Shown here: positions 1 through 64,000 of the stretch, piece by piece
Numbering within the stretch: position 1 is the first letter of the stretch
How the letters are laid out: each line of letters opens with the position of its first letter
Assembly: GCF_003841485.1 (NCBI RefSeq)
Contig: NZ_REFY01000002.1
Location: forward strand, 496,001-560,000
Source: Natrarchaeobius halalkaliphilus
Lineage (GTDB): Archaea > Halobacteriota > Halobacteria > Halobacteriales > Natrialbaceae
Direction: 5' to 3'
DNA length: 64,000 bases
The notes under the pieces: generated by a model
Seen by the model: the letters and a program-made list of their open reading frames with translations, nothing else
The model's database searches: none
Told to the model about the DNA's origin: nothing
Translations under genes and position numbers: made by a program

Positions 1-1
1 A

Positions 2-442
2 ATTGCGGGAGGAGGCCAACTGAACGATTTAGAAGATTTGGCAAATAACCTGGGAATTCGGGATCACATTGAATTCACTGGGTGGATTGACGAAACAGAA
101 TTCCCGAAATATATGTCAAGTGCAAACATTGGACTGTTACCTCATCGATCAAATGGTCACACCAATACAACAATCGCTCACAAATTGTTCCAGTACATGG
201 CTGCAGAACTTCCGGTAATTGTGACTGATACGCGTGCTGTGGGTCGAGTTGTTAGAGAAGCCAGCGCAGGTGTTGTTGTCCCACCAGAAGAGCCGAATGC
301 TATCGCTGACGCGGCTATTAACATCTTCCAATCAGAAGTTGGTAGAATTTATGGGAAAAACGGACGAAATGCAGTAGAGTCAAAATATAATTGGTCCCAT
401 GATAGTAAACAACTCCTGAAGGTATATGACAAGTTGTGTTAG
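2..442 (+). CDS. Glycosyltransferase family 4, C-terminal part (5' end outside window)
   Basis: The frame is open from base 2, so the start lies upstream of the window; about 146 C-terminal residues are present. The visible part matches the nucleotide-sugar-binding half of GT4 (GT-B fold) glycosyltransferases: a D-H-I-E-F-T-G-W strand, then PKYMSSANIGLLP and later the acidic region before HKLFQYMAAELPVIVTD, the usual donor-binding segment, and a terminal region ending KYNWSHDSKQLLKVYD. Such enzymes add sugars to lipid-linked or surface glycans at the cytoplasmic face. Neighbours (FkbM methyltransferase, sulfatase-like remnant, ABC exporter) fit a surface-polysaccharide or N-glycan cluster. 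The DNA is AT-richer than the rest of the window, as is common for such islands. Acceptor and sugar cannot be inferred. Confidence 0.88.
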   Translation: MAGGGQLNDLEDLANNLGIRDHIEFTGWIDETEFPKYMSSANIGLLPHRSNGHTNTTIAHKLFQYMAAELPVIVTDTRAVGRVVREASAGVVVPPEEPNAIADAAINIFQSEVGRIYGKNGRNAVESKYNWSHDSKQLLKVYDKLC

Positions 443-869
443 AGTCAACTAAAGGCACTCAAACTCTATATTATATTCCTAGTTTTCATAATATACATAG
501 CAATAGATATTCACTTATGCTATATAAATCGATATTGTACTGAATATAGGCGCAAAAATCATGCGCGTTTCATTATTAGGCTATTCCCTCATCAAACCTG
601 ATCGATCTAATCTGGAACTGCGCCCACCACGACTTCTTACCGAGAACTGGCGAAGATACCGACGAATTTCGAGATCTTACTACTCTGCGTACGAAGAGTG
701 ATCAGAGCATCCTCTGAACATTTGGAAGAAACGGCCGATCTATAGTAGACGTTAGAAATAATTGCTCAGGCACTGTCTAGTTAAGCACCCCATAGCGAAA
801 ACCGGATACGCCTGGGAAATCAGTAGGTTTGATTGGTTTCGGCCATTTAACATAGCTATTATAAGAGTT
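443..869. other. AT-rich intergenic stretch
   Basis: About 430 bases with no convincing intact gene. Around 590-700 one plus-strand frame reads like the tail of a protein (rich in R, Y and L, ending in a TGA near 700), which may be a gene remnant, but I cannot assign it. The stretch is AT-rich, with TATA-like runs near 470-540. Confidence 0.4.
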
Positions 870-1592
870 ATGACTGATGGCAACCTTGTGGCGAGAGCCT
901 TTGAGAAACTGCGGGAGGACGGCCTGGCTGAATTGTCTAAAGCTATCTACCGAACAATAGCACCCTGGCAATACCTAATTCAATTACATGGATACAAATA
1001 TCGTTTCAACGGTCACCCAGGGGTAGGGAATCCGACTAATCTCATCACGGTATCACCGGACCTTATCACCCACCGCATAGCGACTTCATGGTTAGACGAA
1101 CCCCTTTCGCAAGGGGTCATGATCCGGGGCGGGGATTGGGACCTCAAAGCCAAACCGTTTGAGGAAAGCCCGAAGTATCGTTATATCAGCGAATTCGCCG
1201 AGCGTGATTGTCCGCCCCCCGAACGAACGGAAGTTGTACCCGAGTGGGGAAAATCAGAGCAATATCTCATAGAATTCGAACGTCTGTACGAGTCAATTCA
1301 AACGGACGGTTTTCAAACGCAATCAGAGCTTCCGGATGGCGGCGGCGTTGTTAATGAAATAAACATCTGTATTGGCCGGGATGGCACGATGATCGTTAAG
1401 CACGGATATCATCGGGTGGCTATCGCGAAGGTTCTAGAGCTTGATGCGGTTCCGGTTTACGTTCGGGTCCGACACGAAGACTGGCAACGTCACCGAGACG
1501 AGGCATGGGAAGCTGACTCCGTCAAGCAACTAAGCGCTGAAACACGTCGGCATATTTCCCACCCCGATATCCGTCAAGCTCTAGACCGATAA
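870..1592 (+). CDS. ParB-fold-like haloarchaeal protein in polysaccharide island
   Basis: About 240 residues from the ATG at 870. An upstream TTG at 762 would add 36 residues that look unlike the family, and the residues after 870 resemble the start of other proteins in such clusters. The N-terminal part carries a K-x-REDGL motif also found near the start of the FkbM protein at 3541. The C-terminal half contains INICIGRDGTMIVKHGYHR-type sequence followed by AIAKVLELDAVPVYVRVRH. This is the pattern of ParB/Srx-like domains: a strand, Gly-His-x-Arg loop, then helix. Proteins of this kind occur in haloarchaeal surface-glycan loci, but no biochemical role is known to me. There is no signal peptide or clear membrane segment. 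Domain assignment is moderately sure; function is unknown. Confidence 0.7.
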   Translation: MTDGNLVARAFEKLREDGLAELSKAIYRTIAPWQYLIQLHGYKYRFNGHPGVGNPTNLITVSPDLITHRIATSWLDEPLSQGVMIRGGDWDLKAKPFEESPKYRYISEFAERDCPPPERTEVVPEWGKSEQYLIEFERLYESIQTDGFQTQSELPDGGGVVNEINICIGRDGTMIVKHGYHRVAIAKVLELDAVPVYVRVRHEDWQRHRDEAWEADSVKQLSAETRRHISHPDIRQALDR

Positions 1593-1952
1593 ATATAATA
1601 TATAAATATCTTGAAACTATATATATATTGGTGGATCGCCCGGTGAACTTCGGTCGCCTGCCTGAGAGCTTTGTATTCGGTGGGTCACCGCTCGGATAAA
1701 CGTCCTCACCGCGGAACGAGGTAGCTGTATCATCCGTTCTAGCTTAGCGACTGACTGAGACGGTGATCACGCCGAAATTGCGTCGACTCTGACCGCAATC
1801 ATACCGAGATCGCTGCTGTTCCAGCAAACCAGCCGGTTCTTGATCATGTCTCCCGTCGAAGGCGGCGCACTCGCAGTCGTGAGTGCGCCGCCGTTCCAGA
1901 GCCGTCGCTGATCAAGCCGGGGCGATCCAGCCCGTCTCGTCAGGCGAGTTCC
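1593..1952. other. Intergenic region downstream of decayed IS4 transposase, with a strong hairpin
   Basis: No intact gene is visible. The first 40 bases are almost pure A/T (TATAATATATAAATAT-like). A perfect 12-bp hairpin sits at 1861-1892. The remainder may be the outer part of the decayed insertion sequence, but I could not identify convincing terminal inverted repeats. Confidence 0.45.
1861..1892. repeat. Perfect 12-bp inverted repeat (hairpin)
   Basis: GGCGGCGCACTC, an 8-base loop, then GAGTGCGCCGCC. Very stable GC-rich stem with no T-run after it. It lies about 60 bases beyond the predicted 3' end of the transposase pseudogene and may be part of the element or a transcript-end structure. 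Confidence 0.85.
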
Positions 1953-1971
1953 TTACCAGAACTCGCCTGAC
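1939..1971. repeat. Perfect 13-bp inverted repeat over the transposase stop codon
   Basis: GTCAGGCGAGTTC (1939-1951), a 7-base loop, then GAACTCGCCTGAC (1959-1971). On the minus strand the loop carries the TAA stop (1953-1955) of the decayed transposase, so the hairpin spans the 3' end of that gene. It may act as a transcript-end structure or be intrinsic to the element. Confidence 0.85.
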
Positions 1972-3273
1972 TCTACCTGTTCACGTAACCTCGGACGGTG
2001 TGGATTTGGATCTCGTGACGACCACAGCAACAACGAATCAAGATCCGGTAGCTCGTACCCCAGATCCAGCATCAGATACAACTGGATCAGATGCGCGTGC
2101 CGTTCGACGGCGTGTGAACACCGTCGTCAAGGGAGCCGCGTCGACGACGCCGAGGCGTCGTCGGCGCAGTCTCGCTGTTTTGCGTCCAGTTTCTGGAGTT
2201 CGTCGACGATAACCCGGCTCAGCAGCAACGAGAGTGCTGCCATGATGATCAGCGCCTCGATGATGTAGGCGTCGGTCGTGTTGATCACGTCCAAACCGAA
2301 CCGTGATTTGAGTTCTTTGAACAGCAGTTCGATCTCCCAGCGCGCGCGATAGAGCTGTGCGATATCAGGCGCGCGGTAGTCCTCTCTGTCCAAATTCGTC
2401 AGGTACAGATGATACTCGCCGCTGTCATCGTTGCGAACGCCGACTAATCGGAAGGTTCGGGTCGTGCTGGCGCCCGACCCTCGTTTGCGGTCGAATGAGA
2501 GCGTGATCTGTACGTCGATTTCCTGTCGCTGCAGGTCGTCGAGGACGGCCTGCAGCGACTGGCCCTCCAGTGGAATGCTGTTCCCTCGCCACGTGCGGAG
2601 TTCTTCGACGATCTCGAAGTCTGTGTTTTCTTTGACGCGAGAGACGAACCAGCCGTCATTGGCGTCAATGTGGTCGAACAACCAGAAATCGTAGTAGCCG
2701 AGATCGAACAGAATGAGGGCGCCAGCTACCCACTTCCGGCGGGTAGCTGGCTCCGTTCATGGGTGCTCGCGTCGGGAACCGCGTCGGAAGGCCGGTCAAG
2801 AGCGATTCCGTAAGGTGGAGCTTCGCCCCGGCCCGGTCGTCATCGAGTGTATAGACGTCTCTGGCGTCTTGATGGAGCGAGATGATCGTAGCGTCGACGA
2901 TGAGGACGTCTCGAAATCGTTCGAGACGTCCGGTAAGCTCGGTTTGGCACGTGTCGAAATTCTCGATGGCGTCATCGAGAATCTCTCGAAGGAGTGCAAC
3001 GAACCCTGGTTTGAACCAGCCGTGAAACGTCGCATACGAGAGTTGGTCACAGTCAGCCATCTCAACGTAACGTTCGAGAAACGCCTGAGTGGATCGGTCA
3101 GATCCGGCAGCGAATCCGAGTGAAAGCGTGTAAAACAATGCAACGACGTCGAGTTTCCGCTCTCGCTGGATGAAATTCGTTGCGCGAGCGCGCTCGCGCA
3201 ACTCATCAGATGGAAACGCTCTTTGAATGCGGTTCACAACTACTGAATCCGGTGGTGTGTACACACTCTCCAC
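1953..3273 (-). pseudogene. IS4-family transposase, degenerate (frameshifts plus nonsense)
   Basis: Reading the minus strand through its lesions gives about 440 residues, the usual size for haloarchaeal IS4-family (ISH8-like) transposases. The N-terminal part (3273 to about 2783) contains FRDVLIVDATIISLHQ with the first catalytic Asp. The frame then shifts near 2782 and again near 2735 before resuming with GALILFDLGYYDFWLFDHI (second Asp). YRARWEIELLFKELK fits the family's Y-(2)-R-(3)-E-(6)-K signature with the catalytic Glu. An in-frame TGA at 2127-2129 (CGA to TGA by transition) follows STRLP, and the same frame then continues RRCSHAVERHAHLIQLYL to a TAA at 1953. The start shown is a GTG. 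Three or more lesions make it inactive. The second frameshift lies inside the loop of an 11-bp hairpin (2721-2731/2741-2751). Confidence 0.88.
2721..2751. repeat. 11-bp inverted repeat at the transposase frameshift
   Basis: GCCAGCTACCC (2721-2731) and GGGTAGCTGGC (2741-2751) are perfectly complementary with a 9-base loop. The reading frame of the transposase changes within the loop, consistent with an indel promoted by a DNA hairpin (inference). Confidence 0.75.
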
Positions 3274-3540
3274 CTGATTCTCACGTTCCTAGTTACTGAC
3301 GGTTTTAGCTCGCCGTGGACGGACGCACCAGTTTGCTAAACTAGAACGGATGGCCGTAGAGAGTTCCATTGATCCGCACATTATGCGCGAGATCGATGGG
3401 ACGGAACTCACGATGCTTGATTAGCGGTTTCACGCCCTCTTCCCTCGGCATATCGCGTAATTGCTGTCACTCGTAGCCTTTGCCAACCGAGCTGGGTGGT
3501 TTGAAGTCTATAGCCGTGGCCGCAACCTCTGCCTCTCATA

Positions 3541-4440
3541 ATGACCTTCTCACCATACCAGCACTTGCTGGCTAGTCTTTACAGATTCGGACATGATTCT
3601 GCCATTATGGCAGCAACGATTTCAAAAGCCATTACTAAAGTCCGTGAGGATGGCCTGAAACGGTTTATACGAAACACTCCAGCATATACACATACAGAAT
3701 TATCCAGATTGGTTAAGAGTATCCAATATATTCGTTGGCAGCGGTCGGGGTCCCATTCAGTATCGGTTGAAAATATTAATGCTGAGTTCAACATTAATGA
3801 TAGAGCAGATTTTCATGCAGTGACATATTTCAAAGAGAACGAACGTGAGCTGGCTCGTGATTTATTGACTGAAGTCACTCCGGGAGACGTAGTTTGGGAT
3901 GTTGGTGCAAATATTGGAATATACACATGCTTGTTGAAACAACTTCCAACAGTTGAGCCCATTGCATTTGAACCATTCCCGGAGAACAAACGACGACTTA
4001 AACAAAACCTTAGGCTGAACGGGATAGATGCGACTATTGTTGATGCTGCGCTATCAGATCGGAATACAACTGTGGAATTTGGACTGGCATCGAATCAGAA
4101 CGGGAATTTAGGAGGATCAAAAATTTTGCGTACTGATGAAGGAAATATGGTAACAGTTCCAGCGCGAACAGGAGACTCTCTTGAAATACCACAACCCTCG
4201 GTCGTGAAAATAGACGTTGAAGGAGCTGAGCAGGACGTAATAAATGGAATGAAAAAGACACTTCGCACTTCTAACTGCCGAATTATTTACTGTGAGATCC
4301 ACCATTCCGATTCCGGATCATCAATCTTTGAGTATGGGTCAACTCCATCACATCTAAAACAGACCCTACAAGATTTCGACTTTACAGTAACAACGCTTGA
4401 GAAGCGAAACAATCAGACGCAGATAAAAGCCACAAAATAG
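3541..4440 (+). CDS. FkbM-family SAM-dependent methyltransferase
   Basis: 299 residues. Residues about 115-140 carry the class I methyltransferase motif VVWDVGANIGIYT (SAM-binding Gly-rich loop), followed by EPFPENKRRLKQNLRLN (acidic end of strand 2), AALSDRN, and the FkbM hallmark VVKIDVEGAEQDVINGM near residue 225. FkbM enzymes O-methylate sugars or other small hydroxyls; in a glycan cluster the likely role is methylation of a surface saccharide in the cytoplasm. An alternative start at ATG 3607 would remove 22 residues; the segment after it (ISKAITKVREDGLKRF) resembles the N-terminus of the protein at 870, so the shorter form is possible. Base composition is AT-richer than the core, in line with a transferred polysaccharide island. 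Confidence 0.88.
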   Translation: MTFSPYQHLLASLYRFGHDSAIMAATISKAITKVREDGLKRFIRNTPAYTHTELSRLVKSIQYIRWQRSGSHSVSVENINAEFNINDRADFHAVTYFKENERELARDLLTEVTPGDVVWDVGANIGIYTCLLKQLPTVEPIAFEPFPENKRRLKQNLRLNGIDATIVDAALSDRNTTVEFGLASNQNGNLGGSKILRTDEGNMVTVPARTGDSLEIPQPSVVKIDVEGAEQDVINGMKKTLRTSNCRIIYCEIHHSDSGSSIFEYGSTPSHLKQTLQDFDFTVTTLEKRNNQTQIKATK

Positions 4441-4503
4441 CACGTGAGTTAGAAGTAGTCTGGTAGCGTTGGAATCTGAACATACAGTGTAGCATTATCA
4501 AAA

Positions 4504-4935
4504 ATGGTTAGAAAAGTAATAGATAACTGGAGTTCACCGAACTGGTGGGTTTCGTCGGCGATTCCATACGCAGGGAAACGTGCAGCGAAAGCCTATTACG
4601 ATTTGAAAGGACGGCACGATATAATAGCCTCGGAGTGGGATAACCTCATACTCCTCGATGCATGCCGCTTCGATATGTTCCAAACCGCCAGCGATATCGA
4701 CGGCTCTATCTCGAAAACAATCTCGAAAGGGTCGACGACAAAAGAATTCCTCGAGAATACGTTTAGCAATGCTGAATATTATGACACCGTCTATGTGACT
4801 TCAAATCCGCAGTACGTCAACGTTGGGCTGAACGATGTCTTCCACGCCGTCATTGATGTCTGGGACTGGGGTATATCGACTAATTGGAAGAGCAAGCTTT
4901 GTCCATCCGATGACGTCTCTACTTGGTTCGTATAA
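4504..4935 (+). pseudogene. Sulfatase-like haloarchaeal protein, truncated
   Basis: Only 143 residues, whereas members of this alkaline-phosphatase/sulfatase-like group in haloarchaeal glycan clusters run to about 300. The N-terminal part is well preserved: SEWDNLILLDACRFDMF carries the family's LDACR motif (metal or nucleophile region), followed by SKGSTTKEFLENTF and YYDTVYVTSNPQYVN. The similarity stops after the HAVIDVWDWG segment, where about 20 unrelated residues lead to a stop. I see no continuation in other frames before the ABC gene. It is probably a remnant and inactive, since C-terminal metal ligands are missing. Ends and function are inferred from my knowledge of the family. Confidence 0.65.
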
Positions 4936-5152
4936 TCGGTAGCGCCAAAATCAAATCTGGTCTCGGTTTCCTGAGTACGACGTGATCGAATCCTCCCATA
5001 TCTGCTGTGTAGATCAACTATAGTCGAGTTAGGGAGAAGGGGTGGCGCTTGGCTGCATCAATACAGAACATTACCAGAATCCGAATCAGCCTATACTTAG
5101 TCATGTGTCAGCCAAAGATCTAAATGACTTGCCGACGAGATAGCTGTCGTGA

Positions 5153-6955
5153 TTACGAAGATTGGATCGCATGTAATTCTGCATACTGACCGTTGCTATC
5201 GATCAACTCTCCGTGGGATCCCTCCTCAATAATATTCCCGTCGTCAACGGTGTAGATCCGATCCGCGTTCTCTACGGTCGATAACCGGTGTGCGATCGCG
5301 ATGATCGCATACTCACGTTCCATGGACTCGATCGCCGCCTGAACCTCCTGTTCGAGATTTGAATCGAGGTCGCTCGTCGCCTCGTCTAGTACTAGCAAGT
5401 CCGCGTCCTCAAGCAACGCTCTCGCGAGCGCGACACGCTGTTTCTGTCCGCCGGACAGTTTCACGCCCTCGTCGCCTAACACAGTGTCGTACCCGTTGGG
5501 CAAGTCGTCGAAGAACTCGTCAACCTTCGCAATCTCGCAGACGCGATCGAGGTCTGCTCGAGTCACGTCTCGATTACCGATCGTCAGATTGTACCGGAGC
5601 GTATCGTTGAAGATGAAGGGACTCTGTCGGACGACCGACAGGCGTTCGCGCCACTCGTCGACGTCCATTTCATCGATGGGTGCCCCGTTCGCTCGGATCT
5701 CGCCTGCGTCGAGATCGTACAGCCGAGCCAGTACGGAGACGATCGTCGACTTTCCGGCGCCAGATTGTCCAACGAACGCAACGAATTCGCCTTTCATTAC
5801 CTCGAAATCTATCCCACCTAGTACATCTTCCTCACCATCATACGAGAACCAGACATCGTCGAACTCGACGTGTTCAATTTCCTTGGGAACCTCTCGAACG
5901 GGATCATTGGGTTCTTCGTACGCTTCCAACTCCTGGATGAACCGCTGTGTCCGAACGAGGTGTGGCAGATCATTTTCAACCTGATAGTATCGTTTATTGA
6001 GGTGGCTCACTTTCGGCCCCAACTGGAACATTGCGAACAGGAAGACCCCTAACGCACCGAGGGATAAGTTTGCGAACGTGAGCGCGAGATAGATCAACAC
6101 GAACACGGAGACGGCGACGCCGAGGTTGTAGAAGTTGTTGATCGCCGCCTCGTTGCGTCGGAGGGTGATACGAGCGTCCGTATATCGATCGACCGCCTGT
6201 ACGAAGTCGCTGTACAGCTCCTCGGCAAGTCCAAAAATCCGAACATCACGAATCCCCTGCGTTCCCGCCTGAGCGGCCTCCTGGCGGCGTTCGTTCGCAT
6301 CCGCGACGACGTCTCCGACTTCGTAACCGGGCTCGATCACGCCGCGCAAGAGGAACGTTAACCCGCCGAGAACAGCTATCGCAAACACGGTCAACAAGGG
6401 AGCCATCACGAACGCGATCAACAGGTACACCAGCGAGAGGAACAGATCCTCGAGCAATCGTATACCCCGTTGAATTACCCGTCCTGCGTAATACGTCTGG
6501 GTAACGATCGCATTCAGCATGTCGTCCGACCCCTCTTCGTCGAAGTACTCGACTCGAGCGTCGAGCGCGTTATCGAACGCTCGCAACTGAAGGTCGCGAA
6601 TATAGTACGTACGGAGTGCTTCCCGGAACCATCCGACCACGAAACTGATCGTATACCGGACCGTCATCACGGCTGCCACGCCGAGGACGACGAATCCGAG
6701 CGTGAACGGAATTCCGATCAGATCGTACGCCTGCACGAACACCGCCATCAGGCCGTCGGCTTCCGCCACCGGATCATCGACCTGAACGATCTCGATGATC
6801 GGGAGGATGAAACTCAGGCCGATCCCCTCGAGCACCGCAGCCACCAACCCGAGCGCGACGATGATCACCGTAAACTTCGGGTCGAAACGAGCGACGTCGA
6901 GGAGTGCCTCGAGTTTCTCCCGGCGGGTGATCGACTCGGTGTCTGATGACGACAT
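5153..6955 (-). CDS. ABC transporter, fused permease and ATPase (MsbA/PglK-like exporter)
   Basis: 600 residues. The N-terminal half has about six hydrophobic segments (from roughly residue 30 to 310). The C-terminal half is a nucleotide-binding domain with Walker A GQSGAGKST, signature LSGGQKQR, Walker B LLVLDEATSDLD and switch His in AHRLSTV. As a fused half-transporter it should work as a homodimer, like MsbA or the lipid-linked oligosaccharide flippase PglK. Its place next to glycosyltransferase and methyltransferase genes suggests it flips or exports a lipid-linked glycan, but the substrate is inferred. GC content and codon use are core-like, unlike the island it borders. The ATG at 6955 follows a short leader; no other start is better. 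Confidence 0.9.
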   Translation of the reverse strand: MSSSDTESITRREKLEALLDVARFDPKFTVIIVALGLVAAVLEGIGLSFILPIIEIVQVDDPVAEADGLMAVFVQAYDLIGIPFTLGFVVLGVAAVMTVRYTISFVVGWFREALRTYYIRDLQLRAFDNALDARVEYFDEEGSDDMLNAIVTQTYYAGRVIQRGIRLLEDLFLSLVYLLIAFVMAPLLTVFAIAVLGGLTFLLRGVIEPGYEVGDVVADANERRQEAAQAGTQGIRDVRIFGLAEELYSDFVQAVDRYTDARITLRRNEAAINNFYNLGVAVSVFVLIYLALTFANLSLGALGVFLFAMFQLGPKVSHLNKRYYQVENDLPHLVRTQRFIQELEAYEEPNDPVREVPKEIEHVEFDDVWFSYDGEEDVLGGIDFEVMKGEFVAFVGQSGAGKSTIVSVLARLYDLDAGEIRANGAPIDEMDVDEWRERLSVVRQSPFIFNDTLRYNLTIGNRDVTRADLDRVCEIAKVDEFFDDLPNGYDTVLGDEGVKLSGGQKQRVALARALLEDADLLVLDEATSDLDSNLEQEVQAAIESMEREYAIIAIAHRLSTVENADRIYTVDDGNIIEEGSHGELIDSNGQYAELHAIQSS

Positions 6956-7102
6956 TCTGGCCGTCGCGTGCTCCCATAGCGGCGGTTATAAATCCCGCCG
7001 GTCGTCACGCCCGTTAGGATTTAAATTCAGCCGAACTCGAGTAACTGTACAATCCGATTATGTCGTTCGAGAACTCACTAATACCGGATTAGAAAACGAA
7101 AC

Positions 7103-7360
7103 TCAGCCCTCCCCCTCGAGCCGACTCGCGTCTAGTTCGCCCTCGAGATACGCCGTTCCCTGGTCAGTGATCACGTAGAAGCCGCGCGACGGTCGGTCGA
7201 CCAGACCGTACGACGCTAGCTGTCGACATCGGACGCCGACGTAGTCGTTGTTCCGGTCGATTTCGCCCGCGATCGCCTTCGGCGTGCCGGCCCCCCTCGA
7301 TTCGAGGTACTCGAGAATCTCATCGTCTGCCCGCGTCATCCACTCAGCACGCTTTCGCAT
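7103..7360 (-). CDS. Winged-helix regulator, PhiH1-repressor-like
   Basis: 85 residues, almost entirely one winged helix-turn-helix: MTRADDEILEYLESRGAGT, then PKAIAGEIDRNNDYVGVRC (helix-turn-helix), RQLASYGLVDRPSRGFYVIT (wing) and TDQGTAYLEGELD. This architecture matches the haloarchaeal PhiH1 repressor-like group, small DNA-binding proteins that usually bind inverted repeats near their own promoters. Three palindrome-like sites lie just upstream (7369-7472), between this gene and the plus-strand gene beyond, and are good operator candidates. An internal ATG at residue 8 would also give a complete domain. The targets are unknown. Confidence 0.78.
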   Translation of the reverse strand: MRKRAEWMTRADDEILEYLESRGAGTPKAIAGEIDRNNDYVGVRCRQLASYGLVDRPSRGFYVITDQGTAYLEGELDASRLEGEG

Positions 7361-7368
7361 CTGTATAT

Positions 7369-7472
7369 CTCTGCTAAGCAGAGTTCTATCAAACTACGTC
7401 GGAGCATCATTAGAAGGCTGCTATAGAGTGTATATGTACTGCTATACAGTAGTAATACTCTGCAAAGCATAG
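7369..7472. promoter_or_regulatory. Cluster of palindromic sites, candidate operators
   Basis: Three related sites: CTCTGCTAAGCAGAG (7369-7383, perfect 6-bp arms), TACTGCTATACAGTA (7437-7451, 5-bp arms) and CTCTGCAAAGCATAG (7458-7472, imperfect copy of the first). They lie immediately upstream of the minus-strand wHTH gene start at 7360. Autoregulation by that protein is an inference. The region is locally AT-rich (TATATGTACTGCTATACAG). Confidence 0.5.
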
Positions 7473-7602
7473 ATTTATGAAACTCCATATTGAAATAATG
7501 GTGCGGGAACGGTACGGGCTCATCACGGCGTGCCCTGAAAGTGACAGGCCGGTGGTTGACGCACCGACCTGTGACAACTCCCGTAACCACACTACGGAAG
7601 CC

Positions 7603-7977
7603 ATGTCGAACGACGAATCGCGGGGACGTAAACGCCCCGACCGACCGGAGAACCGAACTCGAGCGGACGACCACCCACCGAAACCGACGAATCGGACGAC
7701 CTACGACGGGTGTCTCGATGCGATCGATCGACTGACCGCCGCCGTGCTGACGGACGTTCGCGTCGACGACGATCTCAAAAAGTCCGACCTCGAGCGCCAC
7801 CTGCGCGAGATCCGCGCGGAGGTCGAGTGCGCCCGGCAGAAGCTGCCCGGCGACGGAATCACAACAGATGTGCCGATGGTGCGTCGCGGCGGGCGCGGCG
7901 TGACGTCGTGGCTGGGCCCCGATCCGAGCGCATTCGAGCGCTTCGTCGGCGACGATCGAACGGACAACGGACCCTGA
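7603..7977 (+). CDS. Hypothetical haloarchaeal protein
   Basis: About 124 residues from ATG 7603; the frame is open from ATG 7477, but the extra 42 residues look less protein-like. The N-terminal 35 residues are hydrophilic and Arg/Pro-rich (low complexity). The remainder is helical: YDGCLDAIDRLTAAVLTDV, then DDLKKSDLERHLREIRAEVECARQKL, and a C-terminal SWLGPDPSAFERFVGD. No catalytic motif, signal peptide or membrane segment. It is followed 6 bases later by the UPF0175-like gene, so the two may be co-transcribed. I do not recognise a function. Confidence 0.5.
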   Translation: MSNDESRGRKRPDRPENRTRADDHPPKPTNRTTYDGCLDAIDRLTAAVLTDVRVDDDLKKSDLERHLREIRAEVECARQKLPGDGITTDVPMVRRGGRGVTSWLGPDPSAFERFVGDDRTDNGP

Positions 7978-7983
7978 TCGGAG

Positions 7984-8322
7984 ATGAGAACGTTCGGTGC
8001 ACAACGTCGACGACGACCGTACGCCGTCGGGTCCCGGCCGCATTATCGGCGCGGAACAGGAGTGTTGGCCGAGATCGCCGCGCCCTCGGAGGAAGACGAG
8101 CAAACGGACGGCCGGACCCCCCGCTGCGAAGGGATTGCGGACTTGCGAATTCGCCACGCGGTAGAACGCCACGAGACTGGCGAGGTTTCGACGAACGAAG
8201 CGGCGCGGATCGCGGCCGTCAGCGCCGCCGAGTGGCTCGAGATCGCTCGTGAACGCGGCCTCACAACTCAGCTGTCGCCCGACGCCCTCGAGAGTGACGT
8301 CCGGAGTGCTCGAGATATCTGA
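7984..8322 (+). CDS. UPF0175-like small protein (candidate antitoxin-type DNA-binding protein)
   Basis: 112 residues. The C-terminal 60 residues, RIRHAVERHETGEVSTNEAARIAAVSAAEWLEIARERGLTTQLSPDALESDV, follow the UPF0175 pattern: a helix, a GE[VI]S turn, NEAARIAxxSxxEWLEIxxxxG helix-turn-helix, and the Leu-rich tail. UPF0175 proteins are usually encoded beside a PIN-like toxin, but no such gene is visible here, so this may be an orphan antitoxin or a regulator. The first 45 residues are Arg-rich and may not be translated; a later start is possible. It is 6 bases after the preceding gene. Function is inferred from family resemblance only. Confidence 0.6.
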   Translation: MRTFGAQRRRRPYAVGSRPHYRRGTGVLAEIAAPSEEDEQTDGRTPRCEGIADLRIRHAVERHETGEVSTNEAARIAAVSAAEWLEIARERGLTTQLSPDALESDVRSARDI

Positions 8323-8540
8323 TTCTCGATACGGCGTCTCACACTCGGTAGCAGTTGATTTTCGGTCGCTCCCTGATGGTTCACTTGAAGAACGTACGAA
8401 TCCGTCGAATCAGAACCAGAGGGGAATCCTCGAGCGACTCCCCAGCTACCCTATGCGACACGAAATCCGGGCTGTTTCAGGGATAACACCCCTTCCGTGG
8501 ATAACGAATATAACAACGCAAACGCTAGTAACGGGCAGAG

Positions 8541-8915
8541 ATGTCGATTGATCGGGAAACGTTCGAACGATCGAGTGAGGAGGAGCTCGAGGAACTCTCG
8601 TCGGTCGACCGGGTGCTCGGATTCCTCGCGACCAACGACGACAGAGCGTTCAAGGCCCGAACGATCGCTCGAGAGATCGAGCTGGACGTCGGGGCGGTGA
8701 GTACTGCACTCACCCGTCTGAAAAGCCGCGGTCTCGTCGAGCACAAGGGGACGTACTGGGCCGTCACGAGCGACGAACGACGGCTCACGAGCCACGAGGG
8801 GTACGCACGCGCAACAGCGTTATTCAACGAGCAGTTCGGCGAGGAGGATCGCGAGGAGTGGAAGGAGCACGCGCCCGACGAGCCGCATCCGAGCGTCGCG
8901 GACGAAGACCAGTGA
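8541..8915 (+). CDS. MarR-like winged-helix protein
   Basis: 124 residues. Residues 20-75 form a winged helix-turn-helix: VDRVLGFLATNDDRAFKART, IAREIELDVGAVSTALTRLKSRGLVEHKGTYW (recognition helix and wing). The C-terminal 45 residues are acidic and charged, with FNEQFGEEDREEWKEH. Such proteins in haloarchaea are sometimes partnered with small toxins of the MazF/PemK type, but here the next gene is VanZ on the opposite strand. The start ATG has no strong upstream ribosome site, suggesting a leaderless message. Regulatory target unknown. Confidence 0.72.
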   Translation: MSIDRETFERSSEEELEELSSVDRVLGFLATNDDRAFKARTIAREIELDVGAVSTALTRLKSRGLVEHKGTYWAVTSDERRLTSHEGYARATALFNEQFGEEDREEWKEHAPDEPHPSVADEDQ

Positions 8916-9068
8916 CGGGAAACGAAATGCCGGTTGTCGAACCCGGAGACGTCTCGAGTCCCTCGGGCGTAGCTTCGCCCGTAGCGGGCGTCCCTCGTTC
9001 ACGTGCTCGCGTCGGGATCCGACCCGATATCGGACGTCGTTGGGCTATTCGGCGTCCCGCCGATACCG

Positions 9069-9530
9069 CTACTCGGACGGACCCTTCGACTCCGTCGAGT
9101 TCGACCCCGAAATCCACTGTGAAACCGGCGTGAGCTCGAGCCGCGGCCGAATCGCGAACCAGAACAGGACGAGCGTCGCACCGAGTGCGTTCGCGACGAC
9201 GTCGCCGGGGTCGAACCCTCGGTCGGGAACGACGGACTGGCCGAGTTCGATCCCGGCCCCGTACAGGGACGTCAGTGCGACCACCAGCACGAACGCCCGC
9301 CACCGACGCCCGTCCCAGGTCGTACTGGTCGCGTACGCGAGCGCGTATCCGAGCGTCGCGTAGGCCACGAAGTGACGCCACTTATCCAGCGGGAGGAAAC
9401 CCGGTTGTGCGGTGTCGACGACCGTCTCCGGCGGGGGCGAGAGGATCGACGCGTAGAAGATGAATGCCGCGACGCCGGCGACGAGCCCCCAGCGAACGAC
9501 GGGAGGAAGGAGCGGAATCCGAACTGTCAT
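9069..9530 (-). CDS. VanZ-family membrane protein
   Basis: 153 residues with about four transmembrane segments. The VanZ-like hallmarks are present: DKWRHFVAYATLGYALAY near residue 48 and ELGQSVVPDRGFDPGDVVANALGA near residue 95, i.e. the conserved E-x-x-Q, R-x-x-D and D-x-x-x-N-x-x-G pattern. VanZ was first linked to low-level teicoplanin resistance in bacteria; in archaea without peptidoglycan its role is unknown and may concern the envelope. It lies 24 bases upstream, in transcription sense downstream, of the membrane protein gene at 9555, so the minus-strand genes 11240 to 9069 could form one transcript. Confidence 0.85.
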   Translation of the reverse strand: MTVRIPLLPPVVRWGLVAGVAAFIFYASILSPPPETVVDTAQPGFLPLDKWRHFVAYATLGYALAYATSTTWDGRRWRAFVLVVALTSLYGAGIELGQSVVPDRGFDPGDVVANALGATLVLFWFAIRPRLELTPVSQWISGSNSTESKGPSE

Positions 9531-9554
9531 GGCAGTAGTCGGCTTCGGAGCGTT

Positions 9555-10322
9555 TCACTGTCGGCTGGAATTAGACTTCGAGTCCGGTTCGTTCCGGCGG
9601 TCGCTCCGATTGGCCGGTCGATCCCGTGCCGATTCCGGCGGCTCCGGCGGTCCGAACGCCGCCCCAAGCGCCCGTGCGATCCTCGTCTCGAGCAACTCGT
9701 CCAGACTCGCACGCGAGCGAAGGCCGACCACAGCGAGACTGGCCGCGAGCAGGTGTGCGAGCACGAGGTCGCTCGAGAGCGAAGCCGCCGACAAGGTAGC
9801 CACCAGCGAACCGACTGCCGCCGCGAGGACGAACAGACTCGCGACCCGAATCGGGCGCTCGCGAACGCTCGAGGCGAACCGACGAGCGCCGGCGACGAGC
9901 AGCGACGTCCTCGCGGCGACCGACGCCTCGCGTTCGATTCGGTCGACGACCCGAATCGCGGGGCCGACGGTCCACGTCTCCCGGAGGTCGATCACGATCA
10001 CGTCCGGCTCGGGTTCCGCGGTGAGCCAGCCGTAGACGAACGACGATTCGACGGCGCGTTTTCCCGCCTTCCCCAGCCCGACTAGCTTCGACGCCGATCC
10101 GATCCGGACGAGCGTCTCGCCGGAACGCGAGACGGCCGAGACGCCGGCCACGAGTCGGGAGCCGGCGAAGGGGGCCTCACGAGTCCGAAGACGCCTCACT
10201 CCTCCTCGAGACGAACGGTCGTCGGCGCGTCCGTCCAGTACGGCTCGAACTCGAGTGCGCACGCCGCTCACCGCCTGTATCAGGATCGATCCGTCGCGCG
10301 CACGGTGGAGCACAGTTTGCAC
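9555..10322 (-). CDS. Haloarchaeal membrane-associated protein of unknown function
   Basis: 255 residues if the GTG at 10322 is used; the first 60 or so residues are Arg-rich and may not belong. The recognisable core begins around VYGWLTAEPEPDVIVIDLRETWTVGPAI, a segment conserved in many haloarchaeal hypothetical proteins, followed by two hydrophobic segments (IRVASLFVLAAAVGSLVATL and LVLAHLLAASLAVVGL) and a charged tail. The stop of the upstream DUF4330 gene is only 6 bases away, so the two are likely an operon. A joint envelope role is plausible but not shown. No enzymatic motif was seen. Confidence 0.65.
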   Translation of the reverse strand: MQTVLHRARDGSILIQAVSGVRTRVRAVLDGRADDRSSRGGVRRLRTREAPFAGSRLVAGVSAVSRSGETLVRIGSASKLVGLGKAGKRAVESSFVYGWLTAEPEPDVIVIDLRETWTVGPAIRVVDRIEREASVAARTSLLVAGARRFASSVRERPIRVASLFVLAAAVGSLVATLSAASLSSDLVLAHLLAASLAVVGLRSRASLDELLETRIARALGAAFGPPEPPESARDRPANRSDRRNEPDSKSNSSRQ

Positions 10323-10328
10323 GGTCGA

Positions 10329-11240
10329 TCACCGACTCGAGTCGCTCGCCGGACCGTCGTCGATCCGGGTGATCTCGCCCTCGACGGTGATCGTCTCGAG
10401 CGCGAGTTCGATGGTGGTTCCGATCCCGATCCGTTCGTCCCGGAAGGTGAGTCCCGTCTCCGACTCGACCGTCTGCAGCGTGACGGAAAGCGTCACGTCC
10501 TCGTGTCGCGGATGCTCGCGCTCGTGGACGGTTCCGTCGTCGCTCTCGAGGACGACCGTCGCGGGCTCCCGGTCGACCGCCTCGAGCGTCGCGATCGTCT
10601 CGCCGCGCACCGTCTCGGTCAGACCGACCTCGAGTCCCTCGGCGACGGCGGGAGAGACGTCTCGTGCCTCGAGTTCGGCGGTGGTCGTCGTCGCGTCGAT
10701 CGGGAGAGTCGGGTCGACTCCGACGTCGGTAACCGTTCCCGAAATCGCGTACGCGCCGAAGTCGAGACGCAGTTCGCGACCGAGTTTGAGCGGAACGCCG
10801 GCGAAGCGTTCCGTGGTTCGACCTCGATCGTTCTCGAGCACGACGTCGTCGAGTTCAGTCTGGATCGTCACGAGGGGGCGATCCGCGACGGGCGTGGCGT
10901 GGACGTCCGTCACCGTGATTTCCTCGTCCGCGTCCTCGAGGCGGGCGACGTCACCCGCCTCGAGCCGATCCACGACGTACGCCGGCTGCTCGCCGAGGTC
11001 GACGGTCGCGTATCTGGTCTCGAACTCGGACCCGTTGCCAGAAACAACCGCGACGCCAGCGAGCAACACGACGAGGAGCAATCCAACGGCGAGCGCGCCG
11101 GTAGCGCCGAGGTTCGTTCCCGGTCCGTCGCCGCCCGAGACGACTGCGATTCCCGCGACAATGATGGAGACGACCAGAACGATCGCGATCGCGTCGATGA
11201 CATTGACGACGCCGAGGAGATTGCCGTCGTCGTCTATCAT
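10329..11240 (-). CDS. DUF4330-domain membrane protein
   Basis: About 303 residues from the ATG at 11240 (MIDDDGNLLGVVNVIDAIAI), which matches the usual start of DUF4330 proteins; an upstream ATG at 11261 would add seven residues. The N-terminus has a first membrane helix (VVNVIDAIAIVLVVSIIVAGIA) and a second (ALAVGLLLVVLLAGVAVVSG). The rest is a beta-rich extracytoplasmic region with repeated short strands separated by Asp/Glu-rich turns. The family occurs in bacteria and archaea, often near capsule or envelope genes, without a known reaction. The gene is followed after 6 bases by the membrane protein at 10322. Confidence 0.82.
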   Translation of the reverse strand: MIDDDGNLLGVVNVIDAIAIVLVVSIIVAGIAVVSGGDGPGTNLGATGALAVGLLLVVLLAGVAVVSGNGSEFETRYATVDLGEQPAYVVDRLEAGDVARLEDADEEITVTDVHATPVADRPLVTIQTELDDVVLENDRGRTTERFAGVPLKLGRELRLDFGAYAISGTVTDVGVDPTLPIDATTTTAELEARDVSPAVAEGLEVGLTETVRGETIATLEAVDREPATVVLESDDGTVHEREHPRHEDVTLSVTLQTVESETGLTFRDERIGIGTTIELALETITVEGEITRIDDGPASDSSR

Positions 11241-11645
11241 TAGTATCATTCGCCAGGGCACAGTTCGATGCGTTCACCATCGGCGGGTCGATGGCATCGT
11301 TCGTTCGAACGGTTCTCGTCCGGCGGCCGTGATCGGGGTCGGATCTTGAGCTTCGATGCGACGGGGAACATAGGCCGTTCCACAGTATTGGTCGCTAAAT
11401 AGCTTGCCCGCTAGTTCGTCGTTTCGACGCTCCGTACGCTGGTACGTATCGATCCGTTGTGGTCAGTACGCCGTCTCGACGTCTCGCACTTCAGACGCTT
11501 TCGGTTCCACTCCGCGGAAGGCGGCGGCAAACCGACTCCCGTAGAGGGTACAGCACGCTTGAGCGAGAACGACAGAACGGATACGGCGCGAACAAAGAAG
11601 ACGAAAACGAAAGCTCGAATACGTCAGGCGAACGGGTGCGAAGAG
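11241..11645. other. Intergenic region between DUF4330 and the repeat protein
   Basis: About 405 bases with no convincing gene. It contains the promoter side of the DUF4330 gene and the 3' end of the repeat-protein transcript. ORFs here have poor codon use and look like chance reading frames. Confidence 0.5.
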
Positions 11646-13169
11646 TTACGATGCGGCCCAGACGTTCGTCGCGGCAACGGAGCCGAACTGGACGTTCTCG
11701 TTCTCCTGCATGGTGATCTGGGCTGTGCCCGCATCACCGTCTTCAGCGATCGCGATTGCGCCCTGGTGTTCGACGATGTTCTCCTGCGTGATGAACTGAC
11801 TCTGTGCGATCTGTGCGGTGGCGTACTGCTCGGCATCGTTCGTCTGCATCGCGTTACCTGCGTAGTCGAACGAGAGTCCCGGTGCACCCTCGACGTCGTC
11901 GCCGCCGACGTTCACGCTCGAGGTTTCGGTGTGGACGACGTCCTCGTAGACGTGAGCCGGGCTCGCGTACACATTGAGCGCGTCGGCGTATCCGACCTGT
12001 GCGTTGATGTTCTGCTGGTAGGCGAGCTGGACTGCGGTGGCGTTGTTTCCGTTCGTCGCGATCGCCATCGCGGTGTTCTGGAGGTTGACGTTCATCTGTT
12101 CGGCGCTCTGTTCCTGTGTCACTTCGGCGGTTGCAGACTGGATCTCGTCACCGTTTTTCTTGTGGTGGTCGTCTTTCTTATCACCGTGAAGGTCCGTTAT
12201 CTCGCGTTCGACCTCGACGATCGAGCTGTCGTCACTGCCGGCGGTTGCGACGTGCATCCCTGCGAGTGAGGAGATGACGTTTTCGGCATCGGCGACACCG
12301 ATCTGTTCGTTGAAGTTCGTCTGTTCTGTGATCTGGATGGCCGTTGCCGTGCTGTCCTCACCGACGGCGATGGCGACGGCACCGTCCTGTTCGTTGTAGT
12401 TCACCTGATCGGCTTCCTGGCCCTGTTCGACAGATGCGGTCGCGGACTGATCCTCGAAGGTTCCGTCGCCCGCGTAGACGTTGGTCGCGTTCGCAACGCC
12501 CTGTTGCAGGTTCTGGTTGGACTGTTGGGACTGCTGGAGAGCGGTCGCTTCGCTGCCGTCCTCTGCGATCGCGAACGCCGTGTTCTGTTCGTTGTAGTTC
12601 AGCTGGCCGACGACCTGGCTCTGGGTCACCTGCGCGTCAGCGGCCTGGTCGGGGTCGACCTCGCCTTTATCGCCTTTCTTGTCGGCGACGCCCCAGCCAT
12701 CGAACTGCTCGCCGTCACCGTTGCCGATGACGACGTGGACAGTCCCGACGTCCTCGAAGTGGGTTTCCTGGACGTTTACGGCTGACGCATCAGCGAACTG
12801 TTCATTATCGTTGTACTGTGTGGCCTCCTGTACGGCGGTTGCCTCGCCACCGTCGATCGAGATAGACACCGCGTTTGACTGCTGGTTGATGTTTACCTGA
12901 TCGACATCCTGGTACTGATTGACCTCCGCGTCAGCGACCTGGTCACCCGAGGCCATCTCCTCGATATACTCATCGAGCGTCATGTCCCCGAGGTCGGCAC
13001 CGAACACCAGATACAACTCTTCACCGTTCTCGAGCGCGTGAACGCCATTGGAATCGGGGTCTTCACCTGCCGCGGCTGCCGGAGCGCCGGCAGCGATCAT
13101 CGATAGGGCAACGATACACGCGAGAAGGACCGTCGTACACTGTGAACGTAACGTCGTCGTGGTAGTCAT
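11646..13169 (-). CDS. Secreted protein with five curlin-like Gln/Asn repeats (candidate amyloid)
   Basis: 507 residues from the ATG at 13169, chosen because it begins a good signal peptide: TTTTTLRSQC, a hydrophobic core (VLLACIVALSMIAAG) and APAAAAG. The frame is open a further 21 codons upstream. The mature protein holds five repeats of about 55 residues with a consensus A-x-A-x-V-x-Q-x-Q-x3-Q-x-N-x-N-x-Q, a short AxAIAxD turn, then ATAxQxxxQxNxNxQxGxAxA-x-N-V. Repeats begin near ADAEVNQYQ, ADAQVTQSQ, ATASVEQGQ, ATAEVTQEQ and ATAQIAQSQ. Regular alternation of Gln/Asn ladders with small residues resembles curlin (CsgA) strand-turn-strand units. A His/Lys-rich spacer (DKKDDHHKKNGD) separates repeats 3 and 4. 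A related small protein is divergently encoded at 13833. Surface fibre formation is inferred. Confidence 0.82.
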   Translation of the reverse strand: MTTTTTLRSQCTTVLLACIVALSMIAAGAPAAAAGEDPDSNGVHALENGEELYLVFGADLGDMTLDEYIEEMASGDQVADAEVNQYQDVDQVNINQQSNAVSISIDGGEATAVQEATQYNDNEQFADASAVNVQETHFEDVGTVHVVIGNGDGEQFDGWGVADKKGDKGEVDPDQAADAQVTQSQVVGQLNYNEQNTAFAIAEDGSEATALQQSQQSNQNLQQGVANATNVYAGDGTFEDQSATASVEQGQEADQVNYNEQDGAVAIAVGEDSTATAIQITEQTNFNEQIGVADAENVISSLAGMHVATAGSDDSSIVEVEREITDLHGDKKDDHHKKNGDEIQSATAEVTQEQSAEQMNVNLQNTAMAIATNGNNATAVQLAYQQNINAQVGYADALNVYASPAHVYEDVVHTETSSVNVGGDDVEGAPGLSFDYAGNAMQTNDAEQYATAQIAQSQFITQENIVEHQGAIAIAEDGDAGTAQITMQENENVQFGSVAATNVWAAS

Positions 13170-13832
13170 GGTTCGTTTGACATGAGCCGTGAGAGTCTTT
13201 TGTTTCTGTATCTCATCGGCGCAAACCGTCATATCCTGATGAGAGACTTTGTTATCTGTAAATTGAAGCGTCTGTGAACCGGCCTACTCGTTCGAAGTCG
13301 GATGCTTCGACATCGAAACCGAATACTTACGCCGAGAACGTACGAGTAGGCGGCGTGTGAAACGGTGGTGGCGCATCTCGAATGCAACACTCCTTCGGCC
13401 GAAAGCGGAGAAGGCTCGCGGCGGACCGATCGGATGTCGAAACTGTTTTGCCGGTCAACCGTCGTCTGTGATCGAGTGTCTCCTGGTCGCTCAGTCGACA
13501 TCGACGGACTCGATTTCGCGACACAGTGGAGAACACTAACAATCGAGCGCAGCACAGCATAGGGTCGCCGTACCGACGACGAAAACACCGTCACCAGCTC
13601 TGGAATCTCCTGAAAAGCGACTGTACCGTCGTTCAGGCCCGCTAACCCGGTAATTCGGGCTGAAACTGTTCTTCGGGTTGAAGTGGGACTCTGTGTTGAC
13701 TCCAATCGGGCAACGCGTCATAGCGGGAGAGTTATAGCCGGAAGACGGTGTTTATCGGGGCGAAACGGGCCTCTTCGGTCGGCTCCAGTTTCGTCACGGC
13801 CCGCGAAGGTGATGCGTGCCTATTGGATAACT
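13170..13832. promoter_or_regulatory. Shared divergent intergenic region of the two repeat proteins
   Basis: About 660 bases between two divergent genes for secreted repeat proteins, long enough for two promoters and regulatory sites. The open frames here (for example minus-strand 13229-13705) have poor composition and no domain, so I treat them as non-coding. I could not pick out a clear operator. Confidence 0.4.
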
Positions 13833-14222
13833 ATGACAACGAGAAAGCGCGCACTCACGATGACACTTACAGTAGCAATGCTCGGCAGCCTCATGTTTAT
13901 GGGGTTCGCCGGAACTGCAGCCGCGTCGAACCACGACGTCGATCAGGAGACGGGCGATGCAACGGTCACCATCGAGACCGCCCAGCAAAACAACAACGCA
14001 CAGGTCGGTATCGCTGAGTCCTCCTCGAGTTCGTTCTCATTCGGATCAGCAGCATCCGACTCGAAGTACGGAAACACGATCGGTGCCTCATCTTACAGCA
14101 GCTCGAACGCTGAAGTGAATCAGGTCCAGGTCGGTAGTCAGAGCAACTCCGCGAACATAGAGAACGTCGGAGCAGAGAGCGGCGATAACGTCAACTTCAA
14201 CTTCGGCGGCTTCAACGGATAA
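13833..14222 (+). CDS. Small secreted curlin-like repeat protein
   Basis: 129 residues from the ATG at 13833, which opens a typical Sec signal peptide: TTRKRALTM, a hydrophobic core (TLTVAMLGSLMFMGFAG) and TAAAS. An ATG at 13812 is also in frame. The mature part is about 95 residues and contains two units like those of the large neighbour: ATVTIETAQQNNNAQVGIAES and AEVNQVQVGSQSNSANIENVG, separated by a Ser/Gly-rich stretch (SSSSSFSFGSAASDSKYGN), and ends in a NVNFNFGGFNG tail. Like the large protein it has Q-x-N/N-x-Q ladders. It could be a minor fibre subunit or nucleator, in analogy to CsgB, but this is inference. Confidence 0.75.
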   Translation: MTTRKRALTMTLTVAMLGSLMFMGFAGTAAASNHDVDQETGDATVTIETAQQNNNAQVGIAESSSSSFSFGSAASDSKYGNTIGASSYSSSNAEVNQVQVGSQSNSANIENVGAESGDNVNFNFGGFNG

Positions 14223-14807
14223 TCGCTGGACAGCCTTTCTGTTCGGATAAATCCACCTCATTTTTGACCAAAAAATTCCACCTACCAACAGCCGCCGGCC
14301 TGAAGGAATCGCACGTGTCGTTCCGCCGGATCGGGCATTCGTACGCTCGGCCATCGGTAGAACCGTGATTCACGTAACTACACCGGAATCGTTGTCATAG
14401 CTGGAGCTCATGTCGCACCCCTCACTACTGGTTCGAACGCTTTTGACCGACCCTCGAGAACTCTTTCCCTCGAGCTCGACGCAACGGTCGTGAAACTATC
14501 ACTCGACGTTCAGCGGAAGTATTTCTGACGACGTAACCGTCGGAGTGCCGGTCGCTACCGGCGAGTAGTTCGCATTCACTCCCACCAGTCAGTTGCCGGC
14601 CGGGAAATTCACCAGATGTCGTGGGTGACAGAGACGGTCGGCCGGGCCTTTCCGGTTTCGAAAGTGCCACCCTAATCCACCGATGCCGACACTCCTATGT
14701 ATTTCCCGGCCGAACTTAGAGGTGATAGCATCTCACACAATGGGGGCTAGCAAAAAACCTATCCGATCACGAATCGGAATCACTGACATCGCCGTCCATC
14801 CCGAATC
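14223..14807. other. Intergenic region
   Basis: About 585 bases between the small repeat protein and the Cdc48 gene. T-rich bases follow the first gene (CATTTTTGACC, near 14260-14270), a possible termination site. I found no supported gene; minus-strand ORFs at 14088 and 14425 have weak composition. Confidence 0.45.
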
Positions 14808-17036
14808 ATGAACGAAGTTCAACTGGAGGTTGCCAAGGCGTACCCGAACGACTCGGGCCGTGGTATCGCCCGACTCGATCCGGACACTCTGTTACATCTA
14901 AAGCTCAGTCCGGGCGACATCATCGAGATCGAAGGTGCGGACACGACCGCTGCGAAGGTGTGGCGTGCGGACCGACAGGACTGGAACACGGACACGGTAC
15001 GTATCGACGGTTTCACCCGACAGAACGCCGACGTGGGGATCGGTGAACGGGTGACGATCCGAAAGGCGGAAGCGACCAAGGCGGACACGCTCGTGCTCGC
15101 ACCGCCCGAGGAGGCGTCGGTCCAGTTCGGCTCCGACGCCGCCGGCATGGTGAAACGGCAGATCTTGAAGCGGCCCGTGGTCGGCCGGGACATCGTTCCG
15201 GTCATGTCCTCGACGAACCACCCGTTCATGCGCTCGCCGGGCCAGGCGATCCCGCTGATCGCCGTCGAAACAGAGCCCGAAGGCGTCGTTCTCATCACCG
15301 AGGACACGGACGTCGAGTTGCGCGAAGAGCCGATTTCCGGCTTCGAGAAAACGGGCGGCGGCATCACCTACGAGGATATCGGCGGCTTACAGAGCGAAAT
15401 CCAGCGGGTCAGGGAGATGGTCGAGCTCCCGATGAAACACCCCCAGATCTTCAAGAAGCTGGGTATCGAGCCACCGCAAGGTGTCTTGCTCCACGGGCCG
15501 CCGGGGACGGGCAAGACGCTACTGGCCAAGGCCGTCGCCAACGAGACGTCGGCCAGCTTCTTCTCCATCGCCGGCCCGGAGATCATCTCGAAGTACTACG
15601 GCGAGTCCGAACAGCAACTCAGGGAGATCTTCGAGGACGCGAGCGAGGAGGCACCCGCCATCATCTTCATCGACGAACTCGACTCCATCGCGCCCAAACG
15701 CGAGGACGTCACCGGCGAGGTCGAACGCCGGGTCGTCGCACAGCTTCTGACCATGATGGACGGCCTCGAGGCCCGCGGACAGGTCATCGTCATCGCGGCG
15801 ACCAACCGGGTCGATAGCGTCGATCCCGCGCTACGCCGACCGGGGCGGTTCGACCGCGAGATCGAGATCGGCGTCCCCGACGAGACGGGTCGCGAGGAGA
15901 TCCTCCAGATACACACGCGCGGAATGCCGCTTTCGGACGACGTCAATCTCTCCCATCTGGCCGACGAAACGCACGGTTTCGTCGGTGCGGACATCGAGAG
16001 CCTGACCAAGGAAGCCGCGATGAAGGCGCTGCGACGGTACCTACCGGAGATCGACCTCGACGAGGAGGACATCCCGCCGAGCCTCATCGATCGAATGATC
16101 GTCAAGCGCACCGACTTCCGGGGTGCGCTGAACGAAGTCGAGCCCTCGGCGATGCGGGAAGTGTTAGTCGAGTTGCCAAAGATTTCCTGGGACGACGTCG
16201 GCGGCCTCCACGAAGCGAAAGACCAGGTCAAAGAGTCCGTCGAGTGGCCGCTGAACAATCCCGGACGCTTCGACAGGCTCGGAATCGATCCACCGGCCGG
16301 CGTCCTGCTATACGGTCCGCCCGGAACCGGAAAGACGCTCATGGCGAAAGCGGTCGCCAACGAGACCAACGCGAACTTCATCTCGGTCCGTGGACCACAG
16401 CTGCTCTCGAAGTGGGTCGGTGAATCGGAGAAGGCGATCCGTCAGACCTTCCGCAAAGCGCGGCAGGTCTCCCCGACGGTAATCTTCTTCGACGAACTCG
16501 ACGCGCTTGCTCCGGGGCGGGGCGGCGAAGTCGGTTCGAACGTTTCCGAGCGAGTCGTCAATCAGTTGCTGACCGAACTCGACGGCCTCGAGGAGATGGA
16601 GAACGTGATGGTCATCGGCGCGACCAACCGTCCGGACATGATCGATCCCGCGCTCCTCCGATCGGGCCGGTTCGATCGACTCGTCATGATCGGCCAGCCG
16701 GACGTGGACGGACGCGAACGGATCCTCGAGATTCACACGGCGGACATGCCGCTTGCCGCCGACGTCACGCTGCGTGAAGTCGCAGAGATCACGGACGGCT
16801 ACGTCGGCAGCGACCTCGAGTCGATAGCCCGTGAAGCGGCGATCGAGGCCCTGCGTGAGGATCACGATGCCGACGTCGTCGAGATGCGACACTTCCGACA
16901 GGCGATGGAGAGCGTGCGGCCGACCATCACCGACGACATCCTCGACTACTACGAGCAGATCGAAGAGGAGTTCAAAGGTGGCTCGAGCGGTCCGGACCCG
17001 ACCGGCCGTCGCGGCAGCCGCATCGGCTTCCAGTAG
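14808..17036 (+). CDS. cdc48: Cdc48/VAT-type AAA+ ATPase
   Basis: 742 residues, the normal length for archaeal VAT/Cdc48. The N-terminal domain (about residues 1-180) is the double-psi beta-barrel region ([21 protein letters not shown]). The first AAA module has Walker [18 protein letters not shown] near residue 230 and Walker [13 protein letters not shown]; the second has Walker [18 protein letters not shown] near residue 505 and Walker [16 protein letters not shown]. Each module has an Arg finger region ([13 protein letters not shown] and [12 protein letters not shown]). The hexameric unfoldase extracts proteins for the proteasome in the cytoplasm. Haloarchaea usually carry more than one paralogue. 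The ATG at 14808 has no internal competitor. Confidence 0.96.
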
Positions 17037-17239
17037 GAAGTCGTTATCGACGGTTACGGCGAACCGCGTTATCGGTAATGCGATTTTACGAACCGGACAG
17101 AAGTCGTTTCTCCCGAGAGCGATCGGTGTAATCGAGTCTAGAACGGTCGTACTCGAGTGAATCACTCGCAAGCGATCGAAACGGTGTGGGTCGTATATCA
17201 GACGAGGTTCCCAACCGAGGGGGCAACACGGGTGTTTGG

Positions 17240-17539
17240 ATGACCGATCCCTCGACGGTGCGTGAACGACAGGCCTCCGAAGAGGGAGGGCAGGCAACTG
17301 ACGCCGATTCTCCCTCGAGAGCCGAGCGCGACCCAGCTCACGGCGCGCTCGAGCGCACCGTTCCGAACCTCGCTGGAGCGATCCGAAAGACGGGCTTCTG
17401 GACTGCGATCGTCGTTCCGTTTCTGTACGTTCCGATCCTCCTGAACGGATTGACGACGTGGATCGAGTCGACCACGTTTCTGGTGTTGCTCGGCATAAAC
17501 CTCCTTGCACTCTACGTCGGCCACACTCACTGTCAGTGA
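17240..17539 (+). CDS. Small haloarchaeal membrane protein
   Basis: 99 residues from ATG 17240 (MTDPSTVRERQASEE), the first good start; the frame is open from 17186. The first 45 residues are hydrophilic and acidic, and two hydrophobic segments follow (FWTAIVVPFLYVPILLNGL and TTFLVLLGINLLALYVG), ending in HTHCQ. This pattern fits a small two-helix membrane protein found in haloarchaea. Function is unknown. It lies about 200 bases after the Cdc48 gene and is probably transcribed separately. Confidence 0.55.
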   Translation: MTDPSTVRERQASEEGGQATDADSPSRAERDPAHGALERTVPNLAGAIRKTGFWTAIVVPFLYVPILLNGLTTWIESTTFLVLLGINLLALYVGHTHCQ

Positions 17540-18105
17540 GAACTCGAGTCGTCGAACACCGTACTCGAGCGGAGTGGTTCCGCGAGCGATCAGAAACGGA
17601 TCCGATGGCGACGAACGCGTCCATCGTACACGTCGAACTGCTGTGCTCGGTATCGAACACGGGCGAGGCGTATTTATTCCGGGGTAGTCACCCTCTCTAG
17701 CCCAGATCGTCGTCTCTCGTGGCGAGCCAGCCGTGCACAGGAGGCGGATTAACCGATAGAAGGGGATACAGACGTTGAATAACCCGAAGCGCGCACAACA
17801 CCTTCGCAGATCGGTACTCTCGCGTCCACGAGAGCTGGACTATCGCGAGGATAATGGACTGCGAACTGTCTCGGGGACTGAGGGCGGTTTTCGAGGACCA
17901 GAGAGCAGGACCGATATCGGAGCTGATCGGCTGGTCGGTACAGGAGCGCGGTCTCCGTTACGACCGGTACGGGTCCCGAACGGTCGGCACGTGACGATTG
18001 TACAGCGCCTCGAGACTGGTGAGTGGGCGGCGCCTCGAACGCGCGGCAGTACTTTTCTGTGCGTGAGTTCCCTATTCGGCTCCGGTCGGTGATCGAGTAC
18101 CGAAC
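17540..18105. other. Intergenic region
   Basis: About 565 bases. A 46-codon plus-strand frame (17854-17994, starting MDCELSRGLRAVFEDQ) has fair codon use but no recognisable similarity, so I do not call it a gene. Nothing else is supported. Confidence 0.4.
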
Positions 18106-18471
18106 TTACAAGGCCGGCCGCTGACGGATTTCCGGAACCTCCTCGGTCTGTCTGAACTGCTCGAGGAGCGGCTTGATGTCGTCGAATCCGTCGGCCAGAA
18201 CGATCTCGTCGCTTCTGAGATCGTACTCGATGATGCCGTAATCAGCGAGACGCGGAAGGTGGTTGTGGACGAGGCCAGCGTAGATTCGCTGGCGACCCTC
18301 CGAATCTACCGTCGCCGCCGGTTGTTCGAGCTCCCAGGCCGCAACCTGCGTGACGAGATCCTCGAGGGACGATCCTCGACCCTCCGCAAGGAGGTAGAGC
18401 AAATACCGCCGCTCGGATTCGGCTAACAGGGAACACGCAGCTTCCATTCGAGTTGTGCTCCGTGGGTCCAT
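18106..18471 (-). CDS. DUF7344-type winged-helix protein
   Basis: 121 residues in the size range of this haloarchaeal family. It shows the pattern ACSLLAESERRYLLYLLAE (helix 1), then a helix with QRIYAGLVHNHLPRLADYGIIEYDLRSDEIVLAD (recognition helix and wing), as in the other member here at 48917. Such proteins act as single-domain transcription regulators, often near sensor or transporter genes. An ATG at residue 9 is an alternative start. The target is not evident from the neighbours (RNase H-like and a small membrane protein). Confidence 0.8.
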   Translation of the reverse strand: MDPRSTTRMEAACSLLAESERRYLLYLLAEGRGSSLEDLVTQVAAWELEQPAATVDSEGRQRIYAGLVHNHLPRLADYGIIEYDLRSDEIVLADGFDDIKPLLEQFRQTEEVPEIRQRPAL

Positions 18472-18778
18472 ACGGGGCAGTTAGGACGTCAGCCCTATAC
18501 GCCTGCTGCCAACACAGATAGGGGAGCCGAGCACGACTATCGTAGATTTCGTAATCAGGAAACAAGAATACAGGCGGTAGCCGCTCCCTATCGGGACTCG
18601 TGGCATTTTTCTCGGAACCGTCGCGGACGAATCTCGATGTGAGGTGGTTTACGAGCACCGATTCGTCAGCTATCGATCTGTGTCTCTTACGAACACACCC
18701 GTTCCCCGCGTACCGATCGGTCCGCAATCGTGATACGCTGGCACAGGTTTAAGGTCTCGAGGATACCAACTATCGATC
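18472..18778. other. Intergenic region between divergent genes
   Basis: About 307 bases upstream of both the DUF7344 gene and the RNase H-like gene, so it should hold both promoters. A GGTTTAAGGTC stretch (18747-18757) lies about 25 bases before the start at 18779 and could be the TATA element of that gene. Confidence 0.4.
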
Positions 18779-19417
18779 ATGGCCGCTCATGGCCGGCCCG
18801 CTCTGCGAAACCTGTTCGACGAGTCACCGACACCTCACATCGCTCATCCTCCACGGACGCATCATCGAGACTTCTACGTCGCGACCGATGGATCGTTCCG
18901 GGAGTCAGGCGGCGGTCTCGGTGCCGTCATCGAAACGCGCGATGGGACCCGTGTCGCGCGCGTTGCGGCGGCGGATACACCGCCGGATAACAACGTAGCC
19001 GAGTACCGGGCGTTGCACCTGGGTCTCGACATCCTGGCTGCACGTGCCCCTCGAGACGCGTCCATCGGTGTCCTCGTCGATCACGACGCGCTCGCGAGCA
19101 ACGTCAATAACTCCGTTCTCGCGACCAGACACCCCGACGGAAAGCCTCCGCGGCCCGTCTCCGTACCCACGGCGACGGGCTATCACTGGCGAGGGATTCG
19201 GGCCCGACTCAGCGGCTTCGACGAGGTTCGTGCCGCACGCATCGACAGCGACCAGAACCCCGCCCATCCGCTTGCGAACGAACCCGACCGGTATCGCCAC
19301 GTCAATCGCGAGCCGGACCGCTGTGTCCTGCCTGATCCCCTCGAGTCCGCCACAGGCGAGTTTCCGCCGCCGTCGCGGGCCGACCGGAACAACGGCGGCA
19401 GTCGGGCGTCGGATTAG
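18779..19417 (+). CDS. RNase H-like protein (ribonuclease HI family)
   Basis: 212 residues. After about 30 residues of leader the RNase H fold begins: DFYVATDGSFRESGGGLGAV carries the first catalytic Asp, NNVAEYRALHLGLD the catalytic Glu, and GVLVDHDALASNVNN the second Asp; DQNPAHPLANE has the fourth acidic residue and the conserved late His. Together these are the D-E-D-D set of ribonuclease HI, which cuts the RNA strand of RNA-DNA hybrids. Haloarchaea carry several such paralogues, some of which may have lost activity or bind other nucleic acids. The C-terminal 40 residues are low-complexity. The DUF2240 gene follows 54 bases later. Confidence 0.82.
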   Translation: MAAHGRPALRNLFDESPTPHIAHPPRTHHRDFYVATDGSFRESGGGLGAVIETRDGTRVARVAAADTPPDNNVAEYRALHLGLDILAARAPRDASIGVLVDHDALASNVNNSVLATRHPDGKPPRPVSVPTATGYHWRGIRARLSGFDEVRAARIDSDQNPAHPLANEPDRYRHVNREPDRCVLPDPLESATGEFPPPSRADRNNGGSRASD

Positions 19418-19471
19418 GGCCGTCGCTCCGAACCGTCATCGTTTTCTCATCGCTACAGAGAGTCGTGTTCG

Positions 19472-19930
19472 ATGAGCCTTCGCGTTGCAGTCGCCGCACC
19501 GTTCATCCAGAACGGGACCGAACGCCTCGAGGAGAGCGAGTTCGTCGTTTCCCTCTCGCTCGACCGGGACTGGTTCTCGCCCGATCAAGCGAAACGGCTG
19601 ATCGACGTCGCGACCCTCGAAGGACTGCTCGAACACGAGGAAGGCGACCTCGTCGTAGCGTTCGATCCAGCCGCGGTCACCGTTCCCGAGGAGTTCGTCC
19701 CCGACGAGGAACTGTTGTGCGAACGCTCCGCGTTCGAGCGGGTTCTCGATACCCTCGTCGCCGACGGAACCGAAAAACACGACGCCGTCGGGGCGATCAA
19801 CTCGCTCCAACAGGAGCTCGGACTCACGATCGAAGCTGCGGCCGTGGTCTACGCCAGCCGCGAGGGCGTCGACGTCTCCGATCTCGTGCCGATCGCACGC
19901 TCGACGCTTACCGACGACGACGCCCACTGA
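19472..19930 (+). CDS. DUF2240 family protein
   Basis: 152 residues, all matching the archaeal DUF2240 layout: a first part MSLRVAVAAPFIQNGTERLEESEFVVSLSLDRDWF, then DQAKRLIDVATLEGLLEHEEGDLVVAFDP, an ERVLDTLVADGTEKHDAVGAINSLQQELG helical part and the C-terminal VVYASREGVDVSDL. The family is restricted to archaea, and its role is not known to me; the compact helical form with a winged-helix-like middle hints at nucleic-acid or protein binding. The start ATG is preceded by a possible short leader. No membrane segment. Confidence 0.82.
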   Translation: MSLRVAVAAPFIQNGTERLEESEFVVSLSLDRDWFSPDQAKRLIDVATLEGLLEHEEGDLVVAFDPAAVTVPEEFVPDEELLCERSAFERVLDTLVADGTEKHDAVGAINSLQQELGLTIEAAAVVYASREGVDVSDLVPIARSTLTDDDAH

Positions 19931-19995
19931 TCGTCGTTCATCGGCTGGCGACGTACCGACGAATCCACTCGTTGGAACTCACGATCGATACCGAT

Positions 19996-20093
19996 CGATC
20001 AGTAACACTCGCCAGAGATACCCACGAACCGGCGAAATCACTCATTCACACTCACCGGCGATAACGGGCGCTCACCGATCAGTAACGCTCGCC
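19996..20093. repeat. Degenerate tandem duplication, about 80 bp
   Basis: CGATCAGTAACACTCGCC (19996-20013) recurs as CGATCAGTAACGCTCGCC (20076-20093) exactly 80 bases on, with weaker similarity after each. It looks like an old duplication within the intergenic region between the DUF2240 gene and the gene at 20209. Confidence 0.55.
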
Positions 20094-20208
20094 GCGACAT
20101 CCACCGACGGCACCTACGGACGGTGCCTGATCCAGCGTCGTCGGACGACACACGAAAACACCGACTCGAGGTCGAAGAGCGTTAGTCGGTGCCCGCTCGA
20201 GAGTCGGC

Positions 20209-20604
20209 ATGGTCGAAGACCGGATCACCGACGGTCGGCGGATCGCACAGCTTCTCGCGTCCGAACTCGACGGCCGAGAGGACGGTGAACTCGACGCGGT
20301 TGCGGTCACGAACGTCGACCGCGACGTCGAGCCAAGCGCCGACGGTGCCCGCGCGTACGACGTCACTCGAGTACGGGACGGTTCGGAAAGTGGCCGTCTC
20401 GCTCGCGTCTTCGTCCACGAGGATCGCGTGCGACTCGAGTTCGAGATCGAACAGGAAATCGCGGCCGAGGCTGGCGAAGCCGTCGAATTACGGGTCAGAC
20501 CAAAAGCGAGCGATCCGCCACGGACGCTCGTCTTCGTCGAGAGCGCCGCGGCGGTCAAGAGAGCGACCGACGTCGTTCAGGCGGTTCTTCAGGAGAGGCC
20601 GTGA
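20209..20604 (+). CDS. Conserved haloarchaeal protein, unknown function
   Basis: 131 residues, acidic. N-terminal helices MVEDRITDGRRIAQLLASELDG lead into beta-rich sequence (LDAVAVTNVDRDVEPSADGARAYDV, RVFVHEDRVRLEFEIEQEIAAEAG), and the C-terminus again is helical (AAAVKRATDVVQAVLQERP). No catalytic motif, signal peptide or membrane segment. Codon use is core-like. I recognise the pattern as a haloarchaeal hypothetical family but cannot name a function. The HAD gene at 20644 is convergent. Confidence 0.62.
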   Translation: MVEDRITDGRRIAQLLASELDGREDGELDAVAVTNVDRDVEPSADGARAYDVTRVRDGSESGRLARVFVHEDRVRLEFEIEQEIAAEAGEAVELRVRPKASDPPRTLVFVESAAAVKRATDVVQAVLQERP

Positions 20605-20643
20605 TCGCGTCTCGAACGGATCGTCGTCCGTCCCGAAAGTCGG

Positions 20644-21303
20644 TCACTCGAGGTCCGCAACGACGTCCGGAAGCGCCGTCGCGAGTTCGTTCTGGGGAAC
20701 GTATGCGACGGCTCGTTGATCGGGATCGGGGCCGTCCTCGAGGAGAACCTGTATCGCCCGCATACCGGCGTTCGTCGCCCCGGAGACGTCGGCTTCGACT
20801 TCGTCACCGACGTAGACGGCTGCCGCGGGATCGACACCGAGTTCGCCCGCGATCGCTTCGAACGCCCGCGGATCGGGTTTCCCGGCCTCGAGTTCGCCCG
20901 TGACGAAGACGGCATCGAAGGCGTCGTTCCACCCGAGAACGTCGAGTTTGTCCCGCTGGGCGCGGATCGGTCCGTTGGTGAGCAACCCGACGCGATACTC
21001 CGCCCGGAGATCCGCGAGCATGGCTTCGACGCCGGAGAGCGGCTGGATCGTGTTCGCGATCGTCTCCCGGTAGACCGCCGCGAGCTCGGCCGGATCGACG
21101 TCGCTCTCGCGATCCGCGAGCAAGTCAGCGAAGATCGGCTCGCGCGTCTCGCGCGTGAGATTACTTCGATGGGCCTCGAGGTACTCGTCCCGGGTCACCT
21201 CCGGTGCGCCGGTGGCGTCGATCGTCTCCCGGAGGATCGTTGCTCTGTCGCGGTCCGGAACCGCGAGCGTGTAATCGAGATCGAAGACGATCGCCTGGAG
21301 CAT
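20644..21303 (-). CDS. HAD-superfamily hydrolase
   Basis: About 219 residues from the ATG at 21303, which places the catalytic loop at the start as usual; the frame is open from 21357. Motif I is FDLDYTLAVPDR (nucleophile Asp and acid/base Asp), motif II LLTNGPIRAQRDKL (Thr/Ser then Asn), motif III Lys in GELEAGKPDPRAF, and motif IV VYVGDEVEADVSGATNAGM. The cap between motifs I and II is helical (type C1). Such enzymes dephosphorylate small phosphorylated metabolites, often 2-haloacid- or phosphoglycolate-like. The substrate cannot be told from the sequence, and the neighbours do not suggest it. Confidence 0.92.
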   Translation of the reverse strand: MLQAIVFDLDYTLAVPDRDRATILRETIDATGAPEVTRDEYLEAHRSNLTRETREPIFADLLADRESDVDPAELAAVYRETIANTIQPLSGVEAMLADLRAEYRVGLLTNGPIRAQRDKLDVLGWNDAFDAVFVTGELEAGKPDPRAFEAIAGELGVDPAAAVYVGDEVEADVSGATNAGMRAIQVLLEDGPDPDQRAVAYVPQNELATALPDVVADLE

Positions 21304-21552
21304 GGTCGCCAGGGGGGACTCGAGGGAGTTGAAGGTGTCTGTTCTGATCGTCGACATCGCGTGTTGTCCGGTCGCAAAACGACCCCCTCCAGCCCCGAAC
21401 CGAGTGGAGACTGTTTATTCACGGTTCGACCACAGACGAGTCCTGTTCTGAGACTGCGTTGGTTTCGGTGGAGGCGACATTGTCCGGCTCTACATTGAAA
21501 GAAGCAACATATATACGGCGGTTCGTCCAAGCGCCGAACAGATCGACTCTCC

Positions 21553-23313
21553 ATGAACCAGATCGCTCTCGCTGCCGACTTTGCTATCATCATCGTCGTC
21601 GCGACTGCGATCGGTTTGATTGCGCGCCAACTCGGCCAGCCAACGATCATCGCGTACATCGTGACCGGCGTCGTCCTCGGTCCGGTGATGTTCGACGTCG
21701 TCACCGACGAGGGGCTCGTCGACGTGATGGCCGAACTCGGGCTCGGGTTCTTGCTGTTCTTGCTCGGGATGAAGATGCGATTCGACGATATCCGCGAAAT
21801 TTTGAAGCCGATCACCAACATCGCGATCGGACAGACGGTGCTTCAAACCGCTCTCGCCTTCCTTATCGCCTGGGCTCTCGGCGTCTTTGGCACCGTCGAG
21901 ATTCTCGTCATCGCCCTCGCGACCGTCTTCGGGGCGACCCCCGTCATCGTCAAGGTGCTCACCGATAAGGACGAGATTACCTCGCTTCCCGGAAAGATCG
22001 ATGTCGGGGTGCTCATCGTTCAGGACATCTACCTCGTCGTCGTTCTCGCGCTCTTCGCCGCCGATTCGCTGGACAACGCCGGCGAAATCGCCCAGACGCT
22101 TGCAGTTATCTTCGTCATGATGGGCTTCATCGGCCTCTTCTCGATCGCCTCCTCTCGATACCTTTTGCCCCGCGTCTTCCGCCGAATCGCGGATAACAAG
22201 GACGTGTTCCTCATCGTGGCGATCGCCTGGGCGTTCTTTTTCATCGCGATCGCGGAAGGCTTCGACCTGTCGGTGGAAGTCGGCGCGTTCCTGGCCGGGA
22301 TCAGTCTCGCTCAGCTCCCATACAGTAAGGAACTCGAGGATCGAATCACGCCGATTACGGACTTTTTCATACTCGTATTCTTCGCGAGCATCGGCCTCCA
22401 GATCGAGAGCGCGGCCAGTCTGTTCGCCTACTGGCGGGAAGCGATAATCGCCTCGCTCGTACTGATGATCGGCAACTTCTGGATTATGTTTTACCTCATC
22501 GACCGAGAGGATTTCAGCGTCGAGACGTCGTTCCTCGGCTCGATTAACATGGTGCAAGTGAGTGAGTTCTCGCTCGTCGTCGGAGCCCTCGCGATCACAC
22601 AGGGATACATCGGCGACGATGTCCTCGGGTACCTCACGCTGATGGCGCTGTTGACGATGACGGTCTCGACGTACATCATCGCGTACAATCACGCGATCTA
22701 CGAGCGAGTCGCACCGTGGTTTAGCCGGTTCGAATCCGCCGATCAGGAGGATCGGACGCTCCGGGAGTATCGTGACCACGCCGTCGCGATCGGGTACGAC
22801 GAAGTGACCGAACGAGCCCTCCCCATTCTCGAAGAACGGTACGGGACCGTCGTCGTCGTCGACCGAAAAACGAGCCACATCGCTGAACTGGAAGAGGAGA
22901 GCCGGTACGACTACGTCTTCGGTGACTTCCGACACACCGAGGTCCGCAAGGCGGCCGGGCTCAAGAACGCGAGTTTCGTCCTGAGCTCGAGCGTCCAGAC
23001 GGAGGTGAACGAGGCGCTCCTCGAGGAGGTAGACGACGACGCGACGGTCTTCGTCGAGGCCGAGCGAATCAACGACGCTCGCATGCTCTACGATCGTGGC
23101 GCGACCTACGTGATCATGAGCACCTACCTGACCGCGATGAAGTTGAACGACTACCTCGAGCAGTACTTTACCGACCGGGAAGCCTTCGACGAATCGATCG
23201 CAGCGGATATCGAGAGAATCGAACGCCGCGGCGGAACGATAGCCGAGCGTGAGGACCGAGAGACCGGTCTCGACGTCGACATCGACCCGCGAAAGCTCGG
23301 AGGGGGTGACTGA
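21553..23313 (+). CDS. CPA2 cation:proton antiporter with C-terminal TrkA-N-like domain (degenerate Rossmann loop)
   Basis: 586 residues. About the first 400 hold 11-13 membrane segments of the Na+/H+ exchanger (CPA2, KefB-like) type, beginning ADFAIIIVVATAIGLIARQLGQP. A TrkA-N-like nucleotide-binding domain follows, near DHAVAIGYDEVTERALPIL to YLTAMKLNDYLEQYF. The usual GxGxxG Rossmann loop is not preserved here (AIGYDEVTERAL), unlike in the next gene (GYGRQG), so regulation by NAD may be altered. The role is exchange of K+ or Na+ for protons and pH or osmotic homeostasis. The stop is 2 bases before the start of the second antiporter, so they form an operon and may make a heteromeric pair (inference). 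Confidence 0.92.
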   Translation: MNQIALAADFAIIIVVATAIGLIARQLGQPTIIAYIVTGVVLGPVMFDVVTDEGLVDVMAELGLGFLLFLLGMKMRFDDIREILKPITNIAIGQTVLQTALAFLIAWALGVFGTVEILVIALATVFGATPVIVKVLTDKDEITSLPGKIDVGVLIVQDIYLVVVLALFAADSLDNAGEIAQTLAVIFVMMGFIGLFSIASSRYLLPRVFRRIADNKDVFLIVAIAWAFFFIAIAEGFDLSVEVGAFLAGISLAQLPYSKELEDRITPITDFFILVFFASIGLQIESAASLFAYWREAIIASLVLMIGNFWIMFYLIDREDFSVETSFLGSINMVQVSEFSLVVGALAITQGYIGDDVLGYLTLMALLTMTVSTYIIAYNHAIYERVAPWFSRFESADQEDRTLREYRDHAVAIGYDEVTERALPILEERYGTVVVVDRKTSHIAELEEESRYDYVFGDFRHTEVRKAAGLKNASFVLSSSVQTEVNEALLEEVDDDATVFVEAERINDARMLYDRGATYVIMSTYLTAMKLNDYLEQYFTDREAFDESIAADIERIERRGGTIAEREDRETGLDVDIDPRKLGGGD

Positions 23314-23315
23314 GC

Positions 23316-25016
23316 ATGGCGGCCGAATTCATCATCACGCTCTCGGCGATGTTCATCGCTGCGGGGGTGCTTTTGTTGGTCGCGAACCACTTCGGGCTCT
23401 CCCCGATCCCGTTCTACATCATCGCCGGGCTGATTACCGGAACGTTCTTCGAAATCTCGGATCTCGTCGAACTCGCCCAGTGGGGAATCGCCTTCCTGGT
23501 GTTCGTCTTCGGGATACGCGTCGATATCGAGGACGTCCAGTCCGTCTTTCGGGACGCGGAGATCGTGGCGTTCATGCAACTTCTGATCGTCGGGACGATT
23601 GCGCTGGGTATCGGATACGGCTTTTCGGTCGTGTTCGGCTTCGAGTATCCGCTGCGAAACGCGATCTACTTCGCAGCGGCCGCGACGTTGAGTTCGACAA
23701 TCGTCGGCGCTGGCGTGTTCGAACAGGAGATCCGAACCAACCTCGTCCACGGCCGGCTGGCGTCGTCGATCCACTTTTTCGACGACATAGTCGCCATCGG
23801 AGTGATCTTGATCCTCTCGGCCGAGACGCTGGGTGACCTCCAACTCGTCACGTCGAACATCGGATACGGTGTGTTGTTCCTGCTCGCCGGGCTCCTGATA
23901 TATCGTCACGGCTTCCCGCTGCTGGTTCGGCTCGCGGAGGGATTCGAAGAACTCGTTCTGATGGGGAGCATCTCGATCCTCATCGCGTTCATCGCGGCCG
24001 CGGAGGCCGTTGGGCTTTCGATCGTCATCGGCGCGTTCGCCGCCGGGATCGCAATCCGAAACGAGGGGGCACAGGCACTGGGCGTTCGAAACGGGATCGA
24101 ATCGATCAAGGACTTCTTCGTGGCCATCTTCTTCGTCACCGTCGGTGCGCTGGTCCAGGTCCCGTCTCTCGACGTACTCGTGCTGGCGCTCTCCTTGCTC
24201 GTGCTCGTACTCTTCGTTACGCCGCTGATTCACATGCAGGCGTTCCTCTTCGAGGGGTATGACGCGAGAACGGCGTTTCTCGCGAGTTCGAGACTCAATC
24301 AGATGAGCGAACTCTCGCTCGTGATCGCGATTCAGGCGTGGTTGATGGGAACGATATCCAGCCGACTGTTCGACGCGATCATCCTGGCTACGGCCGGAAC
24401 GATGATCCTCACCGTCGTCGCAAAGCGGTACGAGGACGCCGTGTACGATTCCGTCGTCGAGCGGGTCGTCCGTGGCACGCAGACCCGTCGAATCGACGAG
24501 CGAAGCTACGTCGACGAGGAACTCGAGGATCACGTCATCGTGGTTGGTTACGGCAGACAGGGACGGTTGCTGGTCGATCGACTCGAGGAAATCGAGGTTC
24601 CGTACGTCGTCGTCGAGAACGATCCGGTGATCTCGGACTCGCTCGGACGGGAGTGTCAAAATTACGTGTTTGGCGACGCGATGGCGACGCATCCGATGAA
24701 GCGCGCCCGCGTCGACGATGCGAGACTTCTGGTTTCGACCGTGAATCACGAGCCGCTCTCCGAGCGACTTCTCGAGTTACCGACCGACGCGGAGATCATA
24801 CTCAGAGCCGACACCTCCCGCGAGGCCACGCGTCTGCTCGAGGCCGGGGCGACGTTCGTCAACGTCCCGAGCGTACTCGCGTCGGACCAGCTCGTAGAGA
24901 ACGTGGCACGCGTCGTCGCGGACAGACGAGAGTCAGCGACGTTGAGAGACGAACACCTCGAAACGCTCAGGGATCTCGAGCGTCACGGATTTACGACTCG
25001 ATACGGGGGCGATTGA
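23316..25016 (+). CDS. CPA2 cation:proton antiporter with C-terminal TrkA-N domain
   Basis: 566 residues, a paralogue of the gene just upstream (starts 2 bases after its stop). The N-terminal 400 residues are multi-span membrane segments (FIITLSAMFIAAGVLLLVANHFGL, GLSIVIGAFAAGIAIRNEG). The C-terminal domain holds HVIVVGYGRQGRLLVDRLEE with an intact GxGxxG loop, then VVVENDPVISDSLG and YVFGDAMATHPMKRARVDDA, the normal NAD(H)-binding TrkA-N pattern. Function as for the first gene: K+/H+ or Na+/H+ exchange. The short spacing suggests co-translation, and the difference in the nucleotide loops suggests that one subunit senses NAD(H) and the other does not. Confidence 0.93.
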   Translation: MAAEFIITLSAMFIAAGVLLLVANHFGLSPIPFYIIAGLITGTFFEISDLVELAQWGIAFLVFVFGIRVDIEDVQSVFRDAEIVAFMQLLIVGTIALGIGYGFSVVFGFEYPLRNAIYFAAAATLSSTIVGAGVFEQEIRTNLVHGRLASSIHFFDDIVAIGVILILSAETLGDLQLVTSNIGYGVLFLLAGLLIYRHGFPLLVRLAEGFEELVLMGSISILIAFIAAAEAVGLSIVIGAFAAGIAIRNEGAQALGVRNGIESIKDFFVAIFFVTVGALVQVPSLDVLVLALSLLVLVLFVTPLIHMQAFLFEGYDARTAFLASSRLNQMSELSLVIAIQAWLMGTISSRLFDAIILATAGTMILTVVAKRYEDAVYDSVVERVVRGTQTRRIDERSYVDEELEDHVIVVGYGRQGRLLVDRLEEIEVPYVVVENDPVISDSLGRECQNYVFGDAMATHPMKRARVDDARLLVSTVNHEPLSERLLELPTDAEIILRADTSREATRLLEAGATFVNVPSVLASDQLVENVARVVADRRESATLRDEHLETLRDLERHGFTTRYGGD

Positions 25017-25092
25017 CGTCTCTCCCCTCGACGAGCGATAGACGCGAACTCCGCGGAGACCGACTCTCGTCGATCGAATCTAACTAAGTGAG

Positions 25093-25287
25093 TTAGATCG
25101 GTCCGCCGAAAAACTCGTGGACGGCGACGACGAGCGCCAGTCCGAGAACGAAGAACGCACCCGAGAGCACGATCGAGAAGTCGATCGCATCCGCGAGTCC
25201 GAGCGCGCCAACCGCTGCGAGACCGACACCGATCGCGTACACGCCGAGATTTCGAATCGTTCCCAACGTATCGACGGACTCGAACAT
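25093..25287 (-). CDS. Small two-helix membrane protein
   Basis: 64 residues from ATG 25287 (MFESVDTLGTIRNLG); upstream codons to 25335 look less natural. Two hydrophobic stretches (NLGVYAIGVGLAAVGALGLAD and FSIVLSGAFFVLGLALVVAVHEF) make a hairpin-type membrane protein. Convergent with the second antiporter, ending 77 bases after it. Function unknown; such small proteins are common in haloarchaea. Confidence 0.55.
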   Translation of the reverse strand: MFESVDTLGTIRNLGVYAIGVGLAAVGALGLADAIDFSIVLSGAFFVLGLALVVAVHEFFGGPI

Positions 25288-25469
25288 ACTCCTGCGTAGG
25301 AGTAGCGGCGGTGATAATCCTGCCGGTCTCTCCATCGGAGTGGCCTGTTTTCGCGGTGTTCTCTGCGTGCGGTCGCCGTTTTCCTCGAGTACCGGCGTAC
25401 GGTCGCGATCGGAGGGATCCGGTCCGACCGCCGAAAAGCGTCGGCGCTACACAGTAGCGGCTTCGACCG

Positions 25470-25838
25470 TTAGTTTGTGAGTCCCTCGATCAGAAACGCA
25501 GCCGACGAGAGATTCGTCGCGAGTGCCGTGTCGTGGACGTCACAGATTCGTAGCAGAGCCGAGATATCGGGCTCGTGTGGCTGTGCTCGCAAGGGGTCAC
25601 GCAGGAATACGACGCCGTCGAGTGCCCCTTCTGCGACCTCCGAGCCGATCATCAGGTCGCCCCCGAGCGGACCGGACTCCTTGCGTTCGACCTCGAGCTC
25701 GGTCTCGTCCATCAGTCGTTTCCCGGTCGTTCCGGTCGCGATCAGCTCGTAGGAATCGAGCTGGGATTCGTGCGTTCGTGCGAAGTCGACGAGATCCGGT
25801 TTCTTTTCGTCGTGGGCGATGAGCGCGAGACGCGTCAT
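25470..25838 (-). CDS. mgsA: Methylglyoxal synthase
   Basis: 122 residues. It matches methylglyoxal synthase: LALIAHDEKKPDLVDFARTH at the start, ELIATGTTGKRLMDE (phosphate-binding TGTTG loop), SGPLGGDLMIGSEVAEGALDGVVFLRDPL (catalytic Asp in GGDLMIG, then the FLRDP segment), and AQPHEPDISALLRICDVHDTALATN. The enzyme turns dihydroxyacetone phosphate into methylglyoxal and phosphate, a bypass of lower glycolysis. A VOC-fold gene that could act on the toxic product or an acyl-CoA lies divergently 125 bases away. The size and motifs are those of the family. Confidence 0.93.
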   Translation of the reverse strand: MTRLALIAHDEKKPDLVDFARTHESQLDSYELIATGTTGKRLMDETELEVERKESGPLGGDLMIGSEVAEGALDGVVFLRDPLRAQPHEPDISALLRICDVHDTALATNLSSAAFLIEGLTN

Positions 25839-25963
25839 ACTCGTCCCATCAGTCCCGGTGAAGTTAACGGTGATCTCCGCCGGTCCCGTTCGCGACCGGC
25901 TACTTCCGTCGGTCGTCGACTCGGGATGAAACCGTTTACCTCGGTGGCGACTCGAGCCGACGT

Positions 25964-26389
25964 ATGTCCGATTCGAACCTCAGCGCCCATCACGTCGGTA
26001 TCGCAGTCGACGACCTCGAAGCAACCCTGGCGTTCTACCGGGACGCCCTCGGACTGTCGATCATCGACCGCTTTAGCGTCTCCGGCGAGGCGTTCTCGGA
26101 CGGTATCGGCGTCGAGGACGCTAGCGGGAGCTTCGTCCACCTCGAGGCCGACGGGATCAGGGTCGAACTCGTCGAATTCGATCCGAAAGCCAGGGACTCC
26201 CCGGCGACGGGACTCAACCAGCCGGGAACCACCCACGTCGCGTTCGCAGTCGACGACCTCGAGGTGATCGCGAACGAACTCCCGGACGACGTTCCGACGA
26301 TCAGCGAGCCGCGAACGACCGCGAGTGGGACCTCGATCCTCTTCGTTCGAGATCCGGAGGGGAACCTGATCGAACTCCTCGAAGCCTGA
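25964..26389 (+). CDS. VOC-superfamily protein (methylmalonyl-CoA epimerase/glyoxalase-like)
   Basis: 141 residues with two beta-alpha-beta-beta-beta repeats of the vicinal oxygen chelate fold: the first from AHHVGIAVDDLEATLAFYRDALGL, the second from TTHVAFAVDDLEVIANEL, ending FVRDPEGNLIELLE. The metal ligands appear as His (AHHVGIA), His (TTHVAFA) and Glu (LIELLE). This is the layout of methylmalonyl-CoA epimerase, but glyoxalase I has the same fold. The divergent methylglyoxal synthase makes a glyoxalase-type role tempting, but gamma-glutamylcysteine would be needed as thiol, so either call is tentative. A leaderless start at 25964 is plausible. Confidence 0.86.
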   Translation: MSDSNLSAHHVGIAVDDLEATLAFYRDALGLSIIDRFSVSGEAFSDGIGVEDASGSFVHLEADGIRVELVEFDPKARDSPATGLNQPGTTHVAFAVDDLEVIANELPDDVPTISEPRTTASGTSILFVRDPEGNLIELLEA

Positions 26390-26687
26390 TCGCGTGTCTC
26401 GAGGGTGTTTTAAGCCGTCTCCGTGGGTCGAAAATCAGCGGCGGATACGTCACAGCGCCGCTCGAGCCGTGCGTCGTTACTTCAGTGGATCGAACCCGCT
26501 CTCCTTGACATTGAACACGACTCATCCGTACGCTCCATATTTAGTACGGACAGCATTATTGACGGTCGAACAGGTGGCAGTGTATGCTGGATTGGGACGT
26601 CGGACGGCGTCACGTGTGCGGTACGACGACCTCGAGTCTCCGAGGAGAGCCACCGACAATTGAGGCGGATCCGGAGAGCGATCAGTC
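26390..26687. other. Intergenic region
   Basis: About 300 bases. ORFs here (26394-26698) have poor codon use and overlap each other. Around 26535-26545 CCATATTTAG is a TATA-like element, but no convincing gene follows it before the ZIP gene on the other strand. Confidence 0.35.
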
Positions 26688-27488
26688 TCATTCGGTGACG
26701 GCCATCACCGGAATCATGATGGCGACCCCCAGTGCGACTCCAAACGCGAGTTCACGTCGCCCGCCGCCGGGGAGTTCCGAGCCGTGGTCGAGCGCTTCGG
26801 GGAACATATCGTGTACCACCAGATAGATCATCGCTCCGGCTGCAAAGCCGAATCCGAACGGAAGGAACTCCCTGGCGAATGTCACGAACAGGTACGCGAT
26901 ACCGGCACCGATCGGCTGTGGAATACTCGAGAACACCGCCCAGCCGAATATCTTCCAGTTGGACACGCCGTAGGTGTGAAGCGGAATCGCGACCGCAAGG
27001 CCCTCCGGGACGTTCTGGATCGAGATGGCGACCGTGATGAAGATCGCGAGTGCGGGAACCGTCAGCCCCGCGAGGACCAGATCACCGTCGACGCCGAGGT
27101 CTGCAAACGCCACGCCGAGTGCGACGCCCTCGGGAAAGCTGTGGACGGTCAGGACGCCCACGATCAGAACGAGTTTTCGGAAGTCGGCATCGGGCATCTC
27201 CCGCGGCGAGAACTCGTAGTCAGCGATGATCCGATCGGCCGCGATGACCAGTGCGATTCCCACGAGAAGCCCCAGTCCGACCTGGGTGAGCGTTCCTTCC
27301 TCGAGCCCTTCGACGACGAATCCGAACAACGACGCGAACAGCATGATTCCGCCCGCGAGTCCCCACAGCGCGACCGTCACCCGGTCGCTGATCTCGTCGA
27401 CGAAGAAAAACGGAAGCGTTCCGAATCCACAGACGATCGCGGTGAACACGCCCGCGGCGACGACGAGACCGAGCCCGTCCGGGATCAT
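26688..27488 (-). CDS. ZIP-family metal transporter
   Basis: 266 residues, about eight membrane segments, no long loops. The ZIP signatures are clear: HSFPEGVALGVAFADLG in helix IV and QNVPEGLAVAIPLHTYG in helix V, which provide the metal-binding His, Asn and Glu residues. The family transports Zn2+, Fe2+ or Mn2+ into the cytoplasm; a ZupT/GufA-type subgroup fits the helix V sequence. A palindromic repeat (27501-27583) sits 12 bases upstream of its start, in the space after gshA. Metal specificity is inferred. Confidence 0.92.
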   Translation of the reverse strand: MIPDGLGLVVAAGVFTAIVCGFGTLPFFFVDEISDRVTVALWGLAGGIMLFASLFGFVVEGLEEGTLTQVGLGLLVGIALVIAADRIIADYEFSPREMPDADFRKLVLIVGVLTVHSFPEGVALGVAFADLGVDGDLVLAGLTVPALAIFITVAISIQNVPEGLAVAIPLHTYGVSNWKIFGWAVFSSIPQPIGAGIAYLFVTFAREFLPFGFGFAAGAMIYLVVHDMFPEALDHGSELPGGGRRELAFGVALGVAIMIPVMAVTE

Positions 27489-27500
27489 ACTGGCGGTCTC

Positions 27501-27583
27501 TGATACGGTCCGTTATGATTCGGTACCGGTGATCGCTCGGACGGGGGAGCGATCACCGGTGAAACGTTATAACGATCCGTACG
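27501..27583. repeat. Palindromic intergenic element, copy 1
   Basis: Left arm TGATACGGTCCGTTATGATT (27501-27520), right arm AACGTTATAACGATCCGTAC (27563-27582), inner perfect stem ACCGGTGATCGCTC/GAGCGATCACCGGT with an 8-base loop. It lies after the gshA stop (minus strand, 27637) and before the ZIP start. The outer arms resemble those of the copies at 35718, 44781 and 48824, but the inner stem differs. Confidence 0.75.
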
Positions 27584-27636
27584 AGTGGTGGGTACCGTCA
27601 TCGTTCCGTGCTGGTGGACTGTCAACTGGGCCACCG

Positions 27637-28725
27637 TTACTCGACGCCGAGCAAGAGCGACTCACAGAGCGCATCCGGGCCCGTCGTCTCGAGCAACCGG
27701 CGCTGGCGTTCCGCTCCGCTCTCGCGCTCGTACACTCGTTTGATGCCGTCGATACCGAGCCGTTCGCACTCGCGGTCGACGAGTTCGCCAAGCGAGATCG
27801 TCCCCTCGAGATCGCGGTCGATGAACGACGCGTCGTGACCGTGACGGATCGCCCGCCACTTGTTCTCGTCCAGAAGCTCGCGTCGGTGGTCCGGTGCACG
27901 GCCCGTCGCGCCGTCTTCGTACTCCGCTGCGAGCGCTTCGACCAGCGCGTGGGCGTACTCGACGAACGCCAGGACGACGTCGGGATCCGCTTGACCGTCC
28001 GGCGTCCGGAGTTCGACCGTTCCGTGGGCCGTGTGCGGACGGACGTCGTACCAGAGTTCACCGCGGTCAGCGATCGAGTCGGTTTCGAGCATCCGTCGCT
28101 CGAAGCGATCGAAGGCCTCGTAGTCCTCGAAGTACGTCGGCATTCCGGTGTTGGGTAACGCCTCGAAGATCTTCGCGCGGGCAGATTCCAATCCGGTATC
28201 GAAGCCGTTCCAGTACGGCGAGTTTGCCGACAACGCGAGGATGATCGGGACGTACCACCGCAACTCGTTTGCGATCCAGACCGCCTTGTCGGCGTCATCG
28301 ACCCCGACGTGGACGTGGACGCCGGCGGTCGTGTTGCGGTGTTGTGGGTACTGAATCCGATCGAGTTGCGAGCGGTACCGGGGCTTTTCGGCGTGTTCGA
28401 GTTCGCGCCACTTCGCGAGCGGGTGGAGGCCGGCAGCGGCGATCTGGTAGCCGTGTGCGTGGGCGTGTTCACTGAGCGCGCGGCGGATCTCGAGCAGCGC
28501 GTCGCGCGCATCATCGGGTTCTTCGATCAGGGGTGTCTGGGTTTCGATGACGAACTTGAACAGTTCGTGATCGAGGCGCTCCTCGAGGATTGCGGGTGGA
28601 TCGTGTTCGTAGACTAGCTCGTCGGTACCGCTCGTCGGACGGCCCGTTTCGTCGACAACGAAACACTCCTCTTCGACCCCCAGCGTGCCCATGCGCGTGA
28701 ACGATTCCGGCGACCCGCGTTCCAT
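27637..28725 (-). CDS. gshA: Glutamate-cysteine ligase (gamma-glutamylcysteine synthesis)
   Basis: 362 residues from ATG 28725 ([20 protein letters not shown]), the normal start for the haloarchaeal enzyme; an ATG at 28692 is also possible. [14 protein letters not shown] is the N-terminal glutamate-binding motif of the GshA/YbdK fold; [21 protein letters not shown] carries the metal-binding His/His region and [25 protein letters not shown] the substrate channel; [17 protein letters not shown] is the late ATP-binding segment. The product, gamma-glutamylcysteine, is the main low-molecular thiol of haloarchaea, which lack glutathione synthetase. A related hydroquinone-reductase-like gene lies at 50921. 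A palindromic element lies downstream. Confidence 0.92.
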
Positions 28726-28887
28726 CGTCTCGGCGTTTCGGCTGCGACAGTAAATACCGTTTGGACTCGGCAGTACGCGGGCCCAGTCGCGCGTGACCTC
28801 GAGTCGCGTTCGATCACGGTCAGAGGGAGACCCCGACCGAACGCGGAAGTCGGTGACTTTTCCCGAACGGATCGCGCACTGTCGCGT

Positions 28888-29748
28888 ATGATCGACGACG
28901 AGACGCCGGTCCTCGACAACCACCTCCATCTCGATCCGGACAACCACCGCGGCATCGACGCGGTTCGCGACTTCGCACGTCTCGGTGGCACTCACCTGCT
29001 CGTCGTCAACAAGCCGTCCTGGCATCTCGGCGTCGAGGCCGAGTCGGGTGCCGATTTTCGGCCGGTGTTCGAACGAACTCTCGAGATCGTCGCCGCGGCG
29101 ACGGACGAACTCGAAGGGCGCGCCTGGCCCGTTCTGGGAGTTCATCCGGGACTCATCTCGCGCCTCGTGGACGAGCGAGGATACACGGCCGACCAGGCCC
29201 GCGAGATCATGCAAGGCGGAATCGAACTCGCCGCCGAGTACGTCGAAAGCGGCGACGCACTCGCAGTGAAGTCGGGACGGCCCCACTACGACGTCGACGA
29301 CGAGGTCTGGGAGGCGTCCAACGCCGTCATGCGACGCGCGTTCGAACGCGCGGCTGATCTCGACTGTGCCGTCCAGCTCCACGCCGAAGCCAGCGAGGAT
29401 ATGACCGAAGTCACGGAGTGGGCCGACGACGTCGGTCTCCCGGCACACCGGGTCGTCAAACACTACGCGGGGGGCCGACTCGAGGGGCCCGTTCCGAGCG
29501 TGACGGGTCAGAAAGATCCGCTCGAAGTCGCCGCCGATCGAGGCGAGCCGTTCCTGATGGAGACCGACTACATCGACGACCCGGATCGTCCGGGAGCCGT
29601 CCTCGGACCCAAGACCGTCCCCCGGCGGGTCGCCTGGCTCCTCGAAACGGGGTACGACGACGCCGTCCGAAACGCTCACGTCGAGACGCCAGCGATGGTG
29701 TACGACATCGATACCGAAGGGACGCTCGAGCGCTCTCGAACGGAGTAG
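28888..29748 (+). CDS. TatD-related metal-dependent hydrolase
   Basis: 286 residues, amidohydrolase TIM barrel. Near the start [15 protein letters not shown] gives the HxH metal-binding pair; [17 protein letters not shown] carries the next His, [19 protein letters not shown] another His, VVKHYAGG the fourth, and [16 protein letters not shown] the catalytic Asp. This is the TatD family layout, proteins with 3'-5' DNase or related activities. The archaeal subgroup has no established substrate. The gene begins 163 bases from the divergent gshA; no shared pathway is evident. Confidence 0.87.
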
Positions 29749-29900
29749 GGAGCCACCGGTCGCTCTCGAACGGAGTCGTCGACTATCGGCCCTAAATCGG
29801 CCGAACGGTCACGATCGGGCCTGTCCGGCACGTGCTCGGTTCGGTTGGATCGACGTACAGGTAGAGAAAGGCATTTCAAGCGGCCGGTGTAGGTGTCTGT

Positions 29901-30479
29901 ATGAGCAATCCGCCGACCGAGTTCTACTCGGAGGAGCGCTGGCAGAACTGGATCGACCGAATCAAGGACGAAGAGATCGATCCAGAGGACGAGTCGTCGG
30001 CCCGCCTGCTGTTGAACCTCCAGGACGACACCGCGATCGCGATCGCAAAGATCGTCGCCGCCTACGACGACGACGAACTCGAGCGGGAGGATGCACTCGG
30101 TGAGATCGACGACGTTCGAACGATCGTCCTCGACGAGGTAGACATCGAAGACGAAGAGAAACTGATCCTCGTCGACGGCGTCCAGACGAGTCTGGTCTGT
30201 GTCTTCTTCGCGGCCGAAGAGTACATCGCGAACGGACCCGCCGAGGACGGAAGCGTCGGTGACTACCTCGGGGCCGCGGCCGACGCCGAAGCCGAAGAGG
30301 ACCTGGATGCGGCACTCGGCTACGCCGCACAGGCCGGGACGCTCATCGTCGACGGCGACGACCTGGATATCTCGATCGCAGAGGACCTCGAGTACGGTCT
30401 GGTGACCGAATGGATCAACGGACTGGATAGCCTCCAGAGCGCGATGAGCGATCCGGAAGTCGTCGAAGAAGACGAATAG
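29901..30479 (+). CDS. DUF2150 family protein
   Basis: 192 residues, highly acidic and helical, as expected for DUF2150: NPPTEFYSEERWQNWIDRIKDEEID at the start, SARLLLNLQDDTAIAIAKIVAAYDDDELERE, VRTIVLDEVDIEDEEKLILVDGVQTSLVCVF and a C-terminal TEWINGLDSLQSAMSD. The family occurs only in archaea, and I know no characterised member. No membrane segment or metal-binding motif. A stretch of Asp/Glu is present near residue 130. It is separate from neighbours and likely has its own promoter. Confidence 0.85.
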   Translation: MSNPPTEFYSEERWQNWIDRIKDEEIDPEDESSARLLLNLQDDTAIAIAKIVAAYDDDELEREDALGEIDDVRTIVLDEVDIEDEEKLILVDGVQTSLVCVFFAAEEYIANGPAEDGSVGDYLGAAADAEAEEDLDAALGYAAQAGTLIVDGDDLDISIAEDLEYGLVTEWINGLDSLQSAMSDPEVVEEDE

Positions 30480-30787
30480 CGACCGGACCGGGCGAATTCT
30501 CTCGTCGACTCGACCCATCAGACGTTTACGCCGCTAGAACTATCCACGGATACGATTCGTGGCGGGGACGATCGGGCCGTTACGGTTCAGATCGGGGCAG
30601 TGTTACTGCTCGCGATCCACGGGAGAACTCTCGTTGACGATCCCGTCGTGCTGGACGAATCCGCCGAAAGCGTCTCGATCACGATGACGGCGACCGCCGC
30701 CGACGATCCGCTCGAGGCGAGGCGTGTCCGACAATCGTCGAACATTCGAACGACAATACCATATGGCTCGGCCAACAGTATCCGGGC
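30480..30787. other. Intergenic region upstream of HMG-CoA synthase
   Basis: About 308 bases. Overlapping ORFs on both strands (30587-30791) have no recognisable domain. An imperfect hairpin, CCACG...CGTGG, lies at 30545-30563. The promoter of the HMG-CoA synthase gene probably lies in the last 60 bases (ATACCATATGG near 30757). Confidence 0.4.
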
Positions 30788-32125
30788 ATGACTGCAGTCG
30801 GTATCGACGCCATCGAAATCTGGACCGGGAACCTCAAACTCGATCTACCCGGGACGTTCGCTCCGGAGAAGGGCGAAGACCCCGAAAAGTATACGAAGGG
30901 GCTCGGCCTCAACGCCAGTTCGTTTCCCGACAGCTACGAGGACATCGTCACGATGGGGGCGAACGCGTCTCACCGGCTGATGGAACGCAAGGGCCTAGAG
31001 CCCGACGGTATCGGTCGTATCGACGTCGCGACCGAGAGTTCGTTCGACAACTCGAAGCCGGTTTCGACGTACGTCGCCGGCTGTCTCGAGGGAGTCTTCG
31101 AGGGTGACTTCCACCACGCGAACAAGGGTGAGCGGAAGTTCGCCTGCATCGCGGGGACACAGAGCCTCGACGACGCCTACAACTGGATTCGAGCGGACCG
31201 AAACCGCGGACGGTCGGCGCTGGTGATCGCGACCGACACGGCGCTGTACGCACGCGGTGATGCCGGCGAGGCGACGCAGGGAGCGGGTGCCGTCGCGATG
31301 TTGATCAGCGAGAACCCGGATCTCGTCGAACTCTCGACCGAACAGGGCTACGGCTCCGCCGACGAAACCGACTTCTTGAAGCCGAACCAGCAGTTCCCGA
31401 GCGTCGACGGCAAGCGGTCGGTTCAGGTGTATCTCGCTCGCATGCGCGAGGCGCTTACGGACTACGAGAGCGTCGCCGGCGACGTCCATCCGGACGACAT
31501 CGCGTTTATCCCGTTTCACACGCCGTTTCCGGGGATGGTACGCAAAGCCGGCCTGCTGGGCTATCGCCACATCACTCGCGATACGACGATCGAAGACGAT
31601 CTCGCTGACGAGATCGGCCGCCAGCCGCGTCGAGAAGCGTTCGACGACGACGAGGCGTTTCGTGACTCGGTTCGCGAGTACATGGATCTGCTCAAAGGAA
31701 CTGACCGGTACAAAGCGTGGTACGATGCGACGATCGACCCCACGCTCACGCTCTCGAGGGAGGTCGGAAACTGGTACACCGGTTCCGTCCACATCGCTCG
31801 GGTGAGCGCGCTGAAAAACGCACTCGAAGCAGGGAGAGACATGGCCGGCGAGACGATACTCGTCGGCTCCTACGGCAGCGGTGCCCAGGCGGAGATTCAC
31901 GCCGAGACCGTCCAGGACGGCTGGACGGACGAGATCGAGGCGCTGAACGTCGACGACCAGCTCGCAGACCGCTACGATCTCAGCTGGGCGGACTACGAGG
32001 AGGTTCACGACGTTCACAACCACGAGATGGACGTCGACGTCGAGGAGTTTACGACGCCAGACGGCGAGTTCGTCTTCGACGGCTGGGGGCGGATGGGCGA
32101 GCGCAAGTACCGCTACGTCGAGTGA
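30788..32125 (+). CDS. hmgB: Hydroxymethylglutaryl-CoA synthase
   Basis: 445 residues, thiolase fold. RIDVATESSFDNSKP gives the catalytic Glu, KFACIAGTQSLDDAYNWI the nucleophilic Cys, and IAFIPFHTPFPGMVRKA the catalytic His; NWYTGSVHIARVSALKNAL and ILVGSYGSGAQAEIH follow as in the family. It condenses acetyl-CoA with acetoacetyl-CoA to HMG-CoA, the second step of the mevalonate pathway supplying isoprenoid lipids, which archaea need for membranes. The egsA gene at 57197 makes the glycerol backbone. It is likely leaderless, with the ATG at 30788. Confidence 0.95.
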   Translation: MTAVGIDAIEIWTGNLKLDLPGTFAPEKGEDPEKYTKGLGLNASSFPDSYEDIVTMGANASHRLMERKGLEPDGIGRIDVATESSFDNSKPVSTYVAGCLEGVFEGDFHHANKGERKFACIAGTQSLDDAYNWIRADRNRGRSALVIATDTALYARGDAGEATQGAGAVAMLISENPDLVELSTEQGYGSADETDFLKPNQQFPSVDGKRSVQVYLARMREALTDYESVAGDVHPDDIAFIPFHTPFPGMVRKAGLLGYRHITRDTTIEDDLADEIGRQPRREAFDDDEAFRDSVREYMDLLKGTDRYKAWYDATIDPTLTLSREVGNWYTGSVHIARVSALKNALEAGRDMAGETILVGSYGSGAQAEIHAETVQDGWTDEIEALNVDDQLADRYDLSWADYEEVHDVHNHEMDVDVEEFTTPDGEFVFDGWGRMGERKYRYVE

Positions 32126-32325
32126 GGGCGACAAGCGAACTCGATGCGGACGACAAGCGCCCCTTCGTGAGACCGACGGAGAATACCGAACGCCGAACCG
32201 GTTCGGCAGATATCGGCCTCCCGCCTGGACGGCCGGACAACGAAGGGCGGTTTCGGCGTCTCGAGCCGAAACACACTACCTCATCGGCTGACTAGGCCCG
32301 CTAAGAGCGAGCCTCGAGAGTCACT

Positions 32326-33156
32326 ATGGACCCCCTTAGCCTCCTCGGTATCGACGTCGTCCTCTTTCTGGTCATCGGCCTCCTGGCCGGTGCACACTGT
32401 ATCGGCATGTGTGGACCGCTCGTGACCATCTACGCGAGCCGGATGAGCGGCGAGGAAACGAGCGACGTCCCATCGGCCGGATCGACCGGAGCGTCCTCGA
32501 ACGGACGGGCGGGGCATCTCACATCCTACGAAGTCCGTCAGCACGCCCTGTTCAACATCGGCCGAACGGCGAGCTACACGCTCCTGGGCGGTGCCTTCGG
32601 CGCGCTCGGTGGCGTCCTGTTCGTGACGACGGCGCAACTCACGCCGATCGTCGACCTCGCCCGCGGCGGAGTCGGCCTCCTCATCGGCGGCTTCGTCATC
32701 GCGACGGGCATCTACTACCTGCTCGGTCGAACTACCGGCGGCATTTCGTTTCCCGGCCTCGAGCGGGTCAGCGGCTGGCTGGCCGCCCGCGTCGACCGGC
32801 TTGCCAGCGGACCCGGAATCGTCGGTCTCGGCGCGGCACACGGATTGCTCCCGTGTCCGATCCTCTATCCGGCGTTCCTGTACGCGTTCGCGACGGGGTC
32901 ACCGACGAGTGGTGCGGTCGCACTCGCCGCGCTCGGGATCGGAACGATTCCGGCGGTCTTCGCCTACGGAACCGTTATCGACGCGGTCGACGTGGTCCAC
33001 CGTCGGCGCGTCCACCGGTTGCTCGGAGTCGCCTTCGTGGTGCTCGGATACGTCCTGTTCGCACACGGGCTGATGGCCGTCGGAATTCACGTTCCACACC
33101 CGGAACTCCCGTTCTACGAGGGGATCGACGCGCCCGGCGGACACGATCATCACTGA
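32326..33156 (+). CDS. SafE/TauE-like membrane protein (urease-accessory/copper-oxidase type)
   Basis: 276 residues with about six or seven membrane segments. LAGAHCIGMCGPLVTIYA near residue 25 carries the GxHCxGMCG signature, and GLGAAHGLLPCPILYPAFLYA later gives the second conserved HGLLPC motif; QHALFNIGRTASYTLLGG is the conserved link between. The His/Cys positions look suited to copper or nickel binding. In bacteria, genes of this family lie next to a CcoI-type copper ATPase (next gene here, 54 bases away), where they serve cytochrome oxidase assembly. A matching role here is inference. The C-terminus ends HDHH. Confidence 0.87.
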   Translation: MDPLSLLGIDVVLFLVIGLLAGAHCIGMCGPLVTIYASRMSGEETSDVPSAGSTGASSNGRAGHLTSYEVRQHALFNIGRTASYTLLGGAFGALGGVLFVTTAQLTPIVDLARGGVGLLIGGFVIATGIYYLLGRTTGGISFPGLERVSGWLAARVDRLASGPGIVGLGAAHGLLPCPILYPAFLYAFATGSPTSGAVALAALGIGTIPAVFAYGTVIDAVDVVHRRRVHRLLGVAFVVLGYVLFAHGLMAVGIHVPHPELPFYEGIDAPGGHDHH

Positions 33157-33210
33157 GACCCACGACTCGAGTACCGATCGATCACGAACCACGACACGGA
33201 ACTTACGACA

Positions 33211-35685
33211 ATGGACGAACGCTCCGACGAGGCCGGCTGTACGCTCTGTGACCTTCCCGTCGACGGAGGTGGGATCACCGACGGTGAAAACGATTTCTGC
33301 TGTGCGGGCTGTCGCGACGTCTACGACGTGCTTGGGGCGGTCGAGACCGTCGACGTGGACGACGTTCGACAGCGTCGGGCCCAGACACAGCCCGAGCGGG
33401 AGGTTCCGCCCGATCACGAATCGACGTTCCTCGAGGTCGACGGAATGTACTGTGCGAGCTGTGAAGCGTTCATCGAGTCGGCCGCGATGGAAACGGACGG
33501 CGTCAGTGCGGCCAGTTCGAGTTACGTCACCGAGACGGTCCGAATCGACCACGACCCCGAGGTCGTCTCGCTCGAGGAACTCGCTGAAGAGATCAGTCGG
33601 CTCGGATACAGCGCCTACGCTCGCGACGACACGTTTAGCCGCCGTCAGGCGGACAACTGGGAGATGGGGAGGGTCGCCGTTGGCGTCCTCATGGGAATGA
33701 TGGTGATGCTCCAGTACGTGGTCTTCATCTATCCGATCTACTTCGGCGGGCTGTTTTACGACGAGCGGACGACGGAGTTCTTCGAAGCGACGCTCGCGAG
33801 CGATCTGGCGACGCCGTTTTACCTCATGATCGCCGCGCTCACGACGATCGTGTTGGCCGTGACCGGCAAGCCGATCCTGCAGGGAGCCTACGTCGGGATC
33901 ACGACGCGGTCTCCGAATATGGATCTCCTCGTCGCGATCGCCGCCGTCAGCGCCTACCTCTACAGTACGCTCTCGATCGCCGTCGGCGGCGAGCACATCT
34001 ACTACGACGTCACCGTCGCGATCATCGTCATCGTCACCGTCGGTGGCTACTACGAGTCAACGCTGAAACGGGAGGCGACCGAGCGCCTCTCGGATCTCAC
34101 CACCGTCCAGGTCGACGACGCCCGGCGCGTTCTCGAGGACCGTGACGGGTCGGGCCACGAGGACGTTCCGGTCGGAGAACTCGAGGCCGGCGATCGAGTG
34201 CTCGTTCGGGCGGGCGAACGCGTACCGATCGATGGCGACGTCGTCGACGGCGAAGCCGCGATCGACGAAGCGGTCGTCACCGGCGAATCGCTGCCGGTTA
34301 CCAAGTCGGTCGGTGAGGAGGTGGTCGGCGGATCGCTGGTCGCAGACGGCGCGATAACCGTCAGCGTCGGAGAAGACGCGACCAGCACCATAGACCGGAT
34401 CACCGAGCTCGTCTGGGACCTCCAGAGTTCGAGCCACGGCATCCAGAAGCTCGCGGACAAACTGGCGACGATCTTCGTCCCGCTCGTGCTCGTCCTCGCT
34501 CTCGTCGTGACGGCCGCGTATCTCGCAGTCGGTGCCGGCGTCGCCGCCGCACTGCTCGTCGGACTGACGGTGCTGATCGTCTCCTGTCCGTGTGCGCTCG
34601 GGCTCGCGACGCCGCTCGCGGTCGCCGCGGGAATCCGGGACGCCCTCGAGCGCTCGATCGTCGTCTTCGACGACAGCGTCTTCGAACGAATTCGCGACGC
34701 CGACACCGTCGTCTTCGACAAGACGGGGACGCTGACCACCGGCGATATGACCGTCGTCGACGTCGATCTCGAGGACGATCTGCTGGAACAGGCAGCCATC
34801 CTCGAGCGTCGATCCGCACACCCGGTTGGACGGGCGATCGCCGCACGAGCGCCGGTCGCGGACGGCGGAACGACACCGGCAACGTCCGTCGGTGACGACG
34901 ACCCCGACCGTGACGAACCCGACGATTCTTCCGGGGAGACCGACGACCGAATCGGATCGTTCGAAAGCCATCGAAACGGCGTCTCGGGCGTCGTCGACGG
35001 CGACGAGATCGTCGTGGGCCACCCGGACCTGTTCCGCACTCGCGGCTGGGAGGTTCCAGAAGCGATCGCCGATCGAATCGACGACTGTCGCGACACCGGC
35101 AGAGTTCCGGTCGCCGCGGGTCGGGACGGAACAGCCGACGGTCTCGTCGTCGTCGGGGACGACCTTCGGGAGGGATGGGGAGAAACACTGACCACGATCT
35201 CCGAATCGGGCGCGGACGTCGTCGTCCTCACGGGTGACGACGCTCGGTCGACGGTCCGACTCCGCGATCATCGAGCAGTGGATCGCGTCTTCGCCGGCGT
35301 TCCGCCGGAGGGGAAAGCCGAAACCGTCGAGCGCCTCAGTCGGACGGGCCGAACCGTGATGATCGGAGACGGGACCAACGACGCCCCGGCGCTCGCGGCC
35401 GCCGATCTCGGTATCGCGCTCGGCGGTGGAACGGCGATGGCCGCGGACGCGGCGGACGTCGCTCTCGTCGACGACAATCTGTCTTCGGTCGAGACCGTCT
35501 TCGAACTCGCCAGATCGACCGACCGGCGCGTCAAGGGGAACATCGGCTGGGCGTTCTGTTACAACGGAATCGCGATCCCGTTGGCCGTCACCGGGCTGCT
35601 CAATCCCCTGTTCGCCGCGATCGCGATGGGACTGAGCAGTTTGCTGGTGGTCACGAACTCCTCGCGTCCGCTCCTCGAGGAGTGA
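33211..35685 (+). CDS. Heavy-metal P-type ATPase, CcoI-like copper transporter
   Basis: 824 residues. Residues 1-45 hold two CxxC-type clusters (CTLCDLP, CCAGCRD) of the metal-binding domain seen in CcoI-like ATPases. Next comes an HMA domain with DGMYCASCEAFIE, then eight membrane segments. The actuator loop has VTGESLPVTK; helix 6 has SCPCALGLATPLA (CPC motif); the phosphorylation site is VVFDKTGTLTTGD; and the hinge is GDGTNDAPALAAADLG. A flexible Asp/Glu-rich insert lies in the N-domain near residue 570. It pumps Cu+ out of the cytoplasm, probably for oxidase assembly, in line with the SafE neighbour. A palindromic repeat begins 33 bases after the stop. Confidence 0.94.
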   Translation: MDERSDEAGCTLCDLPVDGGGITDGENDFCCAGCRDVYDVLGAVETVDVDDVRQRRAQTQPEREVPPDHESTFLEVDGMYCASCEAFIESAAMETDGVSAASSSYVTETVRIDHDPEVVSLEELAEEISRLGYSAYARDDTFSRRQADNWEMGRVAVGVLMGMMVMLQYVVFIYPIYFGGLFYDERTTEFFEATLASDLATPFYLMIAALTTIVLAVTGKPILQGAYVGITTRSPNMDLLVAIAAVSAYLYSTLSIAVGGEHIYYDVTVAIIVIVTVGGYYESTLKREATERLSDLTTVQVDDARRVLEDRDGSGHEDVPVGELEAGDRVLVRAGERVPIDGDVVDGEAAIDEAVVTGESLPVTKSVGEEVVGGSLVADGAITVSVGEDATSTIDRITELVWDLQSSSHGIQKLADKLATIFVPLVLVLALVVTAAYLAVGAGVAAALLVGLTVLIVSCPCALGLATPLAVAAGIRDALERSIVVFDDSVFERIRDADTVVFDKTGTLTTGDMTVVDVDLEDDLLEQAAILERRSAHPVGRAIAARAPVADGGTTPATSVGDDDPDRDEPDDSSGETDDRIGSFESHRNGVSGVVDGDEIVVGHPDLFRTRGWEVPEAIADRIDDCRDTGRVPVAAGRDGTADGLVVVGDDLREGWGETLTTISESGADVVVLTGDDARSTVRLRDHRAVDRVFAGVPPEGKAETVERLSRTGRTVMIGDGTNDAPALAAADLGIALGGGTAMAADAADVALVDDNLSSVETVFELARSTDRRVKGNIGWAFCYNGIAIPLAVTGLLNPLFAAIAMGLSSLLVVTNSSRPLLEE

Positions 35686-35717
35686 GATCGCTCGAGCGCC
35701 ACGGTTGGTCGGCGGAC

Positions 35718-35803
35718 TGATACGGATTACTGTAACGATTTACCGGCGAACCCGCCGCCCGGGTCGCGGGTGCGCCGGCAATGATTTACAGTAAACCGTA
35801 TGA
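35718..35803. repeat. Palindromic intergenic element, copy 2
   Basis: Left arm starts TGATACGGATTACTGTAA (35718-35735) and leads to CCGGCG; the right arm reads CGCCGGCAATGATTTACAG then TAAACCGTATGA, so the arms pair as a 31-base imperfect inverted repeat. The inner part has its own stem (CCCGC/GCGGG). It lies 33 bases after the CcoI-like stop. An ATG of the downstream transporter frame at 35800 falls inside the repeat and is not the real start. Confidence 0.82.
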
Positions 35804-35874
35804 AACTCGGGAGCGATCGTTCATCGACCGAATCCATCAGTGGAATAATACGTTCCGACGGCGTAGCCTCGCGC

Positions 35875-37122
35875 ATGTCCGACCGATCCGAGCTATCGGG
35901 GTGGCTCTCCGAACGGCCTGGGCTGACCGCGGTCGCGGCCGCGAGTGCCACTCTCGGTCTCCTGATCGTTCTCCCCTATCTCCAGTACGTTCTTCTCGGC
36001 CTCATCCTCGCGTACATCCTCGTTCCCGCCCAGCGACGGCTCGAACGGTACGTCGGGGCGATGATCGCCGCACTCACGCTGGTCGTCGTCGCGGTGCTCG
36101 CGATCATCCTCCCGCTCGCGTACGTCCTCGCGATCGCGTTCCGCGAGGCGCTCGAGATCGTAACCGCCGTCGAGGAGGGGAGTCTAAGCGTCGACGCGAT
36201 CGAATCACGGCTCGAGGAGACGGGATACGCCGTCGATCTCGTCGAACTCTCTCAGACGTACCAGGAACCGATCGCGGGCGGGCTCCAAGGTGTCGTGACT
36301 CGCGGGATGGAACTGGTCACCGGACTTCCGAACGTCCTCATCGGACTGACGGTAACGCTGTTCGTCCTCTTTGCGCTGTTACGAGACCGCGAGGCGCTCG
36401 TGACCTGGTTCGAACGCGTTCTCCCGATGGACGACGACATTCAGCGCGAGCTACACACGGAGCTCAACCAACTCATGTGGGCCTCGGTCGTCGGAAACGT
36501 CGTCGTCGCCGGTATCCAGGCCGTGCTGCTCGGGGTCGGGCTGGCACTGCTCGGCGTCCCCGCCGTGATCTTTCTTACCGTCGCGACGTTCGTCCTCGCG
36601 TTGCTCCCGCTGGTCGGCGCGTTCGGCGTCTGGGTGCCGGTTGCGCTCTATCTGGTGGCGATCGATCAGCCGCTCGTAGCGCTCACGCTCGTCGTCTACG
36701 GCTCGCTCGTCAGCGCGTCGGACACCTACCTCCGGCCGGCGCTCATCGGACGCACGAGCGCGTTCAACTCCGCGATCGTCGTCGTCGGGATCTTCGGCGG
36801 AATCGTCGTCTTCGGCGCCGTCGGGCTGTTTATCGGTCCCGTCGTTCTCGGCGGTGCCAAGATCACGTTAGACGTCTTCGCTCGAGAACGCGCGAACGCG
36901 ATCGGTCTCGAGGCGGAGGAGACGGCCGCCGATCCGGCCGTCGACACCGCCCCCGGAACCGGCGTGGAATCGGAGACGACGGCAACCGACCGGGATGAAG
37001 ACGGTACCGAGACCGGCGACGACCCCGGAACCACGTCCGGCGGAGGCGGGACACGCGAAACGGATTCCGACCGCGGTCCCAAATCCACAGAGCGGGCGAG
37101 CGGAGATCACGACGAAGGGTAA
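35875..37122 (+). CDS. AI-2E/PerM family membrane protein
   Basis: 415 residues from ATG 35875 (MSDRSELSGWLSERPG); the longer frame to 35800 reaches into a repeat. There are about eight membrane segments: LGLLIVLPYLQYVLLGLILAY, AMIAALTLVVVAVLAIILPLAY, and others toward LFIGPVVLGGAKITLDVFA. The FLTVATFVLALLPLVGAF segment is typical of the family. PerM/AI-2E proteins have been linked to solute or Na+ efflux and to AI-2 export in some bacteria; the archaeal function is unknown. About 65 residues after the last helix are acidic low-complexity (EDGTETGDDPGT). Confidence 0.86.
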   Translation: MSDRSELSGWLSERPGLTAVAAASATLGLLIVLPYLQYVLLGLILAYILVPAQRRLERYVGAMIAALTLVVVAVLAIILPLAYVLAIAFREALEIVTAVEEGSLSVDAIESRLEETGYAVDLVELSQTYQEPIAGGLQGVVTRGMELVTGLPNVLIGLTVTLFVLFALLRDREALVTWFERVLPMDDDIQRELHTELNQLMWASVVGNVVVAGIQAVLLGVGLALLGVPAVIFLTVATFVLALLPLVGAFGVWVPVALYLVAIDQPLVALTLVVYGSLVSASDTYLRPALIGRTSAFNSAIVVVGIFGGIVVFGAVGLFIGPVVLGGAKITLDVFARERANAIGLEAEETAADPAVDTAPGTGVESETTATDRDEDGTETGDDPGTTSGGGGTRETDSDRGPKSTERASGDHDEG

Positions 37123-37289
37123 AGCGAGGACGAACCGGCAGAAGTGAGACGGATACGACGGCGATCGAACGGGACGTCCGCCAATCTCGCACGGACCGCT
37201 GTCAACGCGACACGCGAGACGGAGTCGGACCGCTTCGGAGGGATCGCAGACAGTTGCCGGCCCCGTCACCGCCGGTACAGCAGCCCGTA

Positions 37290-37469
37290 TCAGGCATCAA
37301 CGCTCGAGTCGACGGCCGTTCCGTTGTCTCCGATCCGAACGAAGCCGTAATCACAGTCGGGACAGTGCCATTTGACCTTCTCACCGAGGTGGAGAGTGGT
37401 GCTCGCGGCGCGGTAAAACGTCCGTTCGACCCCACAGTCAGGACACTCGTGATCGAGTTCCAGAGCCAT
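37290..37469 (-). CDS. Small zinc beta-ribbon protein
   Basis: 59 residues from ATG 37469 (MALELDHECPDCGVERTFYR); the longer frame to 37583 is out of character. Two CPxC motifs, HECPDCGVE and WHCPDCDYG, are spaced as in a zinc ribbon. The segment AASTTLHLGEKVKWHC between them is conserved in haloarchaeal members (DUF7838-like, from memory). Such proteins may bind nucleic acids or other proteins. It is divergent with the cobalamin gene at 37652 and may share its intergenic region. Confidence 0.75.
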   Translation of the reverse strand: MALELDHECPDCGVERTFYRAASTTLHLGEKVKWHCPDCDYGFVRIGDNGTAVDSSVDA

Positions 37470-37620
37470 ACTCGTAGCTTGTGCGTTGGGGGTGTTTAAT
37501 GTATTCGTTCGCGATGACGTCGTCCCGCGACGGCACCAACGGGGAGACCGATCTCGTCGCTGGTCACGAGGTTCCGCGATCAACGCCAGTGAAACCGGCC
37601 GCGGTAATCGGCGGCCGACA

Positions 37621-37629
37621 GTATAAGTA
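37621..37629 (+). promoter_or_regulatory. TATA box of the cobalamin adenosyltransferase gene
   Basis: GTATAAGTA lies 23-31 bases upstream of the ATG at 37652, the expected distance for an archaeal TATA box when transcription starts at or near the start codon (leaderless mRNA). Confidence 0.55.
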
Positions 37630-37651
37630 TCGCTCTACCGTCGAGTCAAGC

Positions 37652-38185
37652 ATGTCTATCTACACCGGCCGCGGCGACGACGGGAAGACCGACCTCCGGG
37701 ACATGACCCGCGTCTCGAAGACCAGCCCCCGAATCGAAGCCTATGGAACCATCGACGAACTCAACGCCCTGATCGGAACGATCCGATCGACCGGTTACGA
37801 CGACATCGACGATCGACTCCGGACGATCCAGAACCACCTCCACGTCGTTCAGGCGGATTTCGCGAACCCGGATCCCGACGACGACGATCCGGCGATCGGT
37901 ACCGACCACGTCGAGACGATCGAACGCTGGATCGACGAGTACGACGAGGAACTCGAGCCGCTGACCTCGTTCATCCTCCCGTCCGGGAGCGATCACGGAT
38001 CCAGACTCCACCACGCCCGAACGGTCTGCCGACGCGCCGAACGGCGAGCCGTCGATCTCGCGATCCACGAGGAGGTCAACGAGAACGCCGTTCAGTACCT
38101 GAATCGACTCTCAGACGGACTGTTTACGTTTGCTCGCGTGGTCAACGTTCGGGAGGGAGAGCCCGAAGAAGCACCGGCGTACTGA
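37652..38185 (+). CDS. Cob(I)alamin adenosyltransferase, PduO type
   Basis: 177 residues from ATG 37652 (MSIYTGRGDDGKTDL); the upstream frame looks non-coding and a TATA box is placed correctly for this start. The N-terminal YTGRGDDGKTDLRDMTRVSK carries the ATP-binding TGxGDxGxT motif; SPRIEAYGTIDELNALIG is the second conserved segment; the C-terminus has SGSDHGSRLHHARTVCRRAERRAVDL with the conserved R-x-x-x-R-R-A-E-R. The enzyme converts cob(I)alamin to adenosylcobalamin using ATP. Haloarchaea make or salvage B12, and the product serves for instance methylmalonyl-CoA mutase. Confidence 0.93.
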   Translation: MSIYTGRGDDGKTDLRDMTRVSKTSPRIEAYGTIDELNALIGTIRSTGYDDIDDRLRTIQNHLHVVQADFANPDPDDDDPAIGTDHVETIERWIDEYDEELEPLTSFILPSGSDHGSRLHHARTVCRRAERRAVDLAIHEEVNENAVQYLNRLSDGLFTFARVVNVREGEPEEAPAY

Positions 38186-38229
38186 CCGCGACGGAACCGA
38201 CGGCGATTCACCTGTCTCGATTCACCTGC

Positions 38230-40002
38230 CTACCCGCTGGCGTCGTCGACCTCGAGCCCGACCAGTGACTGGCCGAGCACGTCCGCGTATCCCGACGGCG
38301 TGAGCTTCAACGCGGGAACGCCGAGAAACGTCAACGTCTGGGCGGTCACCAGCGGCCGCTCGAGATCGCTGCCGCCCGCCGCGATCGCTTCGCGAAGCGT
38401 CTCGAATCGAGCGGCGATCTCCTCGAGTGGCATGTCAGCCGCGGTCGCCGCGACCGGCGCCGGGAGATCAGCGACGATCGCTCCCTCGCGGGCCACGGCG
38501 AAGCCACCCCCCATCGAGGCAACTCGATCAGCGGCGACGAGGCCGTCTTCGACGTCGGCTGCGATCGTCAGGAGCCCCGGCGTCTCCCAGGTCCCCGTCG
38601 TCGCGACGGCTCCGGCCTCGAGGCCGAATCCGGCGAGAAATCCCGTGAATCCGCGGTCCGCCGTTTCCGGGTCGCGGTCGATCAGCGTCGCCGTGAGCAC
38701 GTCGGCCGCGGGATCGGGTGCCAGTCGCCGGTCCTCGGTATCGTAGCGACGTTCCGAGACCACGGCGGGCGATGCCGTCGTCTCCGTCGTCACGAGACCG
38801 TTCCCGACCGCCATCGCACGGACGACACCGTCCGGAGCGACCTCGTACGGCGCTGTAAAGCGATCGGCGGAGAGGTCGACCGCGACGGTGTCGTAGACGT
38901 AGTCGGGGTACGGCTCCGTCCGGGGCTCGACGGTCGGCCGTCCGCCAGCGACGACGACCTCTCCCCCCGTCAAAACCGTTTCGACGCCCATCGACTCGAG
39001 GTCGTCCACGAGGACCAGATCCGCGATCGAACCGGGCGCGATCACACCTCGGTCCTCCAGGCCGAAGTGGTCAGCGGGATTCCGCGTGGCCGCGTCGATC
39101 GCGTCCGCCGCCGGGACGCCGGCATCGATCAGCCGCCGAACGACGTCAGCCATCCCGAAGCCGTCGAGGAGATCGTCGGGCCAGACGCCGTCGGTGGATA
39201 GCGAAACGCTCGCGCGGTCGACGTCGGGAAGCGCCTCGACGAACACGTCGAGGTCGTCGCGAATCGAGCCACAGCGTCCGACGACGTGAAGGCCGTGTTC
39301 GGCCCGTCGTCGAACACCCTCGGCCGTGATCGCCTCGTGATCGTTGTCCACGACCGTCGCGAACGCCCTGAGCCGGTCGCCGCGACAGCCCGCCCCGTGG
39401 CCGACGATCGTCTCGCCGGCGTCGCGAACCCGCTCGTAGAGCTCCTCGACCGGCGAGTCGCGCCCGACAACGTGAACCCAGTCGATCTCACCGACGCCGA
39501 CGATCCGATCGCGCTCGAGCAAGCCCGCGAGCGCCTCGAGTTCGTCCTCACCCCCTCGGGCCGGCTCGAACGTGTCGACCAGAACCTGCGGCGGTAGCGT
39601 GAGATACACCGACAGCGGCAGTTCGGCCGTCCGCTCGAGGGACGTCTCGACGCCGCGGCTCCCGAAGAGAACTCCCAGACCGGAGGTTTCGCTCACGATC
39701 GACGTCGTTCCGCTCGCGAGCAACGCCGGGACGGCGCGTTGGGGCGTGAGATAGATGTCGACGTGCGTGTGGGCATCGATCAATCCGGGAACGACGGTTC
39801 GACCGCCGGCGTCGACGATGGTCGTCTCGGAACCGGTAACCTTCGCTCCGTCTTCGAGGAGCGCTGCGATTCGATCACCGACGATCGCCACGTCGCGATC
39901 CAGAAACTCTCGACGGTTCGAACAGTAGACCCGACCGTCCCGAAGAATCGTATCGGCGCTCGCCCCCGTTCGCTCGAGGGCGACCTCCTGTAGCTCGTTC
40001 AT
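38230..40002 (-). CDS. ade: Adenine deaminase family amidohydrolase
   Basis: 590 residues from ATG 40002 (MNELQEVALERTG); the frame continues to 40062. VVPGLIDAHTHVDIYLTP has the HxH metal motif, IVGVGEIDWVHVVG carries the next conserved Glu/His segment, VGHGAGCRGDRLRAF another His, and SVSLSTDGVWPDDLL the Asp. The C-terminal half (GNGLVTTETTASPAV, ADRVASMGGGFAVAREG) is the extended domain particular to adenine deaminase (AdeC type). The reaction would be adenine + water to hypoxanthine + ammonia, for purine salvage. Substrate preference in archaea is not tested. It lies at the end of the core region, ahead of the tRNA-Val. Confidence 0.87.
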   Translation of the reverse strand: MNELQEVALERTGASADTILRDGRVYCSNRREFLDRDVAIVGDRIAALLEDGAKVTGSETTIVDAGGRTVVPGLIDAHTHVDIYLTPQRAVPALLASGTTSIVSETSGLGVLFGSRGVETSLERTAELPLSVYLTLPPQVLVDTFEPARGGEDELEALAGLLERDRIVGVGEIDWVHVVGRDSPVEELYERVRDAGETIVGHGAGCRGDRLRAFATVVDNDHEAITAEGVRRRAEHGLHVVGRCGSIRDDLDVFVEALPDVDRASVSLSTDGVWPDDLLDGFGMADVVRRLIDAGVPAADAIDAATRNPADHFGLEDRGVIAPGSIADLVLVDDLESMGVETVLTGGEVVVAGGRPTVEPRTEPYPDYVYDTVAVDLSADRFTAPYEVAPDGVVRAMAVGNGLVTTETTASPAVVSERRYDTEDRRLAPDPAADVLTATLIDRDPETADRGFTGFLAGFGLEAGAVATTGTWETPGLLTIAADVEDGLVAADRVASMGGGFAVAREGAIVADLPAPVAATAADMPLEEIAARFETLREAIAAGGSDLERPLVTAQTLTFLGVPALKLTPSGYADVLGQSLVGLEVDDASG

Positions 40003-40117
40003 GAAGTGGTGATTCTCGCGCAGGTTCTTAACTGGATTGCGCCACGGTAGTCTCGTTTCCACGACCGGTCGAGGTCGTGTCTGACTCTCGGACCTATTCT
40101 GTTTTCTGCGAAAGGAC

Positions 40118-40126
40118 TATATTTAC
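40118..40126 (+). promoter_or_regulatory. TATA box of the gene at 40154
   Basis: CTATATTTA lies about 28-36 bases before the ATG, preceded by a purine-rich GAAAGGA (40109-40115) that could serve as BRE. The distance implies a leaderless or very short-leader transcript. Confidence 0.55.
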
Positions 40127-40153
40127 AGATCACCTTCCTCTCTCCGAGAGACG

Positions 40154-40423
40154 ATGAACAAACACTTCCACGACAGTCTGTACTACCTCAAACGGGCGGG
40201 TGAGCACGCGAAACTCGGCGTCGAATCTCAGCTCGAGCCGGCCATCAAGCGGGTGCGCGAACGACTCGGCAACGAACCCGAGCCGGAACAGAGTCGACTC
40301 GAGGCGGTTCGAAGCGAGGTCGCCGGTCTCGAGGAACGGACGCGGGGAACCATCGGGGGACTTCGAGAGCGAGTTCCGGCCGTGCGTTCGACTCGAGAGT
40401 CGACCGGCGAAAGGAACGCTTAA
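40154..40423 (+). CDS. DUF7553-like small haloarchaeal protein
   Basis: 89 residues, charged and helical: MNKHFHDSLYYLKRAGEHAKLG at the start, VESQLEPAIKRVRERLG, and RLEAVRSEVAGLEERTRGTIGGLRERV. This is the pattern of a haloarchaeal family annotated DUF7553 (from memory). A coiled-coil tendency is evident from the heptad-like Leu/Val spacing. Function unknown. It has its own TATA box at 40118 and ends 28 bases before the tRNA-Val. Confidence 0.75.
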   Translation: MNKHFHDSLYYLKRAGEHAKLGVESQLEPAIKRVRERLGNEPEPEQSRLEAVRSEVAGLEERTRGTIGGLRERVPAVRSTRESTGERNA

Positions 40424-40450
40424 GTCCGACGCACCGGAACGTCACCGTGC

Positions 40451-40525
40451 GGGTTGGTGATCTAGTCTGGTTATGATACCTCCTTCACACGGAGGAAGTC
40501 GGCAGTTCAAATCTGCCTCAACCCA
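40451..40525 (+). tRNA. tRNA-Val (anticodon CAC)
   Basis: 75 bases. Acceptor GGGTTGG pairs with TCAACCC (one G-U), D arm with AGTCTGGTTATGA, anticodon stem CCTCC/GGAGG around the loop TTCACAC (anticodon CAC, reads GTG codons), T arm GGCAGTTCAAATCTGCC, discriminator A, no encoded CCA. No intron. Its 3' 21 bases recur at 40645, suggesting that it has been an integration target. Confidence 0.95.
40505..40525 (+). repeat. Candidate att site: 3' end of tRNA-Val
   Basis: GTTCAAATCTGCCTCAACCC followed by A, the T-arm and acceptor 3' strand. It is repeated with one mismatch at 40645-40665, exactly 140 bases on, as expected when integrases use tRNA 3' ends as crossover sites. Confidence 0.6.
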
Positions 40526-40644
40526 TTTTTGACGACACAACGACGACGAGCGTAGCGAGGAGTCCGTGTCGTCAAAAATGGTCGGAGATTTGAACCAGAC
40601 GAGTCGCGCACAGCGAACACTGTGAGCGAGCACGTCTCGGCGAG

Positions 40645-40665
40645 GTTCAAATCTGCCTCAATCCA
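40645..40665 (+). repeat. Direct repeat of the tRNA-Val 3' end (att-like)
   Basis: GTTCAAATCTGCCTCAATCC followed by A; differs from 40505-40525 by a single C to T. It is not part of a full tRNA. Located 120 bases after the tRNA end. A shorter match, GCCTCAACCCA, occurs at 42149-42159. Confidence 0.65.
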
Positions 40666-40820
40666 CTGGCGTTCCTACTCCTGACGAGTTACGGGACGGC
40701 AGAGAGGTCCTTATGGAAGGTATGCGAACCGTTCTATGACACCCACTATATGGTATACTCCTAGATCTAACCACTGCTTCTTCCCAAACAATCAACCTAC
40801 TACGTACTGAACTACTGTGT

Positions 40821-41465
40821 ATGAGCGCTGACGGAACACATACCGTGACCGAGATTCCAGTGGAAGACGTGGCACTCGAGGGGGAGCTGTCGGTTCCGAC
40901 GGAATCAGCCGGACTCGTCCTCTTCGCTCACGGTAGTGGCAGCAGCAGACATAGTTCGTGAAACAACCTCGTCGCGGAGACATTGCGTGAACACGGTCTC
41001 GGCACGCTCCTGTTCGACTTGCTCACCGAGATCGAAGACCAGGATCGGGAGAATCGATTCGACATTCCGCTGCTAACGGATCGACTCGTCGAGACGACCG
41101 AATGGGTCCGCGACCAAGCGGAAACAAGTGATCACTCGATCGGTTATTTCGGCGCCAGTACAGGAGCTGCGTCGGCCCTCCGTGGAGCGGCGCGCCCGGT
41201 TACGGAAATTGATGCGGTGGTTTCGCGCGGTGGACGTGTCGATATGGCGTCCGAAGTTGTTGACGCCGTGACGGCACCGACACTGCTGATCGTCGGCGGC
41301 GAAGACGAGTCGGTATTCGAACTGAATCGAGAGGTCCACGCTAAGCTCTCGTGTGAGAAAGACCTCCGGGTCGTGGAAGGTGCGGGCCACCTCTTCGAGG
41401 AACCAGGAGAACTCGAGATGGTCGCCGATCATGCTTCCGATTGGTTCACGGGACACCTCGGGTGA
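40821..41465 (+). pseudogene. Dienelactone-hydrolase-like alpha/beta hydrolase with in-frame TGA
   Basis: The frame from ATG 40821 encodes SADGTHTVTEIPVEDVALEG and the family's N-terminal FAHGSGSSRHS, then meets TGA at 40959-40961 and continues in the same frame: NNLVAETLREHGLGTLLFDLLTEIED. GYFGASTGAASAL holds the nucleophile Ser; IVGGEDESVFEL has the acid Asp and GAGHLFEEPG the His. The expected residue at the stop is Arg (CGA to TGA by transition), so it is a nonsense pseudogene unless the TGA is suppressed or is a sequencing error. Total 215 codons, the usual family length. Translation could restart at TTG 40983 but would lack the oxyanion loop. Confidence 0.8.
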
Positions 41466-41603
41466 AACTCCGGCACCGGTCCGGAAGTACTTCTGAACGG
41501 AATCGGGTCGGCGAAACGATGAATCACGATGAAACAGTGATTTGCCCGCGATGAGGCACATTCAGGGTCGGAATTTAGGCACGGTGCAGGGGTATTGTCT
41601 GAT

Positions 41604-41873
41604 ATGGCTGAGATTCCAGACGTCGACAGCGTGGAATCGGAAGACGAGTACATTCATGTCCTGTTTCGTGATCCCGATAGATACGACGAGATTCGAACGC
41701 CGGACTGGGCGGACGATCCGGCGGAGTCGGTCTCAGTGGGCAGCGAGGTGCGTACCGGGGAGCTGGAGGGGAGCGACGATTGGGAGGTTACGAGTGTGCT
41801 GATTAAAAAGAACGTCGGCGAGGAGAAGGCCGAGGAGCAAGCGCGTGAGATCATCGAGAAGATCGAATCGTAG
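41604..41873 (+). CDS. Small acidic haloarchaeal protein
   Basis: 89 residues from ATG 41604 (MAEIPDVDSVESEDEYIHV); the ORF can also begin at TTG 41595. Content: DEYIHVLFRDPDRYDEIRTPDWADDPAESVSVGSEVRTGELEGSDDWEV, then SVLIKKNVGEEKAEEQAREIIEKIES, a helical Lys/Glu C-terminus. The family is conserved in haloarchaea as far as I recall, but no function is known. Codon use is core-like and there is no sign of decay, in contrast to the pseudogenes on either side. Confidence 0.68.
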   Translation: MAEIPDVDSVESEDEYIHVLFRDPDRYDEIRTPDWADDPAESVSVGSEVRTGELEGSDDWEVTSVLIKKNVGEEKAEEQAREIIEKIES

Positions 41874-41917
41874 CACGCAAGCCACCTGCATTGAGGGGAG
41901 ACGGTGAGTGATCGAGT

Positions 41918-42090
41918 ATGGACGTCACCGAAGCCATCGAAACGCGCATCGAACTGAGAGAGTAACGCCGACGAGTCCGTCAACGAGGAGACGAAGCGCG
42001 CGACCCTCGGGCGGCACCCGCGGAATCAGGAACCGATCGGTTCGAGACTCTCGTGGTTGGCGTTCATGGATTCTCACGGACCCCGAATGA
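41918..42090 (+). pseudogene. Nitroreductase-family gene fragment
   Basis: ATG 41918 opens MDVTEAIETRIELRE and then hits TAA. Dropping one base gives DESVNEETKRA in the next frame, followed by RNQEP after a gap. Intact family members begin with an MD-x-x-EAIETRRSVREY region, a DE-x-V-x-x-E segment, and the APSGRNxQP FMN-binding motif. The fragment therefore has a one-base insertion, an internal deletion in the FMN motif and no C-terminal half. It lies in the pseudogene-rich part of the island. Confidence 0.55.
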
Positions 42091-42457
42091 GTGCCGGTAG
42101 TACCTGAAACCGGCCGCGAAGACCTCGTTCGAACTTCGAGCGAGACCCGCCTCAACCCATACGAACTACGTACGGTCTGTAATCGTGCTTTCTTGGGCGT
42201 TTCAAGCGTTGTGCTGAGCGGACATAATTTTGGGTAGAGGATCAGGACCGTAGAACCCACTCGGTTGTTGTACGAAGGTCGTCTTCGTCTGGGAATTCCG
42301 ATATAATTTCCGTCAGGGGATATATGGATTCGGCCCTCACAGGACATCTCCACCCGTACTCACGGCAACGTCGAAAGCTGGGAAGCACTTCCGGGTGGGA
42401 CGAGTCGACTTCGATGAGCGGTCGATTAGCGGAAACTGGTTAGGGACTTTGAACGGG
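42091..42457. other. Intergenic region before the PLD/ATPase gene
   Basis: About 370 bases with no supported gene. A GCCTCAACCCA (42149-42159) matches the end of the tRNA-Val and could be a remnant att site. ORFs on the minus strand here (41925-42353) have weak composition. Confidence 0.35.
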
Positions 42458-42467
42458 TTTATTACAT
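42458..42467 (+). promoter_or_regulatory. TATA-like element for the PLD/ATPase gene
   Basis: TTTATTACAT, about 20-29 bases ahead of the ATG at 42487, within an AT-rich stretch (42457-42485). The placement fits a leaderless transcript. Confidence 0.45.
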
Positions 42468-42486
42468 ATTAAATGTTTTACTGTAT

Positions 42487-44772
42487 ATGGATGGATTTAC
42501 GTCGACAATCTCGTTTGAAGAGTTCGTCGATATGCCGGAGTTCTACGGGTCGGGCGCGGCAACGTATCGCCTGGCGATGGTAAAGGACCGTCGTGACTTC
42601 CTTGACTTATTCGAGGGCGCGCGTCACGTTGATGCAGTGACCTACGCGGAAACTCCTGAGTTACTGGTGGAGATGCTAACCGAGTACGAGATCGGCTCGT
42701 TGGACGTTCTTATTGGCAACTCCGACGATTACGCTGACCGAGTCAACGAAGTTTCGACGGCGCGCTCACTGGTGCAGCTTCGCCAGGATGGTCGGCTCAC
42801 GGTTCGATTGAAAAACCAGAAGACCGTTCACTCGAAGATTTACCGGATCGTGATGCCAGACGACACGGTGAGGCTCGTCCACGGTTCCGCAAATCTCTCG
42901 CGGAACTCTTGGGAGTACCACACGAACCAGATATCTGTGTTTACAACCGATGTGGGAACCGAGCTAGATGAAGAGTTTGAGAAGTTTATCGACCAGTATC
43001 GGGAAGCGTACAGCGACCAGACGCTCCTCGAAGGACTCGTTGAAGCGCTTGAAGAGGCTGATTCGACCGAAGAACGAGAAAATCACATCGAGTACTGGGT
43101 CGGAGTCGGAGATCTCGACGTGAGCGACACGGCCGCACTGAATCAAGATGCTGTAGAGGACCTGAAAGACGCCGCGGACCGAGTCACTGCCGTCGTTGAT
43201 GATCCGAAAAACGCCGACGAGACGGTCGCGTTCATCGAGGAACCCGAGAACGCAGACCGAACCATCGTCGGGCCAGAGGAATCAACAAGCGATGACGGAA
43301 CAACCGAGTCAGACGACGGTAACGAGTCACCAGATTTCGGGCTCGTGGAATCCGATCACGAAACGAACCTAACTGAGACACTCGATCGCCCACGGGTCAA
43401 AGCACCGGATGAGAAGATCCGGATGGGAACGAGCAAAGTGGATAAGGCCACAGCTGATGAGTTCGGAGTTAGCCTCCGTGACCGTGGCGCGACCGTTGAG
43501 GATCACAGTATCACCGCACCGTTGAGCGCGTACAACAACCAGGTGAAAGAATCTACAGCGATCCCGACGATGTCTGTCCTGCCAGAGGCAGAGCAAGTCG
43601 TGATCGGCGAAGACGACGAGATGATTCTGGTTGCCACTGACGAACCAACGCCTGAGGTTCTGAACCACTGCCTCGAAACGATCGAGAACTACATCGAGAC
43701 TGTCGAGAACCACGGTTACACGCAGTCTGAAACCGCAGTAATGGCACAAATGTACGAGGCGTTCCTCTACGGGTTCTGGGCTCCATTCGCTAACCAGTAC
43801 GCCGAGGCACTCTCCTCGCCGTCACGGACACTGGATAACGTTCTTCAACACCTCTATATCGAAGGGAAAAGCGACGCCGGTAAAGACAAACTCACCGAAT
43901 ACATCCTTCGACTCATCTCCGATAACACGGTCATCTCCGGCGTGGATGCGGACGACGTCGGAGTCGGTGAGATCCGCGGCATCCGCGAATGGGATACGTG
44001 CTTCCCGTACGCCATCATCGACGCCGAGAAACGCAAAATCCAGAACTGGAGTCCGATCCGGAACTACTGGGGGGACTGGACACCGACCAGCGTTGACCAG
44101 CCGTGCTTGATCTTCACGACGAACGACGCGCTACCCAAGTCGGAGTTCCGGAACCGAATGAAGATCCTGAGTATGGACGTCTCGTTCCCGTCGAACCCAG
44201 AAGATCCGGGATTCCAGGAAGCTCAAGAAGACCTCGCGGCCGTGTTAGAGCGACAGAACCCGATCTTTAGTTACGTCGCTCGACGGATGCTCACCGAGCA
44301 ACCGTGGACCGACGGTACCGGTACTATCGAAGACGTGCGCCGTATCGTTCGGGATTTCTACGAGGAAGCCGACCGAGACCAACCGGAGTACTTCCCTGCT
44401 GAGGAACCAGCCGAAAAAACGTACGACACGGGCCGGATAAAATGGCAGCGTGATATCCAGGGCGGCCGGGTCTCCTTCGAGCCCGAACCCAGTGCGATCA
44501 CCGCAGACTTCGACCGGGAAGAGTACGAAGTATACGACTACGAGAAGCGTCTCCCGAAACGGTTTATGTCCGACAAGTCCGGATCCAGCGTCTACATCGG
44601 AGCCCCAGACGACTTTGCAGAGTGGATCGGATACCCGGTTGAGGAACTGTTGAACGGTGGTGCTGGAGAAACAGGCGACGGTGTTTCTCAGTTAGGAGAC
44701 GGGGACGGAGACCATGAGAATGAGAGCGGTACTGAATCCAGTGGTATCCTCGCGCGGTTGCTCGGTAGATGA
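42487..44772 (+). CDS. PLD-nuclease domain fused to SF3/AAA-like P-loop ATPase
   Basis: 761 residues. Residues 1-180 form a phospholipase-D-like domain: H115 and K117 in VHSKIYR, then HGSANLSRNSWEYHTNQ (residues 132-148). Only one such motif is present, so a dimer would be needed. Residues about 210-300 are an acidic, Asp/Glu-rich linker. The C-terminal half has a P-loop, GKSDAGKD (460-467), a Walker B-like YAIIDAEKR (508-516) and an IFTTND segment (542-547) followed by EFRNRM, an arrangement like SF3/primase-type helicases or AAA+ ATPases. A nuclease tied to a nucleic-acid translocase resembles anti-phage defence proteins. It sits alone between pseudogenes and an IS remnant near a tRNA, so a mobile or defence role is likely but inferred. 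A palindromic repeat follows 8 bases after the stop. Confidence 0.82.
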   Translation: MDGFTSTISFEEFVDMPEFYGSGAATYRLAMVKDRRDFLDLFEGARHVDAVTYAETPELLVEMLTEYEIGSLDVLIGNSDDYADRVNEVSTARSLVQLRQDGRLTVRLKNQKTVHSKIYRIVMPDDTVRLVHGSANLSRNSWEYHTNQISVFTTDVGTELDEEFEKFIDQYREAYSDQTLLEGLVEALEEADSTEERENHIEYWVGVGDLDVSDTAALNQDAVEDLKDAADRVTAVVDDPKNADETVAFIEEPENADRTIVGPEESTSDDGTTESDDGNESPDFGLVESDHETNLTETLDRPRVKAPDEKIRMGTSKVDKATADEFGVSLRDRGATVEDHSITAPLSAYNNQVKESTAIPTMSVLPEAEQVVIGEDDEMILVATDEPTPEVLNHCLETIENYIETVENHGYTQSETAVMAQMYEAFLYGFWAPFANQYAEALSSPSRTLDNVLQHLYIEGKSDAGKDKLTEYILRLISDNTVISGVDADDVGVGEIRGIREWDTCFPYAIIDAEKRKIQNWSPIRNYWGDWTPTSVDQPCLIFTTNDALPKSEFRNRMKILSMDVSFPSNPEDPGFQEAQEDLAAVLERQNPIFSYVARRMLTEQPWTDGTGTIEDVRRIVRDFYEEADRDQPEYFPAEEPAEKTYDTGRIKWQRDIQGGRVSFEPEPSAITADFDREEYEVYDYEKRLPKRFMSDKSGSSVYIGAPDDFAEWIGYPVEELLNGGAGETGDGVSQLGDGDGDHENESGTESSGILARLLGR

Positions 44773-44780
44773 CCATCGTT

Positions 44781-44860
44781 TGATACGGTCTATTGTACCG
44801 ATTTACCGGTGGGACCGCAGACGGGCCGCGGTCCCACCGGCAATGGCTTACAATAGTCTA
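44781..44860. repeat. Palindromic intergenic element, copy 3
   Basis: Left arm TGATACGGTCTATTGTACC (44781-44799) leads to a stem CCGGTGGGACCGC; the right side GCGGTCCCACCGG (44828-44840) pairs with it perfectly over 13 bases, then CAATGGCTTACAATAGTCTA gives the outer arm. The right outer end has diverged from the expected GACCGTATCA. It lies 8 bases after the PLD/ATPase stop. Confidence 0.78.
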
Positions 44861-45087
44861 CCCTGGTGTGCGAGGGCAATTCGAGCGTCGGAAGGTGCTA
44901 CGGAAGCAGGAAACCAATTACCTCGAACGGGGTGAAGAAGAACGATACAGCCTCGAGGAATTCTGCCGAGTCATCTTTGACTCGCCCGAGTCCGTCCAGG
45001 AGAGATAACACGGTCAACGAATCAAATCGTGTCTCTCCCTCGGCGCCTAGCGCGAGCATCTCGACGACCACGACGAAACCGAAGAAC
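44861..45087. other. Intergenic region, possible gene remnant
   Basis: About 230 bases. A plus-strand frame to 45008 reads QFERRKVLRKQETNYLERGEEERYSLEE-like sequence that looks protein-like but has no start of its own. I cannot identify it; it may be a decayed gene left beside the IS630 element. Confidence 0.3.
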
Positions 45088-46119
45088 TGTATAGACGTTA
45101 GAAGTGGTCTCCCATTCCTGGGACAGAAAGCTGGTCGAACGCTGTATCGATCACGGTCGGTAGCTCGTCGAATGAGTCAAAGAATCGATCGCTCAGAGCC
45201 GCTTGAAGCGATCTTCAGCACTCTTTAACTTGGGTGAGTACGGGAGAGTACACTGGTAACGCCACGAACGTAAGGTCGTCCCGCCAGATCCGTGGCGGCC
45301 GACACGTAAAAGTACGGTAATCGAGCCATCTTCGAATTCATCACATAACGGTACGATGAACTGTTTTGCGTGTTTTGCGGTCACGTACTCTTCGAGCCGG
45401 GCGAAAATCGATCGTCATCCCCGTGAGCGCGCTCAACAGACGCGTCCAACCGCGCTGTTCGGAGGGCTCGACGACCGACCGCCTGTCGCGGGGAAACCAC
45501 GCGGCACCCGGCTCAACTTGCACAGGTTTCTGGTCTGATCGATGCAGACTACTGTGACGTCCATCTCCGTTCACGTTTTTTGAAGCCGTCGTTGAACTCA
45601 CCTCGCTCCGCTTCGTGGGCATCTACGTCTGAACGCCGCGGTTTTTGATAGCTCAGCCCCGCCTCTTTCAGCAACCGACGACAACTCGGATAAGAGTACG
45701 TCACGCCGTACGTGTCTTCGAGAAAATCTTGGACCAGCGCCGGCGTCCACGCCGGTGCGTCGATACCGATCTCGGTCGGTGGTTCGTGGACAGTTTCCTC
45801 GAACTCTTGCTGCTGTATTTCCGAGAGCTTCCGTTTCCTTCCAGTTCGCTTGTCATCAGAGACGGCTTGCTCGAGCGGTTCGTCCGTGTCGAGTCGCATC
45901 AACCAGCTGTAGATCGTTCTCCGACCCGTACCGTACCACTCAGCGAGTTCAGTCTGTGTGACACCGTTTTTGTACGCAATTGCCGCCAACAACCGTTTCG
46001 TCGGCTTGTTTCCGTCAACACGGTCGAGAGCGTCTTGAAGTTCTTCGATGGAGATCTCATCGAGGTGGTCCATTACTGGAGTCTACGCTTTCTGGGCTGA
46101 AAGTTCTAACGACTACAAT
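45088..46119. mobile_element. IS630-family insertion sequence, degenerate
   Basis: About 1.03 kb. Ends carry related inverted repeats: left TGTATAGACGTTAGAA (45089-45104), right TTCTAACGACTACAA (46104-46118), whose complement reads TTGTAGTCGTTAGAA. Between them lies a transposase pseudogene (45098-46073). IS630 elements insert at TA; no clear duplication was confirmed. Confidence 0.7.
45098..46073 (-). pseudogene. IS630-family transposase, degenerate
   Basis: From ATG 46073 the N-terminal part is intact to about 45610: a helix-turn-helix LLAAIAYKNGVTQTELAEWYGTGRRTIYSWL, then SEIQQQEFEETVHEPPTEIGIDAPAWTPALVQDFLEDTYGV, VTYSYPSCRRLLKEAGLSYQKPR. Then the frame breaks. Fragments of the DDE domain follow: VCIDQT (first Asp), a middle region, and YSPVLTQVKEC with W replaced by TGA, then RSLQAALSDRFFDSFDELP, ending in TAA at 45098-45100. 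Total about 325 codons, the normal size. Several frameshifts and at least one nonsense codon inactivate it. Confidence 0.82.
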
Positions 46120-46313
46120 ATTATGCGGAATTCGTAGATCAGATGTCTGAATGTTCCGGCATCACTGCGCTACGACCCGACAGTTCTACTATTGGTCGAT
46201 TCAGTCGGTACCGAGAAAACCCGTCCGTTGATCCGAAAAGGCCAGAGAGTGTCTAGTGAACCAGCACGAGGCGACTCTGTTAGTCAGTCAGATGTGGTCG
46301 GTCGATTCGCTCC

Positions 46314-47153
46314 CTATGAACGGTCCGAACCAGCAGTTCCGGGATCGTCGAGAGGAACCAATCCAGTTGCCATCAATCGACGCACGATTGCGACGAGACC
46401 GTTATCGAATCCCCGACCAAACACCGCCTGTTCGTGCGACCGTTCACCCGTCTCTGCCTCGTGAAACGAACTCACGAGGATCGTACTCCGATCTACTAGC
46501 AGGATCCGGCTGATTTCCGTCTCGTCATCGGTCAGTGCTGCTCCGCTTAGCCATTCCAGGCCAGAGACGAACACCTCCGCGTTCGGAAGGCGGTCCTGCA
46601 CGCGCTCGCGTAACGTCCCGGATATCGTGCCGACGATGATCGTGACCCCACGCTGCTGGGCCGCCTTGAGGGAGTCGAACAGGGTGTCGGTGACAACAGA
46701 ATCGTGTCCGATCACGAAGACGAGTTCGTTTTCGGCTTCATCGAGTAACTGGTGTGCCCGATTCGTGATCGGAACGTTCCCGGATAATGCCCACACTTCG
46801 TGTGCGGTCCCCGCGTCACTATCGAAGTTCGCCGGTTCGAGATCTTGTAGCGTCTCGTGTAATAACTCGGTTCGCGATTCGTATTCGTCCCGAAGCGTTT
46901 CAGTCGCTTCAGCGAACGAGACGGAGCGAAACTGCTGAGGATTCGAGTGTTGGACTTCCACGAGTCCTTTCGTTTCTAAGACGCGAATCGCGTCGTACAC
47001 ACGAGTTCGCGGGACTTCGGAGATCTCACTGATGTCCTTGGCTGTCCCTCGTGGAAGTCGTGATAGCGCCACGAACGCCCTGGCCTCGTACTCTTTGAGC
47101 CCGAGCTGCTGGAGGAGTTCGACCGCCTGTTGCTGATCTGTAAGTTCATCCAT
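46314..47153 (-). CDS. TrmB-like transcriptional regulator A
   Basis: 279 residues from ATG 47153 (MDELTDQQQAVELLQQLGL). The N-terminal winged helix carries LKEYEARAFVALSRLPRGTAKDISEISEVPRTRVYDAIRVLETKGLVEVQ, the TrmB pattern. A coiled linker and a second part (VWALSGNVPITNRAHQLLDEAENELVFVIG, SLKAAQQRGVTIIVGTISGTLRERVQ) form the ligand-sensing domain of the PLD-like fold seen in TrmB family members. It would repress or activate by sensing sugars or another ligand. The divergent paralogue at 47534 shares ISEVPRTRVYDA and domain layout. Targets are unknown. Confidence 0.85.
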   Translation of the reverse strand: MDELTDQQQAVELLQQLGLKEYEARAFVALSRLPRGTAKDISEISEVPRTRVYDAIRVLETKGLVEVQHSNPQQFRSVSFAEATETLRDEYESRTELLHETLQDLEPANFDSDAGTAHEVWALSGNVPITNRAHQLLDEAENELVFVIGHDSVVTDTLFDSLKAAQQRGVTIIVGTISGTLRERVQDRLPNAEVFVSGLEWLSGAALTDDETEISRILLVDRSTILVSSFHEAETGERSHEQAVFGRGFDNGLVAIVRRLMATGLVPLDDPGTAGSDRS

Positions 47154-47533
47154 AGGTCCCAACCTGGGCTACCAATTACTGGTAGCTCGTCTACCGTGTG
47201 GCGCTCTATCGGGAAGATGTTTCCCCTCCTCACTCACACGTCAGTTCTCGATTACGCAATCGGATTAGACGGTGTTCAGTGATTTTTCAAAACTCTGCAG
47301 GACAGGATGAGTTCGATTGTGATTCGTCGAGTGACAAAGCCGTCAAAGAATCGACCACCAGAATCGGCGTTTCGCTCTGTAGTCCATTCTTCACCCAGAT
47401 AATCACAGTAAGTGTTTAGGGCACGGGCACCAACCTCGTACTGGCGCACAGTTACAGAGTAGGTCCCAACCACGCTGGCGCTGTGTGCCACCTCTCGAGG
47501 CAGATTCCCCGCCAGCAACATCGAACTGTACTC
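47154..47533. promoter_or_regulatory. Intergenic region shared by divergent TrmB-like genes
   Basis: About 380 bases between two paralogous regulators transcribed away from each other. It should carry both promoters and probable binding sites. A TTTTTCAAAACTCTGCAGG stretch (47282-47300) is AT-rich. I found no supported ORF. Confidence 0.4.
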
Positions 47534-48328
47534 ATGAACGAAAACCCATCAGATGAACCATATAAAGTCGCGATCAGTCAGCTCGAAGCGGTGGGACTGA
47601 GTGCGTACGCTGCTCGGACGTTTGTCGCTCTCGCCACACTCGGGGAAGGAACCGCACAGGACGTGAGTGACATCTCAGAGGTGCCCAGAACGCGCGTCTA
47701 CGATGCCGTTAACGAACTGGAAGATCGAGGACTGGTCGATGTCCACCAGTCCACGCCCAAACGGTTCTGGGTGATTTCGTCGGAAACCACCGGACGAATC
47801 TTCGAACAGGAGTACTCACAGCGGGTTAGTGAACTCGTTGCCGCACTCGATTCACTCGAGCCGGTTGCGCGCTCGGACGAACAACGCGGAGTCTGGACGG
47901 TGACGGGGCGTAAGACGGTTGCAACCAGAGTGATCGACTTTATCGAGAGCGCAGACGAGGAAGTGGTCTACATGACCGTTGGAGACCTCCTTACTGGGGA
48001 TACAATTGACAGCTTGCGCGCAGCGAGTGAGCGAGGCGTTTCGATCAAATTGGGGACGATGGAACAGACAATACAGGAGGACATTCGTGAAGCGATTCCG
48101 GAAGCTGAAATGTTCGAGTCGCTCTGGGTCTGGTCGGATACTCCTGCCGGACGGCTGCTCATGGTGGATAACGAGAAAACGCTCGTAAGCGTCCTCGCCG
48201 ATGGAACCGGCGACAACCAACTGGAACGGGAAGATGAGACCGCAATCTGGGGGTCTGGAGGGACCAATAGTTTAGTTATCGTCCTCAAAGCGATGTTTAC
48301 GTGGCAACTCAATGGGAATCGGACGTGA
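47534..48328 (+). CDS. TrmB-like transcriptional regulator B
   Basis: 264 residues from ATG 47534 (MNENPSDEPYKVAIS). The winged helix reads LSAYAARTFVALATLGEGTAQDVSDISEVPRTRVYDAVNELEDRGLVDVH, then a coiled linker and the sensor part: GVWTVTGRKTVATRVIDFIESADEEVVYMTVG and SLRAASERGVSIKLGTMEQTIQEDIREAIPEAEMF. It is the paralogue of the gene at 46314; the two may repress each other across the shared intergenic region, in analogy to divergently arranged regulator pairs (inference). The sensed ligand is unknown; no transport or sugar gene lies beside it. Confidence 0.85.
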   Translation: MNENPSDEPYKVAISQLEAVGLSAYAARTFVALATLGEGTAQDVSDISEVPRTRVYDAVNELEDRGLVDVHQSTPKRFWVISSETTGRIFEQEYSQRVSELVAALDSLEPVARSDEQRGVWTVTGRKTVATRVIDFIESADEEVVYMTVGDLLTGDTIDSLRAASERGVSIKLGTMEQTIQEDIREAIPEAEMFESLWVWSDTPAGRLLMVDNEKTLVSVLADGTGDNQLEREDETAIWGSGGTNSLVIVLKAMFTWQLNGNRT

Positions 48329-48471
48329 GCGAAGAGACTCCTGTCACCCGCCGGATCACGAAATGATTATGACCGATGTTAGCATACGGATTGCCACGGT
48401 CACTCTCCCGGTGGTCAGTGCGTGTCCATAACCCAGAGCCGGAGGGTGAGCACTGTCCAGAGGTGTATACA

Positions 48472-48756
48472 ATGAATGAGGAGGATACTTCCGGGGGAAC
48501 GGATGTACCGATTACAGAAACGACCCATAGTTCTGAGCCACCCGTCGGAACTGTGCGCGGTAATTGGATGGAGTCAGAGCACTCGAGTGTGGCTGTCGTC
48601 GAGGCGGTTGCTGCGGCGACGAACCGTGATCTCTTTTCGATACCACCGTTGTACGAACAGGTAGATCCCGACGCGCTAGATAGACTCGTGACAGCGGCGG
48701 AAACGGACGCTCAACGGACGCTTCACGTCTCGTTTCGGTACGAGGGGTGGAAGTAA
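48472..48756 (+). pseudogene. HalOD1-domain protein with a C-terminal frameshift
   Basis: From ATG 48472, about 94 residues: SVAVVEAVAAATNRDLFSIPPLYEQVDPDALDRLVTAAETDAQ then LHVSFRYEGWK and stop. This follows the HalOD1 output domain, a haloarchaeal module used in signalling. Family members continue with a further beta-strand set. In the +1 frame the sequence right after, GTGGAAGTAACCGTTTGG and on to TGA at 48812, reads VEVTVWTNGNIEVSVDV, the expected end. The shift falls at the run GGGG (48744-48747). So the gene has lost its tail by one base, or the base is a sequencing error. It lies directly downstream of TrmB-like B. Confidence 0.7.
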
Positions 48757-48823
48757 CCGTTTGGACAAATGGGAACATCGAGGTCTCCGTCGACGTAGAT
48801 GGACGGGAATGAACGTGTCACAC

Positions 48824-48895
48824 GTCTGCTGTAAGTCAGTACCGGCGCACCCGGCACCCGGTCTCCGGATACGCCGGTACTGACTTACAGCAGAC
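48824..48895. repeat. Palindromic intergenic element, copy 4
   Basis: Perfect 24-base arms: GTCTGCTGTAAGTCAGTACC plus GGCG (48824-48847) and the complement (48872-48895), with a 24-base middle. Beyond the right arm CGTATCA gives the TGATACG outer end seen in the other copies. It is the best-preserved copy. It lies between the HalOD1 gene and the convergent DUF7344 gene. Confidence 0.9.
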
Positions 48896-48916
48896 CGTAT
48901 CAGTCGCGACGATCCG

Positions 48917-49249
48917 TCACCGTAGTTCGTCGGTGATGAAGGCAATGAGTTTCTCTACGCGTGTGGTAGCGTGATACCGAACAGTATCACTTTGTGCATC
49001 ATAATCAATAACGCCTGCTTCCGCTAGCTTTGGAAGGTGGGCGTGGTACAATGTCATCTTGAGGTGAGAGGGAGATCGATGAGGCCGCTCTGTACGTACG
49101 TTTGCGCTATTGATCCGATCCACCAACTCGTCGATATCCACGGCACCATCTTCGTTTTCGATGAGGTGGTGGAGGATCTGTTGTCTGCACTGGTCGGTGA
49201 CCAGTTCTAGTGCTACCTCGGTCGTGACAGTTTGGGTGTTGACATTCAT
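48917..49249 (-). CDS. DUF7344-type winged-helix protein
   Basis: 110 residues from ATG 49249 (MNVNTQTVTTEVALELVTDQ); upstream in-frame ATGs at 49264 and 49303 are possible. It shows helices VALELVTDQCRQQILHHLIEN, a stretch DIDELVDRINSANV, then PSHLKMTLYHAHLPKLAEAGVIDYDAQSDTVRYHATTRVEKLI, the recognition helix and wing of the family. It is a small regulator, a paralogue in kind of the gene at 18106. The HalOD1 gene and a receiver-domain remnant nearby make a signalling cluster plausible. Confidence 0.8.
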   Translation of the reverse strand: MNVNTQTVTTEVALELVTDQCRQQILHHLIENEDGAVDIDELVDRINSANVRTERPHRSPSHLKMTLYHAHLPKLAEAGVIDYDAQSDTVRYHATTRVEKLIAFITDELR

Positions 49250-49293
49250 AGTAAGGTCCACCATGTTTCGTCTGGACCTCGGTACGCACGAAC

Positions 49294-49640
49294 ATGGATG
49301 CATACCGTAACAACGGCCACGTGGTAACCCCTGTCGTTAATCCAGATCATCACACAAACACTTTTCCGCTCGTCAACGGACACCACTCGAACGTACCGCT
49401 GATTCGGGTATCGCTTCCAAATCGCGTCCTCTTGAATTTAGATCTGTCCGAGATGGACGAGTGTGACGTTCATGAAACGATCAGAGATGATCCACAACTC
49501 CGATGAATACCTGCAATCGTACTCACGGGTTCCGAGGCAACAGAGGATATTACGAAGGGTAATAACGTAAGCATGAACGCGTATCTCACGAAGTCGACTG
49601 ATCCAAACGAGTTCGACTAGATTGTGAGAGTCATGGAAAA
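49294..49640 (+). pseudogene. Receiver-domain (response regulator) remnant
   Basis: The frame contains RVLLNLDLSEMDECDVHETIRDDPQLR (phosphoacceptor strand), then TGA (49504-49506), then in the same frame IPAIVLTGSEATEDITKGN (conserved Thr/Ser switch) and MNAYLTKSTDPNEFD (conserved Lys), then TAG at 49618-49620. Two in-frame stops make it a dead gene. The N-terminal acidic pocket is degraded. It is a relative of the receiver protein on the minus strand at 49921. Confidence 0.65.
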
Positions 49641-49920
49641 TCCCGGCTCAGACAGGTCCCACTTCCGCCGATTCGAGAATGATTTCTACAGCCCTCGGAT
49701 AGGTGCCACTTCTGCTGAGAGATCCACATAAATCAGGAACTGCCGAAAGGTTGCGGGTTGTTCTGAATAAGAGGGTACACAGAGCGATCCTGAAAGAAAA
49801 TTTTGGGTAGCGGTTACTGAATCATCCGTCGTACACATGTATTCAAACAGTAACGAGAATCAGTATACAGTCTGAGAACTGTGGAAAATATCCGTTGTAA
49901 AGAGAAGTGTCGGGAACTCA
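49641..49920. other. Intergenic region
   Basis: About 280 bases, AT-richer than the core. It follows the receiver pseudogene and ends at the convergent stop of the pseudo-receiver. Nothing supported. Confidence 0.35.
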
Positions 49921-50385
49921 TCAATTATTGGGTGCTGACTGGTGAACAATCGCAAGCCAGAACTCCTCGACTGACTGGACGAAGTCGATAAACTCATCCG
50001 GTTCAACCGGCTTCTGGATGTATTGATCTGCGTCGAGACCATGCGATTTAGCGATGTCTTCTTCCGTCTCTGAACTCGTGAGGATGACGATGGGGATCGC
50101 AGAGAACGCTGGCTCGTTGTTCAACTCGGCAAGGACTTCCATACCGCTCTTTCCGGGTAACCGTGGTTCAAGCAAGATCAGATCGGGGCGGGGTCTATCT
50201 GCATAATCATCGCGCTGGTTGACGAAATCGAGTGCGGCCTCACCATCGGAGACGACGTGGAGATTATTGACTATTTTTGCATCTTTGAACGATTCCGTAA
50301 AGAGACGACTATCTCCGGGATTTGGTTCAACTAACAAAATTTCAATCGGTTCCTGTGATTGTTCGTCCGCTGAATCTGAAGGCAT
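49921..50385 (-). CDS. Pseudo-receiver protein (REC fold, phosphoacceptor Asp replaced by Glu)
   Basis: 154 residues, single REC domain of the Rcp1 type. ILLVEPNPGDSRLFTESFKDA is the first strand; in normal receivers the sequence is VEDNP, so one acidic residue of the Mg2+ pocket is Pro. DLILLEPRLPGKSG carries Glu where the phosphorylated Asp is expected (LILLDLxLP). The switch Thr (VILTSSETEEDI) and Lys (YIQKPV) are kept. It is thus unlikely to be phosphorylated normally and may work in a constitutive, Glu-mimic state or by protein binding. No output domain. A decayed receiver sits next to it. Confidence 0.85.
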   Translation of the reverse strand: MPSDSADEQSQEPIEILLVEPNPGDSRLFTESFKDAKIVNNLHVVSDGEAALDFVNQRDDYADRPRPDLILLEPRLPGKSGMEVLAELNNEPAFSAIPIVILTSSETEEDIAKSHGLDADQYIQKPVEPDEFIDFVQSVEEFWLAIVHQSAPNN

Positions 50386-50920
50386 TACAGCGGCTATCAG
50401 TCGAAGCGTTAAAAAGCTTAATTCACTCGTATTGATCGTTTATTTCCGCTGTCTTGAAGTGTAATACGGAAGTCATTCATGAAAGGTGGGATTCCCAGCG
50501 AAAAGTTCCCACATGCACGTGTCACAGCAAGAAAGACGGTACTCCCACCCGATGTGAGAGCCGTAGCGAAAGCGTTGGTCTGATGACGGAGATCGCGGGA
50601 AAGTGGTGAGATCGTTCGACTTACTTCGGAACCGGTCAGCGATCGAAACGAGCGATCGTGTATTTCGCCAGGTGCGGGTGGTAACGACGACACAGGATCC
50701 AGTCATTCGGTTCGCGTTCGTCCTGGTTGGGTTCTCGATAGAGAACCTCTAGGAGGTACCTCGATTGGCCTTCGTTTCCGGGTATCTCTGGCGCTCGGAA
50801 TCGCGACGCCGTTGTACAGATTCGTGGCGACGGGAAGGCGGCCGCCCGTGGAATCTTGATGCGGAACGGGGACGTCTTCCATATCCTCACCGGCGAGGGG
50901 GTACGTTTCGCGTGGCATCT
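50386..50920. other. Intergenic region with a possible frameshifted minus-strand gene
   Basis: About 535 bases between the pseudo-receiver and the hydroquinone-reductase-like gene. A TATA-like run TTAAAAAGCTTAATT at 50408-50422 is placed to serve the minus-strand receiver gene. The second half holds the frameshifted ORF listed at 50636. Confidence 0.4.
50636..50918 (-). pseudogene. Unidentified frameshifted small ORF
   Basis: One frame from ATG 50918 reads MPRETYPLAGEDMEDVPVPH, then GRLPVATNLYNGVAIPSA. Near 50780-50800 sense passes to another frame that reads YLLEVLYREPNQDEREPNDW and ends RYHPHLAKYTIARFDR at a stop (50636). Joined, they make about 93 residues with protein-like composition on both sides of the break. 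I do not recognise the family. It may be a pseudogene or carry a sequencing error. Its start is only 2 bases from the divergent start at 50921, so one of the starts must be wrong. Confidence 0.35.
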
Positions 50921-51928
50921 ATGAGTGAGCAGTCCGTACTGCGTTCTATGGGCCGAAACATGCTCGTCGATGGTGAGTGGAAGACCGACATCGAACCGCA
51001 CACCGACGAAGACGGAGCGTTCGACCGAGTCGAGACCTCGTTTCGCGACTGGATCCGCGACGAATCCGACGCACGGTTCCAGCCCGAGGACGATCGGTAT
51101 CATCTGTACATCGCGCGAAACTGTCCGTGGGCTCACGGCACCGCGCTCACTCTCCAGTTGACCGGTTTGACGGACGCCATCTCGATAGATATTGTCGATC
51201 CGTGGCGCGAGGACGACGGCTGGAAGTTCACGCCCGAAAAAAACGGTTGCACCCCCGACACAGTCAGCGGCTGCGAGTACCTCCGGGAAGTCTACGTCAA
51301 CGCTGATCCAGAGTTCACCGGACGCGTTACTGTGCCGGTACTGTGGGACAAACGGGAAGAAACGATCGTCAACAACGAATCGATCGAAATCATGCGGATG
51401 TTCGCCACCGAATTCGACGAGTACGCCGACGGAGTTGACCTGTATCCCGAGGGCTATCGAGACGAGATCGACCGGATCATCGACGACGTCTACGACTCGA
51501 TCAACAACGGCGTCTATCGCGCCGGATTCGCCGACTCACAGGGGGCCTACGACGAGGCTGTCCGGGACGTTTTCGACGGCCTTGACCACTACGACGAGGT
51601 ACTGGCCGACCGGCGGTATCTCGCCGGCGATCGCCTGACGCTGGCGGACGTTCGGCTGTTTCCGACGCTGATCCGCTTCGACGCGGCCTACCACACGGCC
51701 TTCAAGTGCGACAAACAGTACCTCCACCAGTACGACAACCTGTGGCCATATCTGCGCGATCTCTACCAGACGCCCGGCGTCGCCGAGACCGTCGTGATGG
51801 ATCACATCAGGGACGAAGGGTACTTTCAGGGGGAGATCACGTCGATCGGCCCGGATCTCGACTTCGAGGCACCACACGACCGGGACCGGCTGCCCAGCCG
51901 CGAACCAGACACACGCTATGAACAGTAG
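50921..51928 (+). CDS. Glutathionyl-hydroquinone-reductase-like (Xi-class GST fold) protein
   Basis: 335 residues from ATG 50921; ATGs at 50948 and 50960 are also possible, the region MGRNMLVDGEWKTDI being the conserved start. LYIARNCPWAHGTALTLQLTGL carries the catalytic Cys of the CPWAHR-type motif; TVPVLWDKREETIVNNESIEIMRMF is the thioredoxin-fold thiol-binding part (VNNES); and the C-terminal helices include YLAGDRLTLADVRLFPTLIRFD and QYLHQYDNLWPYLRDLYQTP. In bacteria it reduces glutathionyl-hydroquinones. Haloarchaea use gamma-glutamylcysteine, made by the gshA product at 27637, so the thiol partner is probably different. Confidence 0.88.
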   Translation: MSEQSVLRSMGRNMLVDGEWKTDIEPHTDEDGAFDRVETSFRDWIRDESDARFQPEDDRYHLYIARNCPWAHGTALTLQLTGLTDAISIDIVDPWREDDGWKFTPEKNGCTPDTVSGCEYLREVYVNADPEFTGRVTVPVLWDKREETIVNNESIEIMRMFATEFDEYADGVDLYPEGYRDEIDRIIDDVYDSINNGVYRAGFADSQGAYDEAVRDVFDGLDHYDEVLADRRYLAGDRLTLADVRLFPTLIRFDAAYHTAFKCDKQYLHQYDNLWPYLRDLYQTPGVAETVVMDHIRDEGYFQGEITSIGPDLDFEAPHDRDRLPSREPDTRYEQ

Positions 51929-52235
51929 CGATCGACACTGTCTCGGCGATGTTCCCGGACAGGATACTTGACCTTCGAAGATATCGCAACCGTGAACCCC
52001 GACGAGTGGACGATACCAGGTAAGCACGATGCGATCGATGTCGTACAATAAAACTTCTCGGAGTCGGGAGCGTTGCTGGTCTTGCAGGCTGTCTCGGCGG
52101 GGAAGACGACGATATCCCCGACGGCACCGACGACGGTAACGGGGACGACGAGATTGCCGTCTCGTTCGTTCCGATCAGTCCTCGTGGCACCGACGGTTCG
52201 GTCCTCACTGTTCGAGCGAGCGCGCAACGTCTCGA
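51929..52235. other. Intergenic region with a lipoprotein fragment
   Basis: About 307 bases. It holds the fragment at 52038 and, before it, a short frame reading TFEDIATVNPDEWTIPG-like sequence that could be another piece of the same lost gene. Confidence 0.4.
52038..52180 (+). pseudogene. Lipoprotein N-terminal fragment (substrate-binding-protein type)
   Basis: ATG 52038 starts MSYN, and after a small frameshift the sequence reads LLGVGSVAGLAGCLGGEDDD: a twin-type hydrophobic signal segment with a haloarchaeal lipobox (LAGC) followed by the acidic Asp/Gly linker usual for lipid-anchored solute-binding proteins. No binding domain follows. It is a relic. Confidence 0.5.
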
Positions 52236-52559
52236 TCAGAACGACTGTTGCTTTCGGACGTACTCGAGTTCGTTCGGACTGTCGCCACGATCGCTGTACC
52301 GGGGTCGTCCGATGGCGTCACGACGGACCCCGTTTAAGATCGCGAGTTCGAGGTCGCTCTGGCTCTCGTAAGTCTCGTGTCCGGAGGTCTCGAGGACGGC
52401 TTCCAGCGAATCGGTGCGATCTGGGTAGCTGATCGTCACGTCCGCGAACTCCGCTATGAGTTCGGCCGTCGTCACCGGAAACGTCGCCTCATCGAAGAGC
52501 CGACTGGCCGTTCCGACTCCCAGCGATCTGACTTCGTCGGTCGGGTCGCTCTCGGTCAT
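52236..52559 (-). CDS. DUF5789 family protein
   Basis: 107 residues from ATG 52559 (MTESDPTDEVRSLGVGTAS); the frame is open to 52700 but the extra part is poor. TTAELIAEFADVTISYPDRTDSLEAVLETSGHETYESQSDLELAILNGVRRDAIGRPRYSDRGD is the conserved core, ending NGVRRDAxGRPRYSDRGD, which marks DUF5789. The family is haloarchaeal with unknown role; the conserved basic C-terminal motif may bind nucleic acid. It is convergent with the aldo/keto reductase region, close to the edge between island and core. Confidence 0.85.
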   Translation of the reverse strand: MTESDPTDEVRSLGVGTASRLFDEATFPVTTAELIAEFADVTISYPDRTDSLEAVLETSGHETYESQSDLELAILNGVRRDAIGRPRYSDRGDSPNELEYVRKQQSF

Positions 52560-52726
52560 CGGGGAGACTACTTCGATCACCTGGATAGATCTACAGCCTG
52601 CAAGCGAAGATACCCGTCGTCCGCGTTCGACTAGAGATCTCTCTCTCTCCTGCGATCTCGTTCCTATCGAGTCTCTTTTCGTCAATTTATGAGAAGACAT
52701 ATATCACGACAAAAACACGATCGCGT

Positions 52727-53713
52727 ATGAACTATCGAGCGCTCGGTTCGACCGGTCGAGCCGTTTCTGAGGTCGGCCTCGGAACGTGGAATATCGGCGG
52801 CGACTGGGGCGAAGTCTCCGACGAGACCGGCCGCGAAGTCGTCCGTTCCGCCATAGAATCCGGAATCACGTTCATCGACACCGCGGACGTCTACGGTGAC
52901 GGACGCAGCGAGCGCCACATCGGCCACGTCCTCGAGGAACGTGACGCCGAGGACGTGTTCGTCGCGACGAAAGCCGGACGTCGTCTCGAGCCACACGACG
53001 CCGAAGGATACGAGTACGACCGACTCTCTCCGTTCGTCGATCGGAGCCGTGAGTATCTCGGCCGGGGGACGCTCGATCTGCTCCAGTTGCACTGTCCACC
53101 GACGGAAGCGTACTACCAGCCGTCGACGTTCCACGCCGTAGAGCGCCTGGTGGACGAGGGAAAAATCGCCCACGCGGGAGTAAGCGTCGAACGGGTCGAA
53201 GAGGCGCTCAAGGCCATCGAGTACGACGTCGTCGAGACGATTCAGCTCATCTTCAACCCGTTTCGCCAGCGCCCACGCGAGCAGTTTTTCGATCGAGCGC
53301 GCGCCGAAGACGTCGGCGTGATCGTCCGCGTCCCCTACGCATCGGGGCTGTTGACCGGCGCGCTCGAGCGCGATCAGACGTTCCCCGAGAACGACCACCG
53401 AAACTTCAACCGCCAGGGGGAGGCCTTCGACGTCGGTGAGACGTTCGCCGGCATCCCCTACGAGAGTGGGCACGACGCCGTCGAGGCGCTCGATCCCCAC
53501 GTTCCCGAGGGACTGTCGCTGGCCGAACTCACGCTCCGGTGGATCCTCGACCACGAGGCCGTCTCGACGGTCATTCCGGGGACGACGTCCCCGGAGCACG
53601 TTCGATCGAACGCGGCGGTTTCAGGCTCCGACCCACTCTCGAACCGCGTTCGCGGCGCTGTCCGGGACGTCTACGAAGAACACGTCTTCGATCACGTCCA
53701 CCATCGCTGGTAG
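52727..53713 (+). CDS. Aldo/keto reductase
   Basis: 328 residues, TIM barrel. Catalytic tetrad positions: Asp in TFIDTADVYGDGRSE, Tyr in the same segment (DVYG), Lys in VFVATKAGRRLE, His in LDLLQLHCPPTEAY. The C-terminal VSTVIPGTTSPEHVRSNAAVSG is the NADPH phosphate-binding region. It reduces aldehydes or ketones with NADPH, or the reverse, in the cytoplasm. The substrate is not evident. The start is leaderless-like, 166 bases from the divergent DUF5789 gene. Confidence 0.93.
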   Translation: MNYRALGSTGRAVSEVGLGTWNIGGDWGEVSDETGREVVRSAIESGITFIDTADVYGDGRSERHIGHVLEERDAEDVFVATKAGRRLEPHDAEGYEYDRLSPFVDRSREYLGRGTLDLLQLHCPPTEAYYQPSTFHAVERLVDEGKIAHAGVSVERVEEALKAIEYDVVETIQLIFNPFRQRPREQFFDRARAEDVGVIVRVPYASGLLTGALERDQTFPENDHRNFNRQGEAFDVGETFAGIPYESGHDAVEALDPHVPEGLSLAELTLRWILDHEAVSTVIPGTTSPEHVRSNAAVSGSDPLSNRVRGAVRDVYEEHVFDHVHHRW

Positions 53714-53836
53714 CGCTCGCCGCCATCAGCCGCTCCCCGCGAACGATCTCGGCGGAGGGAGATGCACCGGCCGGCGCTAGTCCGCGGATCCCCGGCCCCG
53801 CGACGTCTCGAGACTGCTGTTCGTTCGTCCGGACGG

Positions 53837-54061
53837 TCAGGCCGAACTCGAGCCCGACGGCCGACCGGCTCGAAGCGCTTTAATAACGCCCTGGGCCGCC
53901 AGGCCAATGACGGTCCACTTCCAGGCCACGACGGCGACGCCGAGCAAGACGAGCCCACGGGTCCGTCGGCCGCGAGCGAGCGCTCGTTTCGCTTCCATCA
54001 GAACGGAAACGACGGTCAACGATCGGGTCGCTTTCGAGCCGAGGAATCTCTGAAGTACCAT
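53837..54061 (-). CDS. Small haloarchaeal membrane protein
   Basis: 74 residues. EAKRALARGRRTRGLVLLGVAVVAWKWTVIGLAAQGVIKAL contains a basic segment then a hydrophobic helix with W and K near its middle, a pattern I recall from conserved small haloarchaeal proteins. The start is uncertain: ATG 54061 or the internal M (about 53998). It lies antiparallel to the intergenic space before the peptidase at 54203, and overlaps a longer non-coding extension of the peptidase frame. Function unknown. Confidence 0.5.
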   Translation of the reverse strand: MVLQRFLGSKATRSLTVVSVLMEAKRALARGRRTRGLVLLGVAVVAWKWTVIGLAAQGVIKALRAGRPSGSSSA

Positions 54062-54202
54062 ACCCGTTCTAGCGAGGGCGACGGCAAGACGGATCGGCCG
54101 GAGGGCGCAAGGTCACCGGTTCGGGGGGTTCCGACGAACGGCCCGTCCGAGCGCTCGAGTCGAAACCCAAACGCCTACTGCCGTTCCTCGAGTCCGTTAC
54201 GT

Positions 54203-56065
54203 ATGGTCAGCTACGACATCGAACGCTACCTCAACGTTCGAAGCGCCTACGGCGCATCGTTCGACCCCGACGGGGACCGCCTGTCCTTTCTGATGGATAC
54301 GACGGGGACGCCACAGGTCTGGACGATAGCGGAGCCGCGCGAGTGGCCCGAACAGCGGACGTTCTTCGACGAGCGGGTGACGTTCGCCTCGTGGTCGCCG
54401 GAGCGTCCCGAGTTGATCTTCGGCATGGACGACGGCGGCAACGAACGCGCCCAACTGTTCAGACTCGGCGCCGAGACCGGCGAGATCCTGAACCTGACGG
54501 CCATGCCCGACGCCAAACACCGGTGGGGCGGCTGGAGCCACGACGGCGAGCGGTTCGCGTTCACGTCAAACCGTCGCGACGAGTCCGTCTTCGACGTCTA
54601 CGTCCAGGGTCGAGACGACCGCGGCGACGACGCGCGACTCGTCTCCGAGGGCGACGGCTGGCTCTCCCTGTCGGGCTGGAGTCCCGACGATTCCCGGCTG
54701 CTCGTCTCTCAGGCCTACTCTAACTTCGATCAGGACCTCTCCGTCCTCGACGTCGACACCGGCGATCTCGAGCACCTGACGCCGCACGAGGGCGATGTCC
54801 GCTATCAGAGTGCACGCTGGGCACCCGACGGCGACGGGCTCTACCTCGTCACCGATCACGGCGACGCGGACACGCTCTACCTCGCGTATCTCGACCTCGA
54901 GAAGGGGGACCTCGAGACGGTCGTCGACGGCTCCGGCTGGAACGTCGACGGGATCGCACTGGACGACGAGACGGGTCGGTTCGTCTACTCGCGAAACGTC
55001 GACGGCTACACGGAGTTGACCGTCGGGGAGTTCGAGGCGGACGAGCCGACCGCCTTCCGGACGTTTCCCGAACCCGATCTGCCGGGCGGCGTCGCGGGCG
55101 GGGTGAGTTTCGGTTCGGACGGAGACCGGTTCGCGATCTCGACCAGCGGAGACGCCGTCAATACGAACGTCTTCGTCGTCGACGTCGAGACCGGCGAGGC
55201 CGAACGCGTTACGGACGCGCCGACGGCCGGTATCCCGCCCGAGACGTTCGACGAGTCCGAACTGGTCCACGTCGAGAGCTTCGACGGGCTCCGAGTGCCC
55301 GCCTTTTTTACCCTTCCGGACGGCTCCGACGGCGAGCGATCGATCGACGAACGCGACAGCGACCGATCACAGTCGGACCGCGACGGCGTTCCGGTCATCG
55401 TCGACATTCACGGCGGTCCCGAGAGCCAGCGCCGACCCTCGTTCTCGAGCGTCAAGCAGTACTTCCTCGATCGGGGCTACGCCTATTTCGAGCCGAACGT
55501 GCGCGGCTCGGCGGGCTACGGTGGCGAGTACGCGGCGCTCGACGACGTCGAAAAGCGGATGGATTCGGTCGCGGACGTCGCGGCCTGTGTCGCGTGGCTC
55601 CGAGAGCATCCCGCCGCCGATTCGGATCGAATCGTCGCCAAGGGAGGCTCTTACGGCGGGTTCATGGTTCTTGCCGCACTGACGGAGTATCCCGACCTCT
55701 GGGCCGCCGGAATCGACGTCGTTGGCATCGCGAACTTCGTCACCTTCCTCGAGAACACGGGTGAGTGGCGTCGCGAACTCCGCGAGGCGGAGTACGGGAG
55801 CCTCGAAGAGGATCGGGAGTTCTTAGAGGAGATCTCACCGACGAACAACATCGAGCGGATCGACGCGCCGCTGTTCGTTCTCCACGGCGAGAACGATCCG
55901 CGCGTTCCGGTCGGTGAAGCCGAACAGGTCGCCTCTCGAGCCAGCGAACAGGGCGTTCCGGTTCGAAAACTGATCTTCGAGGACGAAGGTCACGGCTTCT
56001 CGAAGCTCGAGAACCGTATCGAGGCCTACTCGTCGATCGCCGACTTCCTCGACGAACACGCTTGA
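54203..56065 (+). CDS. S9-family serine peptidase (prolyl-oligopeptidase/acylaminoacyl-peptidase type)
   Basis: 620 residues from ATG 54203 (MVSYDIERYLNVRSAYG); the frame is open to 53762 but the extra 147 residues are disordered and overlap a minus-strand gene. The N-terminal 350 residues are a beta-propeller, with repeats such as FASWSPERPELIFGMD, LSLSGWSPDDSRLLVSQ and YQSARWAPDGDGLYLVT. The C-terminal alpha/beta hydrolase holds the Ser in GGSYGGFMV, the Asp in HGENDPRVPVGEA and the His in DEGHGFSKLENR. It cleaves short peptides in the cytoplasm. An Asp/Arg-rich insert lies near residue 375. It is core-type. Confidence 0.92.
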   Translation: MVSYDIERYLNVRSAYGASFDPDGDRLSFLMDTTGTPQVWTIAEPREWPEQRTFFDERVTFASWSPERPELIFGMDDGGNERAQLFRLGAETGEILNLTAMPDAKHRWGGWSHDGERFAFTSNRRDESVFDVYVQGRDDRGDDARLVSEGDGWLSLSGWSPDDSRLLVSQAYSNFDQDLSVLDVDTGDLEHLTPHEGDVRYQSARWAPDGDGLYLVTDHGDADTLYLAYLDLEKGDLETVVDGSGWNVDGIALDDETGRFVYSRNVDGYTELTVGEFEADEPTAFRTFPEPDLPGGVAGGVSFGSDGDRFAISTSGDAVNTNVFVVDVETGEAERVTDAPTAGIPPETFDESELVHVESFDGLRVPAFFTLPDGSDGERSIDERDSDRSQSDRDGVPVIVDIHGGPESQRRPSFSSVKQYFLDRGYAYFEPNVRGSAGYGGEYAALDDVEKRMDSVADVAACVAWLREHPAADSDRIVAKGGSYGGFMVLAALTEYPDLWAAGIDVVGIANFVTFLENTGEWRRELREAEYGSLEEDREFLEEISPTNNIERIDAPLFVLHGENDPRVPVGEAEQVASRASEQGVPVRKLIFEDEGHGFSKLENRIEAYSSIADFLDEHA

Positions 56066-56146
56066 TTCGCCCGACCGATCGGTTCAGAAGCCGGTCACCG
56101 TTGCCGACTTGCGGGTGTTAAGGGTTTCCCGTTCCAACCGGGCCGT

Positions 56147-57166
56147 ATGCGCTGGCGACGAGCGGCCGGCGGGCTTGCACTCGCGGTCGGGGTCGTCGTC
56201 CTTCTCGTGTACGGAATCGGCTGGGAGACGGTCACCGAGACCGTCAGCGAGGCACACCCCGGCTTGTTGGCCGGTGCGATCCTTTCGGGACTCTGTATGC
56301 TCGCGCTTCGCGGTCTCGTCGTCGGACGACTCCTCGCCCCGGTTCAGGGCGGCGCTCGCGGGAACGCGTTCGTCGCGGCCTATCTCTCGGGATACTTCGC
56401 CCGGAGCGCGCTGCCCTGGGGACGATCGACGGGGACGCCGATCACGGCCTATCTCCTCGCTGAGGGGTCCAACTCGCAGTTCGAGGACAATCTCGCCGTC
56501 GTCGCCGCAGCCGAGGGCTTCAACGCCATCGCTAGCGTCGTCGTCGCGGTGACCGGATTCGTGGTTTACACCGCCGCAAGCGACAGCGATGCCCTGAACG
56601 CCGTGTCGGCTGCGATCACCGTCGCCGGCATCGTCGCAGTGGCTGCGACGGTCCTCGTCGTCGTCGTGTTCAACCGCGGCGTGGCTCGAAGGGTCGTCGC
56701 CAGAATCGCAGCCGGCGGGGAGGCGATCCTCGAGAAGCTACCGAGAGTCAACGACGTGAGGGGACGTCTCACCGATCGAATCGACGGCTTTTTCGACACG
56801 CTCGAGACGATCGGTGCCTCGCGACGCGCGCTGGCCGCCGCCATCGGGATCGCGATCGCGAGCTGGGTGTTCAACGCGTTGCCGCTGTACCTCTGCTTGC
56901 TCGCCGTCGGCGTCGACGCACCGCTCGCGGTGGCGTTGGTCTGCGCGCCGCTCGCCTCGTTCGGCGGTGTGGTTCCGCTCCCGGGCGGTAGCGGGGGAAT
57001 CGAGGTCGTCCTGACGGCGCTGCTCGTCGCCACCCTCGGACTACCGACCGGCGTCGCTGCCGGCGTCGCTGTCCTCTATCGGCTGACGACCTACTGGACG
57101 CACCTCGTTATCGGGGGCTGTGTCGCGTCCGCCGTCTCGATGGTCGGAATGTCTCGATTCGGATGA
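56147..57166 (+). CDS. UPF0104/YbhN-like membrane protein
   Basis: 339 residues with about eight membrane segments, of the lysylphosphatidylglycerol-synthase transmembrane family. Hallmarks: YLSGYFARSALPWGRSTGTPITAYLLAEGS in the first part, DNLAVVAAAEGFNAIASVVVAV, and PLASFGGVVPLPGGSGGIEVVLTALL near the C-terminus. Related proteins flip lipids or link sugars and lipids in bacteria; in archaea the family has unknown substrates. The gene ends 30 bases from the convergent egsA, which makes the archaeal lipid backbone, so a lipid-related role fits but is inference. Confidence 0.87.
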   Translation: MRWRRAAGGLALAVGVVVLLVYGIGWETVTETVSEAHPGLLAGAILSGLCMLALRGLVVGRLLAPVQGGARGNAFVAAYLSGYFARSALPWGRSTGTPITAYLLAEGSNSQFEDNLAVVAAAEGFNAIASVVVAVTGFVVYTAASDSDALNAVSAAITVAGIVAVAATVLVVVVFNRGVARRVVARIAAGGEAILEKLPRVNDVRGRLTDRIDGFFDTLETIGASRRALAAAIGIAIASWVFNALPLYLCLLAVGVDAPLAVALVCAPLASFGGVVPLPGGSGGIEVVLTALLVATLGLPTGVAAGVAVLYRLTTYWTHLVIGGCVASAVSMVGMSRFG

Positions 57167-57196
57167 ACCGATCTCTCCGTCACGACCGCGTTCGGC

Positions 57197-58258
57197 TCAG
57201 GAGATCACGCCCGTCTTCCGTGCGACCTCTCGAGCCGCGCGCTCGTTCATCCCGTCACCGAGGATCGTATACCGGTCTCGAATCGCGTGACAGGTCGTCA
57301 GCGACTCGATTACGGTTTCGTCGTCGATGCCGAGTTCGTCGGCGGTCGTCGGCGCATCGATGCTCGAGAGCGCGTCCCGAATGTCGCGCCAGACGCCGCG
57401 TTCGCCGCCGTGGAGATAGGCGGTCATGATCGAGCCGACGCCGACTTGATGGCCGTGGAGAGCCGCTCCGGGTGCGAGACGATCTAGCTGGTGAGAAAAG
57501 AGGTGTTCGGCACCGCTCGCCGGTCGCGAGGAGTCCGCGATGGACATCGCGACGCCGGAGGACATGAGCGCCTTGGTGACGACCCACGCCGATTCCTCGA
57601 GCCCGGGCCGAACCATGTCGGCGTTGTCGACCAGAATTTCCGCGGTCATCTCCGCGAGTGCGGCGGCATACTCCGAATACTCGACGTCTTTGAGTCGCTT
57701 GGCGAGTCGCCAGTCCATCACGGCCGTATAGTTCGAGATGATGTCGGCACAGCCCGCCGTCGTTAGCTCCCACGGCGCGTCGGCCAGGATCTCGGTGTCA
57801 GCGACCACCGCGAGCGGCGGCTCGGCCGCGACGCTGTGGCGCGTGTCGCCGTCCGGAACCGAGCCGCGGTTGCTGACGATTCCGTCGTGACTCGCCGCTG
57901 TCGGAACCGAGAGAAACCCCATACCCAAGCGATCGCTCGCCATCTTTGCGATGTCGATGGCTTTCCCCCCGCCGATTCCCACGAGGTAGTCGACCGCCTC
58001 CGCGTCGGCTGACTCAACGACGGTTTCGACCGCCTCGAACGTCGCCGCTTCGATCGTCACGACGACAGGCTCGATCCCGGCGTCCCGAAAGTCTTCGACG
58101 ACGGGGTCAGCGACGACGTCCCGTGGCGTGGGGCTCGTGACGAACAGCGGTCGTCCCTGTAAATGCAGATCGTCCACGACGTCGACGACCGCGGACCGAA
58201 CGCCGTGGCCTACGACGACGTTTCGCGGGAGGCGAATCCACGTCGATTTCTCGAACAT
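57197..58258 (-). CDS. egsA: Glycerol-1-phosphate dehydrogenase [NAD(P)+]
   Basis: 353 residues, close to the usual length. DYLVGIGGGKAIDIAKMASD is the dinucleotide-binding GGG loop, FLSVPTAASHDGIVSNRGSV a substrate segment, GCADIISNYTAVMDW carries the metal Asp, SRPASGAEHLFSHQLDRL the His ligands and ALHGHQVGVGSIM the later His. It reduces dihydroxyacetone phosphate to sn-glycerol-1-phosphate, setting the archaeal lipid stereochemistry. It is essential in archaea and together with the mevalonate enzyme at 30788 serves lipid synthesis. The ATG at 58258 has no close competitor. Confidence 0.95.
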   Translation of the reverse strand: MFEKSTWIRLPRNVVVGHGVRSAVVDVVDDLHLQGRPLFVTSPTPRDVVADPVVEDFRDAGIEPVVVTIEAATFEAVETVVESADAEAVDYLVGIGGGKAIDIAKMASDRLGMGFLSVPTAASHDGIVSNRGSVPDGDTRHSVAAEPPLAVVADTEILADAPWELTTAGCADIISNYTAVMDWRLAKRLKDVEYSEYAAALAEMTAEILVDNADMVRPGLEESAWVVTKALMSSGVAMSIADSSRPASGAEHLFSHQLDRLAPGAALHGHQVGVGSIMTAYLHGGERGVWRDIRDALSSIDAPTTADELGIDDETVIESLTTCHAIRDRYTILGDGMNERAAREVARKTGVIS

Positions 58259-58538
58259 ACCTCTACGTTCTCACGGAAGCGATAATAAATGCAGTTCCTC
58301 GATCGTTGCGTCGGTAGTGCATAATTCACCGGAGTTGTCACGTTGCTCGCCGTAGCTGTAACGCTACTTCGGACAGCTGTTCCCAGTACTTCTCTCGATC
58401 ATTTGGCTCTCTCGTCATCACGGAAGATGAAAAGATCTTCCGAACGACCCCGAGGCACTCGGCCTGTTCCGCCTGTAGACCAGTGTGGATCCGCAGGCGG
58501 TGTTCGGGTGCGTCGGAACCGACCGACAGCAGTCGGTC

Positions 58539-58769
58539 TTAGTCCATCGCGATGTACGTTTTGGTCTCGGTTACGCCCTCGAGACCCTGCATGTTCGTCG
58601 AGACCGCCTCGAGAATATGGTACACTTCGTCGGCGTCGACCTCCGCGATAATGTCGTAGTTGCCGGCGACGATGTGGGCACTCGTGACTCGCTCTAAGTC
58701 CCTGATCGACGACAGGAGCTCTTCGGACTTTCCGGCAGCCGTCTTCACCATAATAAACGCGTGAACCAT
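58539..58769 (-). CDS. Stand-alone Lrp/AsnC RAM-domain protein A
   Basis: 76 residues, only the ligand-binding RAM domain, no DNA-binding part: MVHAFIMVKTAAGKSEELLSSIRDLERVTSAHIVAGNYDIIAEVDADEVYHILEAVSTNMQGLEGVTETKTYIAMD. The seven-residue SAHIVAG loop and TYIAMD end are shared with the gene at 59595. Single RAM-domain proteins bind amino acids or pair with other proteins, and in haloarchaea often lie beside TrkA genes. It is divergent from the TrkA gene (58882) that has the related RAM gene downstream. Confidence 0.86.
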   Translation of the reverse strand: MVHAFIMVKTAAGKSEELLSSIRDLERVTSAHIVAGNYDIIAEVDADEVYHILEAVSTNMQGLEGVTETKTYIAMD

Positions 58770-58881
58770 CGGTCGCCGGTGTGGTACACTCTGTCACGAC
58801 TAAAACCTTTGCCCTGGGACTCTCCGTGCGGTGTGGTAGTCGGGGACAACCTTATTGACAGCGGACGCCGTACCGAACGTC

Positions 58882-59595
58882 ATGCGCTTCGTGATCATCG
58901 GTGCTGGACGGGTTGGGCTGCGCACGGCCCGGGTTCTGCGGGACGAAGGCCACGAGGTGACGCTCATCGAACGCGACGACGGGATGATCAGGCGCGCCCG
59001 TAACGAAGCGTTTTCCGTCGTCGAGGGCGACGGCTCTCAGGAAACGGTCATAGAGGAGGCCGGCATCGCGAACGCGGACGTTCTGGGTGCGTTGACCGGC
59101 GATCTGAACGTCAACTTCACCGCGTGCATGATCGCCAAACACCACGGCTGTCGGACGGTCATGCGGATCGACGAGGCATATCGCGAGGGGATCTACCGCA
59201 AATACGCGGACGAGGTCGACGAGGTGATCTATCCCGAACGCCTCGGTGCTCTCGGTGCGAAAAACGCCCTTCTGGGTGGGACGATTCGTGCGATCGCGGA
59301 CGTCGCCCCTCACCTGCAGGTCCTCGAATTGACGATCACCGACCAGGCACCCGTCAACGGCTACGCGATGGGCGAACTCCAACTCCCGGCCGACGCGACC
59401 GTTCTCGCGTTCGGAAAGCAAGACCGGACGCTTGGAATCCCGTCCGAAGACGAATCTCTCGAGGTCGGTGATCGACTCGTGGTATTGGCGGATTTCGACG
59501 TGTTGAGCGAGGTCAGACAGTTACTCGTCGGAGAAACTGCGAGCCGAGCACTCGTCGGCGCGGACGCGAGCGGCGACAGCGGAGGTGTCAACTGA
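58882..59595 (+). CDS. trkA: TrkA-family K+ uptake regulator
   Basis: 237 residues from ATG 58882 (MRFVIIGAGRVGLRTARVL), with the Rossmann GAGRVG loop at residues 7-12. VTLIERDDGMIRRARNEAFSVVEGDGSQ is the NAD-binding part, and DVLGALTGDLNVNFTACMIAKHHGC follows. A C-terminal TrkA-C domain runs from LQVLELTITDQAPVNGYAMGELQL to VGDRLVVLADFDVL. It gates a K+ transporter in response to NAD(H) or ATP. No transporter gene is adjacent. The last base overlaps the start of the RAM-domain gene (TGATG), so they are translationally coupled. Confidence 0.93.
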   Translation: MRFVIIGAGRVGLRTARVLRDEGHEVTLIERDDGMIRRARNEAFSVVEGDGSQETVIEEAGIANADVLGALTGDLNVNFTACMIAKHHGCRTVMRIDEAYREGIYRKYADEVDEVIYPERLGALGAKNALLGGTIRAIADVAPHLQVLELTITDQAPVNGYAMGELQLPADATVLAFGKQDRTLGIPSEDESLEVGDRLVVLADFDVLSEVRQLLVGETASRALVGADASGDSGGVN

Positions 59596-59825
59596 TGGTA
59601 ACAGCATTCGTCATGATAAAGGCAAACACGGGCGAGGCGGATCGACTTCGGGACGAGATCAAGGCGATCGACGGCGTCGAATCGGCACACATCGTCGCGG
59701 GCGACGTCGACATCATCGCGAAAGCCGACGTCGGGACTCCTGCGGAGGTAAAAGACATCGCGGCGACCCGGATCCAGTCGATCGACGGAATCGAGGACAC
59801 GCAGACGTACATCGCGATGGACTGA
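59595..59825 (+). CDS. Stand-alone Lrp/AsnC RAM-domain protein B
   Basis: 76 residues: MVTAFVMIKANTGEADRLRDEIKAIDGVESAHIVAGDVDIIAKADVGTPAEVKDIAATRIQSIDGIEDTQTYIAMD. It is the same length as and similar to the protein at 58539 (shared SAHIVAG, DIIA, TYIAMD). Its ATG overlaps the TrkA stop by one base, giving coupled translation. It may sense an amino acid or bind TrkA directly. Both genes frame the TrkA gene on either side, a layout worth noting. Confidence 0.9.
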   Translation: MVTAFVMIKANTGEADRLRDEIKAIDGVESAHIVAGDVDIIAKADVGTPAEVKDIAATRIQSIDGIEDTQTYIAMD

Positions 59826-60096
59826 ATCGGAATCTGCAGAGAACCATCCGGTTGGACCTCGTCCGGAGTATCTACTCCTCGCTGACCCGGAGTCAACCGG
59901 GGAGCTAGATTGTCGTTTCTCCCCTCGGGACTACTCGACGCGGACGGCCGGACCGTCCGCCGTATCGTTGTTGCGCACGGTGACCGTCCAGCTGCGAAAC
60001 GGAAGTGTGTCGTCGGATCGGAAGCGTGTAGTCTCGGTACGGACGTTCAGGGGAGTGTGAACGCATGATCATACCCCTGGAGACCGTACGTTCGAT
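59826..60096. other. Intergenic region before the Gfo6-like gene
   Basis: About 270 bases. No supported gene. The promoter of the oxidoreductase gene probably lies in the last 60 bases. Confidence 0.35.
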
Positions 60097-61176
60097 ATGG
60101 GCCTCGAATCATACTTCGACAATTTCGCACGTCGGGACTGGCAAGAGACCGATCCAGACGGAACCGTCAGAATGGCGATCGTCGGAATCGGGGGCTTCTC
60201 CCGGAACCGTGCGCTTCCCGCCATCGATACGGCTGACTACTGCGAAACGTCCGTCCTCGTGACCGGATCACCCGACTCGTCCGCCGAGATCGCCGACGAG
60301 TTCGACGTCGACACGCTCCTCAGCTACGAGGAGTTCCTCGATGGTCGGGCGACGGATGCCTACGACGCGGTGTACATCGCGACGCCCAACGCAACCCACG
60401 GCCAGTATGCCACTGCCGCAGCCGAATTCGGGAAACACGTCATCTGTGAGAAACCCCTCGAGACGACCGTCCAGGACGCACGGGAAGTGATCGATGCCTG
60501 CGAGGACGCGGGCGTTACGTTGATGACTGCCTATCGGCTCCAGTTCGAGCCGTCCATTCGACGTACCCGCGAGCTGATCACCGACGGCGTCATCGGCGAC
60601 GTCGTCCAGATCCACGCCGGGTTCTCGAATCCGCTTCTCGAACACGCCGGAGCGGATACGTGGCGGCTCGACCCCGACCTCGCCGGTGGCGGTGTGCTCG
60701 TCGATCTGGGGGTGTATCCGCTGAACACGATTCGATTCTTGCTCGATTGCGACCCGACCGTCGTCACGGCGTGTACGTACTCGGTCGACGAGGCGTTCGC
60801 GGACGTCGACGAGCACGTCGCGTTCCAGCTCGAGTTTCCCGGCGCGGTGACGGCCTCGTGCACCGCGAGTTACAACGCACACGCTGCGAGCGGTCTCAGA
60901 GCGGTCGGGACCGATGGAATGGTCTCGGTTTCGTCCCCGTTCGGCGGCGTCGTCCCGCACGACATTTACGTCGAGTGCGGCGACGTCGGAATGGAGTACA
61001 GGGGCGCACCGAGCGACGAGGTCATCGAAGAGTTCGACTACTTCGGATACTGCGTCCTCACCGGAACTGATCCGGAACCGGACGGCGTCGATAGCCTCCG
61101 AGATATCGTCACCGTCGATTCGACCTACGAAGCGGCTGAGTCCGGCGTATCTGTCGAGATTCCGTATATTAGGTGA
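60097..61176 (+). CDS. Gfo/Idh/MocA oxidoreductase, D-xylose 1-dehydrogenase (Gfo6)-like
   Basis: 359 residues. VRMAIVGIGGFSRNRALPAID is the NADP-binding Rossmann segment, VYIATPNATHGQYATAAAEFGKHVICEKPLETT has the conserved EKP with the catalytic Lys, and GGGVLVDLGVYPLNTIRFLL is the C-terminal substrate-side segment; the fold continues as an open beta-sheet domain. In haloarchaea the closest known relatives oxidise D-xylose with NADP+. The neighbours are a PHP domain gene and an asparagine-synthase-like gene, not sugar catabolism, so the exact substrate is uncertain. The PHP gene follows 39 bases later. Confidence 0.87.
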   Translation: MGLESYFDNFARRDWQETDPDGTVRMAIVGIGGFSRNRALPAIDTADYCETSVLVTGSPDSSAEIADEFDVDTLLSYEEFLDGRATDAYDAVYIATPNATHGQYATAAAEFGKHVICEKPLETTVQDAREVIDACEDAGVTLMTAYRLQFEPSIRRTRELITDGVIGDVVQIHAGFSNPLLEHAGADTWRLDPDLAGGGVLVDLGVYPLNTIRFLLDCDPTVVTACTYSVDEAFADVDEHVAFQLEFPGAVTASCTASYNAHAASGLRAVGTDGMVSVSSPFGGVVPHDIYVECGDVGMEYRGAPSDEVIEEFDYFGYCVLTGTDPEPDGVDSLRDIVTVDSTYEAAESGVSVEIPYIR

Positions 61177-61215
61177 ATCGAGGTGCTTTTGATCGGGCCG
61201 CTCGAACGAGTGTAC

Positions 61216-61902
61216 GTGCTGTCGGTCGAACTCCACGTCCACTCGGAACTGTCCTACGACGGGCGAGATCCCGTCGACCTCATCCTCGAGCAGGCCGAAG
61301 GGATCGGTCTCGATGCGATCGCAATCACCGACCACGACGAGATCGACGCCAGTCTCGAGGCCGCCGAGCGAGCCTCCGAGTACGGACTCGTGGGCGTTCC
61401 GGGAATGGAGATCTCGAGCAAAGCCGGTCACATTCTCGGACTCGGGCTCGAAGAGCCGGTTCCGCCGGGGCTGTCCTACGAGTCGACGATCGAGCGGATT
61501 CACGCCCAGGACGGGCTCGTCGTCATCCCCCACCCGTTTCAGGAGTCGCGCCACGGCGTGATGGCGCGAATTTCACGCGACGAACTCTCCGAGGGGGATG
61601 CGATCGAGGTCTACAACTCCCGGCTCCTGACCGGGCGGGCGAACCGCCAGGCGGAACGCTTCGCCCAGTCGCGTGGCTTGCCGATGACAGCGGGGAGCGA
61701 CGCACACATCAGCGAGATGGTCGGTCAGGCGGTCACGCGCGTCGACGCCGACGATCGATCCGTCGACGCGATCCTCGAGGCCATCCGGGAGGGCAAAACC
61801 TCCGTCGAAGGGAAGCGAACGCCCTGGCACATCAGTTTCAGACAGGCCGCAGGCGGGGTTCGACGCCGGTTCAGAAACGGCGTCGTGGGGCTGTTTCGAT
61901 GA
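61216..61902 (+). CDS. PHP-domain phosphoesterase
   Basis: About 228 residues from GTG 61216 (MLSVELHVHSELSYDGRDP); GTG 61210 and GTG 61183 are also in frame. The PHP metal motifs are HVHSELSYDGRDP (HxH and Asp), IAITDHDEIDASLEAA (DH), VGVPGMEISSKAGHILGLG (Glu and His), VIPHPFQESRHGV (His) and MTAGSDAHISEMVG (DxH). Such proteins hydrolyse phosphoesters of small molecules or nucleotides. The stop overlaps the start of the next gene by 4 bases (ATGA), so the two are probably a coupled operon. Confidence 0.9.
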   Translation: MLSVELHVHSELSYDGRDPVDLILEQAEGIGLDAIAITDHDEIDASLEAAERASEYGLVGVPGMEISSKAGHILGLGLEEPVPPGLSYESTIERIHAQDGLVVIPHPFQESRHGVMARISRDELSEGDAIEVYNSRLLTGRANRQAERFAQSRGLPMTAGSDAHISEMVGQAVTRVDADDRSVDAILEAIREGKTSVEGKRTPWHISFRQAAGGVRRRFRNGVVGLFR

Positions 61903-63068
61903 CGAACGCTCACCCCCTCCGTGGTGGCGATCCGACGACGGTTCGACGGGCGCTCACCGATGGCGACCCGCTCCCGGGAACGAGCGGGTTCGCCGGCGAG
62001 GTCGACGGCCGACTCGTCCGGGACGTCCTCGGACGGGTTCCGCTGTTCGTCGAGCGAACCGGCGGCTCGGGGACTCGAGACTGGGAGTTCGAGCCGACCG
62101 AGCTCGAAGAGCCCGTAGCCGTCCCCGCCGGAGCCGTCGCGGACGTCGACGCGCTGGCGAAAGAACCCGACGTGAGCGCCGCCTTCGAGCGGCGCTGGTC
62201 CCTTCCCGACCCCGATCCAGATTCCAGCCACGACGACGCACTCGAGCGCCTCGAGAGCGCGATCCGAAGCGCGGCCGAGTCGGTTCGGTCCACGGATCGA
62301 GACGTCGCGGTCGCCTTTTCGGGCGGCGTCGACTCGGCGCTGGTCGCAGCGTTGCTCGATGCGCCGCTGTACGTCGTCGGCTTCCCCGACAGCCACGACG
62401 TCGAGGCCGCACGAACGGCGGCAGCCGCGATGGACCGCGAGCTTACCGTCGTCACCCTTGAGCCGGCCGATCTCGAGCGAGCCGTTCCACGGATCGTTCG
62501 AGCAACCGGGCGGACGAACGCGATGGACGTCCAGATCGCGCTCCCGCTGTACCTGGTCGGTGAGCGCGTCGCCGCCGACGGGTTCGACGCGCTCGCGGTC
62601 GGACAGGGAGCCGACGAACTGTTCGGCGGCTACGAGAAGGTCGTCCACCTCGATCACCGCGTCGAGGCCGAGACGACGCGCGACGCCGTCCGAGAACAGA
62701 TCCGAAGCCTTCCCGATCAGCTACCGCGCGATACGCTCGCGGTTCGAGCGGCTGGCCTCGAGCCCGTTTCTCCCCTGATTCACGACGCCGTCGTCGATGC
62801 GGCGCTTCGGCTGCCGGACGGCCTGCTGGCCGACGAGGAGACCCGAAAGCGAGGGTTCCGTCGGGTCGCTGCGAGCCACCTGCCCGAGACGGTCGCGATG
62901 CGAGACAAGAAGGCGGTCCAGTACGGCAGCCTCGTCGCTCGCGAACTCGACCGGTTAGCACGGCAGGCGGGCTACAAGCGGCGGATGGACGATCACGTCA
63001 CGAAGTACGTCGAATCGCTCTGTTCCGAGCGATCGGACGATCCGGAAGCGCTTCGATCAGGACGGTAA
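61899..63068 (+). CDS. Asparagine-synthase-like protein, synthetase domain only
   Basis: 389 residues from ATG 61899, overlapping the PHP stop by 4 bases. The ATP pyrophosphatase loop VAVAFSGGVDSALVAALLDAPLYVV lies near residue 140, DALAVGQGADELFGGYEK near 230 (synthetase Asp/Glu), and KRGFRRVAASHLPETVAMRDKKAVQYG near 315. There is no N-terminal Cys2, so the glutamine-amidotransferase domain is absent or truncated, and the protein cannot make ammonia from glutamine itself. It may amidate an unknown acid using free ammonia or another amine. The N-terminal 110 residues are Pro/Asp-rich. It shares an operon with the PHP gene. Confidence 0.87.
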   Translation: MTNAHPLRGGDPTTVRRALTDGDPLPGTSGFAGEVDGRLVRDVLGRVPLFVERTGGSGTRDWEFEPTELEEPVAVPAGAVADVDALAKEPDVSAAFERRWSLPDPDPDSSHDDALERLESAIRSAAESVRSTDRDVAVAFSGGVDSALVAALLDAPLYVVGFPDSHDVEAARTAAAAMDRELTVVTLEPADLERAVPRIVRATGRTNAMDVQIALPLYLVGERVAADGFDALAVGQGADELFGGYEKVVHLDHRVEAETTRDAVREQIRSLPDQLPRDTLAVRAAGLEPVSPLIHDAVVDAALRLPDGLLADEETRKRGFRRVAASHLPETVAMRDKKAVQYGSLVARELDRLARQAGYKRRMDDHVTKYVESLCSERSDDPEALRSGR

Positions 63069-63386
63069 CGGACAGAGACTCGCGGTGAAGACCACCGTCC
63101 CGTCGGTCTCGTTTTTCGCGCCGTGTTCGACGCCGCGGTCGTGACGGACGACGCCGGGTGCGTCGATCCGTTCGCGTTCGCCGTCTCTGATGACGGTCAC
63201 GGTTCCCTCGAGGACGTGAAAGACGTTCGTGCTGTCGCCGTGTTCGTGGGGCTCGAGCGTGGCGTCCGGTCCGAGTGCGAAGGCCTTGACGAGGACGTCG
63301 TCGGTGACGACCAGCTCCGTGCTTTCGATCTCGCCGTCGGCCGGATCGAGATCGGCGATCGCGTCGGCGTAGCAATCGAGCGACAT
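63057..63386 (-). CDS. Cupin-domain protein
   Basis: 109 residues from ATG 63386 (MSLDCYADAIADLDPADGE); ATGs at 63407 and 63410 are also in frame. The cupin motif 1 is LEPHEHGDSTNVFHVLEGTV (H-x-H, E, ending in G), motif 2 APGVVRHDRGVEHGAKNETDG. A single beta-barrel that binds a metal ion through the His residues. Functions in the family range from dioxygenases to binding proteins. The last 12 bases overlap the 3' end of the asparagine-synthase-like gene on the opposite strand. Confidence 0.87.
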   Translation of the reverse strand: MSLDCYADAIADLDPADGEIESTELVVTDDVLVKAFALGPDATLEPHEHGDSTNVFHVLEGTVTVIRDGERERIDAPGVVRHDRGVEHGAKNETDGTVVFTASLCPLPS

Positions 63387-63495
63387 ACCGCGTCGTTCGT
63401 GGTCCATCACCTAATACTTCGAGGATCGAATGAGGCGAGAGTCGTAGTTGGAGCGGAAGATCCGAGTCGAACTCGGACAGAATCGCGAACGTCAG

Positions 63496-64000
63496 CTAGT
63501 CCTCGAGGTCGGTCGGAAGCGCATCGTCGGGCGTATCCGAGGTGTGCTCGTCGACCGTCCGGCGGTTGATCTCGCCGATGCGGTTCGAGATCTCGGCAAC
63601 GAGCGCTTCGACCGGTTCCTGGGCGGAGCTCTCGTCGTTCTTGACGATCGCGCCCGTGCTACCGTCGGCACCGAAGTCGGGGTTGATCGGAATGCGTCCG
63701 AGCAGCGGGACGTCGTAGGCGTCGACGATGCTGTCTGCGCCTTCGGTTCCGAACAGCCCGTGCTGGTCGCCACAGCTCGGGCAGATGAACGAACTCATGT
63801 TCTCGACGACGCCGAGGACGGGCGTGTTGTGCTTGTTGAACATCTGGATACCCTTTCGAGTGTCGTCGAGCGCCATCTCCTGTGGCGTCGTGACGACGAC
63901 GGAGCCGGTGACCGGCATCGATTGTAACAGGTTCAACGTCGCATCGCCGGTTCCGGGCGGAAGGTCGACGATGAGGTAATCGAGACGGCCCCACTCGACG
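63496..64000 (-). CDS. Mrp/ApbC/NBP35-type Fe-S carrier ATPase (5' end outside window)
   Basis: The frame is open through the window end; 167 C-terminal residues are seen. LDYLIVDLPPGTGDATLNLLQ is the Walker B region, VVVTTPQEMALDDTRKGIQMF the following helix, and VVENMSSFICPSCGDQHGLFG has the conserved CxxC used to hold the Fe-S cluster or its dimer. LLGRIPINPDFGADGSTG is typical of the Mrp family. The Walker A is upstream of the window end. It delivers 4Fe-4S clusters to apo-enzymes in the cytoplasm. Convergent with nothing; the cupin gene lies 110 bases downstream in the same direction. Confidence 0.93.
   Translation of the reverse strand, partial: VEWGRLDYLIVDLPPGTGDATLNLLQSMPVTGSVVVTTPQEMALDDTRKGIQMFNKHNTPVLGVVENMSSFICPSCGDQHGLFGTEGADSIVDAYDVPLLGRIPINPDFGADGSTGAIVKNDESSAQEPVEALVAEISNRIGEINRRTVDEHTSDTPDDALPTDLED

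Follow-up and report, generated by a model that had tools for sequence, protein, structure and literature searches.

A divergent pair of secreted Gln/Asn-repeat proteins in Natrialbaceae as a candidate functional-amyloid-like system

Introduction

Two bacterial systems and one archaeal protein offer the closest described points of comparison for the genes presented here. FapC of Pseudomonas is made of imperfect repeats of about 52 residues, each forming one cross-beta layer, with networks of Asn and Gln and with disordered linkers (PMC12392863). Curlin repeats are shorter, being defined as units of 19–24 residues with the patterns X6QXGX2NX10 or QX10Q (PMC3521004, PMC10192328), and one archaeal protein with curli-like repeats was noted by Dueholm et al. 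2012 (PMC3521004). In methanogens, MspA is the sheath amyloid of Methanothrix and Methanospirillum (PMC6242892). One study of haloarchaeal biofilms reports amyloid-like staining (PMC4180959), and no protein assigned to it was found in the literature searched.

We analysed a gene pair of Natrarchaeobius halalkaliphilus that lies in a stretch of 64,000 nucleotides, hereafter the window. We call the genes BIG and small, and a preliminary description of the DNA had presented their products as curlin-like.

Results

The two genes form a conserved pair in Natrialbaceae

BIG and small are divergent, with 663 bp between their ATGs (Table 1), in agreement with the earlier proposal of a divergent secreted pair about 660 bp apart. 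Each has a single copy in the genome. A search at the protein level recovered BIG from 28 of 61 genomes (its own and those of relatives), all 28 belonging to one taxonomic family, and a scan of the genome collection found it at 37 named loci, all in Natrialbaceae. The nearest relatives, in Natrarchaeobius, are about 82% identical. A divergent small gene is found upstream of BIG in 33 of the 37 loci, with between one and four copies per locus and usually between BIG and a gene for a CDC48-type AAA ATPase; the loci without it include one that ends at a contig end (L047) and one with only 2 kb of upstream sequence (L071). Since orthologues occur at this many loci and their pairwise dN/dS is 0.16–0.28, the genes are not spurious, and the pair is, as judged from these comparisons, real and selected.

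The family is unannotated: no Pfam or NCBIfam model fits it. Searches of BIG and small against Pfam, NCBIfam and PHROGs gave nothing above cut-off, and searches of PDB sequences found no relative. Two matches were dismissed, PGA_cap for small (20 bits, the cut-off being 27) and a PHROG of no known function (E 0.051).

Concerning the neighbourhood, the CDC48-type AAA ATPase gene of the window (14808-17036) has counterparts flanking the pair in many loci, which implies no functional link. Downstream of BIG (9069-11261) lie a VanZ-like gene, a gene of unknown product and a DUF4330 gene, which are near BIG in several genera at varying spacing. In Natronorubrum bangense, the BIG-small locus occurs on both the chromosome and a plasmid (L056/L057), with the same identity values.

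Table 1. Positions in the window of the two genes, their repeats and the conserved non-coding region.
Feature	Position	Strand	Basis
BIG, 507-aa secreted protein with five Gln/Asn repeats	11646..13169	-	homologue searches and dN/dS
Signal peptide of BIG, residues 1-34, Sec-type, no RR motif	13068..13169	-	by eye, conserved in alignment
Conserved N-terminal element ALENGEELYLVFGADLGDxTLEEYIE, residues 42-78	12936..13046	-	alignment, profile
Repeat R1, residues 79-133	12771..12935	-	motif, AlphaFold2, alignment
Linker 1 with conserved VGxVxxVxGNGDGxxFDGWGVADKKGDK element	12642..12770	-	alignment
Repeat R2, residues 177-232	12474..12641	-	motif, AlphaFold2, alignment
Repeat R3, residues 243-299	12273..12443	-	motif, AlphaFold2, alignment
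Repeat R4, residues 346-401	11967..12134	-	motif, AlphaFold2, alignment
Repeat R5, residues 450-504	11658..11822	-	motif, AlphaFold2, alignment
Conserved non-coding region 5' of BIG (CAAC..CAGATAACAAAGTC..TCATCGGGATA..GGTTYGCGCCG..GAAACAAAAGACTCTCACGG..ATG)	13170..13310	-	cross-genus alignment
small, 129-aa secreted partner, divergent from BIG	13833..14222	+	ORF, homologues at BIG loci
Second-half repeat unit in small (GDATVTIETAQQNNNAQVGIAESS)	13947..14024	+	15.5 bits to BIG repeat HMM
First-half repeat unit in small (NAEVNQVQVGSQSNSAN)	14106..14156	+	4.0 bits, weak alone

The repeats of BIG are predicted to form long strands

The 507-residue protein with a signal peptide and five repeats of about 55 residues that had been described from the letters is confirmed, and its repeat landmarks are far above those of shuffled sequences: Q-x3-Q-x-N-x-N-x-Q occurs 9 times (0.003 on average after shuffling) and A-x-A-x-[VI]-x-Q-x-Q 5 times (0.02). 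Across 180 repeats, five from each of 36 proteins, Gln or Asn accounts for 94–100% of residues at repeat positions 7, 9, 13, 15, 17 and 19, and Ala for 82–95% at positions 22, 24 and 26; the alternate positions between them are variable. Read from the alignment, such alternating conservation is typical of long strands that bury one face. AlphaFold2, run on 36 sequences, predicts strands of about 19, 7 and 26 residues in every repeat, with pLDDT of about 85–94 in most repeat cores and below 50 in the linkers, which are 10–48 residues long and predicted to be disordered. A separate model of R2 and R3 has the same 19-7-26 pattern (mean pLDDT 76). The number of repeats is nearly constant: by a strict pattern, five are counted in 31 of the 36 Sec-type members and in 11 of the 15 Tat-type ones (see below). 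In the window protein, the repeats start and stop near the ends of the mature chain, with no sign of capping domains. By eye, the N-terminal element (ELYLVFGADLGDxTLEEYIE) and the element in linker 1 resemble variants of a single short module.

The partner carries a repeat of the same kind

We scored the small proteins, with signal peptides removed, against an HMM built from the BIG repeats. Scores above 10 bits were obtained by 30 of 58 candidate small proteins and by 1 of 1,180 shuffled decoys; none of these decoys passed 15 bits, the window protein scoring 15.5 and the best protein, from another species, 46.5. The major and minor subunits thus share one repeat, and the proposed pairing of a larger protein with a smaller paralogue holds. 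The preliminary description had also seen two shorter units of the repeat in small. Their kinship with the BIG repeat is upheld, but they are not two small copies: they correspond to the halves of a single BIG repeat in reverse order, the second half coming first. In Haloterrigena salina and Natronorubrum bangense, small consists of one complete repeat. The signal peptide of these proteins is near-invariant (MKRxLxxTLTVALIGSLMFMGFAGTAAA). In some small proteins of Natrinema, the two half-repeats are separated by an inserted domain of about 100 residues that contains Cys (..YATFEWDGDDDEF..TCTF..) (L054:7451-8260, L059:7512-8300, L062:6509-7291, L063:1498-2256 on the minus strand).

BIG falls outside the curlin family by its sequence

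The curlin profile PF07012 matches none of 36 members of the BIG family, and nothing in the Natrarchaeobius halalkaliphilus genome at E<=10. Curlin motifs occur in BIG at chance level (X6QXGX2NX10 once, 0.34 being expected; QX10Q four times, 5.3 being expected), and the predicted unit is one of 55 residues with long strands, not a beta-arch of 19–23 residues. As a statement of family membership, the label curlin-like is, on these sequence grounds, wrong. The remark that no csg-type secretion gene is adjacent can be extended for CsgG (PF03783), which a search with positive controls found to be absent from the whole genome. This archaeon has no outer membrane, and a CsgG channel is not expected in it.

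In a related genus, g29, bona fide proteins of the curlin-repeat type are encoded by three genomes (G031, G075 and G108; PF07012, E 2.3e-45). Because these score −14 bits against the BIG repeat HMM, the distinction between BIG and curlin is real. The haloarchaeal curlin loci (L078:1300-2037 on the minus strand, L079:994-1617, and L080) have canonical 19-residue repeats, and the curlin-repeat genes of g29 adjoin a gene for a conserved secreted protein of 258 residues.

At the level of predicted folds, BIG compares weakly with the curlin beta-solenoid (8c50, Z 3.1 and E 4.7; 8enq, E 1.1), the best Z given by VIA-align being 3.1. When the R2-R3 model was searched with Foldseek, the first two ranks went to FapC amyloid fibrils (E 0.029 and 0.13) and the fifth to CsgA of E. 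coli, none of them significant; the match to 9u4u (E 0.029, prob 0.04) is a hint only. VIA-align of the same model gave no Z of 2 or above, a viral fold library gave nothing significant, and a search of PDB sequences with the A3 profile retrieved no FapC chain at E<=10. BIG matches FapC in layout only, that is, in repeats of about 52–55 residues, disordered linkers and inward Asn and Gln. Despite the non-significant fold match, FapC looks like a better structural analogue of BIG than curlin.

The DNA between the genes

The stretch of about 140 bp that precedes BIG is conserved across genera (Table 1). The indels in this region are not multiples of three, so that it is probably a promoter with a leader rather than coding sequence, and a longer reading frame was rejected for this reason. 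It resembles a promoter and leader under a specific regulator; its core, GATAACAAAGTC, occurs exactly once in the genome. A structured RNA was rejected as well (4 pairs, −1.6 kcal/mol), and a search of the region against Rfam gave no match. The small gene has conserved upstream elements of its own (GAAACcGTTnTTCGGGTTcAAG and CCGGGCAACGCGtCACA, within 13600-13700 of the window; 48 upstream regions). We do not claim GAAACYG as an operator common to both promoters: it occurs 16 times where about 4 are expected, yet is missing at many loci.

Members of the family differ in signal and anchor

Judging from their signals and C termini, family members are targeted in three modes: Sec secretion (the window protein), anchoring through PGF-CTERM, and a separate Tat clade. 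The Sec-type signal first proposed for BIG was found again when its N terminus was read by eye; the RRxFLK-like Tat motif is absent from it, and the protein ends in TNVWAAS, without a PGF-CTERM signal. All six C-terminally extended orthologues that were tested exceed the TIGR04126 cut-off for PGF-CTERM (E 6e-7 to 2e-9), and orthologues bearing it occur in several genera.

The profile of the N-terminal element recovered a second subfamily, inside and outside Natrialbaceae, with the length and five-repeat layout of BIG, twin-arginine signals (RRDYVKG, RRGYLKG, RRKFLKG) and basic C-terminal tails. The assignment to Tat is a reading of this motif, present in most members of the clade, with TIGR01409 below its cut-off. 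In the phylogenetic tree, the 15 rows of this subfamily and the 36 Sec/PGF rows are split on one branch with support 100/100. No gene for a small partner was detected in the flanks of the Tat genes, which cover 12, 7 and 14 kb at three loci and about 1.5 kb elsewhere. Among the genomes of the class, 80 of 371 gave a match, a few of them through the signal peptide only. Examples from other haloarchaeal families (L125:4927-6414, L126:4760-6256 and L127:6385-7899, all on the minus strand) have lysine-rich C-terminal tails, some with a terminal Cys. Export by Sec alone, as suggested in the preliminary description, thus suits the copy in the window but not the whole family, given the Tat signals of one clade and the PGF-CTERM anchors of some orthologues.

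Discussion

A model of stacked repeats and its alternatives

The reading that we favour, with a confidence somewhat short of even, is that BIG is a haloarchaeal surface or matrix protein whose repeats stack as cross-beta layers held by Gln/Asn ladders, in the manner of a functional amyloid, with small as a one-layer accessory subunit. The amyloid-like mechanism is plausible but unproven. BIG would be secreted to the cell surface or the extracellular matrix, a targeting suggested by the PGF-CTERM scores of the extended orthologues; it would be exported by Sec and released in the organism of the window, and anchored via PGF-CTERM in related species. Each repeat would make a single layer of long beta strands in which alternate side chains (Ala, Val, Gln, Asn) point inward, and the Gln and Asn side chains would form ladders that stack the repeats into five layers per molecule, from which the acidic disordered linkers would loop out. 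The alternating conservation of Gln and Asn, the 19-7-26 strands, the ranks of FapC and CsgA among the non-significant Foldseek matches and the match to the FapC layout are the reasons for proposing such layers. Stacking may then carry on from one BIG molecule to the next to give a functional-amyloid-like fibre or sheet, with a conceivable function in adhesion or biofilms. Small would add one layer of the BIG type as a nucleator, a cap or a junction, a role suggested by its match to the repeat HMM and by the retention of the pair in most loci.

BIG might instead be a folded, non-polymerising adhesin or S-layer-associated protein, beta-solenoid-like or beta-sandwich, with exactly five modules and with small as a binding partner or capping module, which we regard as possible if rather doubtful. 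It stays in play because the repeat count is nearly fixed at five in both clades and because the Tat signals imply export of close relatives in the folded state, a property that suits a folded beta-repeat protein no less well than an amyloid precursor. The distinct and conserved linkers and N-terminal element, and the PGF-CTERM anchors in several genera, are also in its favour. However, such a protein accords poorly with repeats that run close to both mature ends and with the lack of any sign of capping domains, and a one-repeat partner bearing the same ladder points to stacking end to end or along edges and away from a closed fold.

We consider it unlikely that BIG is a soluble, salt-adapted and disordered matrix or mucin-like polymer, in which the Gln/Asn periodicity would result from low complexity only. 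Its strong acidity (computed pI 4.05, net charge about −75) and the predicted disorder of its linkers would suit such a polymer, but Gln, Asn and Ala are conserved strictly by position on one strand face and strands are confidently predicted in the repeats. Finally, that BIG and small are true curli homologues of the CsgA/CsgB type, acquired from bacteria, is very improbable: the Gln/Asn ladder with Ala/Val alternation resembles the curlin kernel, the pair has a major and a minor subunit, and CsgA is among the weak fold matches, but the profile and motif results, the genome without CsgG and the negative score of the bona fide curlins of g29 refute membership by sequence, and only shared structural ancestry could revive the idea.

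Should the stacked-layer reading be right, haloarchaea may possess a class of repeat functional amyloid that evolved within them and is distinct from curli and Fap at the sequence level. Its major subunit would have five layers and its partner one, and a single architecture would be deployed by three routes: release through Sec, display anchored by archaeosortase, and Tat export of a presumably pre-folded Gln/Asn ladder. We put this forward tentatively, as a proposal with a lower chance of being right than wrong. The existence of the Tat clade prompts one to ask if a ladder of the amyloid type could leave the cell in a folded state. For the amyloid-like staining of haloarchaeal biofilms, the BIG family is a concrete and testable candidate with named cultured hosts in Natrialba, Natrinema, Halobiforma and Natronorubrum. 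Provided that BIG does polymerise, Archaea would have an equivalent of curli and Fap, one that functions at salt saturation and needs no specialised pore in an outer membrane.

Comparison with known systems

MspA provides a precedent for an extracellular amyloid in Archaea, but it is a tubular sheath protein of methanogens and is set beside BIG by description only. Closer in lineage, the curlin-repeat proteins of g29 are secreted archaeal proteins with a Gln/Asn repeat and a signal peptide containing KR. Their genomes encode BIG orthologues as well, and they differ from BIG in having true PF07012 repeats of 19 residues. With CsgA and CsgB of curli, BIG and small have in common a motif of alternating hydrophobic residues ended by Gln or Asn, a major and a minor subunit with a common repeat, and secretion. 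They differ in the unit, a beta-arch of 19–23 residues in curli and a long-strand repeat of 55 residues in BIG, and in genetic organisation, since curli genes form the csg operon whereas BIG and small are divergent in a genome without CsgG. The number of curlin repeats varies widely, unlike the near-constant five of BIG.

The comparison with FapC and FapB of Pseudomonas (PDB 9u4u, 9nqd) goes further. These proteins have three repeats rather than five, with another motif and no detectable sequence similarity to BIG, whose host is an archaeon without outer membrane, in which the fap porin is therefore not expected. Yet both systems combine imperfect repeats of about 52–55 residues, conserved inward Asn and Gln, variable disordered linkers and a major with a minor subunit, and they would also share, if our reading of BIG is right, one cross-beta layer per repeat.
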